DNA from: Azoarcus sp. CIB
GTDB taxonomy: Bacteria; Pseudomonadota; Gammaproteobacteria; Burkholderiales; Rhodocyclaceae
DNA: 64,000 bases
Assembly (NCBI RefSeq): GCF_001190925.1
Contig: NZ_CP011072.1
Coordinates: 3,472,001 to 3,536,000 of the forward strand
Direction of reading: 5' to 3'
The first letter of the stretch is position 1; the number at the start of each line of letters is the position of its first letter. The position numbers and the translations under genes are program-made. Of the stretch, positions 1 through 64,000 are shown in pieces. Below the pieces are notes generated by a model that was given only the letters and a program-made list of their open reading frames with translations, had not been told where the DNA came from and made no database searches.

Positions 1-1181
1 TTGGAGCGGAGCAGACGGAAGGCGGAAGCCATTTCCTTACCTTCGAGGAAGCCCTTGCGGGCCATGTTCTCCGACAGGAAGCGGACGCTCGCACCATCAA
101 TGAACACCTCGATGTCGCCCGGACGATGGAAGTCGACCAGGGTCGTGAACAGGGTCCAGTCCGCCACCGGCACCTCATCGGCCCCGAATCGGCGGTTCGC
201 CCATGCCATGTACATCGCCAGGGCGGTGCCGCCGATGCAGTACCCGACTGCATGCACCTTCGGCGCACCAGTGAAGTTGCGTGCCGTTTCGACGATGGCG
301 TGGACACCTTCCTCGAGATAGCTGTCGAAGGCGACATCGCGCATCGACGGATCGGGGTTCTTCCAGCTCGTGATGAATACGTCCAGGCCCTGATCCAGCA
401 GGTAGCGGACCATGCTCTTCTTCGGCGTGAGATCGAGGATGTAGAACTTGTTGATCCACGGCGTAACGATCACGACCGGCTCCGCGTGCACCTTAGGCTG
501 CGTCGGCGCGTAGTGGATCACCTCGAGCAGATGGTTGCGGAAGACAACCGAGCCCTCGGTCGTGCCGAGTGTCACCCCCACCTTGAAATCGCCCGGACTG
601 CTCAGGCGGATCTCGCCTGCCTCGAGGTCGGCGAGCATGTTGCGCACGCCGCTGGCGAGACTCTCACCCTTCGTCTCGATGGCCTTGCGGATGGCGACCG
701 GATTCGTCCAGAGGAAGTTGGTCGGAGCAACTGCGTTAAGCCACTTCCGCCACCAGAATGCGGCACGGCGGCGCTCCTTGCTCGAGAGTCCGGGCGTATC
801 GAAGAGCATGTCCTGCATGTGGTGCGTGAATGCGAGGTACCACTCCTTCGTCAGGTCCCACGTCGCCGAGTCGGTCCACACGGGATCGGCAAAGCGCTCG
901 TCGTCGGCATTGGGAACGACCGGATCCTTGCTGGCCAAGCCCATCGCACGACAGGCGGAATGCCATTGCAGGCGCCACAGGTCGCTCGAGAGCTCCGCCA
1001 TGCGCTCCGCGAGTTCCTGGGGATGGGAAAGCCACGCGAGCTGCGCATGCACGATGGGTGCCGCCATACCCAGCGGATCGAGACTTCCTTCGACGCTGTC
1101 GTGGATCTCTCGCATCGCCCGCCGCACGGACCGCGGAGGGTCGCCCGCCGCGCGCTTCCTGGTTGTCGTTCCGTTTTTCAT
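1..1181 (-). CDS. phaC: Class I poly(3-hydroxyalkanoate) synthase, 3' end cut by window edge
   Basis: Polymerises (R)-3-hydroxyacyl-CoA into polyhydroxyalkanoate on cytoplasmic granules. About 394 codons are visible; class I enzymes have about 580-600, so the C-terminal third lies outside. Translating the complement gives the PHA-synthase core (PWINKFYILDL, then GLDVFITSWKNPDPS) and the lipase-like box GYCIGG with the catalytic cysteine near residue 315, close to its place in known class I enzymes. The catalytic Asp and His would lie in the missing part. I chose ATG 1181 because a purine-rich GGGAG stands just upstream; a TTG start slightly upstream is also open. It follows the metallo-hydrolase gene by 29 bp on the same strand. 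Confidence 0.9.
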   Translation of the reverse strand, partial: MKNGTTTRKRAAGDPPRSVRRAMREIHDSVEGSLDPLGMAAPIVHAQLAWLSHPQELAERMAELSSDLWRLQWHSACRAMGLASKDPVVPNADDERFADPVWTDSATWDLTKEWYLAFTHHMQDMLFDTPGLSSKERRRAAFWWRKWLNAVAPTNFLWTNPVAIRKAIETKGESLASGVRNMLADLEAGEIRLSSPGDFKVGVTLGTTEGSVVFRNHLLEVIHYAPTQPKVHAEPVVIVTPWINKFYILDLTPKKSMVRYLLDQGLDVFITSWKNPDPSMRDVAFDSYLEEGVHAIVETARNFTGAPKVHAVGYCIGGTALAMYMAWANRRFGADEVPVADWTLFTTLVDFHRPGDIEVFIDGASVRFLSENMARKGFLEGKEMASAFRLLRS

Positions 1182-1210
1182 AGCCGACGCTCCCGCACTC
1201 GCGATGACAA

Positions 1211-2620
1211 TCAAGTCAGACTATAACAGTGCCCCGCAAGCGGAACCGTGACATGCGGCCAGCCCAGCCGCTCATCGACCGCATCTGCCAGTGCCGCTGT
1301 GGCTTCCTGTTCGCCGTGCACGACAAACGTATGGCGCGGCGGCCGCACGAAATTCGACAGCCATGCCAACAAGGCCGGCTGGTCGGCATGGGCGGACAGG
1401 CCGCCTATCGTGTGGATCGCCGCCCGCACCGGCACCCGCACGCCGAACAGCGTGACCGCACGGGCACCGTCGACCAGGCGCCGGCCCAACGTACCGGCCG
1501 CCTGGAAACCGCAGATCACGATGCTGCACTCGCTGCGGTCTATGTTGTAGCGCAAGTGATGCTTGATGCGGCCGGCCTCGCACATGCCGCTGGCCGAGAT
1601 GATCACCAGTCCCGAGCGCTCGTTGTTCAGCGCCTTCGACTCCTCCACATCCTGCACGAACCTCAGGCGCATGCGCTCGCTGTGGGCACGAATCCATGCC
1701 AGCAACTCGCGCGTCTCGTCGTCCCAGAGTTCGTCGTAGCGCAGCGTGAGTTCGGTTACCGCTGACGCCATGGGCGAATCGACGACGACATCCAGCGCAT
1801 CCAACTTGCCCTGACGCACGAGGCTTGCGAGCACGAACAGCATTTCCTGGGTGCGGCCGACGGCGAATGCCGGAATGATGACGTTCCCCTTCCTGCGCTC
1901 CAGCGTGTCCCGCAGGACGGCGACCAGTTCCTTTTCGGTTTCGGCCATCGCACGGTGAGCGCGATTGCCGTAGGTCGACTCGACGACGAGGAAGTCGGCC
2001 TCGGGCACGGGGGTGGGGTCGCGAAGCACCGGCCGGCCCGGCTGCCCGAGATCGCCGCTGAACACCACCTTGCGCACAGCGCCACCCGATTCGATGTCGA
2101 GTTCGATCACCGCCGACCCGAGGATATGCCCGGCGTCATGGAAACGGCAGCGGACGCCGGGGTGCGGATGGAGTTCTTCGCCATACGACACCTTGCGCAG
2201 GCTCGCCAGGCTCGCGCGCGCCTGGTTGACCGTATACAGCGGCCCCGCCTCGTAGCCGCGACGCAGATTCCGCTCACGCTTGCCCCGGTTGATCCACTCC
2301 GCCTCCTTTTCCATGATGTGCGCCGAATCGAGCAGCATCACGCCCAACAGGTCCACGGTCGCCGCCGTGGCGTAGATCTTTCCCTTGTAACCGAGCGATA
2401 CCAGCCGCGGGACGAGACCGGAGTGATCCAGATGGGCATGCGTCAGGAGCACGAAATCGATTCCGCGCAGATCGAAATCGAGCGCCCGCAGGTTCTTGCG
2501 ATCCGCGTCCCGCCCCCCCTGGAACAGGCCGCAGTCGACGAGAAAAGTGCCGCCGTCGTAGTGCAGGCGCGCACAAGAGCCGGTAACTTCCCCGGCAGCG
2601 CCGAAAAATGTCAGTTCCAT
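1211..2620 (-). CDS. MBL-fold/beta-CASP RNA-type metallo-hydrolase
   Basis: A 469-aa protein of the metallo-beta-lactamase, beta-CASP and RMMBL architecture, the family of CPSF73-like and RNase J-like nucleases; bacterial members are predicted RNA endo- or exonucleases. The zinc motif HAHLDH is at residues 61-66. A beta-CASP insertion follows in the middle (around VVESTYGNR and GNVIIPAFAVGRTQEML), and a C-terminal RMMBL segment carries GGLSAHADQ and FVVHGE. No signal peptide is seen, so it is cytoplasmic. It starts at ATG with GGGAGG upstream. In several proteobacteria such genes sit near PHA genes, as here; a functional link is not shown by the sequence. Confidence 0.88.
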   Translation of the reverse strand: MELTFFGAAGEVTGSCARLHYDGGTFLVDCGLFQGGRDADRKNLRALDFDLRGIDFVLLTHAHLDHSGLVPRLVSLGYKGKIYATAATVDLLGVMLLDSAHIMEKEAEWINRGKRERNLRRGYEAGPLYTVNQARASLASLRKVSYGEELHPHPGVRCRFHDAGHILGSAVIELDIESGGAVRKVVFSGDLGQPGRPVLRDPTPVPEADFLVVESTYGNRAHRAMAETEKELVAVLRDTLERRKGNVIIPAFAVGRTQEMLFVLASLVRQGKLDALDVVVDSPMASAVTELTLRYDELWDDETRELLAWIRAHSERMRLRFVQDVEESKALNNERSGLVIISASGMCEAGRIKHHLRYNIDRSECSIVICGFQAAGTLGRRLVDGARAVTLFGVRVPVRAAIHTIGGLSAHADQPALLAWLSNFVRPPRHTFVVHGEQEATAALADAVDERLGWPHVTVPLAGHCYSLT

Positions 2621-2725
2621 GGTGCCTCCCTCATGACCATTGACTGCCTGACGCGACAGCGACGAAGTTTGACGGGAATCGACAGCCTGACAGCATTACC
2701 GTCGCTTTCGCACAAGCGGGCTCGC

Positions 2726-2731
2726 TATAAT
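2726..2731 (+). promoter_or_regulatory. Putative -10 box for the universal stress protein gene
   Basis: TATAAT lies 36 bp before the start codon in the 147-bp gap between two divergent genes. No convincing -35 hexamer stands 16-18 bp upstream, so an activator or a weak -35 would be needed. Inferred from position and hexamer only. Confidence 0.35.
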
Positions 2732-2767
2732 CGACCTGTCCTTGCAAAACATTGGGAGATGCACGAT

Positions 2768-3211
2768 ATGTTCAAGCACATACTGGTTCCCACCGATGGC
2801 TCTCCGCTTTCCGAGAACACGGTGGGCCGTGCCGTGTCCTTCGCGAAGGACGCCGGTGCGCGCATCACGTTCTTCTACGCACAACCTGACTTTCCCATGC
2901 CGATATACGGGGAAGGAGCGCTGATCGATCCCACCACGCCGGAACAGTTCAGCAAGGCTGCCGCCGACGAAGCGAAACGCATCCTCGACGCGGCAAAGAT
3001 CGCCGCGGACGCGGCAGGCGTCGCCTCCGACACCGACACGATCGTCAACGAGGTGCCTTATGAAGCGGTCATTGACGCCGCCGAGCGCCACGGCTGCGAC
3101 CTGATCTTCATGGCGTCGCACGGGCGCCGCGGCATCGCCGGCCTGCTCTTGGGAAGCGAGACGCAGAAGGTTCTCACCCACAGCAAGATCCCCGTACTCG
3201 TTTACCGCTGA
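2768..3211 (+). CDS. Universal stress protein, UspA family
   Basis: A 147-aa single-domain Usp protein of usual family length, with the N-terminal strand FKHILVPTDGS and the C-terminal nucleotide-binding signature SHG-(9 residues)-GS at residues 117-130. In the ATP-binding subfamily this motif is preceded by Gly; here that position is Ala116, so ATP binding is likely but not certain. Cytoplasmic. I chose ATG 2768 because GGGAG lies 9 bp upstream; the in-frame ATG at 2759 touches that Shine-Dalgarno and is unlikely. The location beside the cbb3 module fits the common association of Usp genes with low-oxygen regulons, but no FNR box is visible here. Confidence 0.88.
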   Translation: MFKHILVPTDGSPLSENTVGRAVSFAKDAGARITFFYAQPDFPMPIYGEGALIDPTTPEQFSKAAADEAKRILDAAKIAADAAGVASDTDTIVNEVPYEAVIDAAERHGCDLIFMASHGRRGIAGLLLGSETQKVLTHSKIPVLVYR

Positions 3212-3274
3212 TCCGCGGCCGATCGCTTGCTCCATGCGCATCGGGCAGCGGAGGATCGCGGCCCGATGACGATA

Positions 3275-3511
3275 TTACGCTTTCCGGTTGATCTCCGCGG
3301 CGCTGCGCTGAAAGAACAGCGTCAGCAGACTGGACGCTGCGCCAACCAGCCAGAAGCCGAAGAAACCGATCGAGTATGTGGCCGTGAGCGAGTAATGCAC
3401 GGGTTCGCCGAAGAGGTAGAGCTCCTGCGGATCGATCACCGTGAAGAAGACTGCCTCGGCAAGACCGGCCACCAGAAAGGACGGCCACAGCACCTGAATC
3501 CATTTCAGCAT
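3275..3511 (-). CDS. Small two-span membrane protein downstream of ccoH
   Basis: A 78-aa hydrophobic protein with two predicted transmembrane helices, about residues 7-26 and 42-68, separated by an acidic loop (DPQELYLFGEP). I recognise no named domain. The start is supported by AGGGG about 6 bp before ATG 3511, and it begins 24 bp after the ccoH stop, so it is very likely the last gene of the ccoNOQPGH transcript. A role in cbb3 oxidase assembly or membrane function is inference from position alone. The longer reading from 3637 overlaps ccoH and is rejected. Confidence 0.72.
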   Translation of the reverse strand: MLKWIQVLWPSFLVAGLAEAVFFTVIDPQELYLFGEPVHYSLTATYSIGFFGFWLVGAASSLLTLFFQRSAAEINRKA

Positions 3512-3534
3512 TGCATTCCCCTGCGTGGCGACGG

Positions 3535-4047
3535 TCAGGACTTGGCGGGAACGATACGGATCACGGCATCGGCGGGAATGTTCGCCGACCCGTTCATGCG
3601 CCAGCTGCGCGATTCGTCCTCCACCTGCAGCAGCCACCGTCCGGCAGACAGCGGCGCAAGCGGTGCCGCAAACACGCCGTCACGGCGTTTCAGCACGACC
3701 ACCTGATCCATTCCGCCGCGCGTCGGATGGGAAATCGTCAGCACCACCGTAGGCGGTAGCGGAGCGTTGGCCGCGGCAGAAAGATCGAGCGTCACCTCCT
3801 CCGCGCGCAGCCTGACGTCCGCCAGCAATCCCAGCTCGGCGGCCCTCTGCGAGCGTGCGATCGTCTTTTCGATCGCCTTTCCCTCTTGGTAATAGTCGTC
3901 TACGACCAGACCATCCCAGGTGCTCACGGCAAGCCACAGGGTAATCATCCCTGCGACCACGGATACCGCGGGAATGGCGATCAGGAACCAGGGCCATCCC
4001 TGTCTGTACCAAGGTTCCACGGTCTTGTGCATGTTTGCACTGCGCAT
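3535..4047 (-). CDS. ccoH: Cytochrome oxidase maturation protein CcoH (FixH)
   Basis: FixH/CcoH is a single-span membrane protein needed for assembly and stability of cbb3 oxidase. The 170-aa product has one N-terminal transmembrane helix (WPWFLIAIPAVSVVAGM and following) and then the periplasmic FixH domain with the characteristic DYYQEGKAI segment. The start at 4047 has GGAG 7 bp upstream. A longer frame opening at 4104 would overlap ccoG by 44 bp and is rejected. It follows ccoG by 13 bp in the same transcript. Confidence 0.9.
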   Translation of the reverse strand: MRSANMHKTVEPWYRQGWPWFLIAIPAVSVVAGMITLWLAVSTWDGLVVDDYYQEGKAIEKTIARSQRAAELGLLADVRLRAEEVTLDLSAAANAPLPPTVVLTISHPTRGGMDQVVVLKRRDGVFAAPLAPLSAGRWLLQVEDESRSWRMNGSANIPADAVIRIVPAKS

Positions 4048-4060
4048 GCGTTTGCTCCTG

Positions 4061-5491
4061 TTAGCGCGGAAGAAGGAACGTCGTGCGTTCGCGGACGGCG
4101 ACACTGGAGTCGCCCGGAACGCCGATTTCGAAAACGATCTCGTGGCTGCCGGGCGTCGCCGCCTCGGGCGGGACCTGCACCTGTACCGTCACCGACTCGG
4201 TCATCGCCGGCTTGATCTCGAACTGCTGCGGCCCTTCCAGGCGGATTCCCTCGAGACCGGACACACGCACCACGACCGGGCGCGTGACTTCCTGCATGTT
4301 CATGATGCGCAACTGATAGACGTTCTCGATCAGCCCGCCCGCGACTTCACGCCCCAGCGTTGCACGATCACGGATCACGTCCACACGCAGGTCCGAGCGC
4401 GTTGCCAGACTCCAGACCGTCGCCAGCAGGATCAGGACCAGAACGCCGCCGTAGATCAGCGTACGGGGACGCAGCACGTGCCGCACGATCTCGGACTGGC
4501 CCCAATGACGGCGGAGCGCGTTCTCGGTCGAATAACGGATCAGCCCGCGCGGATAACCCATCTTGTCCATCACCTGATCGCAACCGTCGATGCAGGCGCC
4601 GCAGCCGATGCACTCGTACTGGAGCCCCTCGCGGATGTCGATGCCGGTGGGGCACACCTGCACACAGATGCTGCAGTCGATGCAATCCCCCATCCCGACG
4701 CTGCGCGGCGCCACGCCCTTGCGGCGGGCTCCGCGCGGCTCCCCCCGCTCCTCGTCATAAGTCACGACCAGCGTATCCGGGTCGAACATGACGCTCTGGA
4801 AACGCGCATACGGGCACATGTACTTGCACACCTGCTCGCGCAACACGCCCGCGAACAGATAGGTGAAGCCGCCGTAAAACAGGATCCAGAAGATCTCCCA
4901 CGACCCGAAGCCGAACGTCCCGGCAGACTGCAGCAGCTCCTCGACCGGCGTGAAATAGGCGACGAGTGTGAAACCGGTCCACAGCGAAAACGCCCCCCAC
5001 GCCGCGAACTTGGCCGCGCGCAGCCCGAATTTCCGCGCATCCATCGGCGCCGCCTCGAGCTTGCGGCGCTTGTTGTGATCGCCCTCGATCTTCTCCTCGA
5101 TCCACATGAAGATTTCGGTGTAGACCGTTTGCGGACAGGCGTATCCGCACCACAGACGTCCAGCAATCGCGGTGAAGAAGAACAGGGCGTAGGCGGAGAT
5201 GATGAGCAGGATCGCCAGATAGAACACGTCCTGCGGCCAGAAGACCCAGCCGAACACGTAGAACTTGCGTTCGGTGAGGTGGAACAGAACCGCTTGCCTG
5301 TCGTTCCAGGTCAGCCACGGCAGGCCGTAATAGAGTATCTGGGTCAGCCACACGAGGGCCCAACGCCAGTTTGCAAAGACGCCCTTCACCGACCGGACAT
5401 GAATCTTCTGCCTGGCCGCATACAGATCGTCGCCTTGCTCTTCCCGAAGCTGCGATTTAGGGACCACGCGCACCCGTACCGGATCGCTCAT
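4061..5491 (-). CDS. ccoG: cbb3 oxidase accessory protein CcoG (FixG), 2x[4Fe-4S] membrane protein
   Basis: A 476-aa polyferredoxin-type membrane protein. CcoG is linked to copper delivery and reduction during cbb3 assembly. The central part has transmembrane segments with a membrane cysteine motif (GRLWCGYACPQTVY). The ferredoxin domain, about residues 265-305, carries two clusters: CIDCSICVQVCP and CIGCGACIDGC. A C-terminal Ig-like IG_FixG domain follows. The length is normal for the family. It sits between ccoP and ccoH. The 96-bp gap before it holds a strong GC hairpin that may separate ccoNOQP from ccoGH expression. Confidence 0.95.
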   Translation of the reverse strand: MSDPVRVRVVPKSQLREEQGDDLYAARQKIHVRSVKGVFANWRWALVWLTQILYYGLPWLTWNDRQAVLFHLTERKFYVFGWVFWPQDVFYLAILLIISAYALFFFTAIAGRLWCGYACPQTVYTEIFMWIEEKIEGDHNKRRKLEAAPMDARKFGLRAAKFAAWGAFSLWTGFTLVAYFTPVEELLQSAGTFGFGSWEIFWILFYGGFTYLFAGVLREQVCKYMCPYARFQSVMFDPDTLVVTYDEERGEPRGARRKGVAPRSVGMGDCIDCSICVQVCPTGIDIREGLQYECIGCGACIDGCDQVMDKMGYPRGLIRYSTENALRRHWGQSEIVRHVLRPRTLIYGGVLVLILLATVWSLATRSDLRVDVIRDRATLGREVAGGLIENVYQLRIMNMQEVTRPVVVRVSGLEGIRLEGPQQFEIKPAMTESVTVQVQVPPEAATPGSHEIVFEIGVPGDSSVAVRERTTFLLPR

Positions 5492-5532
5492 TATCGCTAT
5501 ATCCGTATTTTCTGATTTACTGATGAGAATTT

Positions 5533-5554
5533 TCCCCGGGGCGAACCCCGGGGA
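5533..5554 (-). repeat. 9-bp GC-rich hairpin between ccoP and ccoG
   Basis: TCCCCGGGG and its exact complement are separated by 4 nt, which read TTCG in the mRNA sense of the minus strand. No U-tract follows, so an intrinsic terminator is unlikely. It is better read as an mRNA processing or 3'-stability structure that protects the upstream ccoNOQP message. Position is seen; role is inferred. Confidence 0.6.
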
Positions 5555-5587
5555 CTAAGCAGCAATACAGCAATTCAGATTTTCGAC

Positions 5588-6493
5588 TTACTTGCCGGCC
5601 GGTTGGTTCGAGAGGCCATACACATACGACGCCAGCAGATGGACCTTGGCCTCGCCGAGGAACTCCCCGAATCCGGGCATGCGGTTGGTTCGCCCGTTTT
5701 GCACCGTCTCCGTCATGACCGCTTCCGTCGAACCGTACAACCAGTCGCCGTCGGTGAGGTTCGGAGCGCCCATCGCCTGGGTTCCCTTCGCCTCGGGGCC
5801 GTGGCAGGCGACGCAGTTCTGCTGGAACAGCTCCGCCCCGCGCTGGGCGCGCAGCGAATCATGGGCGAGACCCGACAGCGAACGCACGTAGTTCACGACG
5901 TCCTTGACCCCCTCAGGCCCCAGCACCGGCCCGAACGGCGGCATCATGCCCATGCGCCCGCCGGTGATCGTGGTCTTGATCGTCTCGGCCTCGCCCCCCC
6001 AGTTCCACGCCTTGTCGGTCAGGTTCGGGAAGCCCTTCGCACCGCGGGCGTCCGCGCCGTGGCACTGGGCGCAATAGGTCACGAACAGGCGCTTGCCGGC
6101 GCCGCGCGCTTCCTCGTCGGTCGCGACCGCGGCGACGTCCATGCCTTGGTACTTGGCGAAGATCGGGGCGTAACGCTCTTCGGCCACCCGCATTTCGGTC
6201 TCGTACTGACCGACGGCACTCCAGCCCAGCGCACCCTTCGTATTGCCGAAGCCCGGATACATCACCAGATACACCACCGCGAAGATCAGCGTGATCCAGA
6301 AGAGGTATAACCACCAGCGCGGCAGCGGGTTGTTGTACTCGGCGAGGTTCTCGTCCCACACGTGGCCGTGGAGCTCGACCGGCCCGGTTTCCCGCTTGTT
6401 GTTCGACATGAGCACGAACAGACAGAACAGCAGGCTCAGGCCCACCAGGCCCATCACGTACGCGTTCCAGAAGCCGCTAATAAAGTCAGCCAT
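5588..6493 (-). CDS. ccoP: cbb3 cytochrome c oxidase, diheme subunit III
   Basis: Diheme c-type cytochrome that passes electrons from soluble cytochrome c to CcoO/CcoN. The 301-aa product has N-terminal transmembrane helices at about 13-29 and 62-79, typical of the longer CcoP form. Two cytochrome c domains follow, with heme sites CAQCH (141-145) and CVACH (227-231). The Met residues in MGMMPPFG and RMPGFGEF are probable axial ligands. It lies directly after ccoQ (2-bp gap) and belongs to ccoNOQP. Length and motif spacing are normal. Confidence 0.96.
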   Translation of the reverse strand: MADFISGFWNAYVMGLVGLSLLFCLFVLMSNNKRETGPVELHGHVWDENLAEYNNPLPRWWLYLFWITLIFAVVYLVMYPGFGNTKGALGWSAVGQYETEMRVAEERYAPIFAKYQGMDVAAVATDEEARGAGKRLFVTYCAQCHGADARGAKGFPNLTDKAWNWGGEAETIKTTITGGRMGMMPPFGPVLGPEGVKDVVNYVRSLSGLAHDSLRAQRGAELFQQNCVACHGPEAKGTQAMGAPNLTDGDWLYGSTEAVMTETVQNGRTNRMPGFGEFLGEAKVHLLASYVYGLSNQPAGK

Positions 6494-6495
6494 TT

Positions 6496-6675
6496 TTATC
6501 CTTCCTTGCTGTGCCGTCCCCCGGAGAGGGCCGGCGCATCATCATCGGTGAAGGGAAGTCGCGCCGCCTCCTCGAAGCCTGCCCGTGCGCTCCTGCTGTA
6601 TGCCCATACGCAGATGGCGACGAAACAGGCCAGACCGAGCACGGTGACCAGGGACCGGAGATCGTTGATATCCAC
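6496..6675 (-). CDS. ccoQ: cbb3 oxidase small subunit IV CcoQ
   Basis: A 59-aa single-span protein of the CcoQ/FixQ family that stabilises the cbb3 complex. It has a transmembrane helix at residues 9-26 ending in WAYS, followed by a basic-then-acidic cytoplasmic tail. The GTG start at 6675 is fixed by AAGGAG 7 bp upstream; no ATG gives a sensible product. Its start region overlaps the end of ccoO by 17 bp, indicating translational coupling. Confidence 0.9.
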   Translation of the reverse strand: MDINDLRSLVTVLGLACFVAICVWAYSRSARAGFEEAARLPFTDDDAPALSGGRHSKEG

Positions 6676-6692
6676 GGCGCTTCTCCTTTTTC

Positions 6693-7325
6693 TTACTTGA
6701 AATTCGACAGAGCGATGCCCAACCCCTGGAGGTAGGCAACGATGGCGTCCATTTCCGACTTGCCTTCGAGCGCGGCCCGCGCACCGGCGATTTCCTCGGC
6801 GGTGTATGGGTGTCCCAGCGTCTGCAGCGCGCGCATCTTGTCCTCGATGTCGTCGGCCTTGACCGGACGCTGCAGCCACGGGAACGCGGGCATGTTCGAT
6901 TCCGGCACGACGTCGCGCGGATTGACCAGGTGCACGCGGTGCCATTCGTCCGAATAACGGCCACCGACACGCGCGAGGTCCGGCCCCGTGCGCTTCGAAC
7001 CCCACTGGAACGGACGGTCGTAGATGTACTCACCCGCGACCGAGTAGTGACCGTAACGCTCGGTTTCCGCACGGAAGGGACGGATCATCTGCGAGTGGCA
7101 GTTGTAGCAACCTTCGCGCACGTAGATATCGCGCCCCACCAGACGCAGCGGTTCATACGGCTTGACGTTGAGCGGCTTGCCGGTGCGGTCGATCGCGGTC
7201 GTCGTGGTCTTCTGGAAGAACAGCGGAACGATCTCGACGAGGCCGCCGACGCTGACCGTCAGAAGGGTCAGCACGATCAGCCAGCCGACGCTGCGCTCGA
7301 TGAATTCGTGTTTCGATTGAGCCAT
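6693..7325 (-). CDS. ccoO: Gap in coupling avoided: cbb3 monoheme cytochrome c subunit II
   Basis: Monoheme cytochrome c subunit of cbb3 oxidase, 210 aa. The N-terminal anchor helix is at about residues 13-33. The heme site CYNCH is at 73-77, followed by [18 protein letters not shown], a hallmark of CcoO. The Met in NMPAFPWL is the likely distal heme ligand. It lies 15 bp after ccoN and the reading frame ends just beyond the ccoQ start. It has normal length and is intact. The stop was checked: ccoO ends at 6693 and ccoQ starts at 6675, so the two genes are 17 bp apart rather than overlapping. Confidence 0.95.
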
Positions 7326-7340
7326 GTCCTGTCTCTCCGA

Positions 7341-8765
7341 TTAAGCGTGAGCGGCAGCAGGGGCGACCACGGGCGCCTCATACGCCTTCTCGCCCGCCAT
7401 CGTCTTGACCATGTTGTAAAACATGATGAGCATGCCGCTGAAGAACATCACACCGCCCGCCAGGCGGATCGCCCAGAACGGATAGCTCGCCTTCACGCTC
7501 TCGACGAAGGAGTACGTCAGCGTGCCGTCCGGGTTGGTGGCGCGCCACATCAGACCCTGCATCACACCGGCGATCCACATCGACGCGATATACAGCACGA
7601 TGCCGATCGTCGCGATCCAGAAGTGGGTGTTGATCAGCCCGACCGAGTACATCTGGGTCTTGCCGTACATGCGCGGGATCAGGTAGTACATCGAACCGAT
7701 CGAGATCATTGCGACCCAGCCGAGCGCACCCGAATGCACGTGACCGACGGTCCAGTCCGTGTAGTGCGACAGGGCATTGACCGTCTTGATCGACATCATC
7801 GGACCTTCGAAGGTCGACATGCCGTAGAAGGACAGCGCGGTGATCAGGAACTTCAGGATCGGGTCGGTGCGCAGCTTGTGCCACGCACCCGACAGCGTCA
7901 TCACGCCGTTGATCATGCCGCCCCAGGACGGCGCCAGCAGGATCAGCGAGAAGATCATCCCCACCGATTGAGTCCAATCCGGCAGCGCGGTGTAATGCAG
8001 GTGGTGCGGACCCGCCCACATGTAGGTGAAGATCAGCGCCCAGAAGTGCACCACCGACAGGCGATAGGAATAGACCGGACGCTCGGCCTGCTTCGGCACG
8101 AAGTAGTACATCATGCCGAGGAAGCCCGCGGTCAGGAAGAAGCCCACCGCGTTGTGGCCATACCACCACTGGATCATCGCGTCCTGCACGCCGGCATAGG
8201 CGGAGTAGGACTTCGTCAGGCTGACCGGCAGCGCGGCGCTATTGACGATGTGGAGCAGCGCAACCGTGAGGATGAAGCCGCCGAAGAACCAGTTCGCAAC
8301 GTAGATGTGGCTGGTCTTGCGCTTCGCGATCGTGCCGAAGAACACGATCGCGTAGGACACCCACACGACGGCAATCAGGATATCGATCGGCCACTCGAGC
8401 TCGGCGTACTCCTTACCGGACGTGAAGCCCAGCGGCAGGGAAATCGCCGCCAGCACGATCACCAGTTGCCAGCCCCAGAACGTGAAGGTCGCCAGCCCGG
8501 GCGCAAACAGCGGCGTGTGGCATGTCCGCTGCACGACGAAATACGAGGTCGCGAAGAGTGCACAGCCGCCGAAGGCAAAGATCACGGCGTTAGTGTGGAG
8601 CGGGCGCAGCCTGCCGAAATGCAGCCACTCGCCCAGATTGAGCTCGGGCCAGACAAGCTGTGCCGCGACGATCACCCCCACCAGCATGCCCACCACGCCC
8701 CATACGACGGTCATGATGGAGAACTGGCGGACGACGTTGTAGTTATAAGTCGCCTGCGATTGCAT
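7341..8765 (-). CDS. ccoN: cbb3 cytochrome c oxidase catalytic subunit I
   Basis: Heme-copper oxidase subunit I of the C (cbb3) family, 474 aa with about 12 transmembrane helices. It reduces O2 to water at high affinity and pumps protons in the inner membrane. Histidines seen at expected places include H57 ([10 protein letters not shown]), [24 protein letters not shown] (CuB) and [17 protein letters not shown]. It is first in ccoNOQPGH. The 5' region up to ccoS is 389 bp and contains an FNR-type box, a terminator and a direct repeat, so expression is probably oxygen-regulated. Confidence 0.97.
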
Positions 8766-8879
8766 GGAACTCCCCTTGAGATGAAGAAAACTTCAGCACC
8801 AGTCCGGGAGAGCATGTGCAACGGCTCGCCACGGACTCGTGACAACGGCCGACATTCTATTGCACTGCAGTAGTGGGTG

Positions 8880-8904
8880 AAAATACCCAATTACAAAAAA
8901 TACC
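8880..8904 (-). promoter_or_regulatory. Direct repeat upstream of ccoN
   Basis: Two identical 8-mers (GGTATTTT in the minus-strand sense) lie 17 bp apart at 8880-8887 and 8897-8904, about 115-140 bp before the ccoN start. They lie downstream of the terminator, where a second ccoN promoter would be expected. They could be a response-regulator binding site. I cannot name the factor, and no convincing sigma-70 -35/-10 pair is visible nearby. Confidence 0.3.
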
Positions 8905-8953
8905 TGTTGTCAGCATGGTTTTAATTACTTCATCATAACCCATGCGATCGGGC

Positions 8954-8983
8954 AAAAAAAAAGGGTGCGCATCAAGCGCACCC
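8954..8983 (-). terminator. Intrinsic terminator in the ccoN upstream region
   Basis: In the minus-strand sense, GGGTGCGC and its perfect complement enclose a 5-nt loop (TTGAT), followed immediately by nine T residues. This is a textbook rho-independent terminator. It lies between an FNR-type promoter and ccoN, so it would end a short transcript or attenuate ccoN. Confidence 0.85.
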
Positions 8984-9060
8984 CCAACCCCAACAGAGAG
9001 ACAAAAATTCCTTACCAGATTGGCGCGATCGAATCGCGACGCACCAATCTCGAAAACCGT
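8954..9060 (-). ncRNA. Candidate FNR-controlled small RNA or attenuated ccoN leader (~107 nt)
   Basis: The transcript is predicted from three features: an FNR-type box, a -10 element placed for a start at 9060, and a strong terminator ending at 8954. Besides the terminator, the RNA has a 5' stem-loop at 9017-9050: outer 7-bp stem AGATTGG/CCAATCT and inner 6-bp stem CGCGAT/ATCGCG, with a one-sided bulge. A G/U-rich single-stranded linker joins the two. A possible 10-codon TTG-started peptide ends inside the terminator loop, so leader-peptide attenuation is an alternative to an independent sRNA. No similarity to a known RNA family is claimed. Confidence 0.5.
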
Positions 9061-9066
9061 AAGAAA

Positions 9067-9072
9067 AGTATG
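9067..9072 (-). promoter_or_regulatory. -10 element of FNR-type promoter
   Basis: CATACT in the minus-strand sense. If transcription starts at 9060, this hexamer is at -12 to -7 and the FNR-type box is centred at exactly -41.5, the standard class II activator geometry. Confidence 0.5.
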
Positions 9073-9094
9073 CCAATCCTCGTTCTCCGGGGCG

Positions 9095-9108
9095 TTGACG
9101 TAGGTCAA
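9095..9108 (-). promoter_or_regulatory. FNR/ANR-type binding site
   Basis: TTGAC-(4 bp)-GTCAA is a perfect inverted repeat that differs from the FNR/ANR consensus TTGAT-N4-ATCAA only at the symmetrical inner base. It lies in the gap between ccoS and ccoN, where oxygen control of cbb3 genes is expected. Its distance from ccoN (330 bp) is unusually long. Confidence 0.7.
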
Positions 9109-9154
9109 CAAACCCCTCGCGATACGCGGAGGAGACGTTTCCCTGCCGCGAAAA

Positions 9155-9358
9155 TCACTGCTTTCTGACCTGCGAGGGAGTGTCATCGGACTGTCCCGGT
9201 TTCGGACCTTCGGGCAGGTCGCGGTCGTCCATCAGCATGCGATAGGCGGGACCTTCCATGTCATCGTACTGCCCCGAGCGCAGCGACCACCAGAAGATCA
9301 CGCCGATCACGAACACCAGCACCACCGAGAGCGGCACGAGGATGTAAAGACTTTCCAT
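9155..9358 (-). CDS. ccoS: cbb3 oxidase maturation protein CcoS
   Basis: A 67-aa protein of the CcoS/FixS family, needed for heme and copper insertion into cbb3 oxidase. The N-terminal transmembrane helix spans about residues 4-24, followed by WSLRSGQYDDMEGPAYRML, the family signature. The acidic C-terminus is cytoplasmic. It begins 6 bp after the ccoI stop, the usual ccoIS pairing. Confidence 0.93.
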   Translation of the reverse strand: MESLYILVPLSVVLVFVIGVIFWWSLRSGQYDDMEGPAYRMLMDDRDLPEGPKPGQSDDTPSQVRKQ

Positions 9359-9364
9359 GGACGG

Positions 9365-11845
9365 TCAATTTACCCGGCGATAACCCTGTAGACGTAGGGC
9401 ATTTAGCACGACGAGCAGCGAACTTCCTGCCATGCCTATCCCCGCCATCCAGGGCGTGACCAGTCCCGCCATCGCGAGCGGGATGGACGTGAAGTTGTAG
9501 GCGAAGGACCACCACAGGTTCTGCCGGATGACCTTCAGGGTGCGCCGGGCGAGGTCCACGCCCCGCCCCAGACCGGCGAGGTTCTCGCTCAGCAGCACGA
9601 TGTCGCCCTGGTTGCGGGCGAGCTCGGTTCCTCCCCCCATCGCAACCGAAACATGGGCTTGGGCGAGAACCGGCGCATCATTGACCCCATCACCGACCAT
9701 CGCCACGACCGCCGACGGATCACGCTGCAGCGCGGCAATGAAGTCACGCTTGCCCTGCGGCGTCATCCCGCCATGCGCGTCATCCAGCCCCAAGCGCGCC
9801 GCAATCGACCCCGCGACCGAGTGTGCGTCACCACTCAACACACTCGTGCGGATTCCCTCGGCCGCCAGCTTCGCGGTCAGCTGACCGGCCTCCGGGCGCG
9901 GAACGTCGGCCAGGCGGAAGAGCCCCAGCCAGCGCCCCCGCCCGCCCAGCGCTATGACGGAGCCCCCACGTTCGGACAGATCTTCGAGGCTCGACGGCAG
10001 ATCGCAGCCCAGATGCCCGGCCACGAAGTCGGGACGTCCCAGCCAGTACGATTCGCCATCCACCGTCCCCGTGACCCCCAGCCCCGTTTCCGACGCGAGG
10101 TTCCGGACCACGGGGAGTTCCGCATCGTCGCTCGAGCGGCGCAAGGCCCGCGCGACCGGATGCTCGGACGACTGCTCGAGCGCGCCAGCGATCGCCCGCA
10201 ACTGCCGGACATCGAGATCGGCGAGCGGCAACGTTTCCTCAAGAGTCAGGCGACCCAGCGTCAGGGTGCCCGTCTTGTCGAAGACGAAATGGTTCGCGTT
10301 CGCCAGCGTCTCGATCGCGTGACCGCGGGTCACGAGCACGCCCATGCGCGCCAGCGCGTCGGTCGCGACGGTGAGCGCAACCGGCGTCGCGAGCGACAAC
10401 GCGCACGGACATGCCACCACCAGCACCGACACGAACACCCACAGGGCCCGCGACGGATCCACGAAGTACCAAGCGACGCCAGTGATGCTCGCAAGGACCA
10501 GCAATGCAATGATGAAAACAACGGCAACCTTGTCGGACTGCCGGGCAATCTCCGGCTTCTCGCTCGCCGCGCGCTCCATCAGGCGCCGGATCGCCGCCAG
10601 CCGGGTCGAATCGCCCGTCTGCTCCACCCGGACTGCAAGCGGGCTGGAGATGTTGATACTCCCGCCCGTCACCTCGCTGCCGACCGACTTGGGCACCGGC
10701 AGGCTCTCTCCGGTGAGCAGGGCTTCGTTGGCATCGCTCTGCCCGTCGATCACGACGCCGTCGGCCGGAACGACCTCCCCCGGACGAACGCGCAGGACGT
10801 CGCCCGCCACGAGCTGCGAGACGGGGACCCGTTCGCCGGTCAGGGACGGCCAGCCCGGAAGCCGTTCGGCGAAGGCCGGCAGTACCTTGCCGAGTTCCTC
10901 CACACCGCGTACCGCCTTCTGCCGCGCAATCATTTCGAGGTAGCGCCCGCAGAGCAGGAAGAACACGAACATCGTCACCGAGTCGAAATACACCTCGCCC
11001 CGCGCCGTCAACGTTGCCCACACGCTTGCGACGAACGCACTGCCCACCCCCAGCGCGACGGGCACGTCCATGCCCAGGCGGCGCAGCCTGATGTCGCGCA
11101 GTGCGCGCCGGAAGAACGGCGCGGCGGAATACAGGACCACCGGCAGCGTCAGCACGAGGCTTGCCCAGCGCATCAGCAGTTCGATGTCGGGCGTCAGGTC
11201 GCCGTCACCGGCGAGGTACGCCGGGAAGGCGTACATCATCACCTGCATCATGCCGAAGCCGGCAACGAACACGCGCCACAGCATCGAGCGACGTTCGCGT
11301 TGCGCGATCTGCTCGGAACGCTCCGCGTCGTAGGGATAGGCGCGGTAACCGATCGCCTGGATGGCTGCGAGGATGTCCGACAGGCGCGTGCGGCGCTCGT
11401 CCCAGCGCACCCGCGCGCGACGCGTGGCGTAATTGATGTCGACCCGCGACACGCCCGGCTGGCGCGAGACATGCTGCTCATTCAGCCAGACACACGCGGC
11501 GCAGGTGATCCCCTCGAGGATCAGCGACGCCTCCCGCTCGTGTTCGCCGACGGGCTCGACGAAGCTCTTCTGGAAGTCCGGATGGTCGAACAGGCCGAGC
11601 TCCTGCAATTCCGCCGGCAGGGCCTCCTTTTGCGGCTCCGGCATCGCGTCGCGGTGCCGGTAGTAATCGGTGAGCCCGTTATCGACGATGGAGCGCGCGA
11701 CCGCCTCGCAGCCCACGCAGCACATCCGCCTCTCGACGCCGTCGATCGCAACGTAGTGACGGGTCTGCGGCGGGACGGGCAGTCCGCAGTGGTAGCACTC
11801 GTCGGCAGGAGATGAAGCGGGAACGGCGGTTTCGGGCGAAGTCAT
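9365..11845 (-). CDS. ccoI: Cu+-exporting P1B ATPase for cbb3 assembly (CcoI/FixI)
   Basis: Inner-membrane copper P-type ATPase that supplies copper for the cbb3 CuB site. From ATG 11845 it has 826 aa. The N-terminus has cysteine motifs CYHC (17-20) and CCVGC (42-46), then an HMA domain with GITCAAC (112-118). The ATPase core has the membrane CPC (VACPCALSLATP), the phosphorylation motif DKTGTL and the hinge GDGVNDAP. A start 16 codons upstream (11893) is open; 11845 better matches the family's N-terminus, but neither has a strong Shine-Dalgarno. It is paired with ccoS. Confidence 0.95.
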   Translation of the reverse strand: MTSPETAVPASSPADECYHCGLPVPPQTRHYVAIDGVERRMCCVGCEAVARSIVDNGLTDYYRHRDAMPEPQKEALPAELQELGLFDHPDFQKSFVEPVGEHEREASLILEGITCAACVWLNEQHVSRQPGVSRVDINYATRRARVRWDERRTRLSDILAAIQAIGYRAYPYDAERSEQIAQRERRSMLWRVFVAGFGMMQVMMYAFPAYLAGDGDLTPDIELLMRWASLVLTLPVVLYSAAPFFRRALRDIRLRRLGMDVPVALGVGSAFVASVWATLTARGEVYFDSVTMFVFFLLCGRYLEMIARQKAVRGVEELGKVLPAFAERLPGWPSLTGERVPVSQLVAGDVLRVRPGEVVPADGVVIDGQSDANEALLTGESLPVPKSVGSEVTGGSINISSPLAVRVEQTGDSTRLAAIRRLMERAASEKPEIARQSDKVAVVFIIALLVLASITGVAWYFVDPSRALWVFVSVLVVACPCALSLATPVALTVATDALARMGVLVTRGHAIETLANANHFVFDKTGTLTLGRLTLEETLPLADLDVRQLRAIAGALEQSSEHPVARALRRSSDDAELPVVRNLASETGLGVTGTVDGESYWLGRPDFVAGHLGCDLPSSLEDLSERGGSVIALGGRGRWLGLFRLADVPRPEAGQLTAKLAAEGIRTSVLSGDAHSVAGSIAARLGLDDAHGGMTPQGKRDFIAALQRDPSAVVAMVGDGVNDAPVLAQAHVSVAMGGGTELARNQGDIVLLSENLAGLGRGVDLARRTLKVIRQNLWWSFAYNFTSIPLAMAGLVTPWMAGIGMAGSSLLVVLNALRLQGYRRVN

Positions 11846-12026
11846 CGGAACGTGCGGAAGGAAGCCGGACAAGAGGCCGCTGCAGCGCAGCATGAAACAG
11901 GGAGGAACGCACTTTTAGCACACTTCCCCGATCCCGACCAACGCCCCGTCCGGAGGCCCGGAAAACCGCAGGGGGCGGCCACCATCGGCACGCCCCCAGC
12001 CCGGACCCGCAATCCGGAACGCCGAC

Positions 12027-12794
12027 TTACTTCGCGGTCATCCGGATCGCGCCGTCCAGACGGATCGTCTCGCCGTTCAGGTAGGCGTTTTCCACGATGT
12101 GGCGAACGAGCGCCGCGTACTCGGACGGACGCCCCATGCGCGACGGGAACGGGACGGTCTTGCCGAGGGAATCCTGCACTTCCTGCGGCATCCCCATCAG
12201 CATCGGCGTCTCCATGATGCCCGGCGCGATCGTCATGACCCGGATGCCGAAGCGGGCGAGCTCGCGCGCGACCGGCAGCGTGAGTCCGACGACCCCCGCC
12301 TTCGACGCGGCATAGGCGGCCTGGCCGATCTGGCCGTCGTAGGCGGCGACCGAGGCGGTGCTGACGATCACGCCGCGTTCGCCCTCTTCGTTCGGGGCCG
12401 CCTTGCTCATCACGTCCGCCGCCAGCCGCATCATGTTGAAGCTGCCGATCAGGTTGACGGTGATGGTGCGGGCAAAGGACTCGAGCCGATGTGGAGCCTC
12501 GCGGCCCACGATCTTTTCCGCCGGAGCGATGCCGGCGCAGTTGACGAGCCCGTGCAGCCCGCCGAATTCGGACACGGCACGCTCGATCGCCGCCCGACCG
12601 CTGTCCTCGCTCGTCACATCGGTCTGCGCAAACATGACGTTCGCGCCGAGTTCCTTCGCGAGCGCTTCTCCACCCTCGCGGTTCACGTCGGCAAGCACCA
12701 CCCTGCCGCCCGCCGCAGCGAGCATGCGCGCCGTTGCCGCACCAAGACCGGAGCCGCCCCCGGTCACCACGAATACGCTGTTTTCGATCTTCAT
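12027..12794 (-). CDS. Short-chain dehydrogenase, HSD10-like 3-hydroxyacyl-CoA dehydrogenase
   Basis: A 255-aa classical SDR. The NAD-binding TGGGSGLG is at 11-18, NCAG at 85-88, and catalytic Ser148, Tyr161 and Lys165 lie in a YAASK motif. The C-terminal half ([28 protein letters not shown]) matches type II 3-hydroxyacyl-CoA dehydrogenases (HSD17B10-like), which act in fatty-acid or isoleucine beta-oxidation. Substrate is inferred from similarity. ATG 12794 has GGAGAGGAG 6 bp upstream. It has its own sigma-70-type promoter overlapped by a 16-bp palindrome just after the preceding gene, so it is probably repressor-controlled and a separate unit. Confidence 0.88.
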
Positions 12795-12841
12795 GCCGAA
12801 CTCCTCTCCATCGCCGTCCACATGCGGCGACACGGAGGCGC

Positions 12842-12870
12842 AAAATAATTGCAGTTGACGTCAACGTCAA
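12842..12870 (-). promoter_or_regulatory. Sigma-70 promoter with overlapping 16-bp palindromic operator
   Basis: In the minus-strand sense, -35 TTGACG (12870-12865) and -10 TATTTT (12847-12842) are separated by 17 bp. The perfect inverted repeat TTGACGT-(2 bp)-ACGTCAA occupies 12855-12870, covering the -35 box and part of the spacer. The pattern resembles operators of MerR- or TetR-type regulators of branched-chain amino acid and fatty-acid catabolism (LiuR-like ACGT palindromes). The regulator's identity is inference. Confidence 0.6.
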
Positions 12871-12888
12871 CTACAGCCGCCGGTCGCG

Positions 12889-13515
12889 CTATCTCTCTTC
12901 TCCCAGAAATCTGTACAGGGAAACGAGGATTCCCGCAGTCGCACCCCAGATAAAGTACTCGCCGTAGGGCATCGCATAGTACTCGCGCATCCTTCCCTGG
13001 TACTCCGCCTTATGCTTCTGGTGCCTGGCCGGATCGAGAAAATGCGACAAGGGCACCTCGAAGGCCTCGGCGACCTCGAAACTGTCGAGCGTCAGATCGA
13101 ACGGCGGGTGCACCAGCCCGACGACCGGCGTGATGCGAAACCCCGTGCCGGTGCGGTATTCCGGCAGTTCCCCGAGCAACTCGATGCGATCGGGATCGAG
13201 TCCGATCTCCTCTTCCGTCTCCCGCAGCGCCGTCATCACTGCCGAAACGTCGGCCTCCTCCACCCTTCCGCCGGGGAAACTGATCTGCCCGGGATGATGA
13301 TGCAGATGGTCGGTGCGGCGCGTCAGCAGCACGGTCAGCGCCTGCTCGCGCGCAACGACCGGCACCAGCACCGCCGCCGGTCGCAGGTTCTGCCCCGACG
13401 GGCTGCCATCGTCGTGCACGGGTTCGATCGCACGCGCATCCGTGAACTGCCGCCGCAACCACTCGGCATCGCGGAGTGCCCCCGAACGCGAGCCTTCCTT
13501 CTCGGTCACACCCAC
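12889..13515 (-). CDS. Nudix CoA pyrophosphatase
   Basis: A 208-aa Nudix hydrolase of the NudL/CoAse type, which cleaves CoA or acyl-CoA to 3',5'-ADP and phosphopantetheine. The CoA-specific signature LLTRRTDHLHHHPGQISFPG (64-83 region) runs directly into the Nudix box (about 83-105) with REtEEEIGL. The C-terminal part resembles the family (FEVPLSHFLDP, YFIWGATAGIL). It starts 3 bp after the aspartic protease stop, so the two are co-transcribed. Cytoplasmic. Confidence 0.9.
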   Translation of the reverse strand: MGVTEKEGSRSGALRDAEWLRRQFTDARAIEPVHDDGSPSGQNLRPAAVLVPVVAREQALTVLLTRRTDHLHHHPGQISFPGGRVEEADVSAVMTALRETEEEIGLDPDRIELLGELPEYRTGTGFRITPVVGLVHPPFDLTLDSFEVAEAFEVPLSHFLDPARHQKHKAEYQGRMREYYAMPYGEYFIWGATAGILVSLYRFLGEER

Positions 13516-13518
13516 CTC

Positions 13519-14181
13519 TCAAAACCGTTTGCGCAGCGTCATACGATCGCCTTCCCGCTGCATGTCCATGCGACTGAGGAAGCTCATCCCGAGCAGTACG
13601 AACGGAAGATCGTTCTCGTGAATCAACCCGTCGACGCCGTGCAGCGTGACGTCGCCGACGCGTACCGTATCCAGCCTCACCTTCCATACCCTCGCTGGGC
13701 CGCTCGCCGTCTGGCTCACGCCCCCCACGCCCTTGCGAAAGTCGATCCCTGCACGGCGCGCATCCGACGCACCCATCGAGACCATGCTCGCCCCCGTATC
13801 CACGAGGAAACGCACCGATGCGCCATTGATGCTGCCACTGGAAAAATGATGGCCGCGCACGTCCGCGACGAGACTGACCGCCGCGGCGCCCCCCTGCTCA
13901 CCCGGACCGCCGCGGACCGGGCCTGCGCCCAGCGCCACTTTTTGCCTTTTCCCGCCGATCTCGACGATTGCCGCAGCTTCGGCCACCTCGACCAGACGCA
14001 GTCCGTCACGAGTCTGCTCACCCACCGCAAGCGTGCGCGGCGCACCGCCGTCCACGACCAGCACCGCCTTTCTGCCGAAAAGTCCGACCAGCTCCACATC
14101 CGCTGCGAGCGCCGCGTGCGGCGCCCCAACGGCGACGACCATGAACGGAATCCGAAACATCGCGACCAATCCGACCATCAT
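13519..14181 (-). CDS. Exported retropepsin-like aspartic protease, TIGR02281 type
   Basis: A 220-aa protein with an N-terminal signal peptide (cleavage probably after HAALA, about residue 26) and a C-terminal clan AA retropepsin-like domain. The catalytic motif is DTGAS at 128-132, with the paired LLGMSFLSRMD segment near the end. Such single-domain bacterial retropepsins are thought to act as dimers in the periplasm; their substrates are mostly unknown. The region before the domain (about 30-110) looks like a small beta-rich module. It lies between a histidine kinase gene and the Nudix gene. Confidence 0.8.
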   Translation of the reverse strand: MMVGLVAMFRIPFMVVAVGAPHAALAADVELVGLFGRKAVLVVDGGAPRTLAVGEQTRDGLRLVEVAEAAAIVEIGGKRQKVALGAGPVRGGPGEQGGAAAVSLVADVRGHHFSSGSINGASVRFLVDTGASMVSMGASDARRAGIDFRKGVGGVSQTASGPARVWKVRLDTVRVGDVTLHGVDGLIHENDLPFVLLGMSFLSRMDMQREGDRMTLRKRF

Positions 14182-14280
14182 TCACCTACCGGATGAAAAA
14201 CCCACCTGCGCGCGCAAATACACGCACGCCTCGATCGATCAGCGTACCTTTTCGCCTCCCTCCTGCCAAATCGCGACGCT

Positions 14281-15435
14281 TCACGCCGCCTTGCCGGCCA
14301 GACGCGCCCCCCGCAACGGCACGCACACCTTGACGACGAACAGCTTGTCGCGCGTCGAGATGCGCAGAGTCCCCTCGGCATCGAAATACAGGCCAAGTCG
14401 CTCCTCGATGTTGGCCAGCGCAATCTTGTTGCCGGACGGAACCGGCGAGTCGCCGCCGCATACCGAATTGGTGACCTCGATGACGAGTTCACTCGCCCCG
14501 GTACGGATCGAAACATGCACATCGCCACCCTCCGCGAACGGCTCCACGCCATAACGCACTGCATTCTCGAGCAGCGGCTGCAGGACCAGGATCGGGACAT
14601 TCACCGACACAGGCGCGCCGTCGCGATCCCAATGCACCCGCAGGCGCTCTCCCAGACGCAGCTGTTCGATCTGCAGATAGGCCTCGGCGAGGCGGATCTC
14701 GTCGGCGAGCGGAACAAGGGAACGACTGTCTTTCAGCAGCGCACGGAAGAGATCCGACATATCGAGCAGCACCTGCTCCGCGAGGCGGGGATCCTGTCTC
14801 ACCAGCGATACCGCCGTATTCAGACTGTTGAACAGGAAATGCGGCCGGATGCGTGACTGCAACGCGATCAGGCGCGCCTTGGCCAGGGCTGGCGACAGAA
14901 CCCGCTGACGCCAGTTGAAATACCCCAGGGTCAGAGCGGCAAGCAACCCGGCGATCGCCGCAGACTTCAGTACCGCCCCCCATGGCACCACGCCCGTCCA
15001 GGCATGGAACGCGAGATCCAGCCCGCCGGCCACGATGGCAGCGACCGCCACCACAGCGCCCACGCCGCGCCGGTACGGAAATCGTGCCAGGAGCGGCGAG
15101 AGCAGGAACAACGACAAAACAACCGCCAGCAGGGACAATTCAAACGGCAGCGCCACCGCCCCAACCCCCTTCAGGGCCTCCATCACATCCGGGGAGTGGG
15201 CCACGAGCGTTACGAGATTGGCGGCCTCAGCGATGACGAGGATGCGCAACAGCACGCCCAGGTTGCGAAAGTCCGGAAGAGTCACGATGTCGTGCGATGG
15301 TGCGTTGTCCAACGAAATCCAGCTCCCGTATTGAGAAAACCGCTTGCCGCCACAGGCGTCGCGGGGTGGCGTCTGCGCCCCCTCAGCCTCTTCCGTACCG
15401 TCGGCGGAGAGTGCATCGTGGCGGTCATCCGCCAC
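14281..15435 (-). CDS. LytS/FimS(AlgZ)-type sensor histidine kinase
   Basis: A 384-aa membrane kinase. A hydrophilic N-terminus (1-60) is followed by about four transmembrane helices (60-175), then the His_kinase domain with the H-box RIRPHFLFNSLN (phospho-acceptor His199) and an ATPase domain (VLQPLLENAVRYGVEP). This is the FimS/AlgZ class, which works with LytTR response regulators. No response-regulator gene adjoins it here; the next gene downstream is the aspartic protease. It is divergent from the minor-pilin operon. In Pseudomonas aeruginosa FimS-AlgR activates the equivalent pilin operon, so a regulatory link is plausible by inference. Confidence 0.85.
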   Translation of the reverse strand: MADDRHDALSADGTEEAEGAQTPPRDACGGKRFSQYGSWISLDNAPSHDIVTLPDFRNLGVLLRILVIAEAANLVTLVAHSPDVMEALKGVGAVALPFELSLLAVVLSLFLLSPLLARFPYRRGVGAVVAVAAIVAGGLDLAFHAWTGVVPWGAVLKSAAIAGLLAALTLGYFNWRQRVLSPALAKARLIALQSRIRPHFLFNSLNTAVSLVRQDPRLAEQVLLDMSDLFRALLKDSRSLVPLADEIRLAEAYLQIEQLRLGERLRVHWDRDGAPVSVNVPILVLQPLLENAVRYGVEPFAEGGDVHVSIRTGASELVIEVTNSVCGGDSPVPSGNKIALANIEERLGLYFDAEGTLRISTRDKLFVVKVCVPLRGARLAGKAA

Positions 15436-15548
15436 TCGTGCGCCGAAAGCACACGCTCATCGGGCGCCGCTTCTGCTTTGCCCGGACTTTGACTAGCCTC
15501 TATCCAGGATGCAGTTCCGACCATACCATCCACGTACCCCCTCATGAT

Positions 15549-16001
15549 ATGGACACGATCGTGAACTCGAAACAACCCGCACAGCAGCCGATGCGCAACG
15601 GCTTCACCCTGATCGAAGTGATGATCGTCGTCGCGATCATCGGGATTCTGGCCGCCGTTGCCTACCCCGCCTACACGTCCTACCTCGTGCGGGCGAACCG
15701 CAGCGTCGCCACCGCGCATCTGCTCGACATTGCAACGCGGCAGCAGCAGTACCGTCTCGACGCGCGAACGTTCGGCTCCCTGAGCGACATCGGCATGGGC
15801 ACGCCGCCGGCAGAAGTCAGCAAACACTATGCAGTAAGCCCGGTGGGGGCGCCGTCCGCAACAGCGTTCACTGTTCAAGCAGCACCGACCGGCTCGCAGG
15901 CATCTCAGGACACCAAGTGCGGCACCCTGAGCATCAACCAGGCCGGCACCAAGTCGGTCTCCGGCTCCGGAAGCGCTGCGGACTGTTGGGGCGGTCGCTA
16001 A
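15549..16001 (+). CDS. pilE: Type IV minor pilin PilE
   Basis: A 150-aa type IV prepilin with a short charged leader ending in G, cleavage before Phe (NG|FTLIEVMIVVAI), the conserved Glu at mature position 5 and a long hydrophobic N-terminal helix. The body matches the PilE minor-pilin family (YPAYTSYLVRANR...ATAHLLDIATRQQQY) and has two cysteines near the C-terminus. PilE primes pilus assembly with the other minor pilins. The start is uncertain: ATG 15549 gives an 18-residue leader and ATG 15591 a 4-residue one; neither has a strong Shine-Dalgarno. It is the first gene of the operon. Confidence 0.88.
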   Translation: MDTIVNSKQPAQQPMRNGFTLIEVMIVVAIIGILAAVAYPAYTSYLVRANRSVATAHLLDIATRQQQYRLDARTFGSLSDIGMGTPPAEVSKHYAVSPVGAPSATAFTVQAAPTGSQASQDTKCGTLSINQAGTKSVSGSGSAADCWGGR

Positions 16002-16003
16002 TC

Positions 16004-16489
16004 ATGAACACGACGAACGTGCGTGACCGCCTGAACGCGCAGGCCCGCTCTGCGGGCTTTTCCCTCGTCGAGCTGATGATCGTGATAGCGATAGCCGCAA
16101 TTCTCGCAGCGATCGCTTACCCCTCGTTCCAGGAGCTGCTCGCTTCGCAGCGCGTTCGTGCCGCGTCGTCGGCACTCTACGACTCGATGCTCGTCGCCCG
16201 CAGCGAGGCACTGAAGAGCAACGCGAATGCCAGCTTCGCGCTTTCGGGGAGCGACCTCGCAAAGGGTTGGACGATTCAGGTCGGCGGTCAGGACGTGCAT
16301 TCGCAATCGGCGCTCGCGGGACTGAGCTTCAATCCGGAGAACCCCACGATCGTCTACGGCACTACCGGCCGGCTGATCAGCGGTGCGAATACCGCGATAA
16401 CCGTTTCAACTACCGGAACGAACATAAAACGCTGCATCCGCCTCGATACCACCGGCAGACCGCGACTGACCGAGGGAGCATGTTCATGA
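16004..16489 (+). CDS. fimT: Type IV minor pilin, FimT/FimU (GspH) family
   Basis: A 161-aa prepilin with leader cleavage at SAG|FSLVELMIVIAI and a GspH/FimT C-terminal domain (ARSEALKSNANASFALSG, then CIRLDTTGRPRLTEGACS). FimT/FimU pseudopilins sit at the pilus tip complex; FimT homologues can also bind DNA during natural transformation, and the C-terminal GRPRL segment resembles that region. Function is inferred. It starts 2 bp after the pilE stop and its stop overlaps the pilV start (ATGA). Confidence 0.87.
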   Translation: MNTTNVRDRLNAQARSAGFSLVELMIVIAIAAILAAIAYPSFQELLASQRVRAASSALYDSMLVARSEALKSNANASFALSGSDLAKGWTIQVGGQDVHSQSALAGLSFNPENPTIVYGTTGRLISGANTAITVSTTGTNIKRCIRLDTTGRPRLTEGACS

Positions 16490-17076
16490 CCCACCATCGT
16501 TGTGGTAAGCCGAGTCAGGCGCAAAAGGGCTTCAGTCTGCTCGAGGTACTGGTTTCGATCGTGATCCTGGCGATCGGCCTCCTCGGACTCGCGGGACTCC
16601 AGACCAAGGCGAACGAAATCGAGATGGAAGCCTATCAGCGCTCAGTCGCGCTGATGCTCGTGCAGGACATGGCGGATCGGATCTCCGCGGGACGCCTGTA
16701 CGTGGATGCCTTTAAGGCAAAGAGCCTGGTCGTTTACGGTGGCGATGGCCAGCTCGACGTCTGCCCGGACACCGCTGACGTCGACGCGCAGCTCTGCGAA
16801 TGGGGCAACGCGATGAACGGTGCAGGCGAAAAGAAGGGAGCCGCCAACATCGGCGCTCCGATCGGCATGCGCGGCTGCCTGATCTCGGTTCCCCCCACAG
16901 ATGATGCGCTCGGCGAATTCTTCGTGGTCGGCGTCTGGCAAGGTCTGATGCCCACCGCTTCGCCCCCGGCCAACACCCCTGGCGCGCAATGCGATCCCGA
17001 CGCCGACTTTGGCGGCGCCGGATTGCGGCGGGCAGTTGTGACCCGCGTCCTCATTCCGAAACAAGTTGCCGGGTAA
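16486..17076 (+). CDS. pilV: Type IV minor pilin PilV
   Basis: A 196-aa PilV-family prepilin with cleavage at QKG|FSLLEVLVSIVILAIG and the family pattern GLAGLQTKANEIEMEAYQRSVALMLVQDMADRI. Minor pilin of the PilV-W-X-Y1 priming complex at the inner membrane and pilus tip. GAGGGAG 7 bp before ATG 16486 decides against the ATG at 16480. Its start overlaps the fimT stop by 4 bp. Confidence 0.88.
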   Translation: MTHHRCGKPSQAQKGFSLLEVLVSIVILAIGLLGLAGLQTKANEIEMEAYQRSVALMLVQDMADRISAGRLYVDAFKAKSLVVYGGDGQLDVCPDTADVDAQLCEWGNAMNGAGEKKGAANIGAPIGMRGCLISVPPTDDALGEFFVVGVWQGLMPTASPPANTPGAQCDPDADFGGAGLRRAVVTRVLIPKQVAG

Positions 17077-17082
17077 GCCAAC

Positions 17083-18099
17083 ATGCACGCACCTGGATTG
17101 CTCACACAGCCCCGCATCCGCGTTTCCTGCTCGCGCGAACGCGGCATATCGCTGATCGAAATGATGATTGCCATGACCTTGGGGTTATTGGTGATCGGCG
17201 CGATGACGACCATCTTCGTCAACAACAGCCAGTCCCGGCGCGAACTGGATAAGGCCGCGCAGCAGCTGGAGAACGGCCGCTACGCGATCCAGATCCTGCG
17301 GGACGAAATCTCGATGGCGGGTTATTACGATGCCATCGCCAGCCTTCCCGACACCCTCAATTCCACGACTACCAGCGCCTGCTCGGGCGATGTGGATGTC
17401 TGGAAGGGGTCGATGGATATCGCGGTGCAGGGATTTACCCCCGATACTTTCCCTTGCTCGATTTCCGCGAAGGGCGGAACGGAACTGCTTTTTGTCCAGC
17501 GCGCCTCCACCGCGGTTACTGCGCCGGATGCACTCAACGCCAGCAACGGCTATCTCCAGGTTTCCCTGTGCGGCGACGAATACGTCAGTGCGGTTGCCGA
17601 CAAGCCATTCCGGCTCAAGGCGGGCTCTGGAACCTTCGACCTTCAGCAGATCGACTGCAAATCGACGAATCGGGCGCCGATCCGCCAGTACCTGCGCAGG
17701 GCTTTCTTCATCGCCGGCAACAATGTCACCGGCGACGCGATTCCCACATTGAAACGCGCCGATTTCCGTGCCCAGGCGCTCGGAACCACCAATCCGGACG
17801 TCCAGGCCTTGGTCGAAGGCATCGAGGACATGCATTTCGAGTATGCAATCGACACCAGCGGCGACGGCTCGCCGGATACCTTCGCCGACAATCCGGCCGG
17901 GGCCCAACTCCAGAATATTGTAGGCGTCCGCCTGTGGCTGCTCGCCCGCGCACTCGAGCCCTCTCCCGGTTACGACGCCAGCACCAAGACGTTCACGCTA
18001 GGCTCCAAGGGCCCCGTCCAGTTCGCCGACAATTACAAACGGCACGTCTTCAGCACATATGTCGAACTGATCCATCCCGTGGGGCGGAGAACAAAATGA
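17083..18099 (+). CDS. pilW: Type IV minor pilin PilW
   Basis: A 338-aa PilW-family prepilin with a long basic leader (about 21 residues) and cleavage at ERG|ISLIEMMIAMTLG. The mature part has the family motif QLENGRYAIQILRDEISMAGYY and a large C-terminal domain. It is needed with PilV and PilX for the pilus priming complex. It lies 6 bp after pilV and overlaps pilX by 4 bp (ATGA). Confidence 0.88.
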   Translation: MHAPGLLTQPRIRVSCSRERGISLIEMMIAMTLGLLVIGAMTTIFVNNSQSRRELDKAAQQLENGRYAIQILRDEISMAGYYDAIASLPDTLNSTTTSACSGDVDVWKGSMDIAVQGFTPDTFPCSISAKGGTELLFVQRASTAVTAPDALNASNGYLQVSLCGDEYVSAVADKPFRLKAGSGTFDLQQIDCKSTNRAPIRQYLRRAFFIAGNNVTGDAIPTLKRADFRAQALGTTNPDVQALVEGIEDMHFEYAIDTSGDGSPDTFADNPAGAQLQNIVGVRLWLLARALEPSPGYDASTKTFTLGSKGPVQFADNYKRHVFSTYVELIHPVGRRTK

Positions 18100-18728
18100 A
18101 GCATCCCCGATCACGCGCACCGCAGCAGGGTGCAGTCCTTTTCGTCGGCCTGATCATGCTCATACTGATCACGCTGCTGGCCGTCTCCGCGATCCGCCTT
18201 GCGAACACCAACCTCCTCGTTGTTGGCAACGAGCAGTTCCAGAAGGAGGCGGAGGACGCCGCGAATTACCACCTCGATCTGGCGCTGAATTCGAACGAAT
18301 TTACCGCCCGCAATGTTGCCCGGAACGTCGCGCTTCCAGCGTTTTCAGGCGCCACCGCCACCCCGGAAACGAGCTACAAGGTCACGGTGCCGCCACCGAA
18401 GTGCAAACGTTTCCGGCACATCAAGCAAAGCGAGTTGACGGCAAAGCGGACGGTAACAGTCGATCAAGTGGTAGACGGCGTGGAAACGAAGGTGGAAAAG
18501 GTCGAGGAATACGTACCGACAGACAATGTTGCCTGTTTCGGCGGAAAACCCACAGACATACTGATCATCGAGCCCACGACCAACCTCTCGGGCAACTCAC
18601 TTTGCGCCACTTCGCTGTGGGAAATGACCGCTGACGTCGAACTTCCAAACGCAAGTGCCAAGGCTCAGGTAGTCCAAGGCGTCGAAATGCGCATCGACTA
18701 TGCGGAAGCGCAGACTGCATGCAAATGA
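18096..18728 (+). CDS. pilX: Type IV pilus assembly protein PilX
   Basis: A 210-aa PilX-family protein with an N-terminal hydrophobic helix (GAVLFVGLIMLILITLLAVSAIR) lacking the canonical GF processing site but keeping the family's RLANTNLLVVGNEQFQKEAEDAA segment. The middle holds a Lys/Val/Glu-rich stretch (about 115-150) and four cysteines are present in the C-terminal half. GGGGCGGAG precedes ATG 18096. It partners PilW, PilV and PilY1. Confidence 0.85.
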   Translation: MKHPRSRAPQQGAVLFVGLIMLILITLLAVSAIRLANTNLLVVGNEQFQKEAEDAANYHLDLALNSNEFTARNVARNVALPAFSGATATPETSYKVTVPPPKCKRFRHIKQSELTAKRTVTVDQVVDGVETKVEKVEEYVPTDNVACFGGKPTDILIIEPTTNLSGNSLCATSLWEMTADVELPNASAKAQVVQGVEMRIDYAEAQTACK

Positions 18729-18760
18729 ATCGCGATAGCAGAACAAAACGGAGCTCCAAA

Positions 18761-21700
18761 ATGAACAAGCGACTGCGCGTTGCCTTGGCGATTACCCTGA
18801 TGGGAAGCAGCCTCGCACGACCTGTGGCGGCCGAAGACATCGACATTTACACGATGGCCCAGACTACCCAGGCGGCGCCCAATGTTCTTCTGTTTATCGA
18901 CAACTCGGCGAACTGGTCGGCGATGGATCAGGCATGGGACAAGACGGAAGTCAGCGCAAAATGCAACGGCGACGCGACTTGCCTCAAATATGTCGAACTT
19001 GTGTTCGGCAGTAACACCAGACTGGCGCAAGGGCAAGTCGAAGTACGGGCACTCAAGGCGGTCATAGAAGAACTCGCCTGCAATTCCGGGGCGCCGTTCA
19101 ACGTGAATCTGGGCCTGATGCTTTATACCTCGGGCACGGCAGACGGCACCAACGTCGTGTCGGGATATATCCGCCGGGCAGTCCAATCCCTTGCGCCGCT
19201 CTCGGAAGGCTGCACCAACCTCAAGAACGACTTCACCCTCATCGACAGCAAGATCCAGTCCGACGAGTTCAAGGGGCCGTCGTCGACCGACTATGGCACA
19301 GCGATGTTCGAGGTGTTCAAGTATTTCGGCGGGTATGCGAACACCAATGGCGTGACCGCTACCGCATCCGGCAGCCCCACAGGCGCCAAAGGCTTCGGCA
19401 CCCAGCGTTACACCGACAAAGATGCAAAAGTCAGCGGTTCCCTGACCCTCAAGGATATGGAGGACTCCACTGCCTTCACCACGGGAACACGGGACACGTA
19501 TCTGAGCCCGATTCACAAGGATTCGTGCGGCAACAACTACCTCGTCGTAATCGGCAATCAGTTCCCGAACCAGGAATTCGGGTCGAACACGACCGCAAAT
19601 CCTGCGACCAACCAGGTAATGGGCTATCTGGGACTCAAGCCGAACCAACTTTTCTCGAGCACCAACAAGGCCGACATCCGGTTCGCGGACGAATGGGCGC
19701 AGTTCCTCGCGCGCACCGACGTCAGTCCCGTGACGGGCCATCAGCCGGTAAAGACGTTCACGATCAACGTCTTCAACAAGAAGGAAGACCTCGCGCAGAC
19801 GGCCCTGCTCAACAGCATGGCGCGCAATGGCGGCTCGGGGGTCGGCGGCGCCTTCAAGGTGAATGGCGACCTCAAGGCGCTGGTCGATGGTCTGAAGACC
19901 ATCTTCATGCAGATCAACGCGGTCAACAGTTCGTTCGCATCGGCCTCGCTGCCGATCAGTGTCAACACACAGGGCACCTATCTCAACCAGGTGTTCATCG
20001 GTATGTTCCGGCCGGACACGAAATCCCGCCCGCGCTGGGCGGGCAACCTGAAGCAGTACCAGTTCGCACTCCAGAAGACCGTTATCGACGACGTGACGAC
20101 CCGCTCGCTTTTTATCGCCGATGCGGATGGTGTGTCAGCGATCGATAATGCCAACACCGGCTTCCTGCAGGCTTGCGCTCGAAGCTTCTGGACCACGAAT
20201 TCGGGCGAATACTGGAAGACCGTGACGGAATCCCCGACGCCCGACTATGACATCCCCGACGGAAGCTGCGTCGGATCCGAGTTCAACGACAAGCCCGATG
20301 GACGCGTGGTCGAACGCGGCGGCGTAGCGCAGCAACTGCGGGAACTCGCCACCCCGGCGGACAGGAAGATCGAGACCTGCGCGGCGGCGCCGGTCAATTG
20401 CACCTCCAGCACGGCTTTCACGGTCTCGACTGACGACGAAAGGTGGATCCGCGGGGACAACGTAGGCGACGGCTATAACACGGCCACGACGACCGTAAAT
20501 GAACAATACCAACGCGACGCCAGCGTCATTCGACCCACTATCCACGGTGCCGTCATCCATTCCCGTCCGCTGGCGATCAACTATGGAAGCAGTGGAACAA
20601 ACGATATCGTCGTCTTTTACGGTACCGACGACGGCTTGCTCCGCGCAGTCGACGGCAACAAGACCGAATCCGTGTCACGCAGCGGCACCGAACTTTGGGC
20701 GTTCCTCGCTCCCGAGTTCAAGGCGCGTCTCAAGCGGAATCGAGACAACTTCCCGCTGCTCACCTTCAAGGACGACCCCACCGCTCCCAAGGATTACTTC
20801 TTCGACGGTTCGATCGGCGCTTACATCGGCCCTGAAAAGGCGGACGGAACCGGCGCACGAGTGACCTATATCTACCCCTCGATGCGGCGTGGCGGCACGA
20901 TGATCTACGCGTTCAATGCCACGCAGCATCCAGCGACTTCCGCACCAGTGCCACTGTGGCGCTTCGGCTGCGACCAGACCGGCGAGTGTTACGGCACCGA
21001 CGCGGAAAAACTCGGGCAAACCTGGTCCGCGCCGCGCGTGGTTCGCGTAAAGGGCCAGTCGAAGCTCTACACTGTGTTCGGTGCCGGCTACGACGCATGC
21101 GAGGACAAGGAACCCAGGGATTGCACTAACGCAAAGACGGGCAGCGGCATCTTCGTGCTCGACGCCGCCACCGGTGACCGGCTGAGGTACATTGATTTCG
21201 GGGCGGATGCCGGTCGCGTCGTGGCGGACCTTGTCCCCGCCGACACCAATGACGACGGGTATTCCGACGTGATCTATGCGAGCGACACCTCGGGTAACGT
21301 CTGGCGCATCAACCTGACAGACCCGGCCAAATCCGGAACGCAGAGTCAGTCTGACTGGACCGTCACGCATGTGGCCAGGGTCGGTGACTGGACCACTGCG
21401 AATACCCGCAACCGCAAGTTCCTCTACGCCCCGGATGTCGTGCGAGTGGGCTCCTACAACATCGTCCTCATTGGCTCGGGCAATCGCGAAAAACCGCTCA
21501 GCACCTCTGCCGCAGCCAAAGTCAAGAACCGGTTCTACGGGCTCTGGGACGAGTATGGCGTATCGTCGGGTTTCGTCACGATCGACGACCGCAAGGACTG
21601 CGATGCCGCAGGAGACACCGTGATGACGAGTACCTCCTGCCAACTCATGAACACGAGCACTACGACGCTCGATTACAACCCGGTGTTCTCCTCGATCATT

Positions 21701-22138
21701 ACCCGCCCGCGCGGTTGGGTCATCGACTTGGACGACACGAGCGATATCGGGCCCAACGAGCAGATCGTGACCACGCCGGCAACGATCGGCGGCATGGTCA
21801 ACTTCAGTACCTTTCAGGCTAAGAACAACGACCTGTGCTCCTCGCTCGGCACGGCGCGGGGTTACGCTGCGTGCTTCCTGCACGGCGGCGCGACATGTGA
21901 CGCCCCCCCGCCGGAAGGGACGATTCGTTCTGCCACCTTCGTTGGCGGTGGCATGGCACCGTCACCTGTCGTAGGCACTGTCGAAATGACCAGCTCTGAT
22001 GGGTCCAAGGAGATCGTGCCCTTCATCATCGGGGGCCCACCCAACGGAGACTGCAAGTCAGCGATTTGCGGAGACGATGTAAAGATTCCGATCCGGAAGG
22101 ACCGCACCAAAGTCTATCGCTACAAGAAAATCGACTGA
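18761..22138 (+). CDS. pilY1: Type IV pilus tip adhesin/assembly protein PilY1 (PilC)
   Basis: A 1125-aa exported protein with a Sec signal peptide (cut near ARPVAA). The N-terminal half resembles a von Willebrand factor A-like region (NVLLFIDNSANW, with an incomplete MIDAS). The C-terminal half is the PilC/PilY1 beta-propeller, with a calcium-binding EF-hand-like loop DTNDDGYSD (around 21245-21270) followed by SGNVWRIN. PilY1 sits at the pilus tip, promotes extension against PilT and serves in adhesion or surface sensing. ATG 18761 has GGAG 7 bp upstream, so the frame open from 18719 is not used. It is last in the operon and is followed by a terminator. Confidence 0.93.
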   Translation: MNKRLRVALAITLMGSSLARPVAAEDIDIYTMAQTTQAAPNVLLFIDNSANWSAMDQAWDKTEVSAKCNGDATCLKYVELVFGSNTRLAQGQVEVRALKAVIEELACNSGAPFNVNLGLMLYTSGTADGTNVVSGYIRRAVQSLAPLSEGCTNLKNDFTLIDSKIQSDEFKGPSSTDYGTAMFEVFKYFGGYANTNGVTATASGSPTGAKGFGTQRYTDKDAKVSGSLTLKDMEDSTAFTTGTRDTYLSPIHKDSCGNNYLVVIGNQFPNQEFGSNTTANPATNQVMGYLGLKPNQLFSSTNKADIRFADEWAQFLARTDVSPVTGHQPVKTFTINVFNKKEDLAQTALLNSMARNGGSGVGGAFKVNGDLKALVDGLKTIFMQINAVNSSFASASLPISVNTQGTYLNQVFIGMFRPDTKSRPRWAGNLKQYQFALQKTVIDDVTTRSLFIADADGVSAIDNANTGFLQACARSFWTTNSGEYWKTVTESPTPDYDIPDGSCVGSEFNDKPDGRVVERGGVAQQLRELATPADRKIETCAAAPVNCTSSTAFTVSTDDERWIRGDNVGDGYNTATTTVNEQYQRDASVIRPTIHGAVIHSRPLAINYGSSGTNDIVVFYGTDDGLLRAVDGNKTESVSRSGTELWAFLAPEFKARLKRNRDNFPLLTFKDDPTAPKDYFFDGSIGAYIGPEKADGTGARVTYIYPSMRRGGTMIYAFNATQHPATSAPVPLWRFGCDQTGECYGTDAEKLGQTWSAPRVVRVKGQSKLYTVFGAGYDACEDKEPRDCTNAKTGSGIFVLDAATGDRLRYIDFGADAGRVVADLVPADTNDDGYSDVIYASDTSGNVWRINLTDPAKSGTQSQSDWTVTHVARVGDWTTANTRNRKFLYAPDVVRVGSYNIVLIGSGNREKPLSTSAAAKVKNRFYGLWDEYGVSSGFVTIDDRKDCDAAGDTVMTSTSCQLMNTSTTTLDYNPVFSSIITRPRGWVIDLDDTSDIGPNEQIVTTPATIGGMVNFSTFQAKNNDLCSSLGTARGYAACFLHGGATCDAPPPEGTIRSATFVGGGMAPSPVVGTVEMTSSDGSKEIVPFIIGGPPNGDCKSAICGDDVKIPIRKDRTKVYRYKKID

Positions 22139-22157
22139 TCACTTTCAGGCGAAGCTG

Positions 22158-22193
22158 AGCGCGGGCCGCAATGATACGGCCCACGCTTTTTTT
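22158..22193 (+). terminator. Intrinsic terminator after pilY1
   Basis: AGCG-C-GGGCCG pairs with CGGCCC-A-CGCT around an 8-nt loop, with a single mismatch in the stem, followed by seven T residues. It lies 20 bp after the pilY1 stop and closes the minor-pilin operon. Confidence 0.85.
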
Positions 22194-22265
22194 GTATCCT
22201 GCGGGAATTGAAATGCGGGCCAGCCGGTAGTACCCATTTACCCAAATGCGCAAGCGGGCCTCCTC

Positions 22266-22865
22266 TCAGCAAGTAGCGCGTGCAATGCGCGGCCTGCCAA
22301 CGCGATTGATGATGATCTTGCGCGCGATTCCTTCGCTGCACACCGTCAAGGTGCCCGCCTGCCACGCACCGGTCGTCAGTTGTTGCGTACGACCGGTGGC
22401 AACGTAGGATACGTAGCGGCCAACACTGTCGTCGCCGGAAATACTGATCTGCCTGGCCCTCGGCTCACCGATCCTCAGCAGCGGCTCATCAGGGTCCCGC
22501 GTGCCGTTGTCGTTGCCGTCTTCGAACATGATCCAGCCCCGGTTCCATTCGACCGTGTCGGGACAATCCTGCCCGTCTTCGCTCGGACACAGGATGACCC
22601 GGTGGCGCCTCTTGAGCGCCTCCGACCGGGTCTGGATTACCGCGGAGAACAGATCGCTCGACGCGTCTCCCACGCGCGTTTCGGCCAGCAGCCGCGCAAA
22701 CGACGGTACCGCGATCGCGGATAGCACTCCGACGATAGCCACTACCACCGCGAGCTCCACGAGCGAATATCCCCTTGACGCGCCCGTCCCGCATGGCAGC
22801 TGCAGATTACGCTGCGCCCGTTTCCGCTTGTGCCAGGCATCGCTCATCCCTGCATCCCAACCCAT
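22266..22865 (-). CDS. Lone type IV/type II pseudopilin, GspH/FimT family
   Basis: A 199-aa prepilin-like protein with an unusually long basic leader of about 32 residues, processing site SRG|YSLVELAVVVAIVG and a GspH domain (LFSAVIQTRSEALKRRHRVILCPSEDG...VGRPRIARATC). It is a paralogue of the fimT in the adjoining operon but is convergent to it and not in an operon of its own. GGGAGG 6 bp before ATG 22865 supports the long leader; ATG 22847 is an alternative. Possible roles are pilus tip variation or DNA uptake (FimT-like); neither is shown. Confidence 0.85.
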   Translation of the reverse strand: MGWDAGMSDAWHKRKRAQRNLQLPCGTGASRGYSLVELAVVVAIVGVLSAIAVPSFARLLAETRVGDASSDLFSAVIQTRSEALKRRHRVILCPSEDGQDCPDTVEWNRGWIMFEDGNDNGTRDPDEPLLRIGEPRARQISISGDDSVGRYVSYVATGRTQQLTTGAWQAGTLTVCSEGIARKIIINRVGRPRIARATC

Positions 22866-22960
22866 TGCGTCCCTCCCTAAGTGGAAATGGCAACAATTCT
22901 ATTGTCATTTTCTGCAAAAATGCCAATGGACTTGCGTATAGGGCAATCGGGCGAATTCGA

Positions 22961-23055
22961 GCAGGGCAGGAAGCACGCAGCGCATCCCGCCAATCCCGCC
23001 GCCGAAATCCGTCCGACGTCCGCGTGGCGGGATACGCTGCGCTACTCCCGCCCTA
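22961..23055. repeat. REP-like inverted pair in a 321-bp intergenic region
   Basis: The gap 22866-23186 has no convincing gene. It contains two related GC-rich units in opposite orientation, at about 22964-22999 and 23026-23055. Each includes the core GCAGCG beside GGCGGGA/TCCCGCC arms; the second is a clean hairpin (arms 23026-23032 and 23046-23052). This matches the form of REP/REPIN elements common in GC-rich proteobacteria. Copy number in the genome cannot be checked here. Confidence 0.5.
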
Positions 23056-23186
23056 CTGGTCTGACCAGTCGTCGACGAGATTCATTTGAGGGAGACTGGG
23101 ATCGTGTCTCGTGGCACTGGGCTTGCCCGACGAGATGTCGATGCGGCGTGACAGGCGAGGCGCCCAGCCGCCGCGTCGCGAGGGGG

Positions 23187-23384
23187 TCAGGCGAAGACGT
23201 CGATCGTTCCGCCGATGGTTGCACCCGGCGTCGGGCCTGCGGAAGTGGGAAGAGCCTGCAGGAGTTGCGCCGCATTGAGCGTCTGCAACTCCATCGCTTT
23301 CTTGAGGACCAGGACGGAAGCCTGGGCCTTGAGGGAGGTTGATGCGTTGGCGGAGGCGATGGATGCGATGGTGGTGATGTCCAT
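23187..23384 (-). CDS. YjfB-like putative motility protein
   Basis: A 65-aa small soluble protein matching the YjfB family (N-terminal MDITTIASIASA, then an amphipathic helix LKAQASVLVLKKAMELQTLNA and a Gly/Pro-rich tail). Members are annotated as putative motility proteins because of regulation with flagellar genes in Bacillus; their mechanism is unknown. It stands alone between the REP-like region and yajQ (22 bp after the yajQ-side gap on the same strand). Confidence 0.75.
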   Translation of the reverse strand: MDITTIASIASANASTSLKAQASVLVLKKAMELQTLNAAQLLQALPTSAGPTPGATIGGTIDVFA

Positions 23385-23406
23385 GATGCCTCCGCCTGTG
23401 GCGGTA

Positions 23407-23892
23407 TCAGTCGCGGAAGTTGCCGAACTGCAGCGGGAAATCGACGATTTCCTTTTTGACCAGCGCGATGGCGTCCTGCAACACGTCGCGCTTGGCGCCG
23501 GAAACGCGCACCACGTCGCCCTGGATCGCCGCCTGGACCTTCATCTTGCTGTCCTTGAGGAGCTTGACGATCTTCTTGGCCAGATCCTGCTCGACGCCGA
23601 CCCGGACCTTCACCTCCTGCTTGACCTTGTTGCCCGAGATCTTCTGCACGTCGCCGTAGTCGAGGCAACGCACGTCGACGCTCTTCTTGGTCATCTCGGG
23701 CAGAAGGATGGTCTTCATCTGGTCGAGTTGGAAGTCGGTGTCGCCGAACATCGTGATCAGCTTGTCGCCGAGTTCGAGCTTCGCGCTGGTGCCCTTGAAG
23801 TCATGGCGCCCGGCGATCTTGCTGTTGGCGACGTCGAGGGCGTTCTTCAGCGAGGGCTGATCGACCTCGGACATGATGTCGAAAGACGGCAT
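23407..23892 (-). CDS. YajQ family nucleotide-binding protein
   Basis: A 161-aa UPF0234/YajQ protein of normal length: MPSFDIMSEVD at the N-terminus, ANSKIAGRHDFKGT, and the C-terminal KEIVDFPLQFGNFRD. YajQ proteins have two RRM-like folds, bind nucleotides, and in Xanthomonas and Pseudomonas act as cyclic-di-GMP effectors. Whether this one binds c-di-GMP is unknown. It lies 21 bp after ppnP in the same direction. Confidence 0.93.
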   Translation of the reverse strand: MPSFDIMSEVDQPSLKNALDVANSKIAGRHDFKGTSAKLELGDKLITMFGDTDFQLDQMKTILLPEMTKKSVDVRCLDYGDVQKISGNKVKQEVKVRVGVEQDLAKKIVKLLKDSKMKVQAAIQGDVVRVSGAKRDVLQDAIALVKKEIVDFPLQFGNFRD

Positions 23893-23913
23893 GTTCGGCT
23901 CCCTGCGCGGCGA

Positions 23914-24237
23914 TCAGCCGAAGTGGCAGACGTAGTGGTAGGGCTCGCCGGTCACTTCGATATCGAAGCTCGAATTGCCCGGAACGTTGAAGGACTCGCC
24001 GGCCCCCCAGGTCTTCCACTCAGTTTCGCCCTTCAGTCGCACGCGGCAGCTGCCGCCAACGCCTTCCATGATCTCGGGCGCGCCGGTGTTGAACGTCAGC
24101 GTCGCGGGCAGGATCACGCCGACCGACTTGCGGGTGCCGTCGGCGAAGGTGATGCCGTGCGAGATGCACTTGCCGTCGAAATAGACGCTGGCCTTGGTCG
24201 TGACGGCTACGCCGTCGATCTTTTCGGTAATGCTCAT
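23914..24237 (-). CDS. ppnP: Pyrimidine/purine nucleoside phosphorylase PpnP (DUF1255)
   Basis: A 107-aa one-domain cupin of the PpnP (YaiE) family, which phosphorolyses several nucleosides to base and ribose-1-phosphate. It shows the family pattern KASVYFDGKCISHGITFADGTRKSVGVILPA in its N-terminal half and GESFNVPGNSSFDIEV toward the end. Length and motifs are normal. It is cytoplasmic, in a cluster with the DUF2788 gene and yajQ. Confidence 0.9.
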   Translation of the reverse strand: MSITEKIDGVAVTTKASVYFDGKCISHGITFADGTRKSVGVILPATLTFNTGAPEIMEGVGGSCRVRLKGETEWKTWGAGESFNVPGNSSFDIEVTGEPYHYVCHFG

Positions 24238-24251
24238 GAAACGAGGCTTCC

Positions 24252-24482
24252 TTATTCGATACCCATGAATTTCTGGATGAAGCTCTTGGCGATGAATCCG
24301 ATGAAACCGAGGCCGAGGGCGACGAACAGCCAGATCGTCCCGTAGCGCCCTGCCTTCGACTGTTTCGCGAGGTTGCCGATGATGAACAACATGTACACGA
24401 TCAGCGCGGAAACGAGGATCTTGAGCGACCAGTCCTCGAATTCCGCTACCGTCAGCCCGAATATGATCGGGTCACCCTCCAT
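24252..24482 (-). CDS. DUF2788 family small membrane protein
   Basis: A 76-aa protein with two predicted membrane helices (about 19-38 and 49-68) and the DUF2788 pattern: FGLTVAEFEDWSLKI at the N-terminus, then MLFIIGNLAKQSKAGRYGT. The function of the family is unknown. It lies 12 bp after argG on the same strand, so it may be co-transcribed with argG. Confidence 0.82.
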   Translation of the reverse strand: MEGDPIIFGLTVAEFEDWSLKILVSALIVYMLFIIGNLAKQSKAGRYGTIWLFVALGLGFIGFIAKSFIQKFMGIE

Positions 24483-24494
24483 CCAGACTGCTCC

Positions 24495-25724
24495 TTAAGC
24501 GCGCTTGTTGCGGGCGTTGGCCGCAATGCGCATGCGCAGCGCGTTGAGGCGGATGAAGCCGTGCGCGTCCTTCTGATTGTAGGCGCCCTGGTCGTCCTCG
24601 AAGGTCGCGATCGTCGGATCGAACAGCGAATCGGTCTTCGAGTCGCGGCCGGTGACGATGACGTTGCCCTTGTAGAGCTTGAGGCGGACCCAGCCGTTGA
24701 CGGTCTGCTGGGTGTGGTCGATGAGCGCCTGCATGGCCTGGCGCTCGGGGCTCCACCAGTAGCCGTTGTAGATCATGCTTGCGTAACGGGCGAGCAGGTC
24801 GTCCTTGAGATGGGCGACTTCGCGGTCGAGCGTGATCGATTCGATGGCACGGTGCGCGCGCAGGAGGATGGTTCCGCCCGGGGTTTCGTAGCAGCCGCGC
24901 GACTTCATGCCGACATAGCGGTTCTCGACGAGGTCGAGGCGGCCGATGCCGTGCTTGCCGCCGAGCTTGTTCAGTTCGGCCAGCAGTTCATGCGCCTTCA
25001 TGCGCGTGCCGTTGATCGCGACGAGATCGCCCTTCTCGAACTCGAGGTCGACGTACTCGGCGGCGTCCGGTGCGGCTTCGGGCGACACGGTCCAGCGCCA
25101 CATCGACTCTTCCGCTTCGGCCGCCGGGTTCTCGAGATGACGGCCTTCGAAGGAGATGTGCAGCAGGTTGGCGTCCATCGAGTACGGCGAGCCGCCCTGC
25201 TTGTGCTTCATCTCGATGGGAATGCCGTGCTTCTCCGCGTAGGCGAGCAGCTTCTCGCGCGAAAGCAGATCCCATTCGCGCCACGGGGCGATGACCTTCA
25301 CGCCGGGCATGAGCGCGTAGTAGCCGAGCTCGAAACGGACTTGGTCGTTGCCTTTGCCGGTTGCGCCGTGCGACACGGCGTCGGCGTTGGTGGCGCGGGC
25401 GATCTCGATCTGGCGCTTGGCGATCAGCGGACGGGCGATCGACGTACCGAGGAGATATTCGCCCTCATAGACGGTGTTGCAGCGGAACATCGGGAAGACG
25501 AAGTCGCGCACGAATTCTTCGCGCAGGTCGTCGATGAAGATGTTTTCCGGCTTGATGCCGAACTTCAGTGCCTTCTGGCGGGCGGGCTCGAGTTCCTCGC
25601 CCTGCCCGAGGTCGGCCGTGAAGGTGACCACTTCGCACTTGTAGGTGTCCTGCAGCCACTTGAGGATGACTGAGGTATCGAGTCCGCCCGAATAGGCGAG
25701 GACAACTTTATTGACGTCGCTCAT
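24495..25724 (-). CDS. argG: Argininosuccinate synthase
   Basis: Joins citrulline and aspartate with ATP to give argininosuccinate, the penultimate step of arginine synthesis. The 409-aa product has the N-type ATP-pyrophosphatase loop [11 protein letters not shown] near residues 10-20, [15 protein letters not shown] in the middle, and the C-terminal synthase domain. ATG 25724 was chosen because homologues begin just before [11 protein letters not shown]; a frame open to 25847 is an upstream extension. It lies 157 bp after argF with two hairpins between. Confidence 0.96.
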
Positions 25725-25787
25725 GTGGATTTCCGCTCTTTCCTTACCGCTTGACTGAAGGCCGCGTTGCCGCGACCGCTTTTCGCT

Positions 25788-25874
25788 CCGGGGTCGGCGA
25801 AACGTTCGCACCCCGGTCAACTGCTGTTCCTCAGGCTCGCCCTGCACGCGCAGCTGCCGCCGCGCGCGCAGGGC
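25788..25874 (-). repeat. Two stem-loops between argF and argG
   Basis: In the minus-strand transcript, GCCCTGC/GCAGGGC arms (25868-25874 and 25839-25845) form one hairpin and CCGGGGT/ACCCCGG-like arms with an inner GCGAA/TTCGC stem (25788-25816) form a second. Neither is followed by a U-tract. They could be mRNA processing or weak termination structures that uncouple argF from argG. Confidence 0.4.
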
Positions 25875-25881
25875 AAAGTCG

Positions 25882-26805
25882 TCAGCTTTCGACCTTGCCG
25901 AGCACGAGGTACTCCATCAACGCCTTCTGCACGTGCAGCCGGTTTTCCGCCTCGTCCCACACGACGGACTGCGGGCCATCGATCACCTCGGCAGTGACCT
26001 CCTCGCCGCGGTGTGCCGGCAGGCAGTGCATGAACAGGGCGCCCGGATTGGCCGCTGCCATCATGTCGGCATCGACGCACCAGTCGGCGAAGGCTTTCAT
26101 GCGCGCATCGTTCTCGGCTTCGTACCCCATCGACGTCCATACGTCCGTGGTCACGAGATCGGCACCGCGGCACGCTTCCATCGGGTCGGCGAACAGCTCG
26201 AAGTGCCCGGTGCCGGCAAGGCCGGCACGCGCCGGATCGATCGCGTAGCCCGGCGGCGTCGACACGCGGACCTTGAAGTCGAGGACCTCGGCGGCCTGCA
26301 GCCAGGTGTAGGACATGTTATTGGCATCGCCCACCCAGGCGACGGTCTTGCCCTGGATCGAGCCGCGATGCTCGATCAAGGTGAAGATGTCGGCCAGGAT
26401 CTGGCAGGGGTGGTATTCGTTGGTCAGCCCGTTGATCACGGGCACCCGTGAATTCGCCGCGAAGCGGTCGATGATGTCCTGCTCGAAGGTGCGGATCATC
26501 ACGACGTCGCTCATGCGCGAGATGACCTGCGCCGCGTCTTCGACGGGCTCGCCGCGGCCGAGCTGCGAGTCGCGCGTATTCAGGTAGATCGCCGACCCGC
26601 CGAGCTGCTGCATGCCCGCTTCGAAGGACAGGCGCGTGCGGGTGCTGGCCTTTTCGAAGATCATGACGAGCGTGCGGTCGAACAGCGGGTGATACGGCTC
26701 GTAGCGCTTGAACTTGTCCTTGATCCAGCGCACGCGGCCGAACAGGTAGTCGTATTCCTCGCGCGTGAAATCCCTGAACTGCAGATAGTGCCGCGGCGTG
26801 TTCAT
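25882..26805 (-). CDS. argF: Ornithine carbamoyltransferase
   Basis: Makes citrulline from ornithine and carbamoyl phosphate. The 307-aa product has the carbamoyl-phosphate motif STRTR (54-58), HPCQ (132-135) and the ornithine-loop [11 protein letters not shown] near residue 263. ATG 26805 has AGGAGG about 6 bp upstream. It begins 12 bp after the argD stop, forming argD-argF-argG in transcription order. Confidence 0.96.
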
Positions 26806-26816
26806 CCCGGGCCTCC

Positions 26817-27989
26817 TTATTGCGCGAGGAACTTGCGCACCAGCGGCGCAAGCGCCGACACGAGGGCCCCGGCGTCCTGCTCGGTGAACACGAGCGCGGG
26901 CAGCAGCCGGATGACGCGATCGGCCGTGACGTTGATCAGCAGTCCTGCATCGAGCGCCTGGCGCACGAGGTCGCCGCAGGGGCGATCGAGCTCGATGCCG
27001 ATCATCAGGCCGCGGCCGCGGATGTCCACGACCCCGGCCACGCCGGCCAGCGCTTCGCGCATGCCGTTGCAGATGGCAGCACCGACGCGGACGGCGTTGT
27101 CCCGCAGCGCCTTGTCCTCGATCTCGTCGAGCGTCGCAAGGCCCGCCGCACACGCGAGCGGATTGCCGCCGAAGGTCGAGCCGTGGTTTCCGGGCGCAAA
27201 CAGGCCGGCCGCGCGACCCGCAGTGACACATGCGCCGATCGGCACGCCCGAACCGAGGCCTTTTGCCAAGGTCATGATGTCGGGCTTGACACCCGATTGC
27301 TGGAAACCGAACCAGTGGCCGGTGCGACCGAGGCCGCATTGCACTTCGTCGCAGATCAGCAGCCAGCCACGCTCGTCGCATATCGCGCGCAGCTCGCGCT
27401 GGAAGGTGTCGTCGGCGATGTTGATGCCGCCCTCGCCCTGGACCATCTCGAGCATGACGGCCACGACGTTGTGGTTATGCTCGCCCACCGCGCGAATCGC
27501 GGCGATGTCCTTGTACGGGACGCGCACGAAGCCCGTCACGAGCGGCTCGAAACCCGCCTGAGTCTTTCGATTGCCGGTTGCCGAGAGCGTGGCGAGCGTG
27601 CGGCCATGGAAAGCGTTTTCCATGACGATGATCTCGGGATGGTCGACGTTCTTCTTGTGGCCGTAGAAGCGCGCGAGCTTGATGGCGGCCTCGTTGGCTT
27701 CGCAACCGGAATTGCAGAAGAACACTTCGTCCATGCCGGACAGGGCGGCGATGCGGTCGGCCAGTTCCTCCTGTAGCGGGATGCGGTACAGGTTGGACGT
27801 ATGGAGCACGCTCGCCGCCTGCTCGGAAATGGCGCGCACGAGCCGCGGGTGGTTGTGGCCGAGCGTGGACACGGCAATGCCCGAGAGTGCATCCAGGTAG
27901 CGCTTGCCGGTCTCATCGAAGAGCCAGACGCCCTCGCCATGCGTGAAAGCAACGGGCAATCTGGCGTAGGTGTTCATGAGATGCGACAT
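26817..27989 (-). CDS. argD: Acetylornithine aminotransferase
   Basis: PLP class III aminotransferase, 390 aa, converting N-acetylglutamate semialdehyde to N-acetylornithine; it may also act in lysine synthesis as DapC. Seen: SGIAVSTLGHNHPRLV, FCNSGCEANEAAIKLAR, FHGRTLATLSATGN, ICDEVQCGLGRTG and the PLP-lysine motif LAKGLGSGVPIG. Two possible starts, ATG 27989 and the Met five codons later (MNTYARLP); homologues vary. First gene of the arginine cluster on the minus strand, with a leader hairpin upstream. Confidence 0.95.
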   Translation of the reverse strand: MSHLMNTYARLPVAFTHGEGVWLFDETGKRYLDALSGIAVSTLGHNHPRLVRAISEQAASVLHTSNLYRIPLQEELADRIAALSGMDEVFFCNSGCEANEAAIKLARFYGHKKNVDHPEIIVMENAFHGRTLATLSATGNRKTQAGFEPLVTGFVRVPYKDIAAIRAVGEHNHNVVAVMLEMVQGEGGINIADDTFQRELRAICDERGWLLICDEVQCGLGRTGHWFGFQQSGVKPDIMTLAKGLGSGVPIGACVTAGRAAGLFAPGNHGSTFGGNPLACAAGLATLDEIEDKALRDNAVRVGAAICNGMREALAGVAGVVDIRGRGLMIGIELDRPCGDLVRQALDAGLLINVTADRVIRLLPALVFTEQDAGALVSALAPLVRKFLAQ

Positions 27990-28022
27990 GGGGGACCCCG
28001 TTCAGGATGTAGCAGAAACGCA

Positions 28023-28044
28023 CACGGCGGCACATGCCGCCGTG
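28023..28044 (-). repeat. 10-bp perfect hairpin in the argD leader
   Basis: CACGGCGGCA and its exact complement are separated by 2 bp, 34-55 bp before the argD start. The rest of the 362-bp divergent gap (27990-28351) between argD and the DUF3579 gene shows no gene and no clear sigma-70 promoter pair. The hairpin may be a protein-binding palindrome or a leader structure affecting argD translation. Confidence 0.5.
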
Positions 28045-28351
28045 AAAAGATTGAAGGCTGATGTTAAGCCAAAACCGCAGGCGTTGTATAGGTTCTGGAG
28101 CGACAGACGCGGGCGCTGACGACCATCCGCCCTCGTGTCGGGTGAGCGCGAAGCGGGACTGGCGGCGAGCCTGTCCGGGTATCGATCTGCGGCTCGCGGC
28201 AGCATCCGCATTCCGGGATCATCTGTCGCATCGCGGGATAAAGCAGCGGGTTTTCTGCTAAAATCCGCCCCGTCTTTCGCGGTGCCAGCAGTTCCGGCCG
28301 CAGCCGGCGCACCATTCCCCGGAAATTCCCGCAGCCGCCGAGTCTCGCCCT

Positions 28352-28648
28352 ATGAGCCAATCGATCGAAAGCTTCGTCATCATTGGAGTCACGCGCGAAG
28401 GGAAGACCTTCCGCCCAAGCGACTGGGCCGATCGGCTGTGCGGGATCATGTCGGCCTTCGGCGCCGACAACCGGATGATGTACTCGCCCCATGTGCGCCC
28501 AGGATGCACACTCAAGGGCCACAAGGCCGTGCTGGTGGATGCCCGGCTGTACGACATCGAACCGCTCGCCTACAAGTTCCTGATCAACTTTGCGAAAGAC
28601 AACGACCTGGTCATGGACAACATCGACGACGAGCACATGAAGATCTGA
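28352..28648 (+). CDS. DUF3579 family protein
   Basis: A 98-aa soluble protein matching DUF3579, a family found mainly in Betaproteobacteria. The conserved stretches are FVIIGVTREGKTFRPSDWAD near the start, then LCGIMSAFG and YSPHVRPGC in the middle, and NFAKDNDLVMDNIDD near the end. It is often near arginine or citrulline genes in this group, as here beside argD. The function is unknown. Confidence 0.82.
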   Translation: MSQSIESFVIIGVTREGKTFRPSDWADRLCGIMSAFGADNRMMYSPHVRPGCTLKGHKAVLVDARLYDIEPLAYKFLINFAKDNDLVMDNIDDEHMKI

Positions 28649-28691
28649 AGAAGGCGCGCGACTGCAAGCGCGCAACGAATGAAGCGGAAAT

Positions 28692-28721
28692 AAAAAACGG
28701 CGACCTCGGTCGCCGTTTTCT
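28692..28721. terminator. Bidirectional intrinsic terminator between DUF3579 gene and rpsT
   Basis: ACGGCGACC and its complement GGTCGCCGT form a tight hairpin (28697-28716) with a run of A on one side and TTTTCTTT on the other. It can end both the plus-strand DUF3579 transcript and the minus-strand rpsT transcript. Confidence 0.85.
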
Positions 28722-28741
28722 TTATCGCAAGAACGCGAGGA

Positions 28742-29008
28742 TCAGACTGCCATCGCCTTGATCGCTGCGGACAGGCGGCTCTTGTGGCGAGCGGCCTTGT
28801 TCTTGTGAATGATCTTCTTGTCGGCGATGCTGTCGATGGTGCTCGTCGAGGTGCGGAACACCGCTTGAGCAGCAGCCTTGTCGCCACCGACGACGGCCTT
28901 TTGCACAGCCTTGATCGCGGTACGCAGACGAGAACGGAGGCTGCCATTGTGAGCGCGGGCCACGACCGCCTGACGGGCGCGCTTGCGGGCTTGTGCCGAG
29001 TTGGCCAT
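28742..29008 (-). CDS. rpsT: 30S ribosomal protein S20
   Basis: An 88-aa highly basic protein binding the 5' domain of 16S rRNA. The N-terminal [15 protein letters not shown] and the C-terminal [19 protein letters not shown] are typical of S20, and length is normal. It is convergent with the DUF3579 gene across a shared terminator and divergent from murJ, the standard arrangement. Confidence 0.97.
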
Positions 29009-29131
29009 ATCTATGTTCTTCCGTTGAGTGGTTCTTGAAAACGCGCGAGTTTAACCATTCGATCGGCTGGGCGCAAGTGCACCGGCGGGCAACAGCGGCT
29101 ATCATCGCGTCTTTTGCCACGGCAGCCACCG

Positions 29132-30667
29132 ATGAACCTGTTGCGCGCCCTTGCCACCGTCAGCAGCATGACCTTGCTGTCGCGGATCCTCGGCTTCGTC
29201 CGGGATTTCGTGATTGCGCGCACCTTCGGCGCCGGCATGGCGACCGACGCCTTTTTCGTCGCGTTCCGGCTGCCCAACCTGCTGCGACGCATGTTCGCGG
29301 AGGGGGCATTCTCGCAGGCCTTCGTGCCCATTCTCGCCGAATACAAGAACCGCCAGGGCCCCGAGGAGACGCACCAACTGGTCAGCCGCGTGGCCACCGC
29401 CCTCGCGCTGGCCGTGACGGCAGTGGCTGCGATCGGCATCGTCGCCGCGCCGCTGATCATCTGGGTGTCCGCGCCGGGTTTCGCGGATGAGCCCGACAAG
29501 TTCGCGCTGACGGTCGAACTGACCCGCATCACCTTCCCCTACATCCTGTTCATGGCGCTGGTGGCGCTCGCCGGCGGCGTGCTGAACTCCTGGAGCCGCT
29601 TTGCCATTCCCGCGTTCACGCCCGTCTTGCTGAACCTCTCCTTCATCGGCATGGCGCTGTTTGCCGCCCCGTGGTTCGACCCGCCGGTCCTCGCGCTGGC
29701 CTGGGCGGTGTTCATCGGCGGCATCCTGCAACTGGCGCTGCAACTGCGCCCGCTCGCGCGCATCGGTCTCCTGCCGCGCTTCGACCTCAACCTGTCCGAC
29801 CCGGGAGTGCGCCGCATCGGCAAGTTGATGCTACCGGCAATGCTGGGCGTGTCGGTGAGCCAGGTGTCGCTGATCATCAACACCATCTTCGCGTCCTTCC
29901 TCGAAAGCGGCAGCGTGTCGTGGCTGTATTACGCCGATCGCCTGATGGAGTTTCCGGCGGGCCTGCTCGGCGCGGCACTGGGGACGATCCTGCTGCCCAG
30001 TCTGTCGAAACTGCACGCGGACGAGCAGCCGGATGCCTTCTCGTCGCTGCTCGACTGGGGACTGCGCCTGACGCTGATGCTCACGCTGCCGGCCGCGCTG
30101 GCGCTGGCGCTGCTGGCCGTGCCACTGCTGTCGACGCTGTTCCAGCACGGCGCCTTCACGGCAACGGACGTGCAGCAGACGCGCCTTGCGCTGGTCGCCT
30201 ACAGCGTGGGGCTGAGCGGCCTGATCCTGGTGAAGATCCTCGCGCCCGGTTTCTATGCCCGCCAGGACATCCGCACGCCGGTGAAGATCGCGCTGATCAC
30301 GCTGGCCGCGACGCAATTGATGAACCTTGCGTTCATCGTGCCGCTCAAGCATGCGGGCCTCGCGCTGTCGATCGGGCTCGCCTCGCTGCTGAACGCGGCG
30401 CTGCTGTACCGGGGATTGCGCCGCCGCGGAGTCTATCGGCCGCAGCCGCGCTGGGGGATTTTCACGCTGCGCCTGCTGGTCGCGCTGGCAGTCCTGGGGG
30501 TCGTGCTGTGGTTCGGCATGGGCGACGAGACGTGGTGGTACGCGCAGCATGCGACGACGCGCGTACTGCACCTGTCTGCGGTCGTGCTGGGGGGTATTGC
30601 GGCGTACTTCGTGACGCTGTTCGCGCTGGGGATCCGCCTGCGGGACTTCCGCCGGCGCGCGGCCTGA
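29132..30667 (+). CDS. murJ: Lipid II flippase MurJ
   Basis: Inner-membrane MOP-superfamily transporter that moves lipid II to the periplasmic face for peptidoglycan synthesis. The 511-aa product has about 14 membrane helices and the conserved N-terminal [36 protein letters not shown] region (R and D residues essential in known MurJ). The Met at 29132 is favoured; a start six codons upstream is open, and neither has a strong Shine-Dalgarno. Divergent from rpsT. Confidence 0.95.
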
Positions 30668-30774
30668 CAGCCGCGCGGGCGCCCTACGTCGCGGTCGCGG
30701 CGCCACGGACACCGTCGGGGGCACTACAATGAAGCGATTGTTTCTCCCGATCGACATGGAAGGAGCTCCCTGGC

Positions 30775-31404
30775 ATGAAACTCAGCAGCCAAAACTTCGC
30801 CGACGGTGCGCGCATCCCCGGCGAATTCTCGTTCTGCATTCCTGCCACCGAGGGGCACGTGCGCCTGGGTGGCAATCGCAATCCGCATCTGGCCTGGAGC
30901 GGCGTGCCGGCGGGAACGCGGTCCTTCGTACTGATCTGCCACGACCCTGACGTGCCGAGCAAGGGCGACGACGTCAACCAGGAAGGTCGCGCCGTGCCGG
31001 CGAGCCTGCCACGCGTGGACTTCTTCCACTGGATCGTCATCGACCTGCCGGCGGACCTGCGGGAAATTGCGGCCGGCAGTTTTTCGGATGGCGTGACGCC
31101 GGGCGGGAAGAGCGGACCGGAGGGGCCGCTCGGCTCGCGTCAGGGCATCAACGATTACACGGCGTGGTTTGCCGGGGACGAAACGATGCGCGGGAACTAC
31201 CACGGCTACGACGGCCCCTGCCCGCCGTGGAACGACGAACTCGTGCACCACTACGTGTTCACGCTGTACGCGCTGAACAAGGAATGCTGCAGCCTCGACG
31301 GCCAGTTCGGCGGGGCCCAGGTGCGCAACGCGATCGCCGGCCACGTGCTTGCCGAAGCGAAGCTCGCCGGCACCTACACGCTGAATCCGTCGCTACTCGG
31401 TTGA
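30775..31404 (+). CDS. YbhB/YbcL (PEBP-like) family protein
   Basis: A 209-aa phosphatidylethanolamine-binding-protein-fold protein, somewhat longer than the common 150-180 aa. It shows the family core: HLAWSGVPAGTRSFVLICHDPDVP, FFHWIVIDLPA, GYDGPCPPWNDELVHHYVFTLYAL. No signal peptide, so cytoplasmic. The biological role of bacterial PEBPs is not settled; the Raf-inhibitor name comes from eukaryotic homologues. GGAAGGAG precedes ATG 30775 by about 10 bp. Confidence 0.88.
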   Translation: MKLSSQNFADGARIPGEFSFCIPATEGHVRLGGNRNPHLAWSGVPAGTRSFVLICHDPDVPSKGDDVNQEGRAVPASLPRVDFFHWIVIDLPADLREIAAGSFSDGVTPGGKSGPEGPLGSRQGINDYTAWFAGDETMRGNYHGYDGPCPPWNDELVHHYVFTLYALNKECCSLDGQFGGAQVRNAIAGHVLAEAKLAGTYTLNPSLLG

Positions 31405-31423
31405 AGCGGCGCAAGGGGGCGAA

Positions 31424-33178
31424 TCAGTATCCGGCCGCCGTCCCTTCGCGCCGCGGGTCGGCGACGCCGCTCCAGACGGCACCCTCGCGGACGATCACAC
31501 CAGCGCCGCTGGGGAGTTCCCGCATCACCGGCTCGTGTCCGAACGCTGTCAGCCGCGCAGCGAGCGCGCGACCGTCCGCGCTGTCCTCCACTTCCGTCGG
31601 ACCGTTGCGACTGCCGACATGCGGCCGGATGAGCAGCCGGTCCGGGGGCAATTTCCAGTCGATCAGACCGACGAGGCTCTCGGCAACGTAGTTGATAATC
31701 TGGCTGCCGCCGGGCGATCCGGCGACCGCAAAGAGGCGTCCCGTCCTATCGAAGACCAGGGTGGGCGCCATCGAGCTGCGCGGTCGCTTGCCGGGACCGA
31801 CCCGGTTCGGGTGCGCGCCGCGTTCGTCGCCCGGCGTGAACGAAAAATCAGTGAGTTGGTTGTTGAGCAGGAATCCCCGCACCAAGCGACGGCTGCCGAA
31901 CGCGTCCTCGATCGATGCCGTCAGCGATACCGCGTTGCCGTAGGCATCGACGATCGAAAGATGCGTCGTCGCCGGTAATTCGGCGCTGCGCCAAGTGATC
32001 GCCTGCGCGGCAGGGGTCGGCATGCCCGGGGCCGCGCGGCCGATACTGCCCGACAGCCGAATCTGCTCTGCGCGCCGCCCGAGGTAATCCCGATCGAGCA
32101 GGCGCTCCGGCCTCACCATCATCGCATCGGGGTCGCCGTACCACGCATCGCGATCGGCGAATGCGAGCCGCCCGGCCTCACTGAAGAGATGCGCCGCGAA
32201 GGCGGAATCAGAGGGGATGTCGGCGAGCCGGAAACGTTCGAGGAGGCCGAGCATCGCAAGCACCGTAGCTCCACCCGAGCTAGGGGGCGGCATTCCGCAC
32301 ACGCGGTGAGCACGGTAGGACGCGCACAGTGGCGTACGCTCGATCGCACGGTAAGCGGCGAGATCGTCGAGCGAGAGCTTGCCCGGGTTCGGCGACGCAT
32401 TCGCCGCAGCAACGATGTCGCGTGCGATAGCGCCGCGGTAGAACGCATCGACGCCCTCCTCCGCGACTTGCTGCAAGATGGCCGCGAGTTCAGGATTGTG
32501 CAAGGTCGTGCCGACGGCGAGCGGGCCGACGGCCGCATTGAAAAAGAGCGCCCGCGATGCCGGATCCTGAGCGAGGTAGCGATCCCGCACCATCAGCCCG
32601 TGGAGCAGCGGCGAGACCGGGAAACCCTCCCCGGCGAGCCGGATCGCCGGGGCGAAAAGCGTGGCCCATTTCAGCTTGCCATGGCGCGCGTGCACCTGCT
32701 CGAAGAGGCGCAGCAGTCCTGGCACCCCGACCGAGCGCCCGCCTACGACAGCGTCGTAGAACGCCATCTTCTCGCCATCCGACTTCAGGAACAGCCGCTC
32801 ATCGACAGCCATCGGCGCCGTTTCGCGGCCATCCCATGCGGCGACTCGTGCGGTGCGTGCATCGAAATGCAGCAGGAAGCCCCCGCCGCCGATGCCGGAA
32901 AACTGCGGCTCGACGACGTTGAGGACGAGCGCGGCGGCGATCGCGGCATCAACGGCGGCCCCGCCCTGGCGCAGGATCGCGATTGCGGCATCGGTCGCGT
33001 GGCGGTTCGCGGTGACGGCGACGGCGTGAGGCGCCTGGACGGCCGGTTTCGGATCGAATCCGAAGGCGGATCCGGTGATGGCCGGCGTATGTGCGGCAGC
33101 GGGGAGCGGCGCGACATTGGCGATCACGCAGACCAACAGACAGACAGACACTCGAAGCATGGTGGTCTTCATCGACAC
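31424..33178 (-). CDS. ggt: Periplasmic gamma-glutamyltransferase
   Basis: Ntn hydrolase that removes the gamma-glutamyl group from glutathione and related peptides. The 584-aa proenzyme has a signal peptide (cut near PLPAAA, about residue 29). The autocleavage/nucleophile site is T404 in PATTHLSIVDAYGNAVSLT, which becomes the small-subunit N-terminus. PPPSSGGAT and AGSPGGSQIINYV line the active site and GVADPRREGTAAGY ends the protein. It starts 36 bp after the phytochelatin-synthase-like gene, suggesting joint action on exported glutathione conjugates. Confidence 0.94.
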   Translation of the reverse strand: MSMKTTMLRVSVCLLVCVIANVAPLPAAAHTPAITGSAFGFDPKPAVQAPHAVAVTANRHATDAAIAILRQGGAAVDAAIAAALVLNVVEPQFSGIGGGGFLLHFDARTARVAAWDGRETAPMAVDERLFLKSDGEKMAFYDAVVGGRSVGVPGLLRLFEQVHARHGKLKWATLFAPAIRLAGEGFPVSPLLHGLMVRDRYLAQDPASRALFFNAAVGPLAVGTTLHNPELAAILQQVAEEGVDAFYRGAIARDIVAAANASPNPGKLSLDDLAAYRAIERTPLCASYRAHRVCGMPPPSSGGATVLAMLGLLERFRLADIPSDSAFAAHLFSEAGRLAFADRDAWYGDPDAMMVRPERLLDRDYLGRRAEQIRLSGSIGRAAPGMPTPAAQAITWRSAELPATTHLSIVDAYGNAVSLTASIEDAFGSRRLVRGFLLNNQLTDFSFTPGDERGAHPNRVGPGKRPRSSMAPTLVFDRTGRLFAVAGSPGGSQIINYVAESLVGLIDWKLPPDRLLIRPHVGSRNGPTEVEDSADGRALAARLTAFGHEPVMRELPSGAGVIVREGAVWSGVADPRREGTAAGY

Positions 33179-33214
33179 CTCCTCGGCGCCCCGGCCCGGC
33201 CGGATTGGAATCCC

Positions 33215-33946
33215 TCAGTCGCCCGGCGCCACGAGAACGTAACCCCTCGTCCGGTTCCCGTTGTCGGAATCCGGCGTGTTCATAGCCGAGTATAGGTCGG
33301 CAGCCTTGACCCACACGGGAGGATATTTGTAGCGGGAAACGTCAAGGATCAGGAACCGGTCGGTGTCCGCATCGTAGGCCGCGAGGGGCGAGATGTGCCC
33401 GCCGCTCTCCTGGCCGATCGTTCGACGAAAGTAATTGACGATCACGTACCGGCCCGGCGTACCGAGATAACGGACCGCGAGCGTACGAAAATCGTCGAGG
33501 CCGCCGTCGATGGCGTGGCGAACCTCGGTCTTGACGCCATACGTTCCGAGGAGCCCCCCGATCTGGTCGAGGGTCATCCCGATCTTCGCCAGGACCTCGC
33601 GCGGCAGGACGGCCTCGGTGCGCTCGTTGAAGAAATTCTCCTGATCGAAGGCCGTGAAGGGCTCGATACCCGCCGCGGTCGGAGCGGGCACGTCGAGGGC
33701 GTTGAGCACCATCACGATAGTCGCGACGCCGCAGTAGGTCTGCGTCCTCTGCGACACGAACTGCATGCTTAGCGGCCAGTACGCCTGCCTCGCCTCGCTG
33801 TCGACCAGGAGGCGGGCGCCTTGTTCGCTGCCGAGGCTGACGAGGTTCGCCGCCAGCGGCAGCGTCCGGCCGACGGCGCCGAAGGGGATCGCCAGGCCAA
33901 CAACGAGCAGGAGAGTCTTGAGCGACGTGAGCTTCATCTTCGGCAT
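33215..33946 (-). CDS. Exported phytochelatin-synthase-like cysteine peptidase
   Basis: A 243-aa protein with a signal peptide (about residues 1-27) followed by a phytochelatin synthase fold. The papain-like triad is complete: Cys72 in SQRTQTYCGVAT (Gln66 as oxyanion helper), His184 in ESGGHISPLAAYD, and Asp202 in FLILDVSRYKYPPVW. Spacing matches characterised cyanobacterial PCS-like enzymes, which mainly remove glycine from glutathione to give gamma-Glu-Cys. Bacterial forms lack the C-terminal sensor domain of plant PCS, as here. ATG 33946 is 8 bp from GGAGG; the ATG at 33952 is too close. Forms an operon with ggt. Confidence 0.88.
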   Translation of the reverse strand: MPKMKLTSLKTLLLVVGLAIPFGAVGRTLPLAANLVSLGSEQGARLLVDSEARQAYWPLSMQFVSQRTQTYCGVATIVMVLNALDVPAPTAAGIEPFTAFDQENFFNERTEAVLPREVLAKIGMTLDQIGGLLGTYGVKTEVRHAIDGGLDDFRTLAVRYLGTPGRYVIVNYFRRTIGQESGGHISPLAAYDADTDRFLILDVSRYKYPPVWVKAADLYSAMNTPDSDNGNRTRGYVLVAPGD

Positions 33947-33973
33947 GATCATGTCCTCCTGGGCAAGTGATAA

Positions 33974-35230
33974 TCAGGGACGGTAAGGCTCCAGCCGGCG
34001 CGGAATGGCCGAGATCGCAAAGCGCCGATAATCCGGCAAGCCGCCCGCAAAGGCCGGAAAGACTTCCCCCTCGATCAGGGGACGCAGGTAGCGCCGCCCC
34101 GCGTCGGTGACGTGGAGCCCGTCAGCACGGATGAAATGGGCGGGAACCCGGCGTTCGAGGTTGGCGATTGCGGCCACGTCCCGGAACACGATCTCCCAGC
34201 GATAGGGGTCGTCTGACAGGCGCCGGATCGCCGGCATGGCGCAATCGCGCCCGGCGAGGGCGGCTTCGACGGCGGCGCGCCCGACGGCACGCGCCTGGGC
34301 CTGGTCGACGGCGGAAACGAGGTGCCCCGCGGCGCGCTGCAGGTAATCGGGGATAGCCCAGTGGTGCTTGTGACCGAGACGCGCGTGGATCAGCCGCGCA
34401 ATGCACTGGCCGGCGCCACCGAGCTGCACATGCCCCTTGCGGTCGTGGTCCTGTTCCATCACAAGCGTGCCGTCGGCACGACGGATCCCCTCCGACACGG
34501 TGACGGCGCAGTAGCCGAGGCGCCTTACGGTGGCGTCGACGACGGCAAGAAACGCGTCTTCGTCGAACGGCACTTCCGGCATCAGGATGATGTGCGGCGG
34601 TTCGTCCGCCGTGCGCGCGGCGAGCGCGGTTGCGGCGGCGATCCAGCCGGCGTTGCGCCCCATCACCTCGAGCACGAAGACGCGCCCGGTGCTGCTCGCC
34701 ATCGATGCGATGTCGATGCCGGCTTCCAGCATCGACACCGCCGCATATTTGGCGGCCGAGCCGAAACCGGGCGAGGAGTCGGTGCCTTCGAGGTCGTTGT
34801 CGACCGTCTTGGGCACGCCCACGCACACCAGTGGATAGCCCCGCGCGCGGGCCGCGGCAGAGATCTTGGCGACGGTGTCCATCGATCCGTTTCCGCCGTT
34901 ATAGAGGAATTGGCCGATGCCGTGGGCGGCGAAGACCGCGAACAGGCGGTCGTACTGGGCCGGGTTCCGGTCGGGCGGGTCGAGGTCGAAGCGGCACGAG
35001 CCGAAAGCCCCGCCCGGCATGTGCGCAAGCGCTTCGAGATCGTCGGAGCTGAGCGCGGCCGTGTCGATCAGATCCTCGTTGAGGGCACCGAGAATGCCGT
35101 GGCGCGCAGCGAACACCGTCCCGATGGCGTCGTCGCGTTCGCGGGCCGCCGCGATGACCGCCGCCGCCGAGGCGTTGATGACCGCGGTGACACCCCCCGA
35201 TTGCGCATAGAGTAGATTGGTCCTGGCCAT
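33974..35230 (-). CDS. 6-phosphofructokinase, PFK-A superfamily (donor ATP or PPi uncertain)
   Basis: Phosphorylates fructose-6-phosphate in glycolysis. The 418-aa product aligns with the clade III/PPi-type PFKs: SGGVTAVINAS, YNGGNGSMDT (110-119), VPKTVDNDLEGTD (139-151), VMGRNAGWIAA and the HLVSAVDQAQ region. In PPi-dependent enzymes the residue after the GG(D/N) pair is Asp; here it is Gly115, as in ATP enzymes, while Lys141 is the residue found in PPi enzymes and in some ATP-PFKs. The phosphate donor therefore cannot be decided from motifs. Adjacent to adk (85 bp gap). Confidence 0.9.
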   Translation of the reverse strand: MARTNLLYAQSGGVTAVINASAAAVIAAARERDDAIGTVFAARHGILGALNEDLIDTAALSSDDLEALAHMPGGAFGSCRFDLDPPDRNPAQYDRLFAVFAAHGIGQFLYNGGNGSMDTVAKISAAARARGYPLVCVGVPKTVDNDLEGTDSSPGFGSAAKYAAVSMLEAGIDIASMASSTGRVFVLEVMGRNAGWIAAATALAARTADEPPHIILMPEVPFDEDAFLAVVDATVRRLGYCAVTVSEGIRRADGTLVMEQDHDRKGHVQLGGAGQCIARLIHARLGHKHHWAIPDYLQRAAGHLVSAVDQAQARAVGRAAVEAALAGRDCAMPAIRRLSDDPYRWEIVFRDVAAIANLERRVPAHFIRADGLHVTDAGRRYLRPLIEGEVFPAFAGGLPDYRRFAISAIPRRLEPYRP

Positions 35231-35315
35231 CGCGCTCTCGTGTGATGCAAAAGAAAACGCGGCGAGGAACGGGATGGCTCCCGCCGCTCGCCGCGTATGT
35301 ACCGGAGAGGTCCGC

Positions 35316-36814
<1,499 letters not shown>

Positions 36815-36816
36815 GC

Positions 36817-37008
36817 TCAGCGGCGCAGCGCGTCGACTTCTTCGGCGGGAAGCTGGCGCGCCTCTTCCTCGAGCATCACCGGAATGCCGTCGCGGATCGG
36901 GAACGCGAGACGGTCGGCCTTGCAAACGAGCTCCTGCTTGTCCTTGACGAAGTCGAGGGGGCCCTTGCAGACGGGGCACACGAGGATTTCAAGCAGTCTG
37001 GCGTCCAT
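36817..37008 (-). CDS. ycaR: Trm112/YcaR family small zinc-binding-like protein
   Basis: A 63-aa protein of the Trm112 fold: [14 protein letters not shown] at the start and [21 protein letters not shown]. Three cysteines (CPVC and VCK) are seen. In eukaryotes and archaea Trm112 activates methyltransferases; the bacterial role is unclear, but the gene is conserved between lpxK and kdsB. Its 5' end overlaps the lpxK 3' end by 20 bp. Confidence 0.9.
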
Positions 37009-38002
37009 GCGACAGTTTCTCCAGGATATGTTCGGCAGCGCCCGCCGGGATTTGAGCCCTTACCGGGAATTCCCAGGTATCGGCAGGCGCGAAAGCCGAG
37101 CATTTTACCGCATCCTTGCTGGTCAGGACTTTCGCCTCGCCGGGCGCGAACGCGAGATCGGCGGCGGTGAACGGGTGATGATCGGGAAACGGATGGGGCA
37201 CGACGTCCAGCCCCATCGCGCGCAACTGGTCGAAGAAACGCTCGGGACGACCGATGCCCGCGACCGCATGCACGCGGCGCCCGCGGAATGCGTCGGGCCG
37301 GCATTGTTTCGCGGCATCGTGCAAGGAAATGAAGGTATCGCCTTCGAGCCGCATCAGAAACACCGGCGCGTCGCCGATCGTCTGTTTCAGGCCGGCGGAG
37401 AGCGAGCCGTGCGCGATCACGAGGTCGACGTCGCGCAGCCGGGAAACCGGCTCGCGCAGCGGGCCGGCGGGCAGCAGCCAGCCATTGCCCAGCGTGCGTT
37501 CGTCCACGACCACGACTTCGATGTCGCGCGCGAGACGGTAATGCTGGAGCCCGTCGTCGGACACGATGACGTTGCATTCGGGGTGTTCGGCGAGCAGCGC
37601 GCGCGCGGCGGCCGGGCGGTCCGCGCCGACGGCGACAGGACAGCCGGTCAGGCGCGCGAGGAGGACGGGTTCATCGCCGTACAGCGCGGGATCGCCGTCG
37701 GCCGGGACGACGGCAACTCCGCCGACCCTGCCGCCATAGCCGCGACTGACCACGCCGGGCACCCAACCTGCGGCACGCAGCTGGCGCACGAGCCAGTCCA
37801 CGACCGGCGTCTTGCCGCTTCCACCGACGGCGATGTTGCCGACGACGATGACGGGAACGGGCAGGTGTTCGACACGCCACGGGTCACTGCGGTAACGACC
37901 GCGCCGCGCCGCGGCGAGCGCTCCAAACAGCGCCGACAGGGGGCAAAGCAGGAACGCAACCGGCGACCGGCGTTGCCACCAGCCAGGACTGCTGCGCGCC
38001 AT
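36989..38002 (-). CDS. lpxK: Tetraacyldisaccharide 4'-kinase
   Basis: Membrane-associated kinase that phosphorylates the 4' position of the lipid A precursor. The 337-aa product has an N-terminal hydrophobic anchor (about 14-32), a P-loop [18 protein letters not shown] (54-71), SRGYGG, and [14 protein letters not shown]. It lies 59 bp after exbD and overlaps ycaR. Confidence 0.95.
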
Positions 38003-38061
38003 GGATCAGCGGCGCCACAGCCGCGACTGCGGCGTGGGCGACGCCCCGGCGGCGAAATGGC

Positions 38062-38490
38062 TCACGGAGCGGACTGGGTAGCGAAGGTGATGTGCGGCAG
38101 GCCGGCACGCTGCGCCGCCTGCATCACATCGATGACGCTCTGGTGGGCGGCCTTGGCGTCGGCCGTGATGACGATTACCGGGTCCGCACCGCCGGCGGGC
38201 GCGGCGCGACCGAGCGCCGCGGCGATCGCATTGATGCTCTTGTCGCCGACCGGCTGGCGGTTGACCAGCACGTCGCCGGCCGCGTTCACGGCGACGACGA
38301 TCTCGTTCGGTGTCACTTCCGCCGCTTTGGTGTCGGCCGTGGGCAGGTTGATCTCCAGCCCCGACACCTTGGAATAGGTCGTCGTCAGGACGAGGAAGAT
38401 GATGAGAACCAGCAGGACATCGATCAGCGGGATCAGGTTGATGTCCGGGGCTTCGTGCTTGCGTCCGCGCTGGAAGTTCATGCGCTGCAT
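38062..38490 (-). CDS. exbD: ExbD/TolR-family biopolymer transport protein
   Basis: A 142-aa single-span protein that converts proton motive force with its ExbB partner to energise TonB-type outer-membrane transport or a Tol-like process. The helix PDINLIPLIDVLLVLIIFLVL (about 15-36) contains the functional Asp. The periplasmic domain is normal. It starts 6 bp after exbB. In this group the pair upstream of lpxK has no tonB beside it, so the exact client is not known. Confidence 0.92.
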   Translation of the reverse strand: MQRMNFQRGRKHEAPDINLIPLIDVLLVLIIFLVLTTTYSKVSGLEINLPTADTKAAEVTPNEIVVAVNAAGDVLVNRQPVGDKSINAIAAALGRAAPAGGADPVIVITADAKAAHQSVIDVMQAAQRAGLPHITFATQSAP

Positions 38491-38496
38491 TCCCGC

Positions 38497-39105
38497 TCAG
38501 GGGCGACGGTCGCCGTGCACGACCTCGACCAGCTTGATCGCCTGCTGCTCCATGTCGACGACGAAGCCATCGACAACCGCGCGGTAATGGCGCCAGAAGA
38601 TGATCGAGGGGATTGCGATGGTCAGGCCCAGGCCAGTGGCGTAAAGGGCGGTCGAGATGCCCTGTGCGAGCTGCTGCGGGTTGGTCGTGGCCCCGCCTTG
38701 GGCAGCGAAAATGTCGATCATGCCGACGATGGTGCCGAACAAGCCCATCAGCGGGGCGATCGACGCGATGGTGCCGAGCGCATTGAGGAAGCGCTCGAGT
38801 TCGTGCGCGACGGCGCGACCGGTTTCCTCGATCGCCTCCTTCATGACTTCGCGCGAGCTGCTGACGTTGCGCAGACCCGCGGCAAGCACACGCCCGAGCG
38901 GGGAATGGGCGGCGACGCGATTGGCCATCTCGGACGTGGCGCCCTTCTGGCGCAGGTCGGCGAGAACCTTGTCGAGCAACCCGTCGGGCACGATGCGCGA
39001 ACGGCGCAGGGTCATACCCCGTTCGATGATGAGGGCGACGGCAACGATGGATACCAGCAGGAGGGGCCAGACGGGCCAGCCCGCGGACTGGATGAGCGCG
39101 AACAC
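38497..39105 (-). CDS. exbB: ExbB/TolQ/MotA-family proton channel protein
   Basis: A 202-aa protein with three membrane helices (about 10-28, 107-130, 150-172) and the family signature IASIAPLMGLFGTIVGMIDIF. It forms the proton channel with ExbD. It is the first gene of exbB-exbD-lpxK-ycaR-kdsB. The AT-rich region with DnaA-box-like sites lies directly upstream. Confidence 0.92.
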   Translation of the reverse strand: MFALIQSAGWPVWPLLLVSIVAVALIIERGMTLRRSRIVPDGLLDKVLADLRQKGATSEMANRVAAHSPLGRVLAAGLRNVSSSREVMKEAIEETGRAVAHELERFLNALGTIASIAPLMGLFGTIVGMIDIFAAQGGATTNPQQLAQGISTALYATGLGLTIAIPSIIFWRHYRAVVDGFVVDMEQQAIKLVEVVHGDRRP

Positions 39106-39192
39106 GCAGGAACTCCGGAGCTCGAAAAAAGAAGAACTCTAACCCCGGGCAGCCAACACGGCAAGGGCGCAATCCTTTGTCATGGAGACGGC

Positions 39193-39391
39193 AAGAATCC
39201 ACAAAACCTGTGGATAAGTTTGTGGATTCTTCGCGAATTAATCGCCAAATAGCTGGCGCAACAAGCGTTTTCTTACTTCGCTGAAAAATTAAGCAACAAT
39301 TTTTTCATTTAAAAACAGTAACTTGAAAATATCCTTAAATACTTCAGGGGTTCGTAAAGTCACCATTGACAGAACGGAGCCCTTGTGGATT
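39193..39391. other. AT-rich intergenic region with four DnaA-box-like sites and a 13-bp inverted repeat
   Basis: The gap between exbB and xseA (39106-39384) is strikingly AT-rich against high-GC flanks. It contains TTATCCACA on the minus strand (39209-39217, the strong DnaA box consensus) and three copies of AATCCACAA/TTGTGGATT (39196-39204, 39220-39228, 39383-39391). The first three are packed in a perfect 13-bp inverted repeat AAGAATCCACAAA/TTTGTGGATTCTT (39193-39205 and 39219-39231). A run of A/T blocks (39235-39370) follows. It could be an oriC-like element, a DnaA-titrating or DnaA-regulated promoter. No dnaA or dnaN gene is in the window. Confidence 0.55.
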
Positions 39392-40785
39392 CCGCTACAA
39401 TCCCGCCCATGCAGAACATCGTAGCCCTCCCCCTCGGCGACCCCGACGACACGAACGGCGCCGGCCGGGCGATCAGCGTTTCCGCGCTCAACCGGGTGGC
39501 CCGCGAGACGCTTGAAGCCCGCTTCCCGCTGCTGTGGGTGAGCGGCGAGATTTCCAACCTCACGCGGGCGCCGTCGGGCCACCTGTATTTCACGCTGAAG
39601 GACGCCCAGGCGCAGGTTCGCTGCACGATGTGGCGCAATCGCGCCCAGTTGCTGCCGTTCCGCCCCGAGAACGGGATGCGCGTGGACGCCCGTTCGCTCG
39701 TGACGCTGTACGAGGCACGCGGCGATTTCCAGCTCAGTGTCGAGGCCTTGCGCCAGACCGGACAGGGGAACCTGTTCGAGGCCTTCCTGCGCCTCAAGGA
39801 GAAGCTCGCGGCGGAAGGTCTGTTCGATCCGGCCGCGAAGCGCGAGCTACCGCCCTACCCGCGCCGCATCGGCGTCGTGACTTCGCCCGCGGCCGCGGCA
39901 TGGAAGGACGTACTGGCGGCGTTGCAGCGGCGTGCGCCGCATCTGGAGGTCGTCCTATACCCTTCGCCGGTGCAGGGCGCGGACGCCGGCGCAAGGCTCG
40001 CGGAAGCCGTGCGGACGGCCCATGCACGTGCTGCGGAAGACGGCATCGACCTGCTGCTGCTGGTGCGCGGAGGCGGCAGCATCGAGGACTTGTGGGCTTT
40101 CAACGACGAGGGGCTGGCGCGGGCGATCCGCGCGTGCACGGTGCCGGTGGTGAGCGGTGTGGGTCACGAGAGCGATTTCACGATCGCCGATTTCGCCGCC
40201 GACGTGCGCGCGGCGACGCCCACCGGCGCCGCCGAACTGGCGAGCGCGGGCTACCACGCCGCGCGCGCCCGAGTGGGTGAAATCGAGCGATCCCTGTCGG
40301 CCCGGATGGAGCGGCGTCTACACGGGCTGGCCCAGCGGCTGGACCGGGCGGCGTTGCGGCTGGTGCATCCGCGCGAGCGGCTGGGGCTCGCGTGCGAACG
40401 CAGCGAACGGCTCGCCGCCCGCCTGGGTGTGGCGATGACGCGCCGCCTGGAGCGCCTCGAAGGGGCACGCCGCGTCCTGGAACTGCGCCTCGTCGCCCGC
40501 AAGCCCGACCTGCGCCGGGAGATGGAACGCTGCGTCCGCGCGGCGCAACGGCTGGGCACAGCGGGCGAGCAACTGGTGCAGCGTCGCGCGGAGCGGCTCG
40601 CCGCGTTGGCGACCCACCTGCAGCACCTGGCGCCGCAGGCGGTGCTGGCGCGCGGCTACAGCATCACGCGCGATGCAGAGGGCCGCATCCTGCGGACCGC
40701 CGACGAGACGGCGGCAGGAAAGGAAATTTCGGTGGAACTCGCAATCGGGCGCCTGCGTGCTATCGTGAATAGCACGGAAGCATGA
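39385..40785 (+). CDS. xseA: Exodeoxyribonuclease VII large subunit
   Basis: Large subunit of ExoVII, a metal-independent single-strand exonuclease. The 466-aa product has an OB fold (LWVSGEISNLTRAPSGHLYFTLKD), the catalytic domain (RIGVVTSPAAAAWKDVL, LLVRGGGSIEDLW, VVSGVGHESDFTIADFAAD) and a long coiled-coil C-terminus (about 270-430). The GTG at 39385 has GGAG 5 bp upstream; ATG 39409, without a Shine-Dalgarno, is the alternative and matches the usual homologue N-terminus. No xseB is visible. Confidence 0.93.
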   Translation: MDSATIPPMQNIVALPLGDPDDTNGAGRAISVSALNRVARETLEARFPLLWVSGEISNLTRAPSGHLYFTLKDAQAQVRCTMWRNRAQLLPFRPENGMRVDARSLVTLYEARGDFQLSVEALRQTGQGNLFEAFLRLKEKLAAEGLFDPAAKRELPPYPRRIGVVTSPAAAAWKDVLAALQRRAPHLEVVLYPSPVQGADAGARLAEAVRTAHARAAEDGIDLLLLVRGGGSIEDLWAFNDEGLARAIRACTVPVVSGVGHESDFTIADFAADVRAATPTGAAELASAGYHAARARVGEIERSLSARMERRLHGLAQRLDRAALRLVHPRERLGLACERSERLAARLGVAMTRRLERLEGARRVLELRLVARKPDLRREMERCVRAAQRLGTAGEQLVQRRAERLAALATHLQHLAPQAVLARGYSITRDAEGRILRTADETAAGKEISVELAIGRLRAIVNSTEA

Positions 40786-40844
40786 GGGGCGCGCCTGCGC
40801 GCGCCGCGAGATTTCCCCGCGGACAGGCAGCATGGCCCGCAGGA

Positions 40845-40874
40845 TTGCCAGCGGGGTTAAATCCCGACTAGAAT
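40845..40874 (+). promoter_or_regulatory. Sigma-70 promoter for sodB
   Basis: TTGCCA (40845-40850) and TAGAAT (40869-40874) are 18 bp apart, about 50 bp before the sodB start. A small palindrome GACTA-GAA-TAGTC (40866-40878) overlaps the -10 box and could bind a regulator. Confidence 0.5.
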
Positions 40875-40924
40875 AGTCAGGCTTTGACCCCGACAACCCT
40901 GAAACAAAACAGGAAGGAGAACAA

Positions 40925-41512
40925 ATGGAACATACCCTGCCCCCCCTGCCCTACGCCAAGGACGCCCTGGCTCCGCACATCTCGGCCGAGACCATGGAGT
41001 TCCACTACGGCAAGCATCACCAGGCCTATGTGACCAACCTGAACAACCTGATCAAGGGCACCGAGTACGAGAACCTCGACCTCGAGGCGATCATCAAGAA
41101 GGCCCCCGCCGGCGGCGTGTATAACAACTCCGCCCAGGTGTGGAACCATACCTTCTTCTGGAACGGCATGAAGCCGAACGGCGGCGGCGAGCCGACCGGC
41201 GCGCTGGCCGACGCGATCAAGGCCAAGTGGGGCAGCTTCGAGGACTTCAAGAAGGCCTTCACGACCTCGGCCGTGGGCAACTTCGGTTCGGGCTGGACTT
41301 GGCTGGTGAAGAAGGCCGACGGCAGCGTCGACATCGTCAATATGGGCGCGGCCGGCACCCCGCTGACGACCGGCGACAAGGCCCTTCTCTGTATCGACGT
41401 GTGGGAACACGCCTACTACATCGACTATCGCAACCGTCGCCCGGACTTCGTCGCGACCTTCCTGAACAGCCTCGCCAACTGGGACTTCGCCGCGAAAAAC
41501 TTCGCCGCCTGA
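40925..41512 (+). CDS. sodB: Iron superoxide dismutase
   Basis: A 195-aa Fe-type superoxide dismutase without signal peptide, removing superoxide in the cytoplasm. Metal ligands are at usual places: His27, His75, Asp158 and His162 ([13 protein letters not shown]). Gln70 in [18 protein letters not shown] is the Fe-SOD marker. AGGAAGGAG precedes ATG 40925. Downstream are two large hairpins. Confidence 0.97.
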
Positions 41513-41528
41513 TCCCCGTGCGACACTC

Positions 41529-41591
41529 GCCGACCTCCCGCGAGGTCGGCCGCGCGGCCTCCCCCATGCAGAGCATGGGCGGAGGCCGCGC
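41529..41591. terminator. Tandem hairpins after sodB
   Basis: The first stem is GCCGACCT/AGGTCGGC (41529-41550). The second is a long stem beginning GCGCGGCCTCC and ending GGAGGCCGCGC (41552-41591), with an inner CCCATGC/GCATGGG. Only a short T-run follows, so termination may be partly structural or rho-assisted. Confidence 0.55.
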
Positions 41592-41618
41592 CGTTTCTGA
41601 ATATACTTTCCAGATTTT

Positions 41619-41660
41619 CTTGGTTCAGCTTATAAGCGCGCGACGGTAGATTTTCTCCAT
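41619..41660 (+). promoter_or_regulatory. CysB-type promoter of sbp
   Basis: CTTGGTTC (41619-41626), 19 bp, then GTAGATTTTcTcCAT (41646-41660). The same two blocks with identical 19-bp spacing precede the SsuA-like gene at 43563-43604. The TAGATT block fits a -10 element; the upstream block replaces a good -35, which is expected for an activator-dependent promoter. CysB as activator is inferred from the regulon content. Confidence 0.6.
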
Positions 41661-41687
41661 CGAATTCCATTCAAGGGAGAAAACACC

Positions 41688-42698
41688 ATGACGACCAGCC
41701 TCATCCGCCGCAGCCTGCTGGCGCTCGCACTCACCGCCGGTCTGATCGGCACCGCGCAGGCGGAGACGACGCTCCTGAACGTGTCCTACGACCCGACGCG
41801 CGAGCTGTACCAGGCTTTCAACCCCGAATTCGCGAAGCACTGGAAGGCGAAGACCGGCCAGGACGTGACGATCAAGCAGTCGCACGGCGGCTCGGGCAAG
41901 CAGGCACGGGCGGTGATCGACGGGCTGGAGGCGGATGTCGTGACGCTGGCGCTGGCCTACGACATCGACGTGATCGCGGCGAAGACGAACAAGTTCCCCG
42001 CCGACTGGCAGAAGCGCCTGTCGCACAACAGCTCGCCCTACACGTCGACGATCGTGTTCCTCGTGCGCAAGGGCAATCCGAAAGGCATCAAGGACTGGGG
42101 CGACCTGGTGAAGCCGGGCGTGGAGGTGATCACGCCGAATCCGAAGACCTCGGGCGGCGCGCGCTGGAACTATCTCGCGGCGTGGGGCTACGCGCTGCAG
42201 CAGCCGGGCGGCAACGAAACGAAGGCGAAGGCGTTCGTGACCGAGCTGTTCAAGCACGTGCCGGTGCTCGATTCGGGCGCGCGCGGCGCGACCAACACCT
42301 TCGTCCAGCGCGGCATCGGCGACGTGCTGCTGGCGTGGGAGAACGAGGCCTTCCTGTCGGTGAATGAGCTGGGCCCGGACAAGTTCGAGATCGTGGTGCC
42401 GTCGGTGTCGATCCTCGCTGAGCCGCCGGTCACCGTGGTCGACGGAGTCGCGGCGAAACGCGGCACGGCGGAGGTGGCGAAGGCCTACGTGGAATATTTG
42501 TACTCGCCGGTCGGACAGAAGATCGCGGCACAGCATTACTACCGCCCGGTGAAGCCGGAGCTGGCCGACGCTAAGGACGTGGCGCGCTTTCCGAAGCTGA
42601 AGACCTTCACGATCGACGGCCTGTTCGGCGGCTGGGCGAAGACGCAGAAGGCGCACTTCGACGACGGCGGCGTGTTCGACCAGATCTTCACGCGCTGA
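41688..42698 (+). CDS. sbp: Periplasmic sulfate-binding protein
   Basis: A 336-aa sulfate/thiosulfate-binding protein with a signal peptide (cut at AQA|ETT, residue 25). It carries the family signatures [48 protein letters not shown] and LLAWENEAF. It supplies the CysTWA importer, which is encoded about 6 kb downstream. The start has AAGGGAGA about 8 bp upstream. It is followed by a small hydrolase gene 31 bp later. Confidence 0.95.
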
Positions 42699-42729
42699 TC
42701 CGCTCATCACGACGCACGGAGAGCCGCGC

Positions 42730-43413
42730 ATGCGACACACGACGCTGATCGTGCCGGGTTTCCACGGCAGCGGTCCGGACCACTGGCAGACGTGGCTGGA
42801 ACAGCGCCTGCCGGACGCGCGGCGCGTACGCGGCGTCGACTGGGAGGCGCCGGTGCTGGCGCGCTGGGCGGCAGCGGTACGGCGCGAGATCGACGAGTCG
42901 GCGCACGCGGTGTGGATCGTCGCCCACAGCTTCGGCTGCCTGGCGAGCGTGGTCGCGGCGGCCGACCGGCCCGAACGGGTGGCCGGGGCGCTGCTCGTCG
43001 CGCCGGCCGATCCGGCCCGCTTCGACCCACTCGGACTGCAGGACGAAACCGCCGGGCCGATCGACGACCTCGGGCAGTGGCTGCCGCAGGGGCAGCTCGG
43101 CTTTCCCTGCGCCGTGATCGCCAGTACCAACGACCCCTGGGTGCGGCTGACGGTCGCGGCCTACTGGGCCGACCGCTGGGGGGCGCGCTTCATCAATATA
43201 GGCGCTGCCGGACACATCAACGTCGACGCCGGCTTCGGCGCCTGGCCCTACTGCCGCGACTTGCTCGACGGCATGCAGCAGGTCCACGAGGATCTGCCGC
43301 TGGGGGCGATCTCCGGCCGGCGCGAATCGCACAAGGGCCGGCGCAGCGCACTCGCGCGCCTGCGCCATCACACGCGCAGTTCGCTCGAGCTGCGGCCCGG
43401 CGATCCGGATTAA
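42730..43413 (+). CDS. RBBP9/YdeN-type alpha/beta hydrolase
   Basis: A 227-aa serine hydrolase of the RBBP9/YdeN family: LIVPGFHGSGPDHWQTWLE at the N-terminus, nucleophile elbow AHSFGCLAS, Asp in STNDPWV and His in GAAGHINVDAGFG complete the triad. A basic C-terminal tail (about 190-227) is extra. Substrates of the family are mostly unknown. It follows sbp closely and precedes the importer cluster, so it is likely induced on sulfur limitation; a role in releasing sulfur from esters is speculation. Confidence 0.87.
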   Translation: MRHTTLIVPGFHGSGPDHWQTWLEQRLPDARRVRGVDWEAPVLARWAAAVRREIDESAHAVWIVAHSFGCLASVVAAADRPERVAGALLVAPADPARFDPLGLQDETAGPIDDLGQWLPQGQLGFPCAVIASTNDPWVRLTVAAYWADRWGARFINIGAAGHINVDAGFGAWPYCRDLLDGMQQVHEDLPLGAISGRRESHKGRRSALARLRHHTRSSLELRPGDPD

Positions 43414-43443
43414 GTCCTCCCACCCTCACGACCCAGGCAGCAG

Positions 43444-43526
43444 CGGCGCCCGCCCACGGACGGACTACGGTCCGGCCGACGGCGGGCGCCGTGCCGTACG
43501 CGCTTATCGCATCCGACGATAAGCGC
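43444..43526 (+). terminator. Two hairpins ending the sbp-hydrolase unit
   Basis: CGGCGCCCGCC/GGCGGGCGCCG (43444-43454 and 43481-43491) and GCGCTTATCG/CGATAAGCGC (43500-43509 and 43517-43526) are perfect inverted repeats downstream of the hydrolase stop. The second is followed by CCGTTATC rather than a U-run. Likely transcript-end structures. Confidence 0.5.
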
Positions 43527-43562
43527 CCGTTATCTTCCCCGCTGCAATACATCCGAATTTTT

Positions 43563-43604
43563 CTTGGTTCGTCAGCGCGCCGCCGCCGCGTAGATTTTGT
43601 GCAT
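43563..43604 (+). promoter_or_regulatory. CysB-type promoter of the SsuABC-like operon
   Basis: CTTGGTTC (43563-43570), 19 bp, GTAGATTTTgTgCAT (43590-43604): same blocks and spacing as upstream of sbp, although the 19-bp spacer sequences differ. This conservation against a divergent background argues for a shared regulator. Confidence 0.6.
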
Positions 43605-43667
43605 AGGACGGCGGCAGCGCATGAGGCGCGGGCCGCGGACGTCGCACATTGCCCAGGGAGAATTCCA

Positions 43668-44693
43668 ATGCATCCATCTCGAATCGCACGCGCCGGCCTC
43701 CTCGCACTGTCTCTGCTTGCGGCAACCGGTGCCGCACAGGCGGAGAGTCTGAAGGTGGGCTACCTGCCGGTCACCGGCCACGCCAAGTTCTTCGTCGCCA
43801 AGGAATACGGCCTGTTCAAACAGGAGGGGCTGGACGTCGAGCTGATCGAGTTCCAGAACTCGGCCGACGGGCTCAATGCCGTTACCGCCGGCAAGCTCGA
43901 CGTCGGTGCCTTCGGCACCACTGCGCCGCTCGCGCACTACGCGAAGGGGGCGGACCTGAAGGTCATCGGCGGCATCATGGGGCTGGACGCGGCGCTGGTC
44001 GTGACGCCCGAAAAGGCGGCGTCGATCCGCAACATCGGCGACCTGCGCGGCAAGAAGGTGGCGACGGTGCGGCTGGCGACGGGCGATGCGGTGCTGCGCG
44101 GCGCGCTGCACGACGAGAAGATCGACTGGAAGAACGACCTGAAGATCTTCGAGCTGAAGAATCCGCCTGCGGTGATCGAGGCGGTGAAATCCGGCCAGGT
44201 CGACGCCGGTGTGGTGTGGGGGCCGCACGATATCCGTGCCGAGCGGCAGGGGCTGAAGATCGTCGTACGTTCGTCCGAGCTGCAACCGGGGCATCCGTGC
44301 TGCCGCATCGTCGTGACCTCGGACAAGCTCAAGCAGGGCGACACGCACGTGCGCTTCCTGCGCGCGATCCTGAAGGCGGAGAAGTTCGCGGCGGAGCGCA
44401 GGAAGGAAACCATCGACGCGATCCAGAAGTACGTGAAACTCGATCGCGACGTGCTGGAGCAGGGCTACTACTCGCCCCATCTGGACCAGTCGACCGACCC
44501 CAACGTGGAGGGCACGCAGAAGTTCTGGACGACGCTGGTGAGCTCGGAAGTGGTAGACGGCACGCGCCCGCTGGCGCCGATCTTCGAGCTGACGCCCTAC
44601 CGCAAGGCGCTCGACAGCCTCGCGAAGGAGAGCCCGCGCGACGCGTTCTGGCAGACCCGCCTGAAGAGCGAAGCGACGAGGAACCGGCTATGA
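43668..44693 (+). CDS. ABC transporter substrate-binding protein, SsuA/TauA/NMT1 type
   Basis: A 341-aa periplasmic binding protein with a signal peptide (cut at AQA|ESL, residue 26) and an NMT1/SsuA-like fold: KVGYLPVTGHAKFFVAKEYGLFKQEG, AVTAGKLDVGAFGTTAPL, AGVVWGPHDIRAE. It has adjacent cysteines at 211-212 (GHPCCRIVV), unusual in the family. Ligand unknown; a sulfonate or other organosulfur compound is inferred from the family and the flanking sulfate genes. GGGAG precedes ATG 43668. It overlaps the ATPase gene by 4 bp (ATGA). Confidence 0.88.
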   Translation: MHPSRIARAGLLALSLLAATGAAQAESLKVGYLPVTGHAKFFVAKEYGLFKQEGLDVELIEFQNSADGLNAVTAGKLDVGAFGTTAPLAHYAKGADLKVIGGIMGLDAALVVTPEKAASIRNIGDLRGKKVATVRLATGDAVLRGALHDEKIDWKNDLKIFELKNPPAVIEAVKSGQVDAGVVWGPHDIRAERQGLKIVVRSSELQPGHPCCRIVVTSDKLKQGDTHVRFLRAILKAEKFAAERRKETIDAIQKYVKLDRDVLEQGYYSPHLDQSTDPNVEGTQKFWTTLVSSEVVDGTRPLAPIFELTPYRKALDSLAKESPRDAFWQTRLKSEATRNRL

Positions 44694-45487
44694 GCGGCGC
44701 GACGACTGCGGCCCTGCGCGTGGAGCGGCTGCGTTTCGGCTACGGCGGGACGACGGTGCTCGACGGCATCGACCTCGCGGTGGAGGAAGGCCGCTTCCTC
44801 GCCCTGCTCGGCCCCAGCGGTTCGGGCAAGAGCACGCTGCTGCGCCTGATCGCGGGCCTGGAAAGGCCCGAACGCGGGCGCGTGCTCGCCGGCGACCGGC
44901 CAGTCGCCGGGCCGGGCGTCGAGCGGGCGGTGGTGTTCCAGAACTATGCGCTGTTTCCGTGGATGCGCGTGGTCGACAACGTTGCCGAGGGCGTGCGCAA
45001 GGCGAGGCCGGGGATTGCCCGCACGGCGGCGCGCGTGCGGGCAGCCGATTACCTCAAGCGCGTGGGTCTGCCGGGCGTCGCGGAGAGCTACCCGTTCGAG
45101 CTGTCCGGCGGCATGCAGCAACGGGCGGCGATCGCCCGCGCGCTGGCGCTGGAGTCGCCTTTCCTGCTGATGGACGAGCCCTTCGGGGCGCTGGATCCGG
45201 TCAACCGGGCACGCCTGCAGGATCTGCTGGTCGAGCTGTGGCAGGGGCGCACGCCGCGGCCGACCGTGGTGTTCGTGACGCACGACGTCGACGAGGCGCT
45301 GCTGCTCGCCGACCGCGTCGCGGTGCTGGGGGCCTCGCCAGGGCGGGTCATCGCGGATTTCGCCGTGCCCTTCGAGCGTCCGCGCTCGCGCGCGGCGCTG
45401 TTCGGCGACCACCGCTTCCACGCACTGCGCGAATCGATCGCCGAGGCGCTCGACGCGGACACGCTGGCCCGCCTCGCGGCGGCCTGA
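44690..45487 (+). CDS. ABC transporter ATPase, SsuB/TauB type
   Basis: A 265-aa nucleotide-binding subunit: Walker A GPSGSGKST (about 44-52), Q-loop FQNYALFPW, signature LSGGMQQR, Walker [12 protein letters not shown], and switch His in VFVTHDVDEALL. Short C-terminus with the family's FAVPFERPRSR. It powers the importer formed with the flanking permease and binding protein. Confidence 0.93.
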   Translation: MSGATTAALRVERLRFGYGGTTVLDGIDLAVEEGRFLALLGPSGSGKSTLLRLIAGLERPERGRVLAGDRPVAGPGVERAVVFQNYALFPWMRVVDNVAEGVRKARPGIARTAARVRAADYLKRVGLPGVAESYPFELSGGMQQRAAIARALALESPFLLMDEPFGALDPVNRARLQDLLVELWQGRTPRPTVVFVTHDVDEALLLADRVAVLGASPGRVIADFAVPFERPRSRAALFGDHRFHALRESIAEALDADTLARLAAA

Positions 45488-45509
45488 ACCGTCATCTGGA
45501 GAACCGTTC

Positions 45510-46340
45510 ATGATTTCCGAAACTTCGACGCTCGACGCCGTGTCGGTGCCCGCGGACACATGGGACGACGCCGACGCGGCGTCCGCGCGGTCAGCCCGAC
45601 TCGCCTTCGCGTGGGAACCCTGGCTGCTGTGGCTGGCGTTGCTCGCCGCGTGGCAGGGCATCGCGAGCCTGATCGCCGGACAGGGCAATCCGCTGCTGCC
45701 GCCCCCCGTGGTGGTGCTCGACGCGCTGTCGCAGTCGCTGCCGGAGCTGATCACGGGGACGTGGTCGTCGCTGCTGATCCTGCTGCCCGGCTTCGCGCTC
45801 GCGGTCGTCGGTGGCGTCGGCCTGGGTCTCGTCGCGGGCACGTCGCCGCGACTGGGGCGGGCGCTCTTCCCCTTCGCGAAGGTGGCGGCGCCGGTGCCGC
45901 CGACCGTCTACATCCCCTACGCGATCGCGGTGCTGCCGACCTTCCACCTGTCGGCGACCTTCGTCGTGTTCGTCGGCGCCTTCTGGCCGGTGTTCCAGAA
46001 CACGGTCGCCGGCGCGCACGCCGTCGAGGGGCGGCATCGCGACAACGCCGCCGTGCTGGGTTTTTCCCGCCTCGAATACCTGCGCAAAGTGGTCTTTCCC
46101 GCGAGCCTGCCGCACATCTTCTCGGGGATGGCCGTGGGGCTGGGTTTCGGCTTCATCCTGCTGACGGTCGCCGAGCTCTTCGGCGCGAACACGGGCCTCG
46201 GTCGCTTCGTCCAATACTACGCAGACTTCGCCGACTACCCGCGCATGGTGGCAGGCATCCTGTACACCGGCGTCGTGACCTGGGCAGCGATGACCGTGCT
46301 CGAGCGGGTCCGGGCGCGCGCGCTGTTCTGGCTGCGCTGA
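45510..46340 (+). CDS. ABC transporter permease, SsuC/TauC type
   Basis: A 276-aa inner-membrane permease with six predicted helices after a hydrophilic 35-residue N-terminus. The EAA-like coupling loop is AVEGRHRDNAAVLGFSRLEYLRKVVFPASLPHIFSGM. It belongs to the binding-protein-dependent sulfonate/nitrate/taurine group. It lies 22 bp after the ATPase gene. Confidence 0.92.
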   Translation: MISETSTLDAVSVPADTWDDADAASARSARLAFAWEPWLLWLALLAAWQGIASLIAGQGNPLLPPPVVVLDALSQSLPELITGTWSSLLILLPGFALAVVGGVGLGLVAGTSPRLGRALFPFAKVAAPVPPTVYIPYAIAVLPTFHLSATFVVFVGAFWPVFQNTVAGAHAVEGRHRDNAAVLGFSRLEYLRKVVFPASLPHIFSGMAVGLGFGFILLTVAELFGANTGLGRFVQYYADFADYPRMVAGILYTGVVTWAAMTVLERVRARALFWLR

Positions 46341-46350
46341 GGCGACGGCG

Positions 46351-46989
46351 ATGAGCACGTTTCTGCGCAAACATGATTTTCGGGGGACTGCCGTCATGCC
46401 CGAAACACCCCGCCCCGACGACGAGGAAGACAAGGAGCGCTACGTCGCGCGCCAGCTGTGGTGGGCGCTCGCCGGCCTGCTGCTGTTCGCGCTGACCCTG
46501 CTGTTCGGCTGGGGCGGCGCACACGCGGCGGGGGGACGCTACGCATCGGACGCGCCCCTCTTCGCACCGACTGCGGACCTCGCCACCGCGCTCGCCGACG
46601 CGCGCCGCGCGGGGCGCAAGGGGGTCGCGGTGCTGTACGAGATGGACGGCTGCGGCGAGTGCGCACGCGTGAAGGGCACGACCTTCCGCGATCCCTCGCT
46701 GCAGCGCGAGTTGCGTGCCCACTTCGTGCCGGTCAGCCTGCGCGCGGACGAGCCGGTGGCGCTGCGCGACTTCGACGGCGGTGTGACGACGCAGGCCGCG
46801 TTCGCCAACGCACAGCGCGTGTTCGCGCTGCCGACCGTGGTGTTCTACGACCTCGACGGCTTCGCCGTGGCACGCCAGCCCGGCAGCCGCTGGCCGGCCG
46901 CCGAGTGGCTGCGGCTGGCGCGCTACGTGCGCGACGGCGGCTACGAAGACGCGCCGTTCCAGCCGCGCACGGCGGCATCCGGACACTGA
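46351..46989 (+). CDS. Membrane-anchored thioredoxin-fold protein (SoxW/DsbE-like)
   Basis: A 212-aa protein with one N-terminal membrane helix (about 36-56) and a periplasmic thioredoxin-like domain. The redox motif is CGEC at 101-104 (MDGCGECARVKGTTFRD), and the cis-Pro region is FALPTVVFYDLDG. It lies 10 bp after the permease. Association of a periplasmic thioredoxin with a sulfur-compound importer suggests reduction of a disulfide substrate or of the binding protein's vicinal cysteines; this is inference. ATG 46396 with GGGGGA upstream is an alternative start that keeps the helix. Confidence 0.83.
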   Translation: MSTFLRKHDFRGTAVMPETPRPDDEEDKERYVARQLWWALAGLLLFALTLLFGWGGAHAAGGRYASDAPLFAPTADLATALADARRAGRKGVAVLYEMDGCGECARVKGTTFRDPSLQRELRAHFVPVSLRADEPVALRDFDGGVTTQAAFANAQRVFALPTVVFYDLDGFAVARQPGSRWPAAEWLRLARYVRDGGYEDAPFQPRTAASGH

Positions 46990-47130
46990 CCGGCATGCGC
47001 CGCGCCGCAAGCGGCGCGTGCGTGGAAAAAATTCCCCAAAGAACGCATTACGCCACGGGCGCGGCGCCCGTGCGCGCGTTCGTCCCCTTCTCATTCCCAA
47101 TTCCATTCGACGCAAACAGGAGGTTTTCCG

Positions 47131-48789
47131 ATGCAGGGATTGATGATGCAGCTGCCGCTGCTGATTTCCGGCCTGATCGCCCATGCCGACCGCAATCACG
47201 GCGATACCACGATCGTCAGCCGGCTTGCCGAAGACCCGCAGGGCCCGCTGCACCGGACGACCTGGCGTGAAACCCACCGCCGGGCCCGCCAGCTGGCCAA
47301 TGCCCTCGCGCACCTGGGCGTGCGCCAGGGCGGCCGCGTGGCGACGCTCGCGTGGAACACGCATCGTCACCTCGAGCTGTACTACGCCGTGGCCGGCAGC
47401 GGCGCGGTGTGCCATACGGTGAATCCGCGCCTCTTCGACGAACAGATCGCCTGGATCCTCGCGCATGCCGACGCGCAGGTGCTGTTCTTCGACGCCACCT
47501 TCGCAGACATCGTCGCACGCATCGCACACAAGCTGCCGCAGGTGACGCACTTCGTGCAGATGACCGGCCGCGAATACTTGCCCGCGAACTTTCCGCGCGA
47601 GTTGCTCGCCTACGAGGATCTCGTGCATCGCCACTCGGAACACTACGCGTGGCCGCAGCTCGACGAGAACGCGGCATCCAGCCTGTGCTACACGTCGGGC
47701 ACGACCGGCAACCCGAAGGGCGTGCTGTACAGCCACCGCTCGACGGTGCTGCACGCCTACGCCTGCGCCCTGCCCGACAGTTTCGGCATCTCCGCCCGCG
47801 ACACGGTGATGCCGGTGGTGCCGATGTACCACGTCAATGCCTGGGGCCTGCCCTACATCGCGGCACTCACGGGCGCACGCCTCGTGCTGCCGGGACCGCT
47901 GCTGGACGGCGCCTCGCTGCACCGGCTGATCGTCGATGAGGGCGTGAGCTTCTCGAACGGGGTGCCGACGGTGTGGGCCGGCCTGCTGCAGCATCTCGCA
48001 CAGCAGGGCGGCGGGCTCGGACGTCTGCGTCGTCTGGCGGTTGGCGGCTCGGCCTGTCCGCCCGCGATGGCGGAGTCCTTCGCCCGTCACGGCGTGGAAG
48101 TGCTACGGACGTGGGGCATGACCGAGCTGTCGCCGATCGGCACCGTGAATGTGCCACGCGCCGACGAGGCGACGCTCGCGCCCGAACGGCGAGAGGCGCA
48201 AGGACTCACGCAGGGGCGGCCGCTGCCGGGAGTGGAACTGGCGATCCTCGACGACGACGGCCAGCCGTTGCCGCACGACGGCGAATCCTTCGGCGAACTG
48301 GTGGCGCGCGCGCCGTGGGCACTGCGCCAGTATTACGGGCGCGAGGAAGGCGACGGCTTCACCGCCGACGGCTGGTTCCGCACCGGCGACGTCGCGACCA
48401 TCGACGCGGGCGGCTACATGCAGATCACCGACCGCGCCAAGGACGTGATCAAGTCCGGCGGGGAGTGGATCAGTTCGATCGAGCTGGAGAACATTCTCGC
48501 CGCGCATCCGGCCGTCGCCGAAGCGGCGGCGGTCGCCGTGCCGCATCCGAAGTGGGACGAGCGGCCGCTGATGGCGGTGGTGCTGAAGCCGGGCGCCGGA
48601 CTCGACCGCAATGCGATGCGCGCCTTCTACGACGGCAAGATCGCGCACTGGTGGCTCCCCGACGACCTCGTCGTGGTGGACGAGATTCCGCACACCGCCA
48701 CCGGCAAGATCAACAAGCTCGCGCTGCGCGAGCGCTTCCGCACCTACCGCTGGCAATCGCAGGCAGTCGCCGTAACTCCGCCACGGTAA
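47131..48789 (+). CDS. AMP-forming acyl-CoA synthetase, 3-(methylthio)propionyl-CoA ligase-like
   Basis: A 552-aa member of the acyl-CoA synthetase (ANL) superfamily. ATP loop YTSGTTGNPKG (about 189-199), VPMYHVNAWGLPY, TWGMTELSP, GWFRTGDVATID and the C-terminal lysine region TATGKINKLALRERF are present. The N-terminus MQGLMMQLPLLISGLIAHADRNHGDTTIVSR resembles DmdB-type methylthiopropionate ligases and medium-chain acyl-CoA ligases. Substrate is not proved. AGGAGG precedes ATG 47131. The location after the importer and thioredoxin hints at use of an organosulfur acid. Confidence 0.88.
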   Translation: MQGLMMQLPLLISGLIAHADRNHGDTTIVSRLAEDPQGPLHRTTWRETHRRARQLANALAHLGVRQGGRVATLAWNTHRHLELYYAVAGSGAVCHTVNPRLFDEQIAWILAHADAQVLFFDATFADIVARIAHKLPQVTHFVQMTGREYLPANFPRELLAYEDLVHRHSEHYAWPQLDENAASSLCYTSGTTGNPKGVLYSHRSTVLHAYACALPDSFGISARDTVMPVVPMYHVNAWGLPYIAALTGARLVLPGPLLDGASLHRLIVDEGVSFSNGVPTVWAGLLQHLAQQGGGLGRLRRLAVGGSACPPAMAESFARHGVEVLRTWGMTELSPIGTVNVPRADEATLAPERREAQGLTQGRPLPGVELAILDDDGQPLPHDGESFGELVARAPWALRQYYGREEGDGFTADGWFRTGDVATIDAGGYMQITDRAKDVIKSGGEWISSIELENILAAHPAVAEAAAVAVPHPKWDERPLMAVVLKPGAGLDRNAMRAFYDGKIAHWWLPDDLVVVDEIPHTATGKINKLALRERFRTYRWQSQAVAVTPPR

Positions 48790-48991
48790 CCGCCTACGGC
48801 CCGCATCCCGGGCCGCACGGGCAGCCGGGACGCGGGCAACCAGCCGGTCAAAGGCGAGATTGCCACAAGTTGGCACCGTATCCGCTCCGACGGGGTGCAG
48901 CGGGGGGCCACCAAGCGCATGGAGAGACGAACGAGCCGAAAAAACACGCCAGACGCCCTTAGCAGGAATTCGAATAACAAGCCCGTTTTTT

Positions 48992-49033
48992 ATTATTTAA
49001 CGAGCACAAGCGGCGCGCATAGACTTGATTCAT
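48992..49033 (+). promoter_or_regulatory. Putative CysB-type promoter of cysTWAB
   Basis: TAGACTTGATTCAT (49020-49033) resembles the TAGATTTTnTnCAT block of sbp and the SsuA-like gene. At the equivalent upstream position (48992-48999) only TT..TT of the CTTGGTTC block is kept, inside an A/T-rich stretch. The preceding gap 48790-48990 shows no gene. Confidence 0.45.
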
Positions 49034-49057
49034 GAAATGCATATGGAGCGCCAAGAT

Positions 49058-49894
49058 ATGAGCGCCAGCCGGACCTTCCGGGTGCTGCCGGGTTTCCACC
49101 TGACGCTCGGCTACACCGTCGCCTACCTCTCGCTGATCGTGCTGCTGCCGCTCGCCGCGGTATTCCTCAAGAGCGCCAGCCTCAGCGCCGCGGAATTCTG
49201 GCACGTGATCAGCGCCCCGCGCGTCGTCGCGACCTACCGGCTGTCCTTCGGCGTGTCGCTTGCTGCCGCCACGATCAATGCTGTGTTCGGCCTGATGCTG
49301 GCATGGTCGCTGGTGCGCTACAGTTTTCCGGGCAAACGTTTCATCGACGCTCTCATCGATCTGCCCTTCGCGCTGCCCACGGCGGTCGCCGGCATCGCGC
49401 TCACTGCGCTGTACGCCAAGAACGGCTGGATCGGGCAGTACCTCGATCCGCTGGGGATCCAAGTGGCGTTCAAGCCATTGGGCGTGCTGGTCGCGTTGGT
49501 GTTCATCGGCTTGCCCTTCGTCGTGCGCACCGTGCAGCCCATCCTCGAGGACCTCGATACCGAACTGGAGGAAGCCGCCGCCAGCCTGGGCGCCCAGCGC
49601 TGGCAGATCTTCCGCCACGTGATCCTGCCGGTGCTGCTGCCCGCGCTGCTGACGGGCTTCGCGCTGGCCTTCGCGCGCGCCGTGGGCGAGTACGGCTCGG
49701 TCATCTTCATCGCCGGAAACATCCCGATGGTGTCCGAGATCACGCCGTTGATGATCATCACCAAGCTGGAGCAATACGACTATGCCGGCGCCACCGCGAT
49801 CGCCGTCGTGATGCTGGTGCTGTCCTTCGCGTTGCTGCTCCTGATCAACGGCCTGCAGGCCTGGACCGCGAAACGTACCGGGAGGGACCGCTGA
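49058..49894 (+). CDS. cysT: Sulfate ABC transporter permease CysT (CysU)
   Basis: A 278-aa inner-membrane permease with six predicted helices: [21 protein letters not shown] in helix 1, [19 protein letters not shown], and the EAA coupling loop [25 protein letters not shown]. It pairs with CysW and CysA. ATG 49058 has GGAG 9 bp upstream; earlier in-frame ATGs lie at or before the predicted transcript start region. It overlaps the cysW start. Confidence 0.94.
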
Positions 49895-50814
49895 TGTCTG
49901 CCGCAACGACACTCGACTGGACTGCGGCCCCGCGGGGCGACGCCGCGATGCGCTTCGAATCCCGCGAGGCCACGCGCGAGGTGCCGTGGGTCAAATGGAC
50001 CATTCTCGGCATTTCGCTTACCTTCTTCGCGGTGTTCCTGCTGATGCCGCTGGTCGCGGTCTTCGTCGAAGCGCTGCGCAAAGGCTGGGAAACATACTGG
50101 AGCGCGCTGATCCATGAAGATGCGCTGTGGGCGATCAAGCTCACGCTCACCGCGGCCGCGATCTCCGTGCCGCTCAACCTGGTGTTCGGCGTTTGCGCCG
50201 CGTGGGCGATCGCGAAGTTCGAGTTCCGCGGCAAGCATCTCCTCATCACGCTGATCGACCTGCCCTTCTCCGTGTCGCCCGTGATCGCCGGCCTGATCTA
50301 TGTGCTGATCTTCGGCGCGCAAGGATGGGTTGGCCCCTGGCTCGCGGAGCATGACATCAGGATCATCTTCGCCGTGCCCGGCATCGTGCTCGCGACCGTG
50401 TTTGTGACCTTCCCCTTCGTCGCGCGCGAGCTGATTCCGCTGATGCAGGCGCAGGGCCGCGAGGAGGAGGAAGCCGCGATCGTGCTCGGCGCGAACGGCT
50501 GGCAGACCTTCTGGTATGTGACGCTGCCGAACATCAAGTGGGGCCTGCTATACGGGGTGATCCTGTGCAATGCCCGCGCGATGGGCGAGTTCGGCGCCGT
50601 GTCGGTGGTTTCCGGGCACATCCGCGGCCAGACCAACACGCTGCCGCTGCACGTGGAGATTCTTTACAACGAATACCAGTTCGCCGCCGCCTTCGCGGTG
50701 GCCTCGCTGCTGGCCCTGCTCGCCCTCGTGACCCTGGCGGCCAAGACCTGGGTAGAGCACCGCGCCAGCGGCGGGAATCAATCACGAGAAGCCCATCAGG
50801 ACGCTGCATCATGA
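49894..50814 (+). CDS. cysW: Sulfate ABC transporter permease CysW
   Basis: A 306-aa permease with six predicted helices and the EAA loop [52 protein letters not shown] and [27 protein letters not shown] are typical of CysW. GGGAGGG lies 7-8 bp upstream. Its start shares a base with the cysT stop (TGATG), and its stop overlaps the cysA start (ATGA), so the genes are translationally coupled. Confidence 0.95.
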
Positions 50815-51899
50815 GCATTCAGGTCAGGAACATCTGCAAGACCTTCGGCAACTTCCTCGCGCTGGACGACGTCTCGCTCGACTTTCCCACCGGCGAGCTC
50901 GTCGCCTTGCTCGGGCCGTCGGGCTGCGGCAAGACGACGCTCCTCCGCGTCATCGCCGGCCTGGAACAGGCGGACGCCGGACAGGTGCTGCTGGACGGGG
51001 CCGACGCCTCGCGCACGCATGTGCGCGAACGCCAGGTCGGATTCGTGTTCCAGCACTACGCGCTGTTCCGCCACATGAACGTGTTCGACAACGTCGCCTT
51101 CGGCATGCGCATGAAGCCGCGCGACCAGCGCCCGTCGGAGAAGGCGATCCGCGCGAAAGTCGAGGAGCTGCTCGCCCTCGTGCAGCTCGAATGGCTCGCC
51201 GACCGCTTCCCCTCGCAACTTTCGGGGGGACAGCGCCAGCGCATCGCGCTCGCCCGCGCGCTTGCGGTGGAGCCGCGTGTGCTGCTGCTCGACGAACCCT
51301 TCGGGGCACTCGACGCGAAGGTGCGCAAGGAACTTCGCCGCTGGCTGAGGAAGCTGCACGACGAGCTGCACATCACGTCGATCTTCGTCACGCACGACCA
51401 GGAGGAAGCGCTGGAAGTGGCCGACCGCGTCGTGCTCATGGACCGCGGCCACGTCGAACAGATCGGCACGCCGGAGGAGGTCTACCGCCAGCCCGCCACA
51501 CCCTTCGTTTACGGCTTCCTCGGGTCGGTGAACTTCTTCCACGGCCGCGTCGACGGTGGCAATCTGCGTGTCGGCGAGGACGTGCTTCCGCATGCGCAGC
51601 AGGATTTCGACACCGGCTCGGAAGTCATCGCATTCGCACGCCCGCACGAACTGGACCTCGTTCCGGACGCGCATGCCGACACCGGCGTCGCGGCGCGCAT
51701 CACGCGCATCCAGGCCTTCGGCGTCAGCGTGCGCGTCGAGCTCGACGGACTGAACGGCGCCACCGGCCAGCATTTTGAAGTCGAACTGACGCAGCAGCGC
51801 GTCACCGAACTCGCCCTCTCCGAGGGACAGACCGTGCGTCTGCTACCCTCGCGCCTGAAAGTCTTCCAGCGCAACGACGCCATCGGAGCAAGCGCATGA
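50811..51899 (+). CDS. cysA: Sulfate ABC transporter ATPase CysA
   Basis: A 362-aa ATPase with the CysA extension: Walker [10 protein letters not shown] (35-43), Q-loop FQHYALF, signature LSGGQRQR, Walker [12 protein letters not shown], switch [10 protein letters not shown], and a C-terminal regulatory (TOBE-like) domain (about 240-350) with [10 protein letters not shown] and FARPHELDL. It energises sulfate and thiosulfate import. ATGA overlaps on both sides (cysW, cysB). Confidence 0.96.
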
Positions 51900-52840
51900 A
51901 TTTCCAGCAGCTACGCATCATCCGCGAGACGGTGCGCCGCAACTTCAATCTCACCGAGGTCGCCAACGCCTTATTCACGTCGCAGTCGGGCGTCTCCAAG
52001 CACATCAAGGATCTCGAGGACGAACTCGGCGTCGAGCTCTTCGTGCGCAAGGGCAAGCGCCTGCTCGGCCTCACCGACCCGGGCCGCGAGCTCGTCGTGA
52101 TGGTCGAGCGCATGCTGCTCGACGCCGGCAACATCAAGCGCCTGGCCGAGCAGTACAGCAACCGCGACGAAGGCCGCCTGACCGTCGTGACCACGCACAC
52201 ACAGGCGCGCTACGCGCTGCCCCAGGTCGTGACCGAGTTCAAGAAGGCTTACCCCAAGGTGCTTCTCAAGCTCCATCAGGGCAGCCCCGAGGAGATCGTG
52301 TCGATGCTGCTGGACGGGCAGGCCGATATCGGCATCGCGACCGAGGCGATCGCGGATGTAGCCGAACTGGCGTCCTTCCCCTATTACTCTTGGCATCACT
52401 CGGTGATCGTGCCCGCCGGTCATCCGCTCGACAGCGCAACACCGCTTACGCTGGAGGCGATCGCGGAATACCCGCTGATCACTTACCACGAAGGCTTCAC
52501 CGGTCGCTCCATCATCGACCGCGCGTTTGCCACCGCGGGTCTGTTGCCGGATTTCGCGATGTCCGCAATGGATGCAGATGTCATCAAAACCTACGTCGAG
52601 CTGGGGCTGGGCGTCGGCATCGTCGCGTCGATGGCCTTCCAGGCGGGCCGCGAGGGCGAACTCCGCCAGCTCGACAGCAGCCACCTGTTTCCCGCCAACA
52701 CAACGCGCATCGCGGTACGGCGCGGGCACTACCTGCGCGGCTTCGCCTACCGCTTCATCGAGATGTGTTCGCCGACGCTCACCGAAGCGACGGTACGCAA
52801 CAGCGTCACCCCGGCGGGCAACGGCCACGCCGAAGAATGA
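51896..52840 (+). CDS. cysB: LysR-type sulfur regulator CysB
   Basis: A 314-aa LysR-family regulator. The N-terminal winged HTH is [33 protein letters not shown], followed by a CysB-type effector domain with [16 protein letters not shown] and [18 protein letters not shown]. CysB with N-acetylserine or O-acetylserine activates sulfur genes on sulfate limitation. It overlaps cysA by 4 bp (ATGA), so it is produced with the transporter. It probably controls the sbp, SsuA-like and cysT promoters in this window. Confidence 0.95.
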
Positions 52841-52900
52841 GGCAGCGCGCCGCGCGCCGGCGCCTGCTATTCTCCGATTTCCGGACCAAGGAGCCTTCAT

Positions 52901-53874
<974 letters not shown>

Positions 53875-53878
<4 letters not shown>

Positions 53879-54672
53879 GCGACGCAGTTTCGACGACCGA
53901 CGCGGGGGCACAGGCCCCCGCGGCACAGGCTGCGGAAACCCTGCCCATCCTGTACCGCGACGATTTCCTCGTCGCCGTGCACAAGCCCTCCGGGCTGCTC
54001 GTCCATCGCTCCGTCCTCGACGTGCATGAAGAGCGCTTCGCGGTGCAGATCCTGCGCGACCAGATCGGCCGCCACGTGCACCCCGTGCATCGACTCGACA
54101 AGGGCACCTCGGGCGTACTGCTGTTCGCACTCGACCGCGAAACGGCAGCCCTGGTGTCGTCGGCCTTCGAACGACAGGCGGTGCGCAAGACCTACCTCGC
54201 CGTCGTGCGCGGCCATTCCCCCCCGGAAGGCGTCATCGACCACCCGCTGACGCGCCGTTTCGACGACGCCGAGCGCCGCCCCGAGACCGCGGCGGACGCC
54301 CCCGCACAGGACGCCGTAACGCGCTATCGCCGCCTCGCCACCACCGAACTGCCCTACCAGGTCGATCGCTACCCGACCAGCCGCTACGCACTCGTCGAAC
54401 TCAGCCCCGCCACCGGCCGGCGCCACCAGATCCGCCGCCACCTGAAGCACATCTCCCACCCCATCATCGGCGATGCAACCTTCGGCAAGGGACGGCACAA
54501 CCGCCTGTTCGCGCAGCTCTTCGGCGTCTCGCGCCTGCTGCTCGCGTGCACCCGCATGCAGCTCGCCCATCCGCGCAGCGGGGACGCGCTCGATCTGAGT
54601 GCGCCCCTCGCAGAAGACTTCGCCCGCGTACTCGACGCACTGGGCTGGACCGATCCGGCGAGGGCTGCGTAG
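53875..54672 (+). CDS. RluA-family tRNA pseudouridine synthase, TruC-like
   Basis: About 265 aa from a TTG start that overlaps the cysK stop (TTGA). The catalytic Asp75 lies in [37 protein letters not shown] and [25 protein letters not shown] are characteristic of TruC, which makes pseudouridine-65 in tRNA. A Pro/Ala-rich N-terminus (1-22) precedes the domain. The TTG start is inferred from coupling with cysK; a later GTG would remove only the non-conserved N-terminus. Confidence 0.85.
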
Positions 54673-54784
54673 CAGACGCAGGAAACGCCCGGCAACACCC
54701 CCGTGTGCGCGGAGTCTTCTTGCCGTCACCGATTCGTTGCACAATGAATCTCCACGACTACCAACACGACACCGGCTCCAGCTC

Positions 54785-55861
54785 ATGAATCCCCTGCTCC
54801 AGGTCCGCGCCCAGGGTCAGCAAGTCTGGCTCGACAACCTCTCCCGCACCCTGCTCAACGAAGGCCAGCTCGCGAAGATGATCGCCGAGGACGGCGTCGA
54901 CGGCATCACGACGAACCCGGCGATCTTCCACAAGGCCATCGCGGGGGGGCGCTATTACGAGGACGACCTCGCGGCGCTGAAGAAGCAGCCCCTTGATGCC
55001 GAAGCGCGCTACGAAGGACTCGTGATCCCCGACGTGCAGCGCGCCTGCGACCTGCTGCGCCCCACCTGGGAGCGCAGCGGCGGCAACGCCGGCTACGTGA
55101 GCCTCGAGGTGTCGCCCGCCCTCGCCCACGATGCCGCCGGCACGGTCGCCGCCGGCGTCCGCCTGAAGCAGGCCGTCGCACGCGACAACCTGCTGATCAA
55201 GGTGCCGGCGACCGTCGCCGGGCTCGACGCGATCGAACTGCTGATCGGCCGCGGCGTGAGCGTCAACGTAACGCTACTGTTCTCCCTCGCCCACGTCGAT
55301 GCCGTTGCCGATGCCTATGTCCGGGGACTGCAGCGGCTGCGTCAGGCCGGCGGCGACGTGCGCAAGGTGATGTCGGTCGCGAGCCTGTTCCTGTCCCGCG
55401 TCGACACCCTCATCGACAAGCAACTCGACGAGCTCGGCGGCGAGGCATTGGCCCTGCGCGGCAAGGCTGCCGTGGCGATGGCGAAGCTTGCCTACCAGCG
55501 CTATCGCGAGCGCTTCCACGGCATGGCGTTCGCGGAACTGCGCGGACTGGGCGCACGCCCGCAGTACATGCTGTGGGCGAGCACCGGCACCAAGAACCCG
55601 GCCTACAACGACCTGCTCTACGTCGAGCCGCTGATCGGACCGGAAACCGTGAATACCCTGCCCGACGCCACGCTCGCTGCGCTGCGCGACCACGGCAAGG
55701 TCGCAGCGACGCTCGCCGACGACGTCGGCGCCGCACGCTCGGCCTTCGACGCGCTGAACGACCTGGGCCTGGACATGACGGCGGCCGGGGAGCGTCTGCA
55801 ACGCGAGGGCCTCGCGCAGTTCGAGGACGCGTTCGCGCAGCTGCTGCAACTCACCGCCTGA
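54785..55861 (+). CDS. tal: Transaldolase
   Basis: Non-oxidative pentose-phosphate enzyme. The 358-aa product belongs to the longer TalB-like/TAL-type 2 group, with VDGITTNPAIF near 38-48, Schiff-base Lys139 in DNLLIKVPAT, VNVTLLFSLAHVDAVADAY and LWASTGTKNPAYND. ATG 54785 follows the truC-like stop by 112 bp. The C-terminal part is transaldolase only; no fused glucose-6-phosphate isomerase. Confidence 0.94.
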   Translation: MNPLLQVRAQGQQVWLDNLSRTLLNEGQLAKMIAEDGVDGITTNPAIFHKAIAGGRYYEDDLAALKKQPLDAEARYEGLVIPDVQRACDLLRPTWERSGGNAGYVSLEVSPALAHDAAGTVAAGVRLKQAVARDNLLIKVPATVAGLDAIELLIGRGVSVNVTLLFSLAHVDAVADAYVRGLQRLRQAGGDVRKVMSVASLFLSRVDTLIDKQLDELGGEALALRGKAAVAMAKLAYQRYRERFHGMAFAELRGLGARPQYMLWASTGTKNPAYNDLLYVEPLIGPETVNTLPDATLAALRDHGKVAATLADDVGAARSAFDALNDLGLDMTAAGERLQREGLAQFEDAFAQLLQLTA

Positions 55862-55892
55862 CGCACGCGCGACGGACAGCACAACACAAGAC

Positions 55893-55929
55893 AAAGCCCG
55901 GCGGAGGTCATCCCTCCCGCCGGGCTTTT
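55893..55929. terminator. Bidirectional terminator between tal and cheA
   Basis: AAAGCCCGGCGG and its complement CCGCCGGGCTTT pair around a short loop, with T-run TTTT on the plus side and A-run/T-run on the other. It serves the convergent tal and cheA transcripts. Confidence 0.85.
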
Positions 55930-55951
55930 CGTTTCCTGCGCCGGCCAGTGT

Positions 55952-57835
55952 TCAGGCGGTCGCGACCTGCTTCGCCATCATCGTCATGCGGCTCAACCAG
56001 CGCTGGTCGCCGGCGCTGCCGAGTAGTTCCTTCATGTCGAGGATCAACACGATCTGGCCGTTCGACAGCGTCGTCACCCCGGCGACGCCCTTCGGGCGGA
56101 AGTCGTCGAGCGACTTGATCACCGCATCCTCGCGGCCCGCGAAGCTGTCGATACCGAGAATGAAGGACATCTCCGCCGTCTGCATGAGCACGCCGTAGTA
56201 GGGCGCACGCTCCAGCGGCCAGCCCAGCAGCCCCGCCAGCGGCATGATCGGCAGGACCTCGCCGCGCACCACCATCGTCGCGCGCCCGCCGACCTCCTGC
56301 ACCTCCTTCGCCTCGATCGGCAGGATCTCGCGCACCATCGACAGCGGCACGGCGAAGGGCTGATCGCCCAGGCGCACGAGCAACACCGGCAGGATCGCCA
56401 GCGTCAGCGGCAGGCTGATCACGAAGGTCGTACCCTTGCCGAGTTGCGACTGGATCTCGATGTTGCCGTTGAGCTTCTGTATGTTGGTGCGCACCACGTC
56501 CATGCCGACACCGCGGCCCGACACGTCCGACACCTGCGCCGCCATCGAGAAGCCCGGCAGGAAGACCAGGTTGAAGCTCTGACGCTCGTCCATCGAGTTG
56601 GACTCTTCGTCGGTGATGAGCCCCTTCTCGACCGCCTTGGCGCGCAGACGCTCGGCGTTCATGCCGCGCCCGTCGTCGGCGACCAGGATCACGATGTGGT
56701 CGCCTTCCTGGCGCGCCTCCAGGCGCACGATGGATTTTTCCGGCTTGCCGGCCGCGATCCGCCCGGCCGCATCCTCGACGCCATGGTCGACTGCGTTGCG
56801 GATCAGATGGATGATCGGGTCGGCGAGATCCTCGATCATGGTCTTGTCGATCTCGGTTTCCTCGCCGGCCAGCACCAGCTCCACGTCCTTGCCCATGTTG
56901 CGGGCGAGGTCGCGCGCGATGCGCGGATACTTCTGGAACAGGCGCCCGATCGGCTGCATGCGCGTCTTCATGACGGCGTTCTGCAGATCGGACACGAGCA
57001 GGTCGAGCTGGCTGACCGCAATATCCAGCGAATGCAGCGTCTCAGTGTCGTTGCGGCCGGAGAGGATGTCGCTGCGCAGCGCGTTCAGGCGGTTCTTCGT
57101 CAGGCCGATCTCGCCAGAGAGGTTGAGTACCTGGTCGAGGCGCGTGGTATCGACACGGATCGAGTTGTCGCGCTGCTTCTCGCCCTCGCGGCGGCCCGTG
57201 CTGACCTGCGAACCGGGTTTGTCGCTCGCCCGGCGACCCACCGCTGCCTTGATGACTTCCTCGGGCGGGAGCGTCGGGGCGGCCGGAACGACCGCCGCCA
57301 CCGGCCCGGCTTCACGCACCGGCTGCACCACGCGCGCCACGCCGGTGACGACACCGTGCAGCAGCTCCCAGTCGGGGGCGCCGCCAGCCGCAGCCTGGCT
57401 AGCCGCCGCCGCTGCGGGGATCTCCGCGCTGCCGGCGACCAGCTCGCCCGCGATCGCCTGCCTGAGGCGCGCGATCAGGTCCGGATCGGCCGCAGTCGGC
57501 TGCATGCCCTGCTCGAGGCTCGCGAACATTTCGCGCACCGTCGCCGTCGCCGCCATGATCGCGTCCATGATCTCCGGCGTCACGACGAGTTCGCCATTGC
57601 GCAGGTTGTCGAACAGGTTTTCCGTCAGGTGGCACAGCGTGACCAGTTCGGTCGCGTTGAGAAAACCGGCCCCCCCCTTGATCGTGTGGAAACCGCGGAA
57701 GATCTCGTTGAGCAGGGCGCGGTCGTCGGGCGAGCGCTCCAGATCCACGAGCTTGTTGTCGACCCCGGAGAGCAGGTCTCCCGCCTCGATCAGGAAATCC
57801 TGAAGAAGGTCTTCCATTCCGGCGAAGTCACTCAT
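55952..57835 (-). CDS. cheA: Chemotaxis histidine kinase CheA
   Basis: A 627-aa CheA. The Hpt domain has phospho-acceptor His50 (GFHTIKGGAGF). A low-complexity Ala/Pro linker (about 130-215) replaces or shortens the usual CheY-binding P2 domain. Dimerisation (P3) and HATPase (P4) follow with HLIRNAVDHGVED, LVADDGRGMN and GRGVGMDVVR, then the CheW-like P5. It phosphorylates CheY and CheV. ATG 57835 is favoured because homologues begin at MSDFAGME; a frame opening at 57877 adds 14 residues. It lies 96 bp after cheZ. Confidence 0.94.
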   Translation of the reverse strand: MSDFAGMEDLLQDFLIEAGDLLSGVDNKLVDLERSPDDRALLNEIFRGFHTIKGGAGFLNATELVTLCHLTENLFDNLRNGELVVTPEIMDAIMAATATVREMFASLEQGMQPTAADPDLIARLRQAIAGELVAGSAEIPAAAAASQAAAGGAPDWELLHGVVTGVARVVQPVREAGPVAAVVPAAPTLPPEEVIKAAVGRRASDKPGSQVSTGRREGEKQRDNSIRVDTTRLDQVLNLSGEIGLTKNRLNALRSDILSGRNDTETLHSLDIAVSQLDLLVSDLQNAVMKTRMQPIGRLFQKYPRIARDLARNMGKDVELVLAGEETEIDKTMIEDLADPIIHLIRNAVDHGVEDAAGRIAAGKPEKSIVRLEARQEGDHIVILVADDGRGMNAERLRAKAVEKGLITDEESNSMDERQSFNLVFLPGFSMAAQVSDVSGRGVGMDVVRTNIQKLNGNIEIQSQLGKGTTFVISLPLTLAILPVLLVRLGDQPFAVPLSMVREILPIEAKEVQEVGGRATMVVRGEVLPIMPLAGLLGWPLERAPYYGVLMQTAEMSFILGIDSFAGREDAVIKSLDDFRPKGVAGVTTLSNGQIVLILDMKELLGSAGDQRWLSRMTMMAKQVATA

Positions 57836-57931
57836 CACGTTCTCGCTTACTTGTTGCGGGCCGGTGGCCCCGTTCATTCGCCGGCCCAGTCATCCGGGGT
57901 ACCCGGCCCGGCGGAACCGGGCATCGACCGT

Positions 57932-58804
57932 TCAGAAGCCCAGGCTATCCAGCAGGTCGTCCACCTGCTCCTGTGTCGTCACCACGTCGTCGCGACCCTC
58001 GGTGCTGACGACCGGGCCGTTCATCAGCCCACTGTGCTTGTCGCCCCGCTTTTCCGCCGGCGTCACCTCGAGCAGCACCTGCAGGAGTTCCGTCTCCAGC
58101 TTCTGCGCGAGGTCGACGACCTTCTTGATCACCTGGCCGGTCAGATCCTGGAAATCCTGCGCCATCATGATTTCCATCAGCTGCGCGTTGGTCGCACGGC
58201 TTCCCTCGACCACATCGCCGAGGAAGCTGCGCGTTTCCCCGGACAGCGCCTTGAACTCCTCGACCGACAACTGGTTCGCGAACAGCTTGTCCCAGCGGGC
58301 CTGCAGCTCGGCAGCACCCGACTGGATACGGCCCTGGATCGGCTGGGCGATGTCGGTCGCATTGAGCACGCGGCTCGCCGCCTGCTCGGTCATCTGCGCG
58401 ATGTAGGTCAGGCGCTGGCGCGCATCGGGAATCGCCTGCACCGCATCCTCCAAACCGTCGTCGGTGCCCAGCTCGCGCAAGGTGTTGTGCACTTGTCGTG
58501 TCATCTGTCCGATTCGCGTGAACACCGCATCGCAGCTATGCTCGGATTGCGCGGCGGTGGCAACGGATGCGCCCGGCGCGGCAGTCTCTTCGGCCACGGA
58601 GCCGGCCTCGAAGCCTGCGGCAACGGAATCGAACAGCGCCTGCAGTTCGGCGTCGTCGCCACCGGAATCTCCCGCTGCAGCGGGGGCAGGCGCAGCCCGC
58701 GCTGCCACCGGCGCCGGCTGCGCCTGAGTGCTCGCGATGCTGTCGAACAGGGCTTGGAGTTCGTCCGAATCCCCAACCTCGTCCTGTTTCAACTTCTTCG
58801 CCAT
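57932..58804 (-). CDS. cheZ: CheY-P phosphatase CheZ with N-terminal repeats
   Basis: A 290-aa CheZ that dephosphorylates CheY-P. The four-helix bundle (about 90-240) carries the catalytic-site region EIMMAQDFQDLTGQVIKKV. The C-terminal CheY-binding peptide is EQVDDLLDSLGF (279-290). Unusually, the N-terminus has two copies of a similar acidic-hydrophobic motif, DELQALFDSI (14-23) and AELQALFDSV (52-61), joined by an Ala/Pro linker. It starts 34 bp after cheY. Confidence 0.92.
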   Translation of the reverse strand: MAKKLKQDEVGDSDELQALFDSIASTQAQPAPVAARAAPAPAAAGDSGGDDAELQALFDSVAAGFEAGSVAEETAAPGASVATAAQSEHSCDAVFTRIGQMTRQVHNTLRELGTDDGLEDAVQAIPDARQRLTYIAQMTEQAASRVLNATDIAQPIQGRIQSGAAELQARWDKLFANQLSVEEFKALSGETRSFLGDVVEGSRATNAQLMEIMMAQDFQDLTGQVIKKVVDLAQKLETELLQVLLEVTPAEKRGDKHSGLMNGPVVSTEGRDDVVTTQEQVDDLLDSLGF

Positions 58805-58838
58805 TATCGGCCTCCCTGATCGTCTCTTATCCCGCCCG

Positions 58839-59240
58839 TCAGGCGGTGGCCTTCTTGCCCATTTTTTCGAAGATCTTTTCCAGCTTTTCGGACATCGTCG
58901 CCGCGGTGAAGGGCTTGACGATGTAGCCGCTGGCGCCGGCTTGTGCCGCAGCGATGATGTTTTCCTTCTTCGCCTCGGCGGTGACCATCAGCACCGGAAG
59001 GTGCCGCAGATGCGGGGTCTGGCGGATCGTCTGCAGCAGCGTCAGCCCGTCCATGTTGGGCATGTTCCAGTCCGTCACGACGAAGTCGAACGGGGCGCTG
59101 TTGAGCTTCTGCAGGGCGACGGCGCCATCCTCGGCCTCGTCGACGTTGGTGAAGCCCAGTTCCTTGAGCAGATTGCGCACGATGCGGCGCATGGTCGAGA
59201 AATCGTCGACGACGAGGAATTTCATCTTGGGGTCGGACAT
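58839..59240 (-). CDS. cheY: Chemotaxis response regulator CheY
   Basis: A 133-aa single receiver domain. Phosphorylation site Asp57 ([11 protein letters not shown]), acidic pocket D12-D13, Thr87 and Lys109 are all present. Close to enteric CheY in length and sequence. CheY-P binds the flagellar switch. It is upstream of cheZ and downstream of the cheV pair in transcription order. Confidence 0.96.
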
Positions 59241-59274
59241 TCTTGTATCTCCGTAATCTTGCGCACGACCCGGG

Positions 59275-60231
59275 TCAGCCTTGATGACCCCGGGTCAGCA
59301 GCGGACGCAGGGTGTCTGCGAGCGCATCGGCGTCGAATTTTGCCACGTAGGCATCCACACCGACCCGCTTTCCCATCGCCCGGTTCGCTTCCGACGACAG
59401 CGAGGAATGCATCACGACCGGGATGCCGTCGAAGCGGCTGTCGGCCTTGATGTTGCGCGTCAACACATACCCGTCCATTTCGGGCATTTCGGCATCCACG
59501 AGGATCAGGTCGAGCTCGTCGCTCACCCGGTGGCCGATCTGCTGCGCGTGGCTGGCCATGCCCTGCAGGCGCGTCCAGGCTTCCAGCCCGTTAACCGCGT
59601 GCTTGTGCTTGACCCCCAGCTTGTCCAGCACTTCCGAAATCTTCCGCCGCGCGACGCCCGAGTCGTCGACGTAGAAAACCTCGTAGTCCTCACCGTCGGG
59701 GATCGGCGAGATGTTGCCGACCACCGCATCGCCGAAGGTCGTCGCCAGCACGGTCTCGACATCGACGATCGACACCAGCTTGCCGTCGGGCAGCTCGGTG
59801 ATCGCGGTGATGTAGTTATGCACGTTGCTCGAAATGTTGTCCGGCGCACGCACCTTGTCCCAATCGACGCGGATGATGCGATCGACCCCGGACACCAGGA
59901 AGCCGAGCGTGCGCTTGCTGTATTCGGTGACCATCATCGACGCGCCGAGCGGATCGCCGGGCCGCGCAAGGCCGAGGATCTTCGCCAGCGACAGCACCGG
60001 GATGACGTTGCCGCGCAGCGAGATCAGGCCCTCGACACCCGCCGGCATGTTGGGCGCGCGCGTGATGAACGGCGCAGCCGACACCTCGCGGACCTTGAAC
60101 ACGTTGATGCCGAAGGTTTCCGTGGTCCCGAGCGAGAACAGCAGGATCTCCATGCGGTTCGAGCCGGCGAGGCTGGTACGGCCATCGACGACGTTGAGCA
60201 CGCCGTTTTCTTCGGACTGGTAGCTGGACAT
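59275..60231 (-). CDS. cheV: Chemotaxis coupling protein CheV (copy 1)
   Basis: A 318-aa protein with an N-terminal CheW-like domain (about 20-165; [28 protein letters not shown]) and a C-terminal receiver domain (about 185-310; [27 protein letters not shown]). CheV couples receptors to CheA and may act as a phosphate sink. It follows the other cheV by 12 bp. The N-terminal 18 residues are poorly conserved. Confidence 0.92.
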
Positions 60232-60243
60232 GACAGGAATTCC

Positions 60244-61212
60244 TCAGGACGCGCGGGTTTGCTGCTCATCCCGATTGAGCAGGCGGCGCAGCGTCTCGGC
60301 GAGACGCTGAGGTTCGAACTTGGGAACATATTCATCGACGCCGACCGACTTGCCGAGCTGCTGGTTCGACATGCCGGACAGCGACGAGTGCATGATCACC
60401 GGGATGCCCGCAAAGCGCGGATCGGACTTGATCGACTTGGTGAGGATGTAGCCGTCCATCTCCGGCATCTCGACGTCGGTGAGCACCAGGCTCACCACGT
60501 CGCTGACCTTGCGCCCGGTGGTTTCGGCAAACCGTGCCGCCTTCTCCAGTTCTTCCCACGCCATGCGACCGTTGATCGACCCGACATAGGGCACGCCCAG
60601 CACGTCGAGCGTGCGTTCGATCTGGCGGCGCGCGACCGAGGAGTCGTCGGCGAAATACACCGTGTGCGCGCTTCCCTCGATCGGTTCGATCCCCTTGAAG
60701 AGGTACTGATCGTCCTGGGTCGTCGTTTCCGCCAGCACCTTCTCGACGTCCAGCATCATGACCAGCTTGTTGTCCTTGAGCTCGGTGACCGCGGTGACCA
60801 GCCCCCCCATCTTCGCCGTGAGCATGTCCGGGGGCACGCGCATCTGCGCCCAGTCGAGGCGCAGGATGGTATCGACCGCCTCGACGAGGAAACCCTGCGT
60901 GTGGCCGTTGTACTCGGTGACGATCATGATGTCGCGCCGGGCGTCGGCGCCGACACCGACATAACGGCCGAGATCGACCACCGGCACCAGCACGCCGCGC
61001 AGGCTGACCATGCCTTCCACCGAGGACGGCATCTCCGGTGCAGCGGTGATGGCCGGGGTGCGCATCACCTCGCGCACCTTGAACACGTTGATACCGAAGG
61101 TCTCGCGACGTCCGGTGCGCTGATCGACACCGAGCGTGAACAGCAGTATCTCCAGCTTGTTCGTGCCGGCCAAACGCGTGCGGGCCTCGATATTCTTGAA
61201 CAGTTCGGACAT
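60244..61212 (-). CDS. Chemotaxis coupling protein CheV (copy 2)
   Basis: A 322-aa CheW-REC protein paralogous to the next gene. CheW-like part: [32 protein letters not shown] and SLRGVLVPVVDL. Receiver: [45 protein letters not shown] 61212 has GGAG 6 bp upstream. A sigma-28-like promoter lies about 65-90 bp upstream, so this gene probably opens the cheVVYZA transcript. Confidence 0.92.
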   Translation of the reverse strand: MSELFKNIEARTRLAGTNKLEILLFTLGVDQRTGRRETFGINVFKVREVMRTPAITAAPEMPSSVEGMVSLRGVLVPVVDLGRYVGVGADARRDIMIVTEYNGHTQGFLVEAVDTILRLDWAQMRVPPDMLTAKMGGLVTAVTELKDNKLVMMLDVEKVLAETTTQDDQYLFKGIEPIEGSAHTVYFADDSSVARRQIERTLDVLGVPYVGSINGRMAWEELEKAARFAETTGRKVSDVVSLVLTDVEMPEMDGYILTKSIKSDPRFAGIPVIMHSSLSGMSNQQLGKSVGVDEYVPKFEPQRLAETLRRLLNRDEQQTRAS

Positions 61213-61277
61213 TTCACTCTCCGCGATACGCGGCAATATGATCGGGGCGGCATCCCTGCGCCGTGATTACAATCAAG

Positions 61278-61304
61278 ATAACGTCAGTGACTTGAAATAC
61301 TTGA
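61278..61304 (-). promoter_or_regulatory. Putative sigma-28 (FliA) promoter for the cheV-cheY-cheZ-cheA unit
   Basis: In the minus-strand sense TCAAGTAT (61304-61297), 11 bp, GACGTTAT (61285-61278). This approximates the FliA consensus TAAAGTTT-N11-GCCGATAA with exact spacing. It lies in the 185-bp gap before cheV. A match by eye only. Confidence 0.45.
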
Positions 61305-61397
61305 GGCGCCGCACCACGGAATTTGCACCGTTTTCCCGTCGGCCCGACATTTTCGCATTATGGTCGTGGTCCGGGTGAACCGCCGCCCGGTTCCCGG

Positions 61398-62030
61398 CTA
61401 GGCATCGCGCGCGCCGCCCGGCACCGCCTGGCGCAACACATGCGGTGCGATGTCATCCAGCGGCACGACCTCGCACGCTGCGCCGATCATCGCCGCCTCG
61501 CGCGGCATGCCGTACACGACGCACGAGCCGGCATCCTGGGCAATGGTCCACGCACCCGCACGCCGCATCGCGAGCAAGCCTCGCGCGCCGTCCTTGCCCA
61601 TACCCGTCAGCAGGACACCCACCGCCGCCGCCCCCGCCAGCTCTGCGGCCGAGCCAAAAAGCACATCGACGGAAGGCCGGTGACGGTTGACGGGATCCGC
61701 GCGCGACAGCTCGCACTGGAAACCGCCCGCCGGCACACGCCGGATCAGGAGGTGCGAATGCCCCGGCGCAATGTAGGCCGTGCCCGGCAGCACCGCCTCG
61801 CCGTTCTCTGCCTCCTTGACCCGTATCGCGCACAACCCGTCGAGGCGGCGCGCGAACGCGCCGGTGAACATCTCGGGCATGTGCTGGGTGATCAGGATCG
61901 GCGGCGAATTCTGCGGCATCCCGAGCAGGACCTGCTTGATCGCCTCGGTGCCCCCCGTCGAGGCGCCGATGAAGATGATGCGGCCACCGGACACATGCCC
62001 GGAGGACAGGGGTCTAGTTGCCGTCGGCAT
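61398..62030 (-). CDS. cheB: Receiver-less CheB-type methylesterase/deamidase
   Basis: A 210-aa protein consisting only of the CheB catalytic domain. Triad residues: Ser24 ([10 protein letters not shown]), His50 ([11 protein letters not shown]) and Asp147 (GMGKDGARG). Typical CheB is about 350 aa with an N-terminal receiver that restrains the esterase; no receiver is encoded here because the preceding DNA is the intact cheR, which it overlaps by 17 bp. It should demethylate receptors independently of CheA phosphorylation. Confidence 0.9.
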
Positions 62031-63000
62031 CGGTGCGCTGATAGACGGTGCGTCCCGTCGAACGGAACAGGTCGCCCGCGTGCATGAAACTCTCGGAATG
62101 GCCGGCGAACAGCGCCCCGTCCTTGCGCAGCAGCGGCCCGAAACGCTTGAGGATGCCGTACTGGGTCGTTTTGTCGAAGTAGATCATGACGTTGCGACAG
62201 AAGATCGCATCCAGCGGCCCCTGCACCGGCCACACCGCATCGAGCAGGTTGATGCGCCTGAAGGTCAGCAGGCGCTTCAGCTCCGGCCGCACACGATGCT
62301 CGCCCGACGCCAGACCGGCCCCCTGCTCGAAATAGCGCCGCAGCATCTCCGGCGATATGCGCGCCACGCGGTCGTCGCGATACACGCCACGCTCGGCATG
62401 CGCGAGGACGCTGGTATCGATGTCGCTGGCGATGATCTGGACAGGCGGGCTGAGCGTATTGAACGCCTCGCACGCCGTGATCGCGAGCGAGTAAGGCTCC
62501 TCGCCGGTGGATGCCGCGTTGCACCAGATGCGTAGCGTGCGACGTTCGGCGACGCGCCGCATGCGCTCGGCGAGGATGTCGAAATGGTGCGCCTCGCGGA
62601 AGAACGAGGTGAGATTGGTCGTCAGCGAATTGACGAAGGTCTCCCACTCGGTGCGATCGCGCTCGAGGCGGCCGATGTATTGCGCGAAGCTGCGGTCCCC
62701 GCATGCGCGCAGCCGCCGCGCCAGCCTGCTGTAGACCATGTCCTGCTTCGCCGGCGACAGGACGATGCCCGCGTGGTCGTAGATGAGCTTACGGATGCGT
62801 TCGAAATCGGCCGAAGTCAGCTCGAACTCGCGCTCGCCGGACGCCGACAGCGCCGACGCAGCCGCTGCGGCGGCCATCGCCGCCAGCCCCGGCGCGGAAT
62901 TCGCCGCGAAATTGAGGCGAGCGGGGACATCCGCCGTCGTGCGCGCAGCAGTTACCGGCGTTGCGGGCTTGCGACCGAAGGGGGAATCACCAGCAGGCAT
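62014..63000 (-). CDS. cheR: Chemotaxis receptor methyltransferase CheR
   Basis: SAM-dependent glutamate methyltransferase for chemoreceptors, 328 aa. It has a longer, Ala-rich N-terminus (about 1-55), then the CheR N-domain ([27 protein letters not shown]) and the SAM domain ([40 protein letters not shown]). It is co-transcribed with cheB. Intact. Confidence 0.95.
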
Positions 63001-63055
63001 CTTCAGACCACCTTACAGGCCGTGTCCGCACGGCAGCTCATCAAACGAAATCGCA

Positions 63056-64000
63056 TCAGGGTGACTTCACGGGGGGTAGCGGGAGCGGCAAGGGACTGCG
63101 GCCCCTCACCGGCGGTGCGGGCGGCTGGTTCCTGCTCTCGATGTTTTCGCGCAGCTCCGTGCCGTCGAGCGGCTCAGACGAGCCGATATCCAGCGCGCCA
63201 GCCTGGTTGCGCACGGCCTCCTCAGTCTTCTTGTTCATCACGATGATGCTGATGCGACGGTTCATCGGATGAAACAGGTCGTCCTTGCGCAACGGAACCA
63301 TGTCCGCGAGCCCTACGACGCGGATCACCTTGCCGGCTTCCAGACCTCCGACGACCAGCTCGCGGCGTGAGGCGTTGGCGCGGTTGCTCGACAGCTCCCA
63401 GTTCGAGAAGCCGCGCTCGCCACCGGCGTATCGCGCCGAATCGGTGTGCCCAGAGAGGCTCAGCCGGTTGGAAACGTCGTTGAGCGCACGCCCGATCGCC
63501 CGCAGCAGCTCGCGCGTGTACGGCAGCAACTCGTCGCTCGCGGTGTTGAACATGGGGCGGTTCTGCGCATCGACGATCTGGATGCGCAAGCCTTCCGACG
63601 TGATGTCGAGCAGGATCTGATTGCGGAAGGGGCGCAGCTTGGGGTCGGCCTCGACGAGGGCCTCGATGCGCCCCTTCAGGTCCTCGAGCCGTGCGCGTTC
63701 GCGCGTCGCTTCCACGCCTTCGTCGTCGCCCTCGACGCGGTATACCTCGCGTCCCTTGGCTGCATCGAGGTTGATCGAACGGCGCCCTTCGACTTCGCCG
63801 CGCTTGCGTTGGCCGAGGGAACGGGTGAGATCCTCGCCACCGCCCTGGATGATGCTCGAGCTGTCGCCCGCCCCGCTGCCACCCTGCATCGAGACCTTGA
63901 GCGGATTCATGAAGTGGTCGGCGATGCCTTCGAGGTCGCCTTGGGCCGTGGAGCCGAGCAGCCACATCAGCAGGAAGAAGGCCATCATCGCCGTGACGAA
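63056..64000 (-). CDS. motB: Flagellar motor stator protein MotB, 5' end cut by window edge
   Basis: About 314 codons are visible. The frame stays open to the window edge, so the N-terminus with most of the transmembrane helix is missing. Seen: the end of the helix (MMAFFLLMWLLGS), the plug region, a linker, and the OmpA-like peptidoglycan-binding domain (RLSLSGHTDSARY, ELSSNRANASRRELV, HPMNRRISIIVM). A Pro-rich tail follows. MotB anchors the proton-driven stator. It precedes cheR by 55 bp. Confidence 0.93.
   Translation of the reverse strand, partial: FVTAMMAFFLLMWLLGSTAQGDLEGIADHFMNPLKVSMQGGSGAGDSSSIIQGGGEDLTRSLGQRKRGEVEGRRSINLDAAKGREVYRVEGDDEGVEATRERARLEDLKGRIEALVEADPKLRPFRNQILLDITSEGLRIQIVDAQNRPMFNTASDELLPYTRELLRAIGRALNDVSNRLSLSGHTDSARYAGGERGFSNWELSSNRANASRRELVVGGLEAGKVIRVVGLADMVPLRKDDLFHPMNRRISIIVMNKKTEEAVRNQAGALDIGSSEPLDGTELRENIESRNQPPAPPVRGRSPLPLPLPPVKSP

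Follow-up and report, generated by a model that had tools for sequence, protein, structure and literature searches.

AniS of Neisseria is an FNR-dependent betaproteobacterial small RNA (sRNA), and Rfam holds a family for FnrS of E. coli. SorX and SorY of Rhodobacter are singlet-oxygen sRNAs, another class than the RNA considered here. PhrS of Pseudomonas has been described as an anaerobically induced, ANR-dependent sRNA (PMC5703892). S17S (bdhR1), a betaproteobacterial sRNA of Bordetella and Burkholderia with an invariant 27-nt stretch and with targets near ribosome-binding sites, has also been reported in Aromatoleum aromaticum EbN1, according to the accessible part of the source (PMC11722255). 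The accessible text of a systems study of EbN1 mentions small RNAs only as a possibility (PMC9765128). A literature search, thin in its coverage of subscription journals, gave no report of the RNA described below.

The window, that is, the whole stretch of 64,000 nucleotides that was analysed, belongs to a genome consisting of one contig of 5,257,030 bp. Between ccoS (9155-9358, minus strand; NCBIfam TIGR00847, 73 bits, above cut-off) and the downstream gene ccoN (7341-8765, minus strand; TIGR00780, 784 bits, above cut-off) it contains what looks, from its sequence, like an uncatalogued small RNA gene with an FNR-dependent promoter of its own. The elements listed in the earlier note are all present on the minus strand. 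The inverted repeat TTGAC-N4-GTCAA, read as the FNR box of the sRNA promoter (TTGACCTACGTCAA, 9095-9108), is followed by the -10 element CATACT (9067-9072), whose position puts the centre of the box at -41.5 from 9060, the class II geometry. CATACT corresponds to GGCATACT in the aligned members of the genus and to ATACT- or ATAAT-like sequences in most of the representative loci (see below). A 5' hairpin, AGATTGG...CCAATCT (hairpin 1, 9017-9050), precedes the putative seed GUCUCUCUGUUGGGGUU (8986-9002), and the intrinsic terminator (8954-8983) consists of the 8-bp stem GGGTGCGC-TTGAT-GCGCACCC (8963-8970 paired with 8976-8983) and of nine T residues at 8954-8962. Sequence reading thus confirmed the start and end elements of the RNA of about 107 nt (8954-9060, minus strand) that had been predicted to arise from an FNR-type promoter, its start being derived from the class II spacing and its end from the T run. 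Folding of 8953-9060 gave -43 kcal/mol compared with a shuffle mean of -29.5 (z -4.3), and none of 200 dinucleotide shuffles was as low. The predicted mean unpaired probability was 0.39 for the GGGGUUG part of the seed, which is mostly paired, and 0.60 for CUCUCUGUU. The 5.26-Mb genome contains TTGAY-N4-RTCAA 26 times and the reversed control pattern 3 times. A simple sigma-70 promoter scan did not flag the sRNA promoter. The predicted 5' end, AYGGUUUU (9053-9060), is common to most members of the genus and might be a second pairing site.

When the window was scanned with Rfam, no family reached its gathering score. FnrS had no match at gathering score in the window and none up to an E value of 5 in 8800-9200; the present RNA differs from it in seed, place and taxon and resembles it in the kind of predicted targets. 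AniS (RF02274) could be aligned over its full length but weakly, with 21.3 bits where the gathering score is 50. SorX (RF02784) shares the stretch CUCYCUGUUGG before the terminator (window 8957-9029), at 24.9 bits compared with a gathering score of 46.6, and SorY (RF02651) scored 29.2 against 111 bits. S17S (RF02278) did not come up in 8800-9200 even at E values of up to 5. In the account given by the accessible part of PMC11722255, S17S lies next to coq7 in Bordetella, has a sigmaA-type promoter and undergoes RNase E processing, unlike the RNA of the window. A covariance model of the latter (R1, see below), applied to the order sample, had strong matches outside the family in two genomes only, a further difference from S17S. 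For PhrS and PaiI of Pseudomonas, both anaerobically induced, nothing in the window reached an Rfam gathering score, and PaiI is described as depending on NarXL, unlike the FNR control proposed here. By the tests made, the RNA is not a homologue of FnrS, AniS, SorX or S17S.

A DNA search of 101 genomes gave matches in 52. One of them, the locus of genome G001, was 98% identical to the query and recurs letter for letter in Aromatoleum toluolicum contig NZ_WTVS01000012, which identifies the genus as Aromatoleum. Distant relatives matched query positions of about 124-181, which comprise seed and terminator, not the promoter or the first hairpin. In 28 of the 30 loci read, an FNR box was found within 150 nt upstream of the seed. 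The search of relatives with a covariance model, suggested in the earlier note, was carried out with R1, which represents the 3' half of the RNA and was built from 25 cores: it matched 306 of 395 family genomes at E 0.001, distributed over 55 of 68 genera. Among 399 genomes of the order 80 were matched at E 0.01, but outside the family full-length strong matches were limited to G565 and G584 in this sample; the others had at most 36 bits, many of them covering the terminator part only. These weak order-level matches were rejected as true members, many being terminator-only and one (G461) having a different seed and no box.

The exact 18-mer TCTCTGTTGGGGTTGGGG gave at least 121 matches in at least 119 stretches of named genomes. 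Among the 121 matches listed, a T6 run accompanies 112, and 110 have an exact FNR box no more than 230 nt upstream; ccoS precedes 104 of the matches and ccoN follows 92; the carriers among them include Azoarcus, Aromatoleum, Thauera, Dechloromonas, Zoogloea and Accumulibacter. The nine listed matches that lack the T6 run are two TusE/DsrC leaders (L167 and L266), an sRNA locus with five T (L272), and chance or repeat matches (L169, L222, L256 and three in L268). No copy of the RNA was detected on viral contigs (0 matched) or on plasmids.

The upstream part of the locus was compared in 47 representatives, 45 of them from family genera (of the 55 that match) and two from other families; in the remaining ten matching genera no locus was read, and several of these are low-scoring (g19, g91 and g104 among them), with seeds that may differ. 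In 46 of the 47, exact TTGAY-N4-RTCAA stood no more than 230 nt upstream of the seed. The 47th (G044, locus L130) has an inserted OmpW-family gene (PF03922) whose stop codon nearly abuts the seed, and the box precedes this gene, 748 nt upstream of the seed. The same OmpW-family arrangement was found in L207, with the box at -768. With ompW placed between box and seed in L130 and L207, an ompW transcript driven by FNR would there have the sRNA module as its 3' end. In another genome (G043, locus L486) an ompW-like end was seen by eye before ccoN, without the sRNA.

Across the loci the predicted start varies from 163 nt before the seed to a position on the seed itself (L111, G056), and since in the latter case there is no room for hairpin 1, this hairpin looks dispensable. 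Even so, the 5' part shows a tendency to fold, with a mean z of -2.2 over 45 loci and values below -2 in 24 of them. UCUCUGUUGGGGUU, 14 consecutive positions of the seed, showed no change in 46 aligned loci (L106, the end of which had been cut wrongly, was left out), an invariance that is partly selected for because the loci were found by that very sequence. The terminator stem has both-sided changes at four of its eight pairs, and its covariation was 0.175 compared with 0.068 in shuffles, none of 500 being as high, although this value leans towards the stem because the alignment was fitted to it. Within the genus, 15 loci showed both-sided changes in 6 of 24 predicted pairs, of which five belong to hairpin 1 and the sixth to the terminator, and several pairs of hairpin 1 break in one or two of these loci. 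Of the two stems named in the earlier note, the terminator shows paired changes, and hairpin 1 varies in sequence and length.

The position of the element between ccoS and ccoN raises the alternative that it is a conditional attenuator or leader of ccoNOQP, with ccoN transcribed from the FNR promoter and read-through set by the terminator. In such an arrangement the terminator should separate the gene from its only promoter; however, 43 of 48 loci have a second exact FNR box between terminator and ccoN, in most cases 104-136 nt ahead of the gene, where single-base shuffles lead one to expect it in 0.02 loci. These 48 loci include five of Aromatoleum, and L098, L103 and L128 had been left out beforehand with ccoN out of reach. 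ccoN thus usually has an FNR promoter of its own in the sampled genera. The window's clade offers more room for the attenuator: the box is exact in only 6 of 17 genus loci and in none of the other 11, among them that of the window, where TCGGCCGTTGTCAC (8839-8852, minus strand) is off at three of ten fixed positions, so that a contribution of read-through is possible there. Upstream of the degenerate box, genus loci that lack the exact one have a conserved TAGAAT or TACAAT; the -10-like TAGAAT of the window (8854-8859, minus strand; TACAAT or TATAAT in other genus loci) could, by its sequence, be an FNR-independent ccoN promoter. At the place corresponding to window 8854-8864, TGCAATAMAAT directly precedes the ccoN FNR box in several genera, as if FNR also overlapped the start of a second promoter. 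Relatives without the sRNA agree with the attenuator reading to the extent that ccoN there follows an FNR box directly: 15 of 20 family genomes searched that lack an R1 match have ccoN, 11 of the 14 readable ccoN leaders have an exact FNR box with no sRNA in between, and no convincing sRNA core was seen in any of the 14 (three gave fuzzy matches with 4-5 errors). The Cco system is formed in A. aromaticum EbN1 under the conditions studied, as the accessible part of PMC9765128 states; if EbN1 is genome G004, its locus L015 has the exact second box, so that this observation says little about the window's clade. Against the attenuator, the RNA is retained where ccoN is not adjacent: in L128 an NDK gene lies downstream, in L098 (G175) Rrf2, Crp/Fnr-type and hemerythrin genes take the place of ccoN, and in L103 ccoN is 2.2 kb away behind a gene on the opposite strand. 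Moreover, a simple terminator does not need an invariant stretch before its stem. The retention of the RNA away from ccoN and the separate ccoN box favour a trans-acting sRNA, and we regard the attenuator as unlikely.

The terminator is also downstream of ccoIS, and it could be imagined to serve these genes alone, with the box acting on another promoter and with no functional RNA being made. Against this explanation, the seed, which lies upstream of the stem, is the least variable part of the locus and varies less than the stem; it is kept in L130 and L207 even though a whole OmpW-family gene fills the interval between box and seed. We consider a bare terminator very improbable. Still less credible is that the RNA encodes a leader peptide or a small protein. 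The 10-codon TTG frame on the minus strand exists in the window as described, and so does an open frame of 109 amino acids, but just one of 49 loci combined a start-like codon with an in-frame stop within 13 codons, different codons occupy the start position (TTG 22, AAG 8, ATG 6, others), and the leader frame is broken by a G run that changes in length by one base and by hairpin lengths that are not multiples of three. The proposal of leader-peptide control was rejected on these counts. Between the two possibilities that the earlier note had left side by side, conservation, FNR boxes, the invariant seed and the complementary sites before gene starts (see below) speak strongly for the trans-acting sRNA, and the attenuator is disfavoured, with read-through retained as a possibility for the window's clade.

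Candidate targets of the trans-acting sRNA were sought with the antisense of the seed, CCCCAACAGAGAGA. In the window's genome (G000) it had 21 sites with at most two mismatches, one of them the sRNA itself, and the reversed pattern had 12. Of the 20 non-self sites 12 precede a coding-like start, two of these being doubtful (L142, at +44, and L151). The genes concerned include boxD and ispH, named by NCBIfam above cut-off; a glutathione peroxidase-like (gpx-like) protein and an acylating acetaldehyde dehydrogenase (a 70-aa piece), both below cut-off; and, by Pfam, a GST, an ApaG-domain protein, a tetrapyrrole methylase (cobJ by sequence reading) and an enoyl-CoA hydratase/3-hydroxyacyl-CoA dehydrogenase (fadB-like). 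In 61 relatives one mismatch was allowed, self-matches were filtered out with an A-run rule and duplicate flanks were collapsed; of the 47 non-self sites, 33 were before a coding-like start (30 of 37 within the family; 3 of the 10 outside it). Complementarity at starts is partly expected because AGAGAGA resembles a Shine-Dalgarno sequence; a control pattern that keeps AGAGAGA (41 sites found, 30 read) had 7 of 30 read sites before a start, which compared with 33 of 47 gives a Fisher p of 6e-5. As related species repeat the same genes, one row per gene was also counted for the family, and this gave 15 of 22 before a start compared with 3 of 13 for the control (p 0.012), or 5 of 15 (p 0.039) when two control rows orthologous to real targets were kept. 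The grouping by gene was done by hand, and the site of the L348/L364 permease was counted as not lying before a start although the script gave L364 a TTG. The difference in this one-row-per-gene test is modest.

Across genera the best case for a target, judged by complementarity, is a gene of the TusE/DsrC family (TIGR03342 above cut-off, the TusE equivalog below). In its orthologues from four sRNA-bearing genera (L418-L421) the complement lies right before the ATG, with duplex energies of -35.2 to -41.5 kcal/mol, whereas a fifth orthologue, in G033, which has no R1 match, lacks the complement (-22.1 kcal/mol). The two TusE/DsrC leaders found with the 18-mer in named genomes (L167 and L266) carry a perfect complement of 18 nt or more. 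Duplex energy alone is unspecific: the aceA leader of the sRNA-less G033 reached -33.3 and the leader of a TusE/DsrC paralogue (L437) -32.5 kcal/mol. In front of the YfhL-type ferredoxin gene (above cut-off) the complement is farther upstream and extends into the terminator arm, with a duplex of -55.4 kcal/mol; this was found in 10 Aromatoleum genomes. The ferredoxin leader of the window's genome (G000 C1:3196450-3196520; L119, L146) has a hairpin of its own with the stem letters of the sRNA terminator and a long complement to the sRNA, an arrangement shared by 10 Aromatoleum genomes. The second own-genome BLAST match, taken up as a possible paralogous sRNA, proved to be the antisense of this leader. 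Three genes were discarded as family-wide or conserved targets: boxD has the site in 8 of 17 genus genomes but in 1 of 6 family-wide loci, the ferredoxin gene in 10 genus genomes but in 1 of 30 family-wide loci, and aceA, with a clear complement in G057, lacks the site in nearly all orthologues; among 30 orthologue leaders only L391 (G033, where no sRNA was found) and L417 were below -30 kcal/mol. Most of the predicted targets would thus be lineage-specific.

Taken together, the locus is very probably a small RNA gene with an FNR-dependent promoter, the product of which pairs through its seed with ribosome-binding sites or leaders and blocks translation. With FNR-activated trans-acting sRNAs it shares a class II FNR box, placed relative to inferred RNA starts, a predicted discrete RNA ending in an intrinsic terminator, and a conserved seed whose complementarity to the ribosome-binding sites of targets is a prediction. 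On a drop in oxygen, FNR (in this group AcpR) would activate transcription from about 9060, and RNA polymerase would stop at 8954, yielding an RNA composed of the variable 5' hairpin, the invariant seed and the terminator. The seed would then pair, probably assisted by Hfq, with several mRNAs at their ribosome-binding site or in their leader and so block their translation. The predicted targets belong to aerobic aromatic catabolism, peroxide and thiol handling and iron-sulfur proteins, and with such targets the RNA would work like FnrS of E. coli. In Azoarcus sp. CIB the FNR-type protein AcpR has been described as activating the PN promoter from a site centred at -41.5 (PMC6678401); this is the geometry seen here, which makes an FnrS-like mode of action most likely.

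A wider reading, which we put forward tentatively and at somewhat less than even chances, is that of a family-wide anaerobic master sRNA. It would be a portable module of the 14-nt seed and the terminator, with hairpins, nothing or an FNR-driven ompW mRNA as its 5' part, which recruits aerobic, thiol and Fe-S ribosome-binding sites lineage by lineage and in part of Aromatoleum maybe feeds ccoN by read-through after the gene's own box decayed. We know of no earlier FNR-linked regulatory RNA in the Rhodocyclaceae, so that this would be the first. The losses and insertions of the sRNA and its fusions to ompW make it a good case of a fixed seed combined with a changing 5' part and changing targets. 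Its carriers are organisms of wastewater treatment and of anaerobic aromatic degradation, for which it offers the testable hypothesis that aerobic enzymes may be silenced post-transcriptionally when oxygen runs out.
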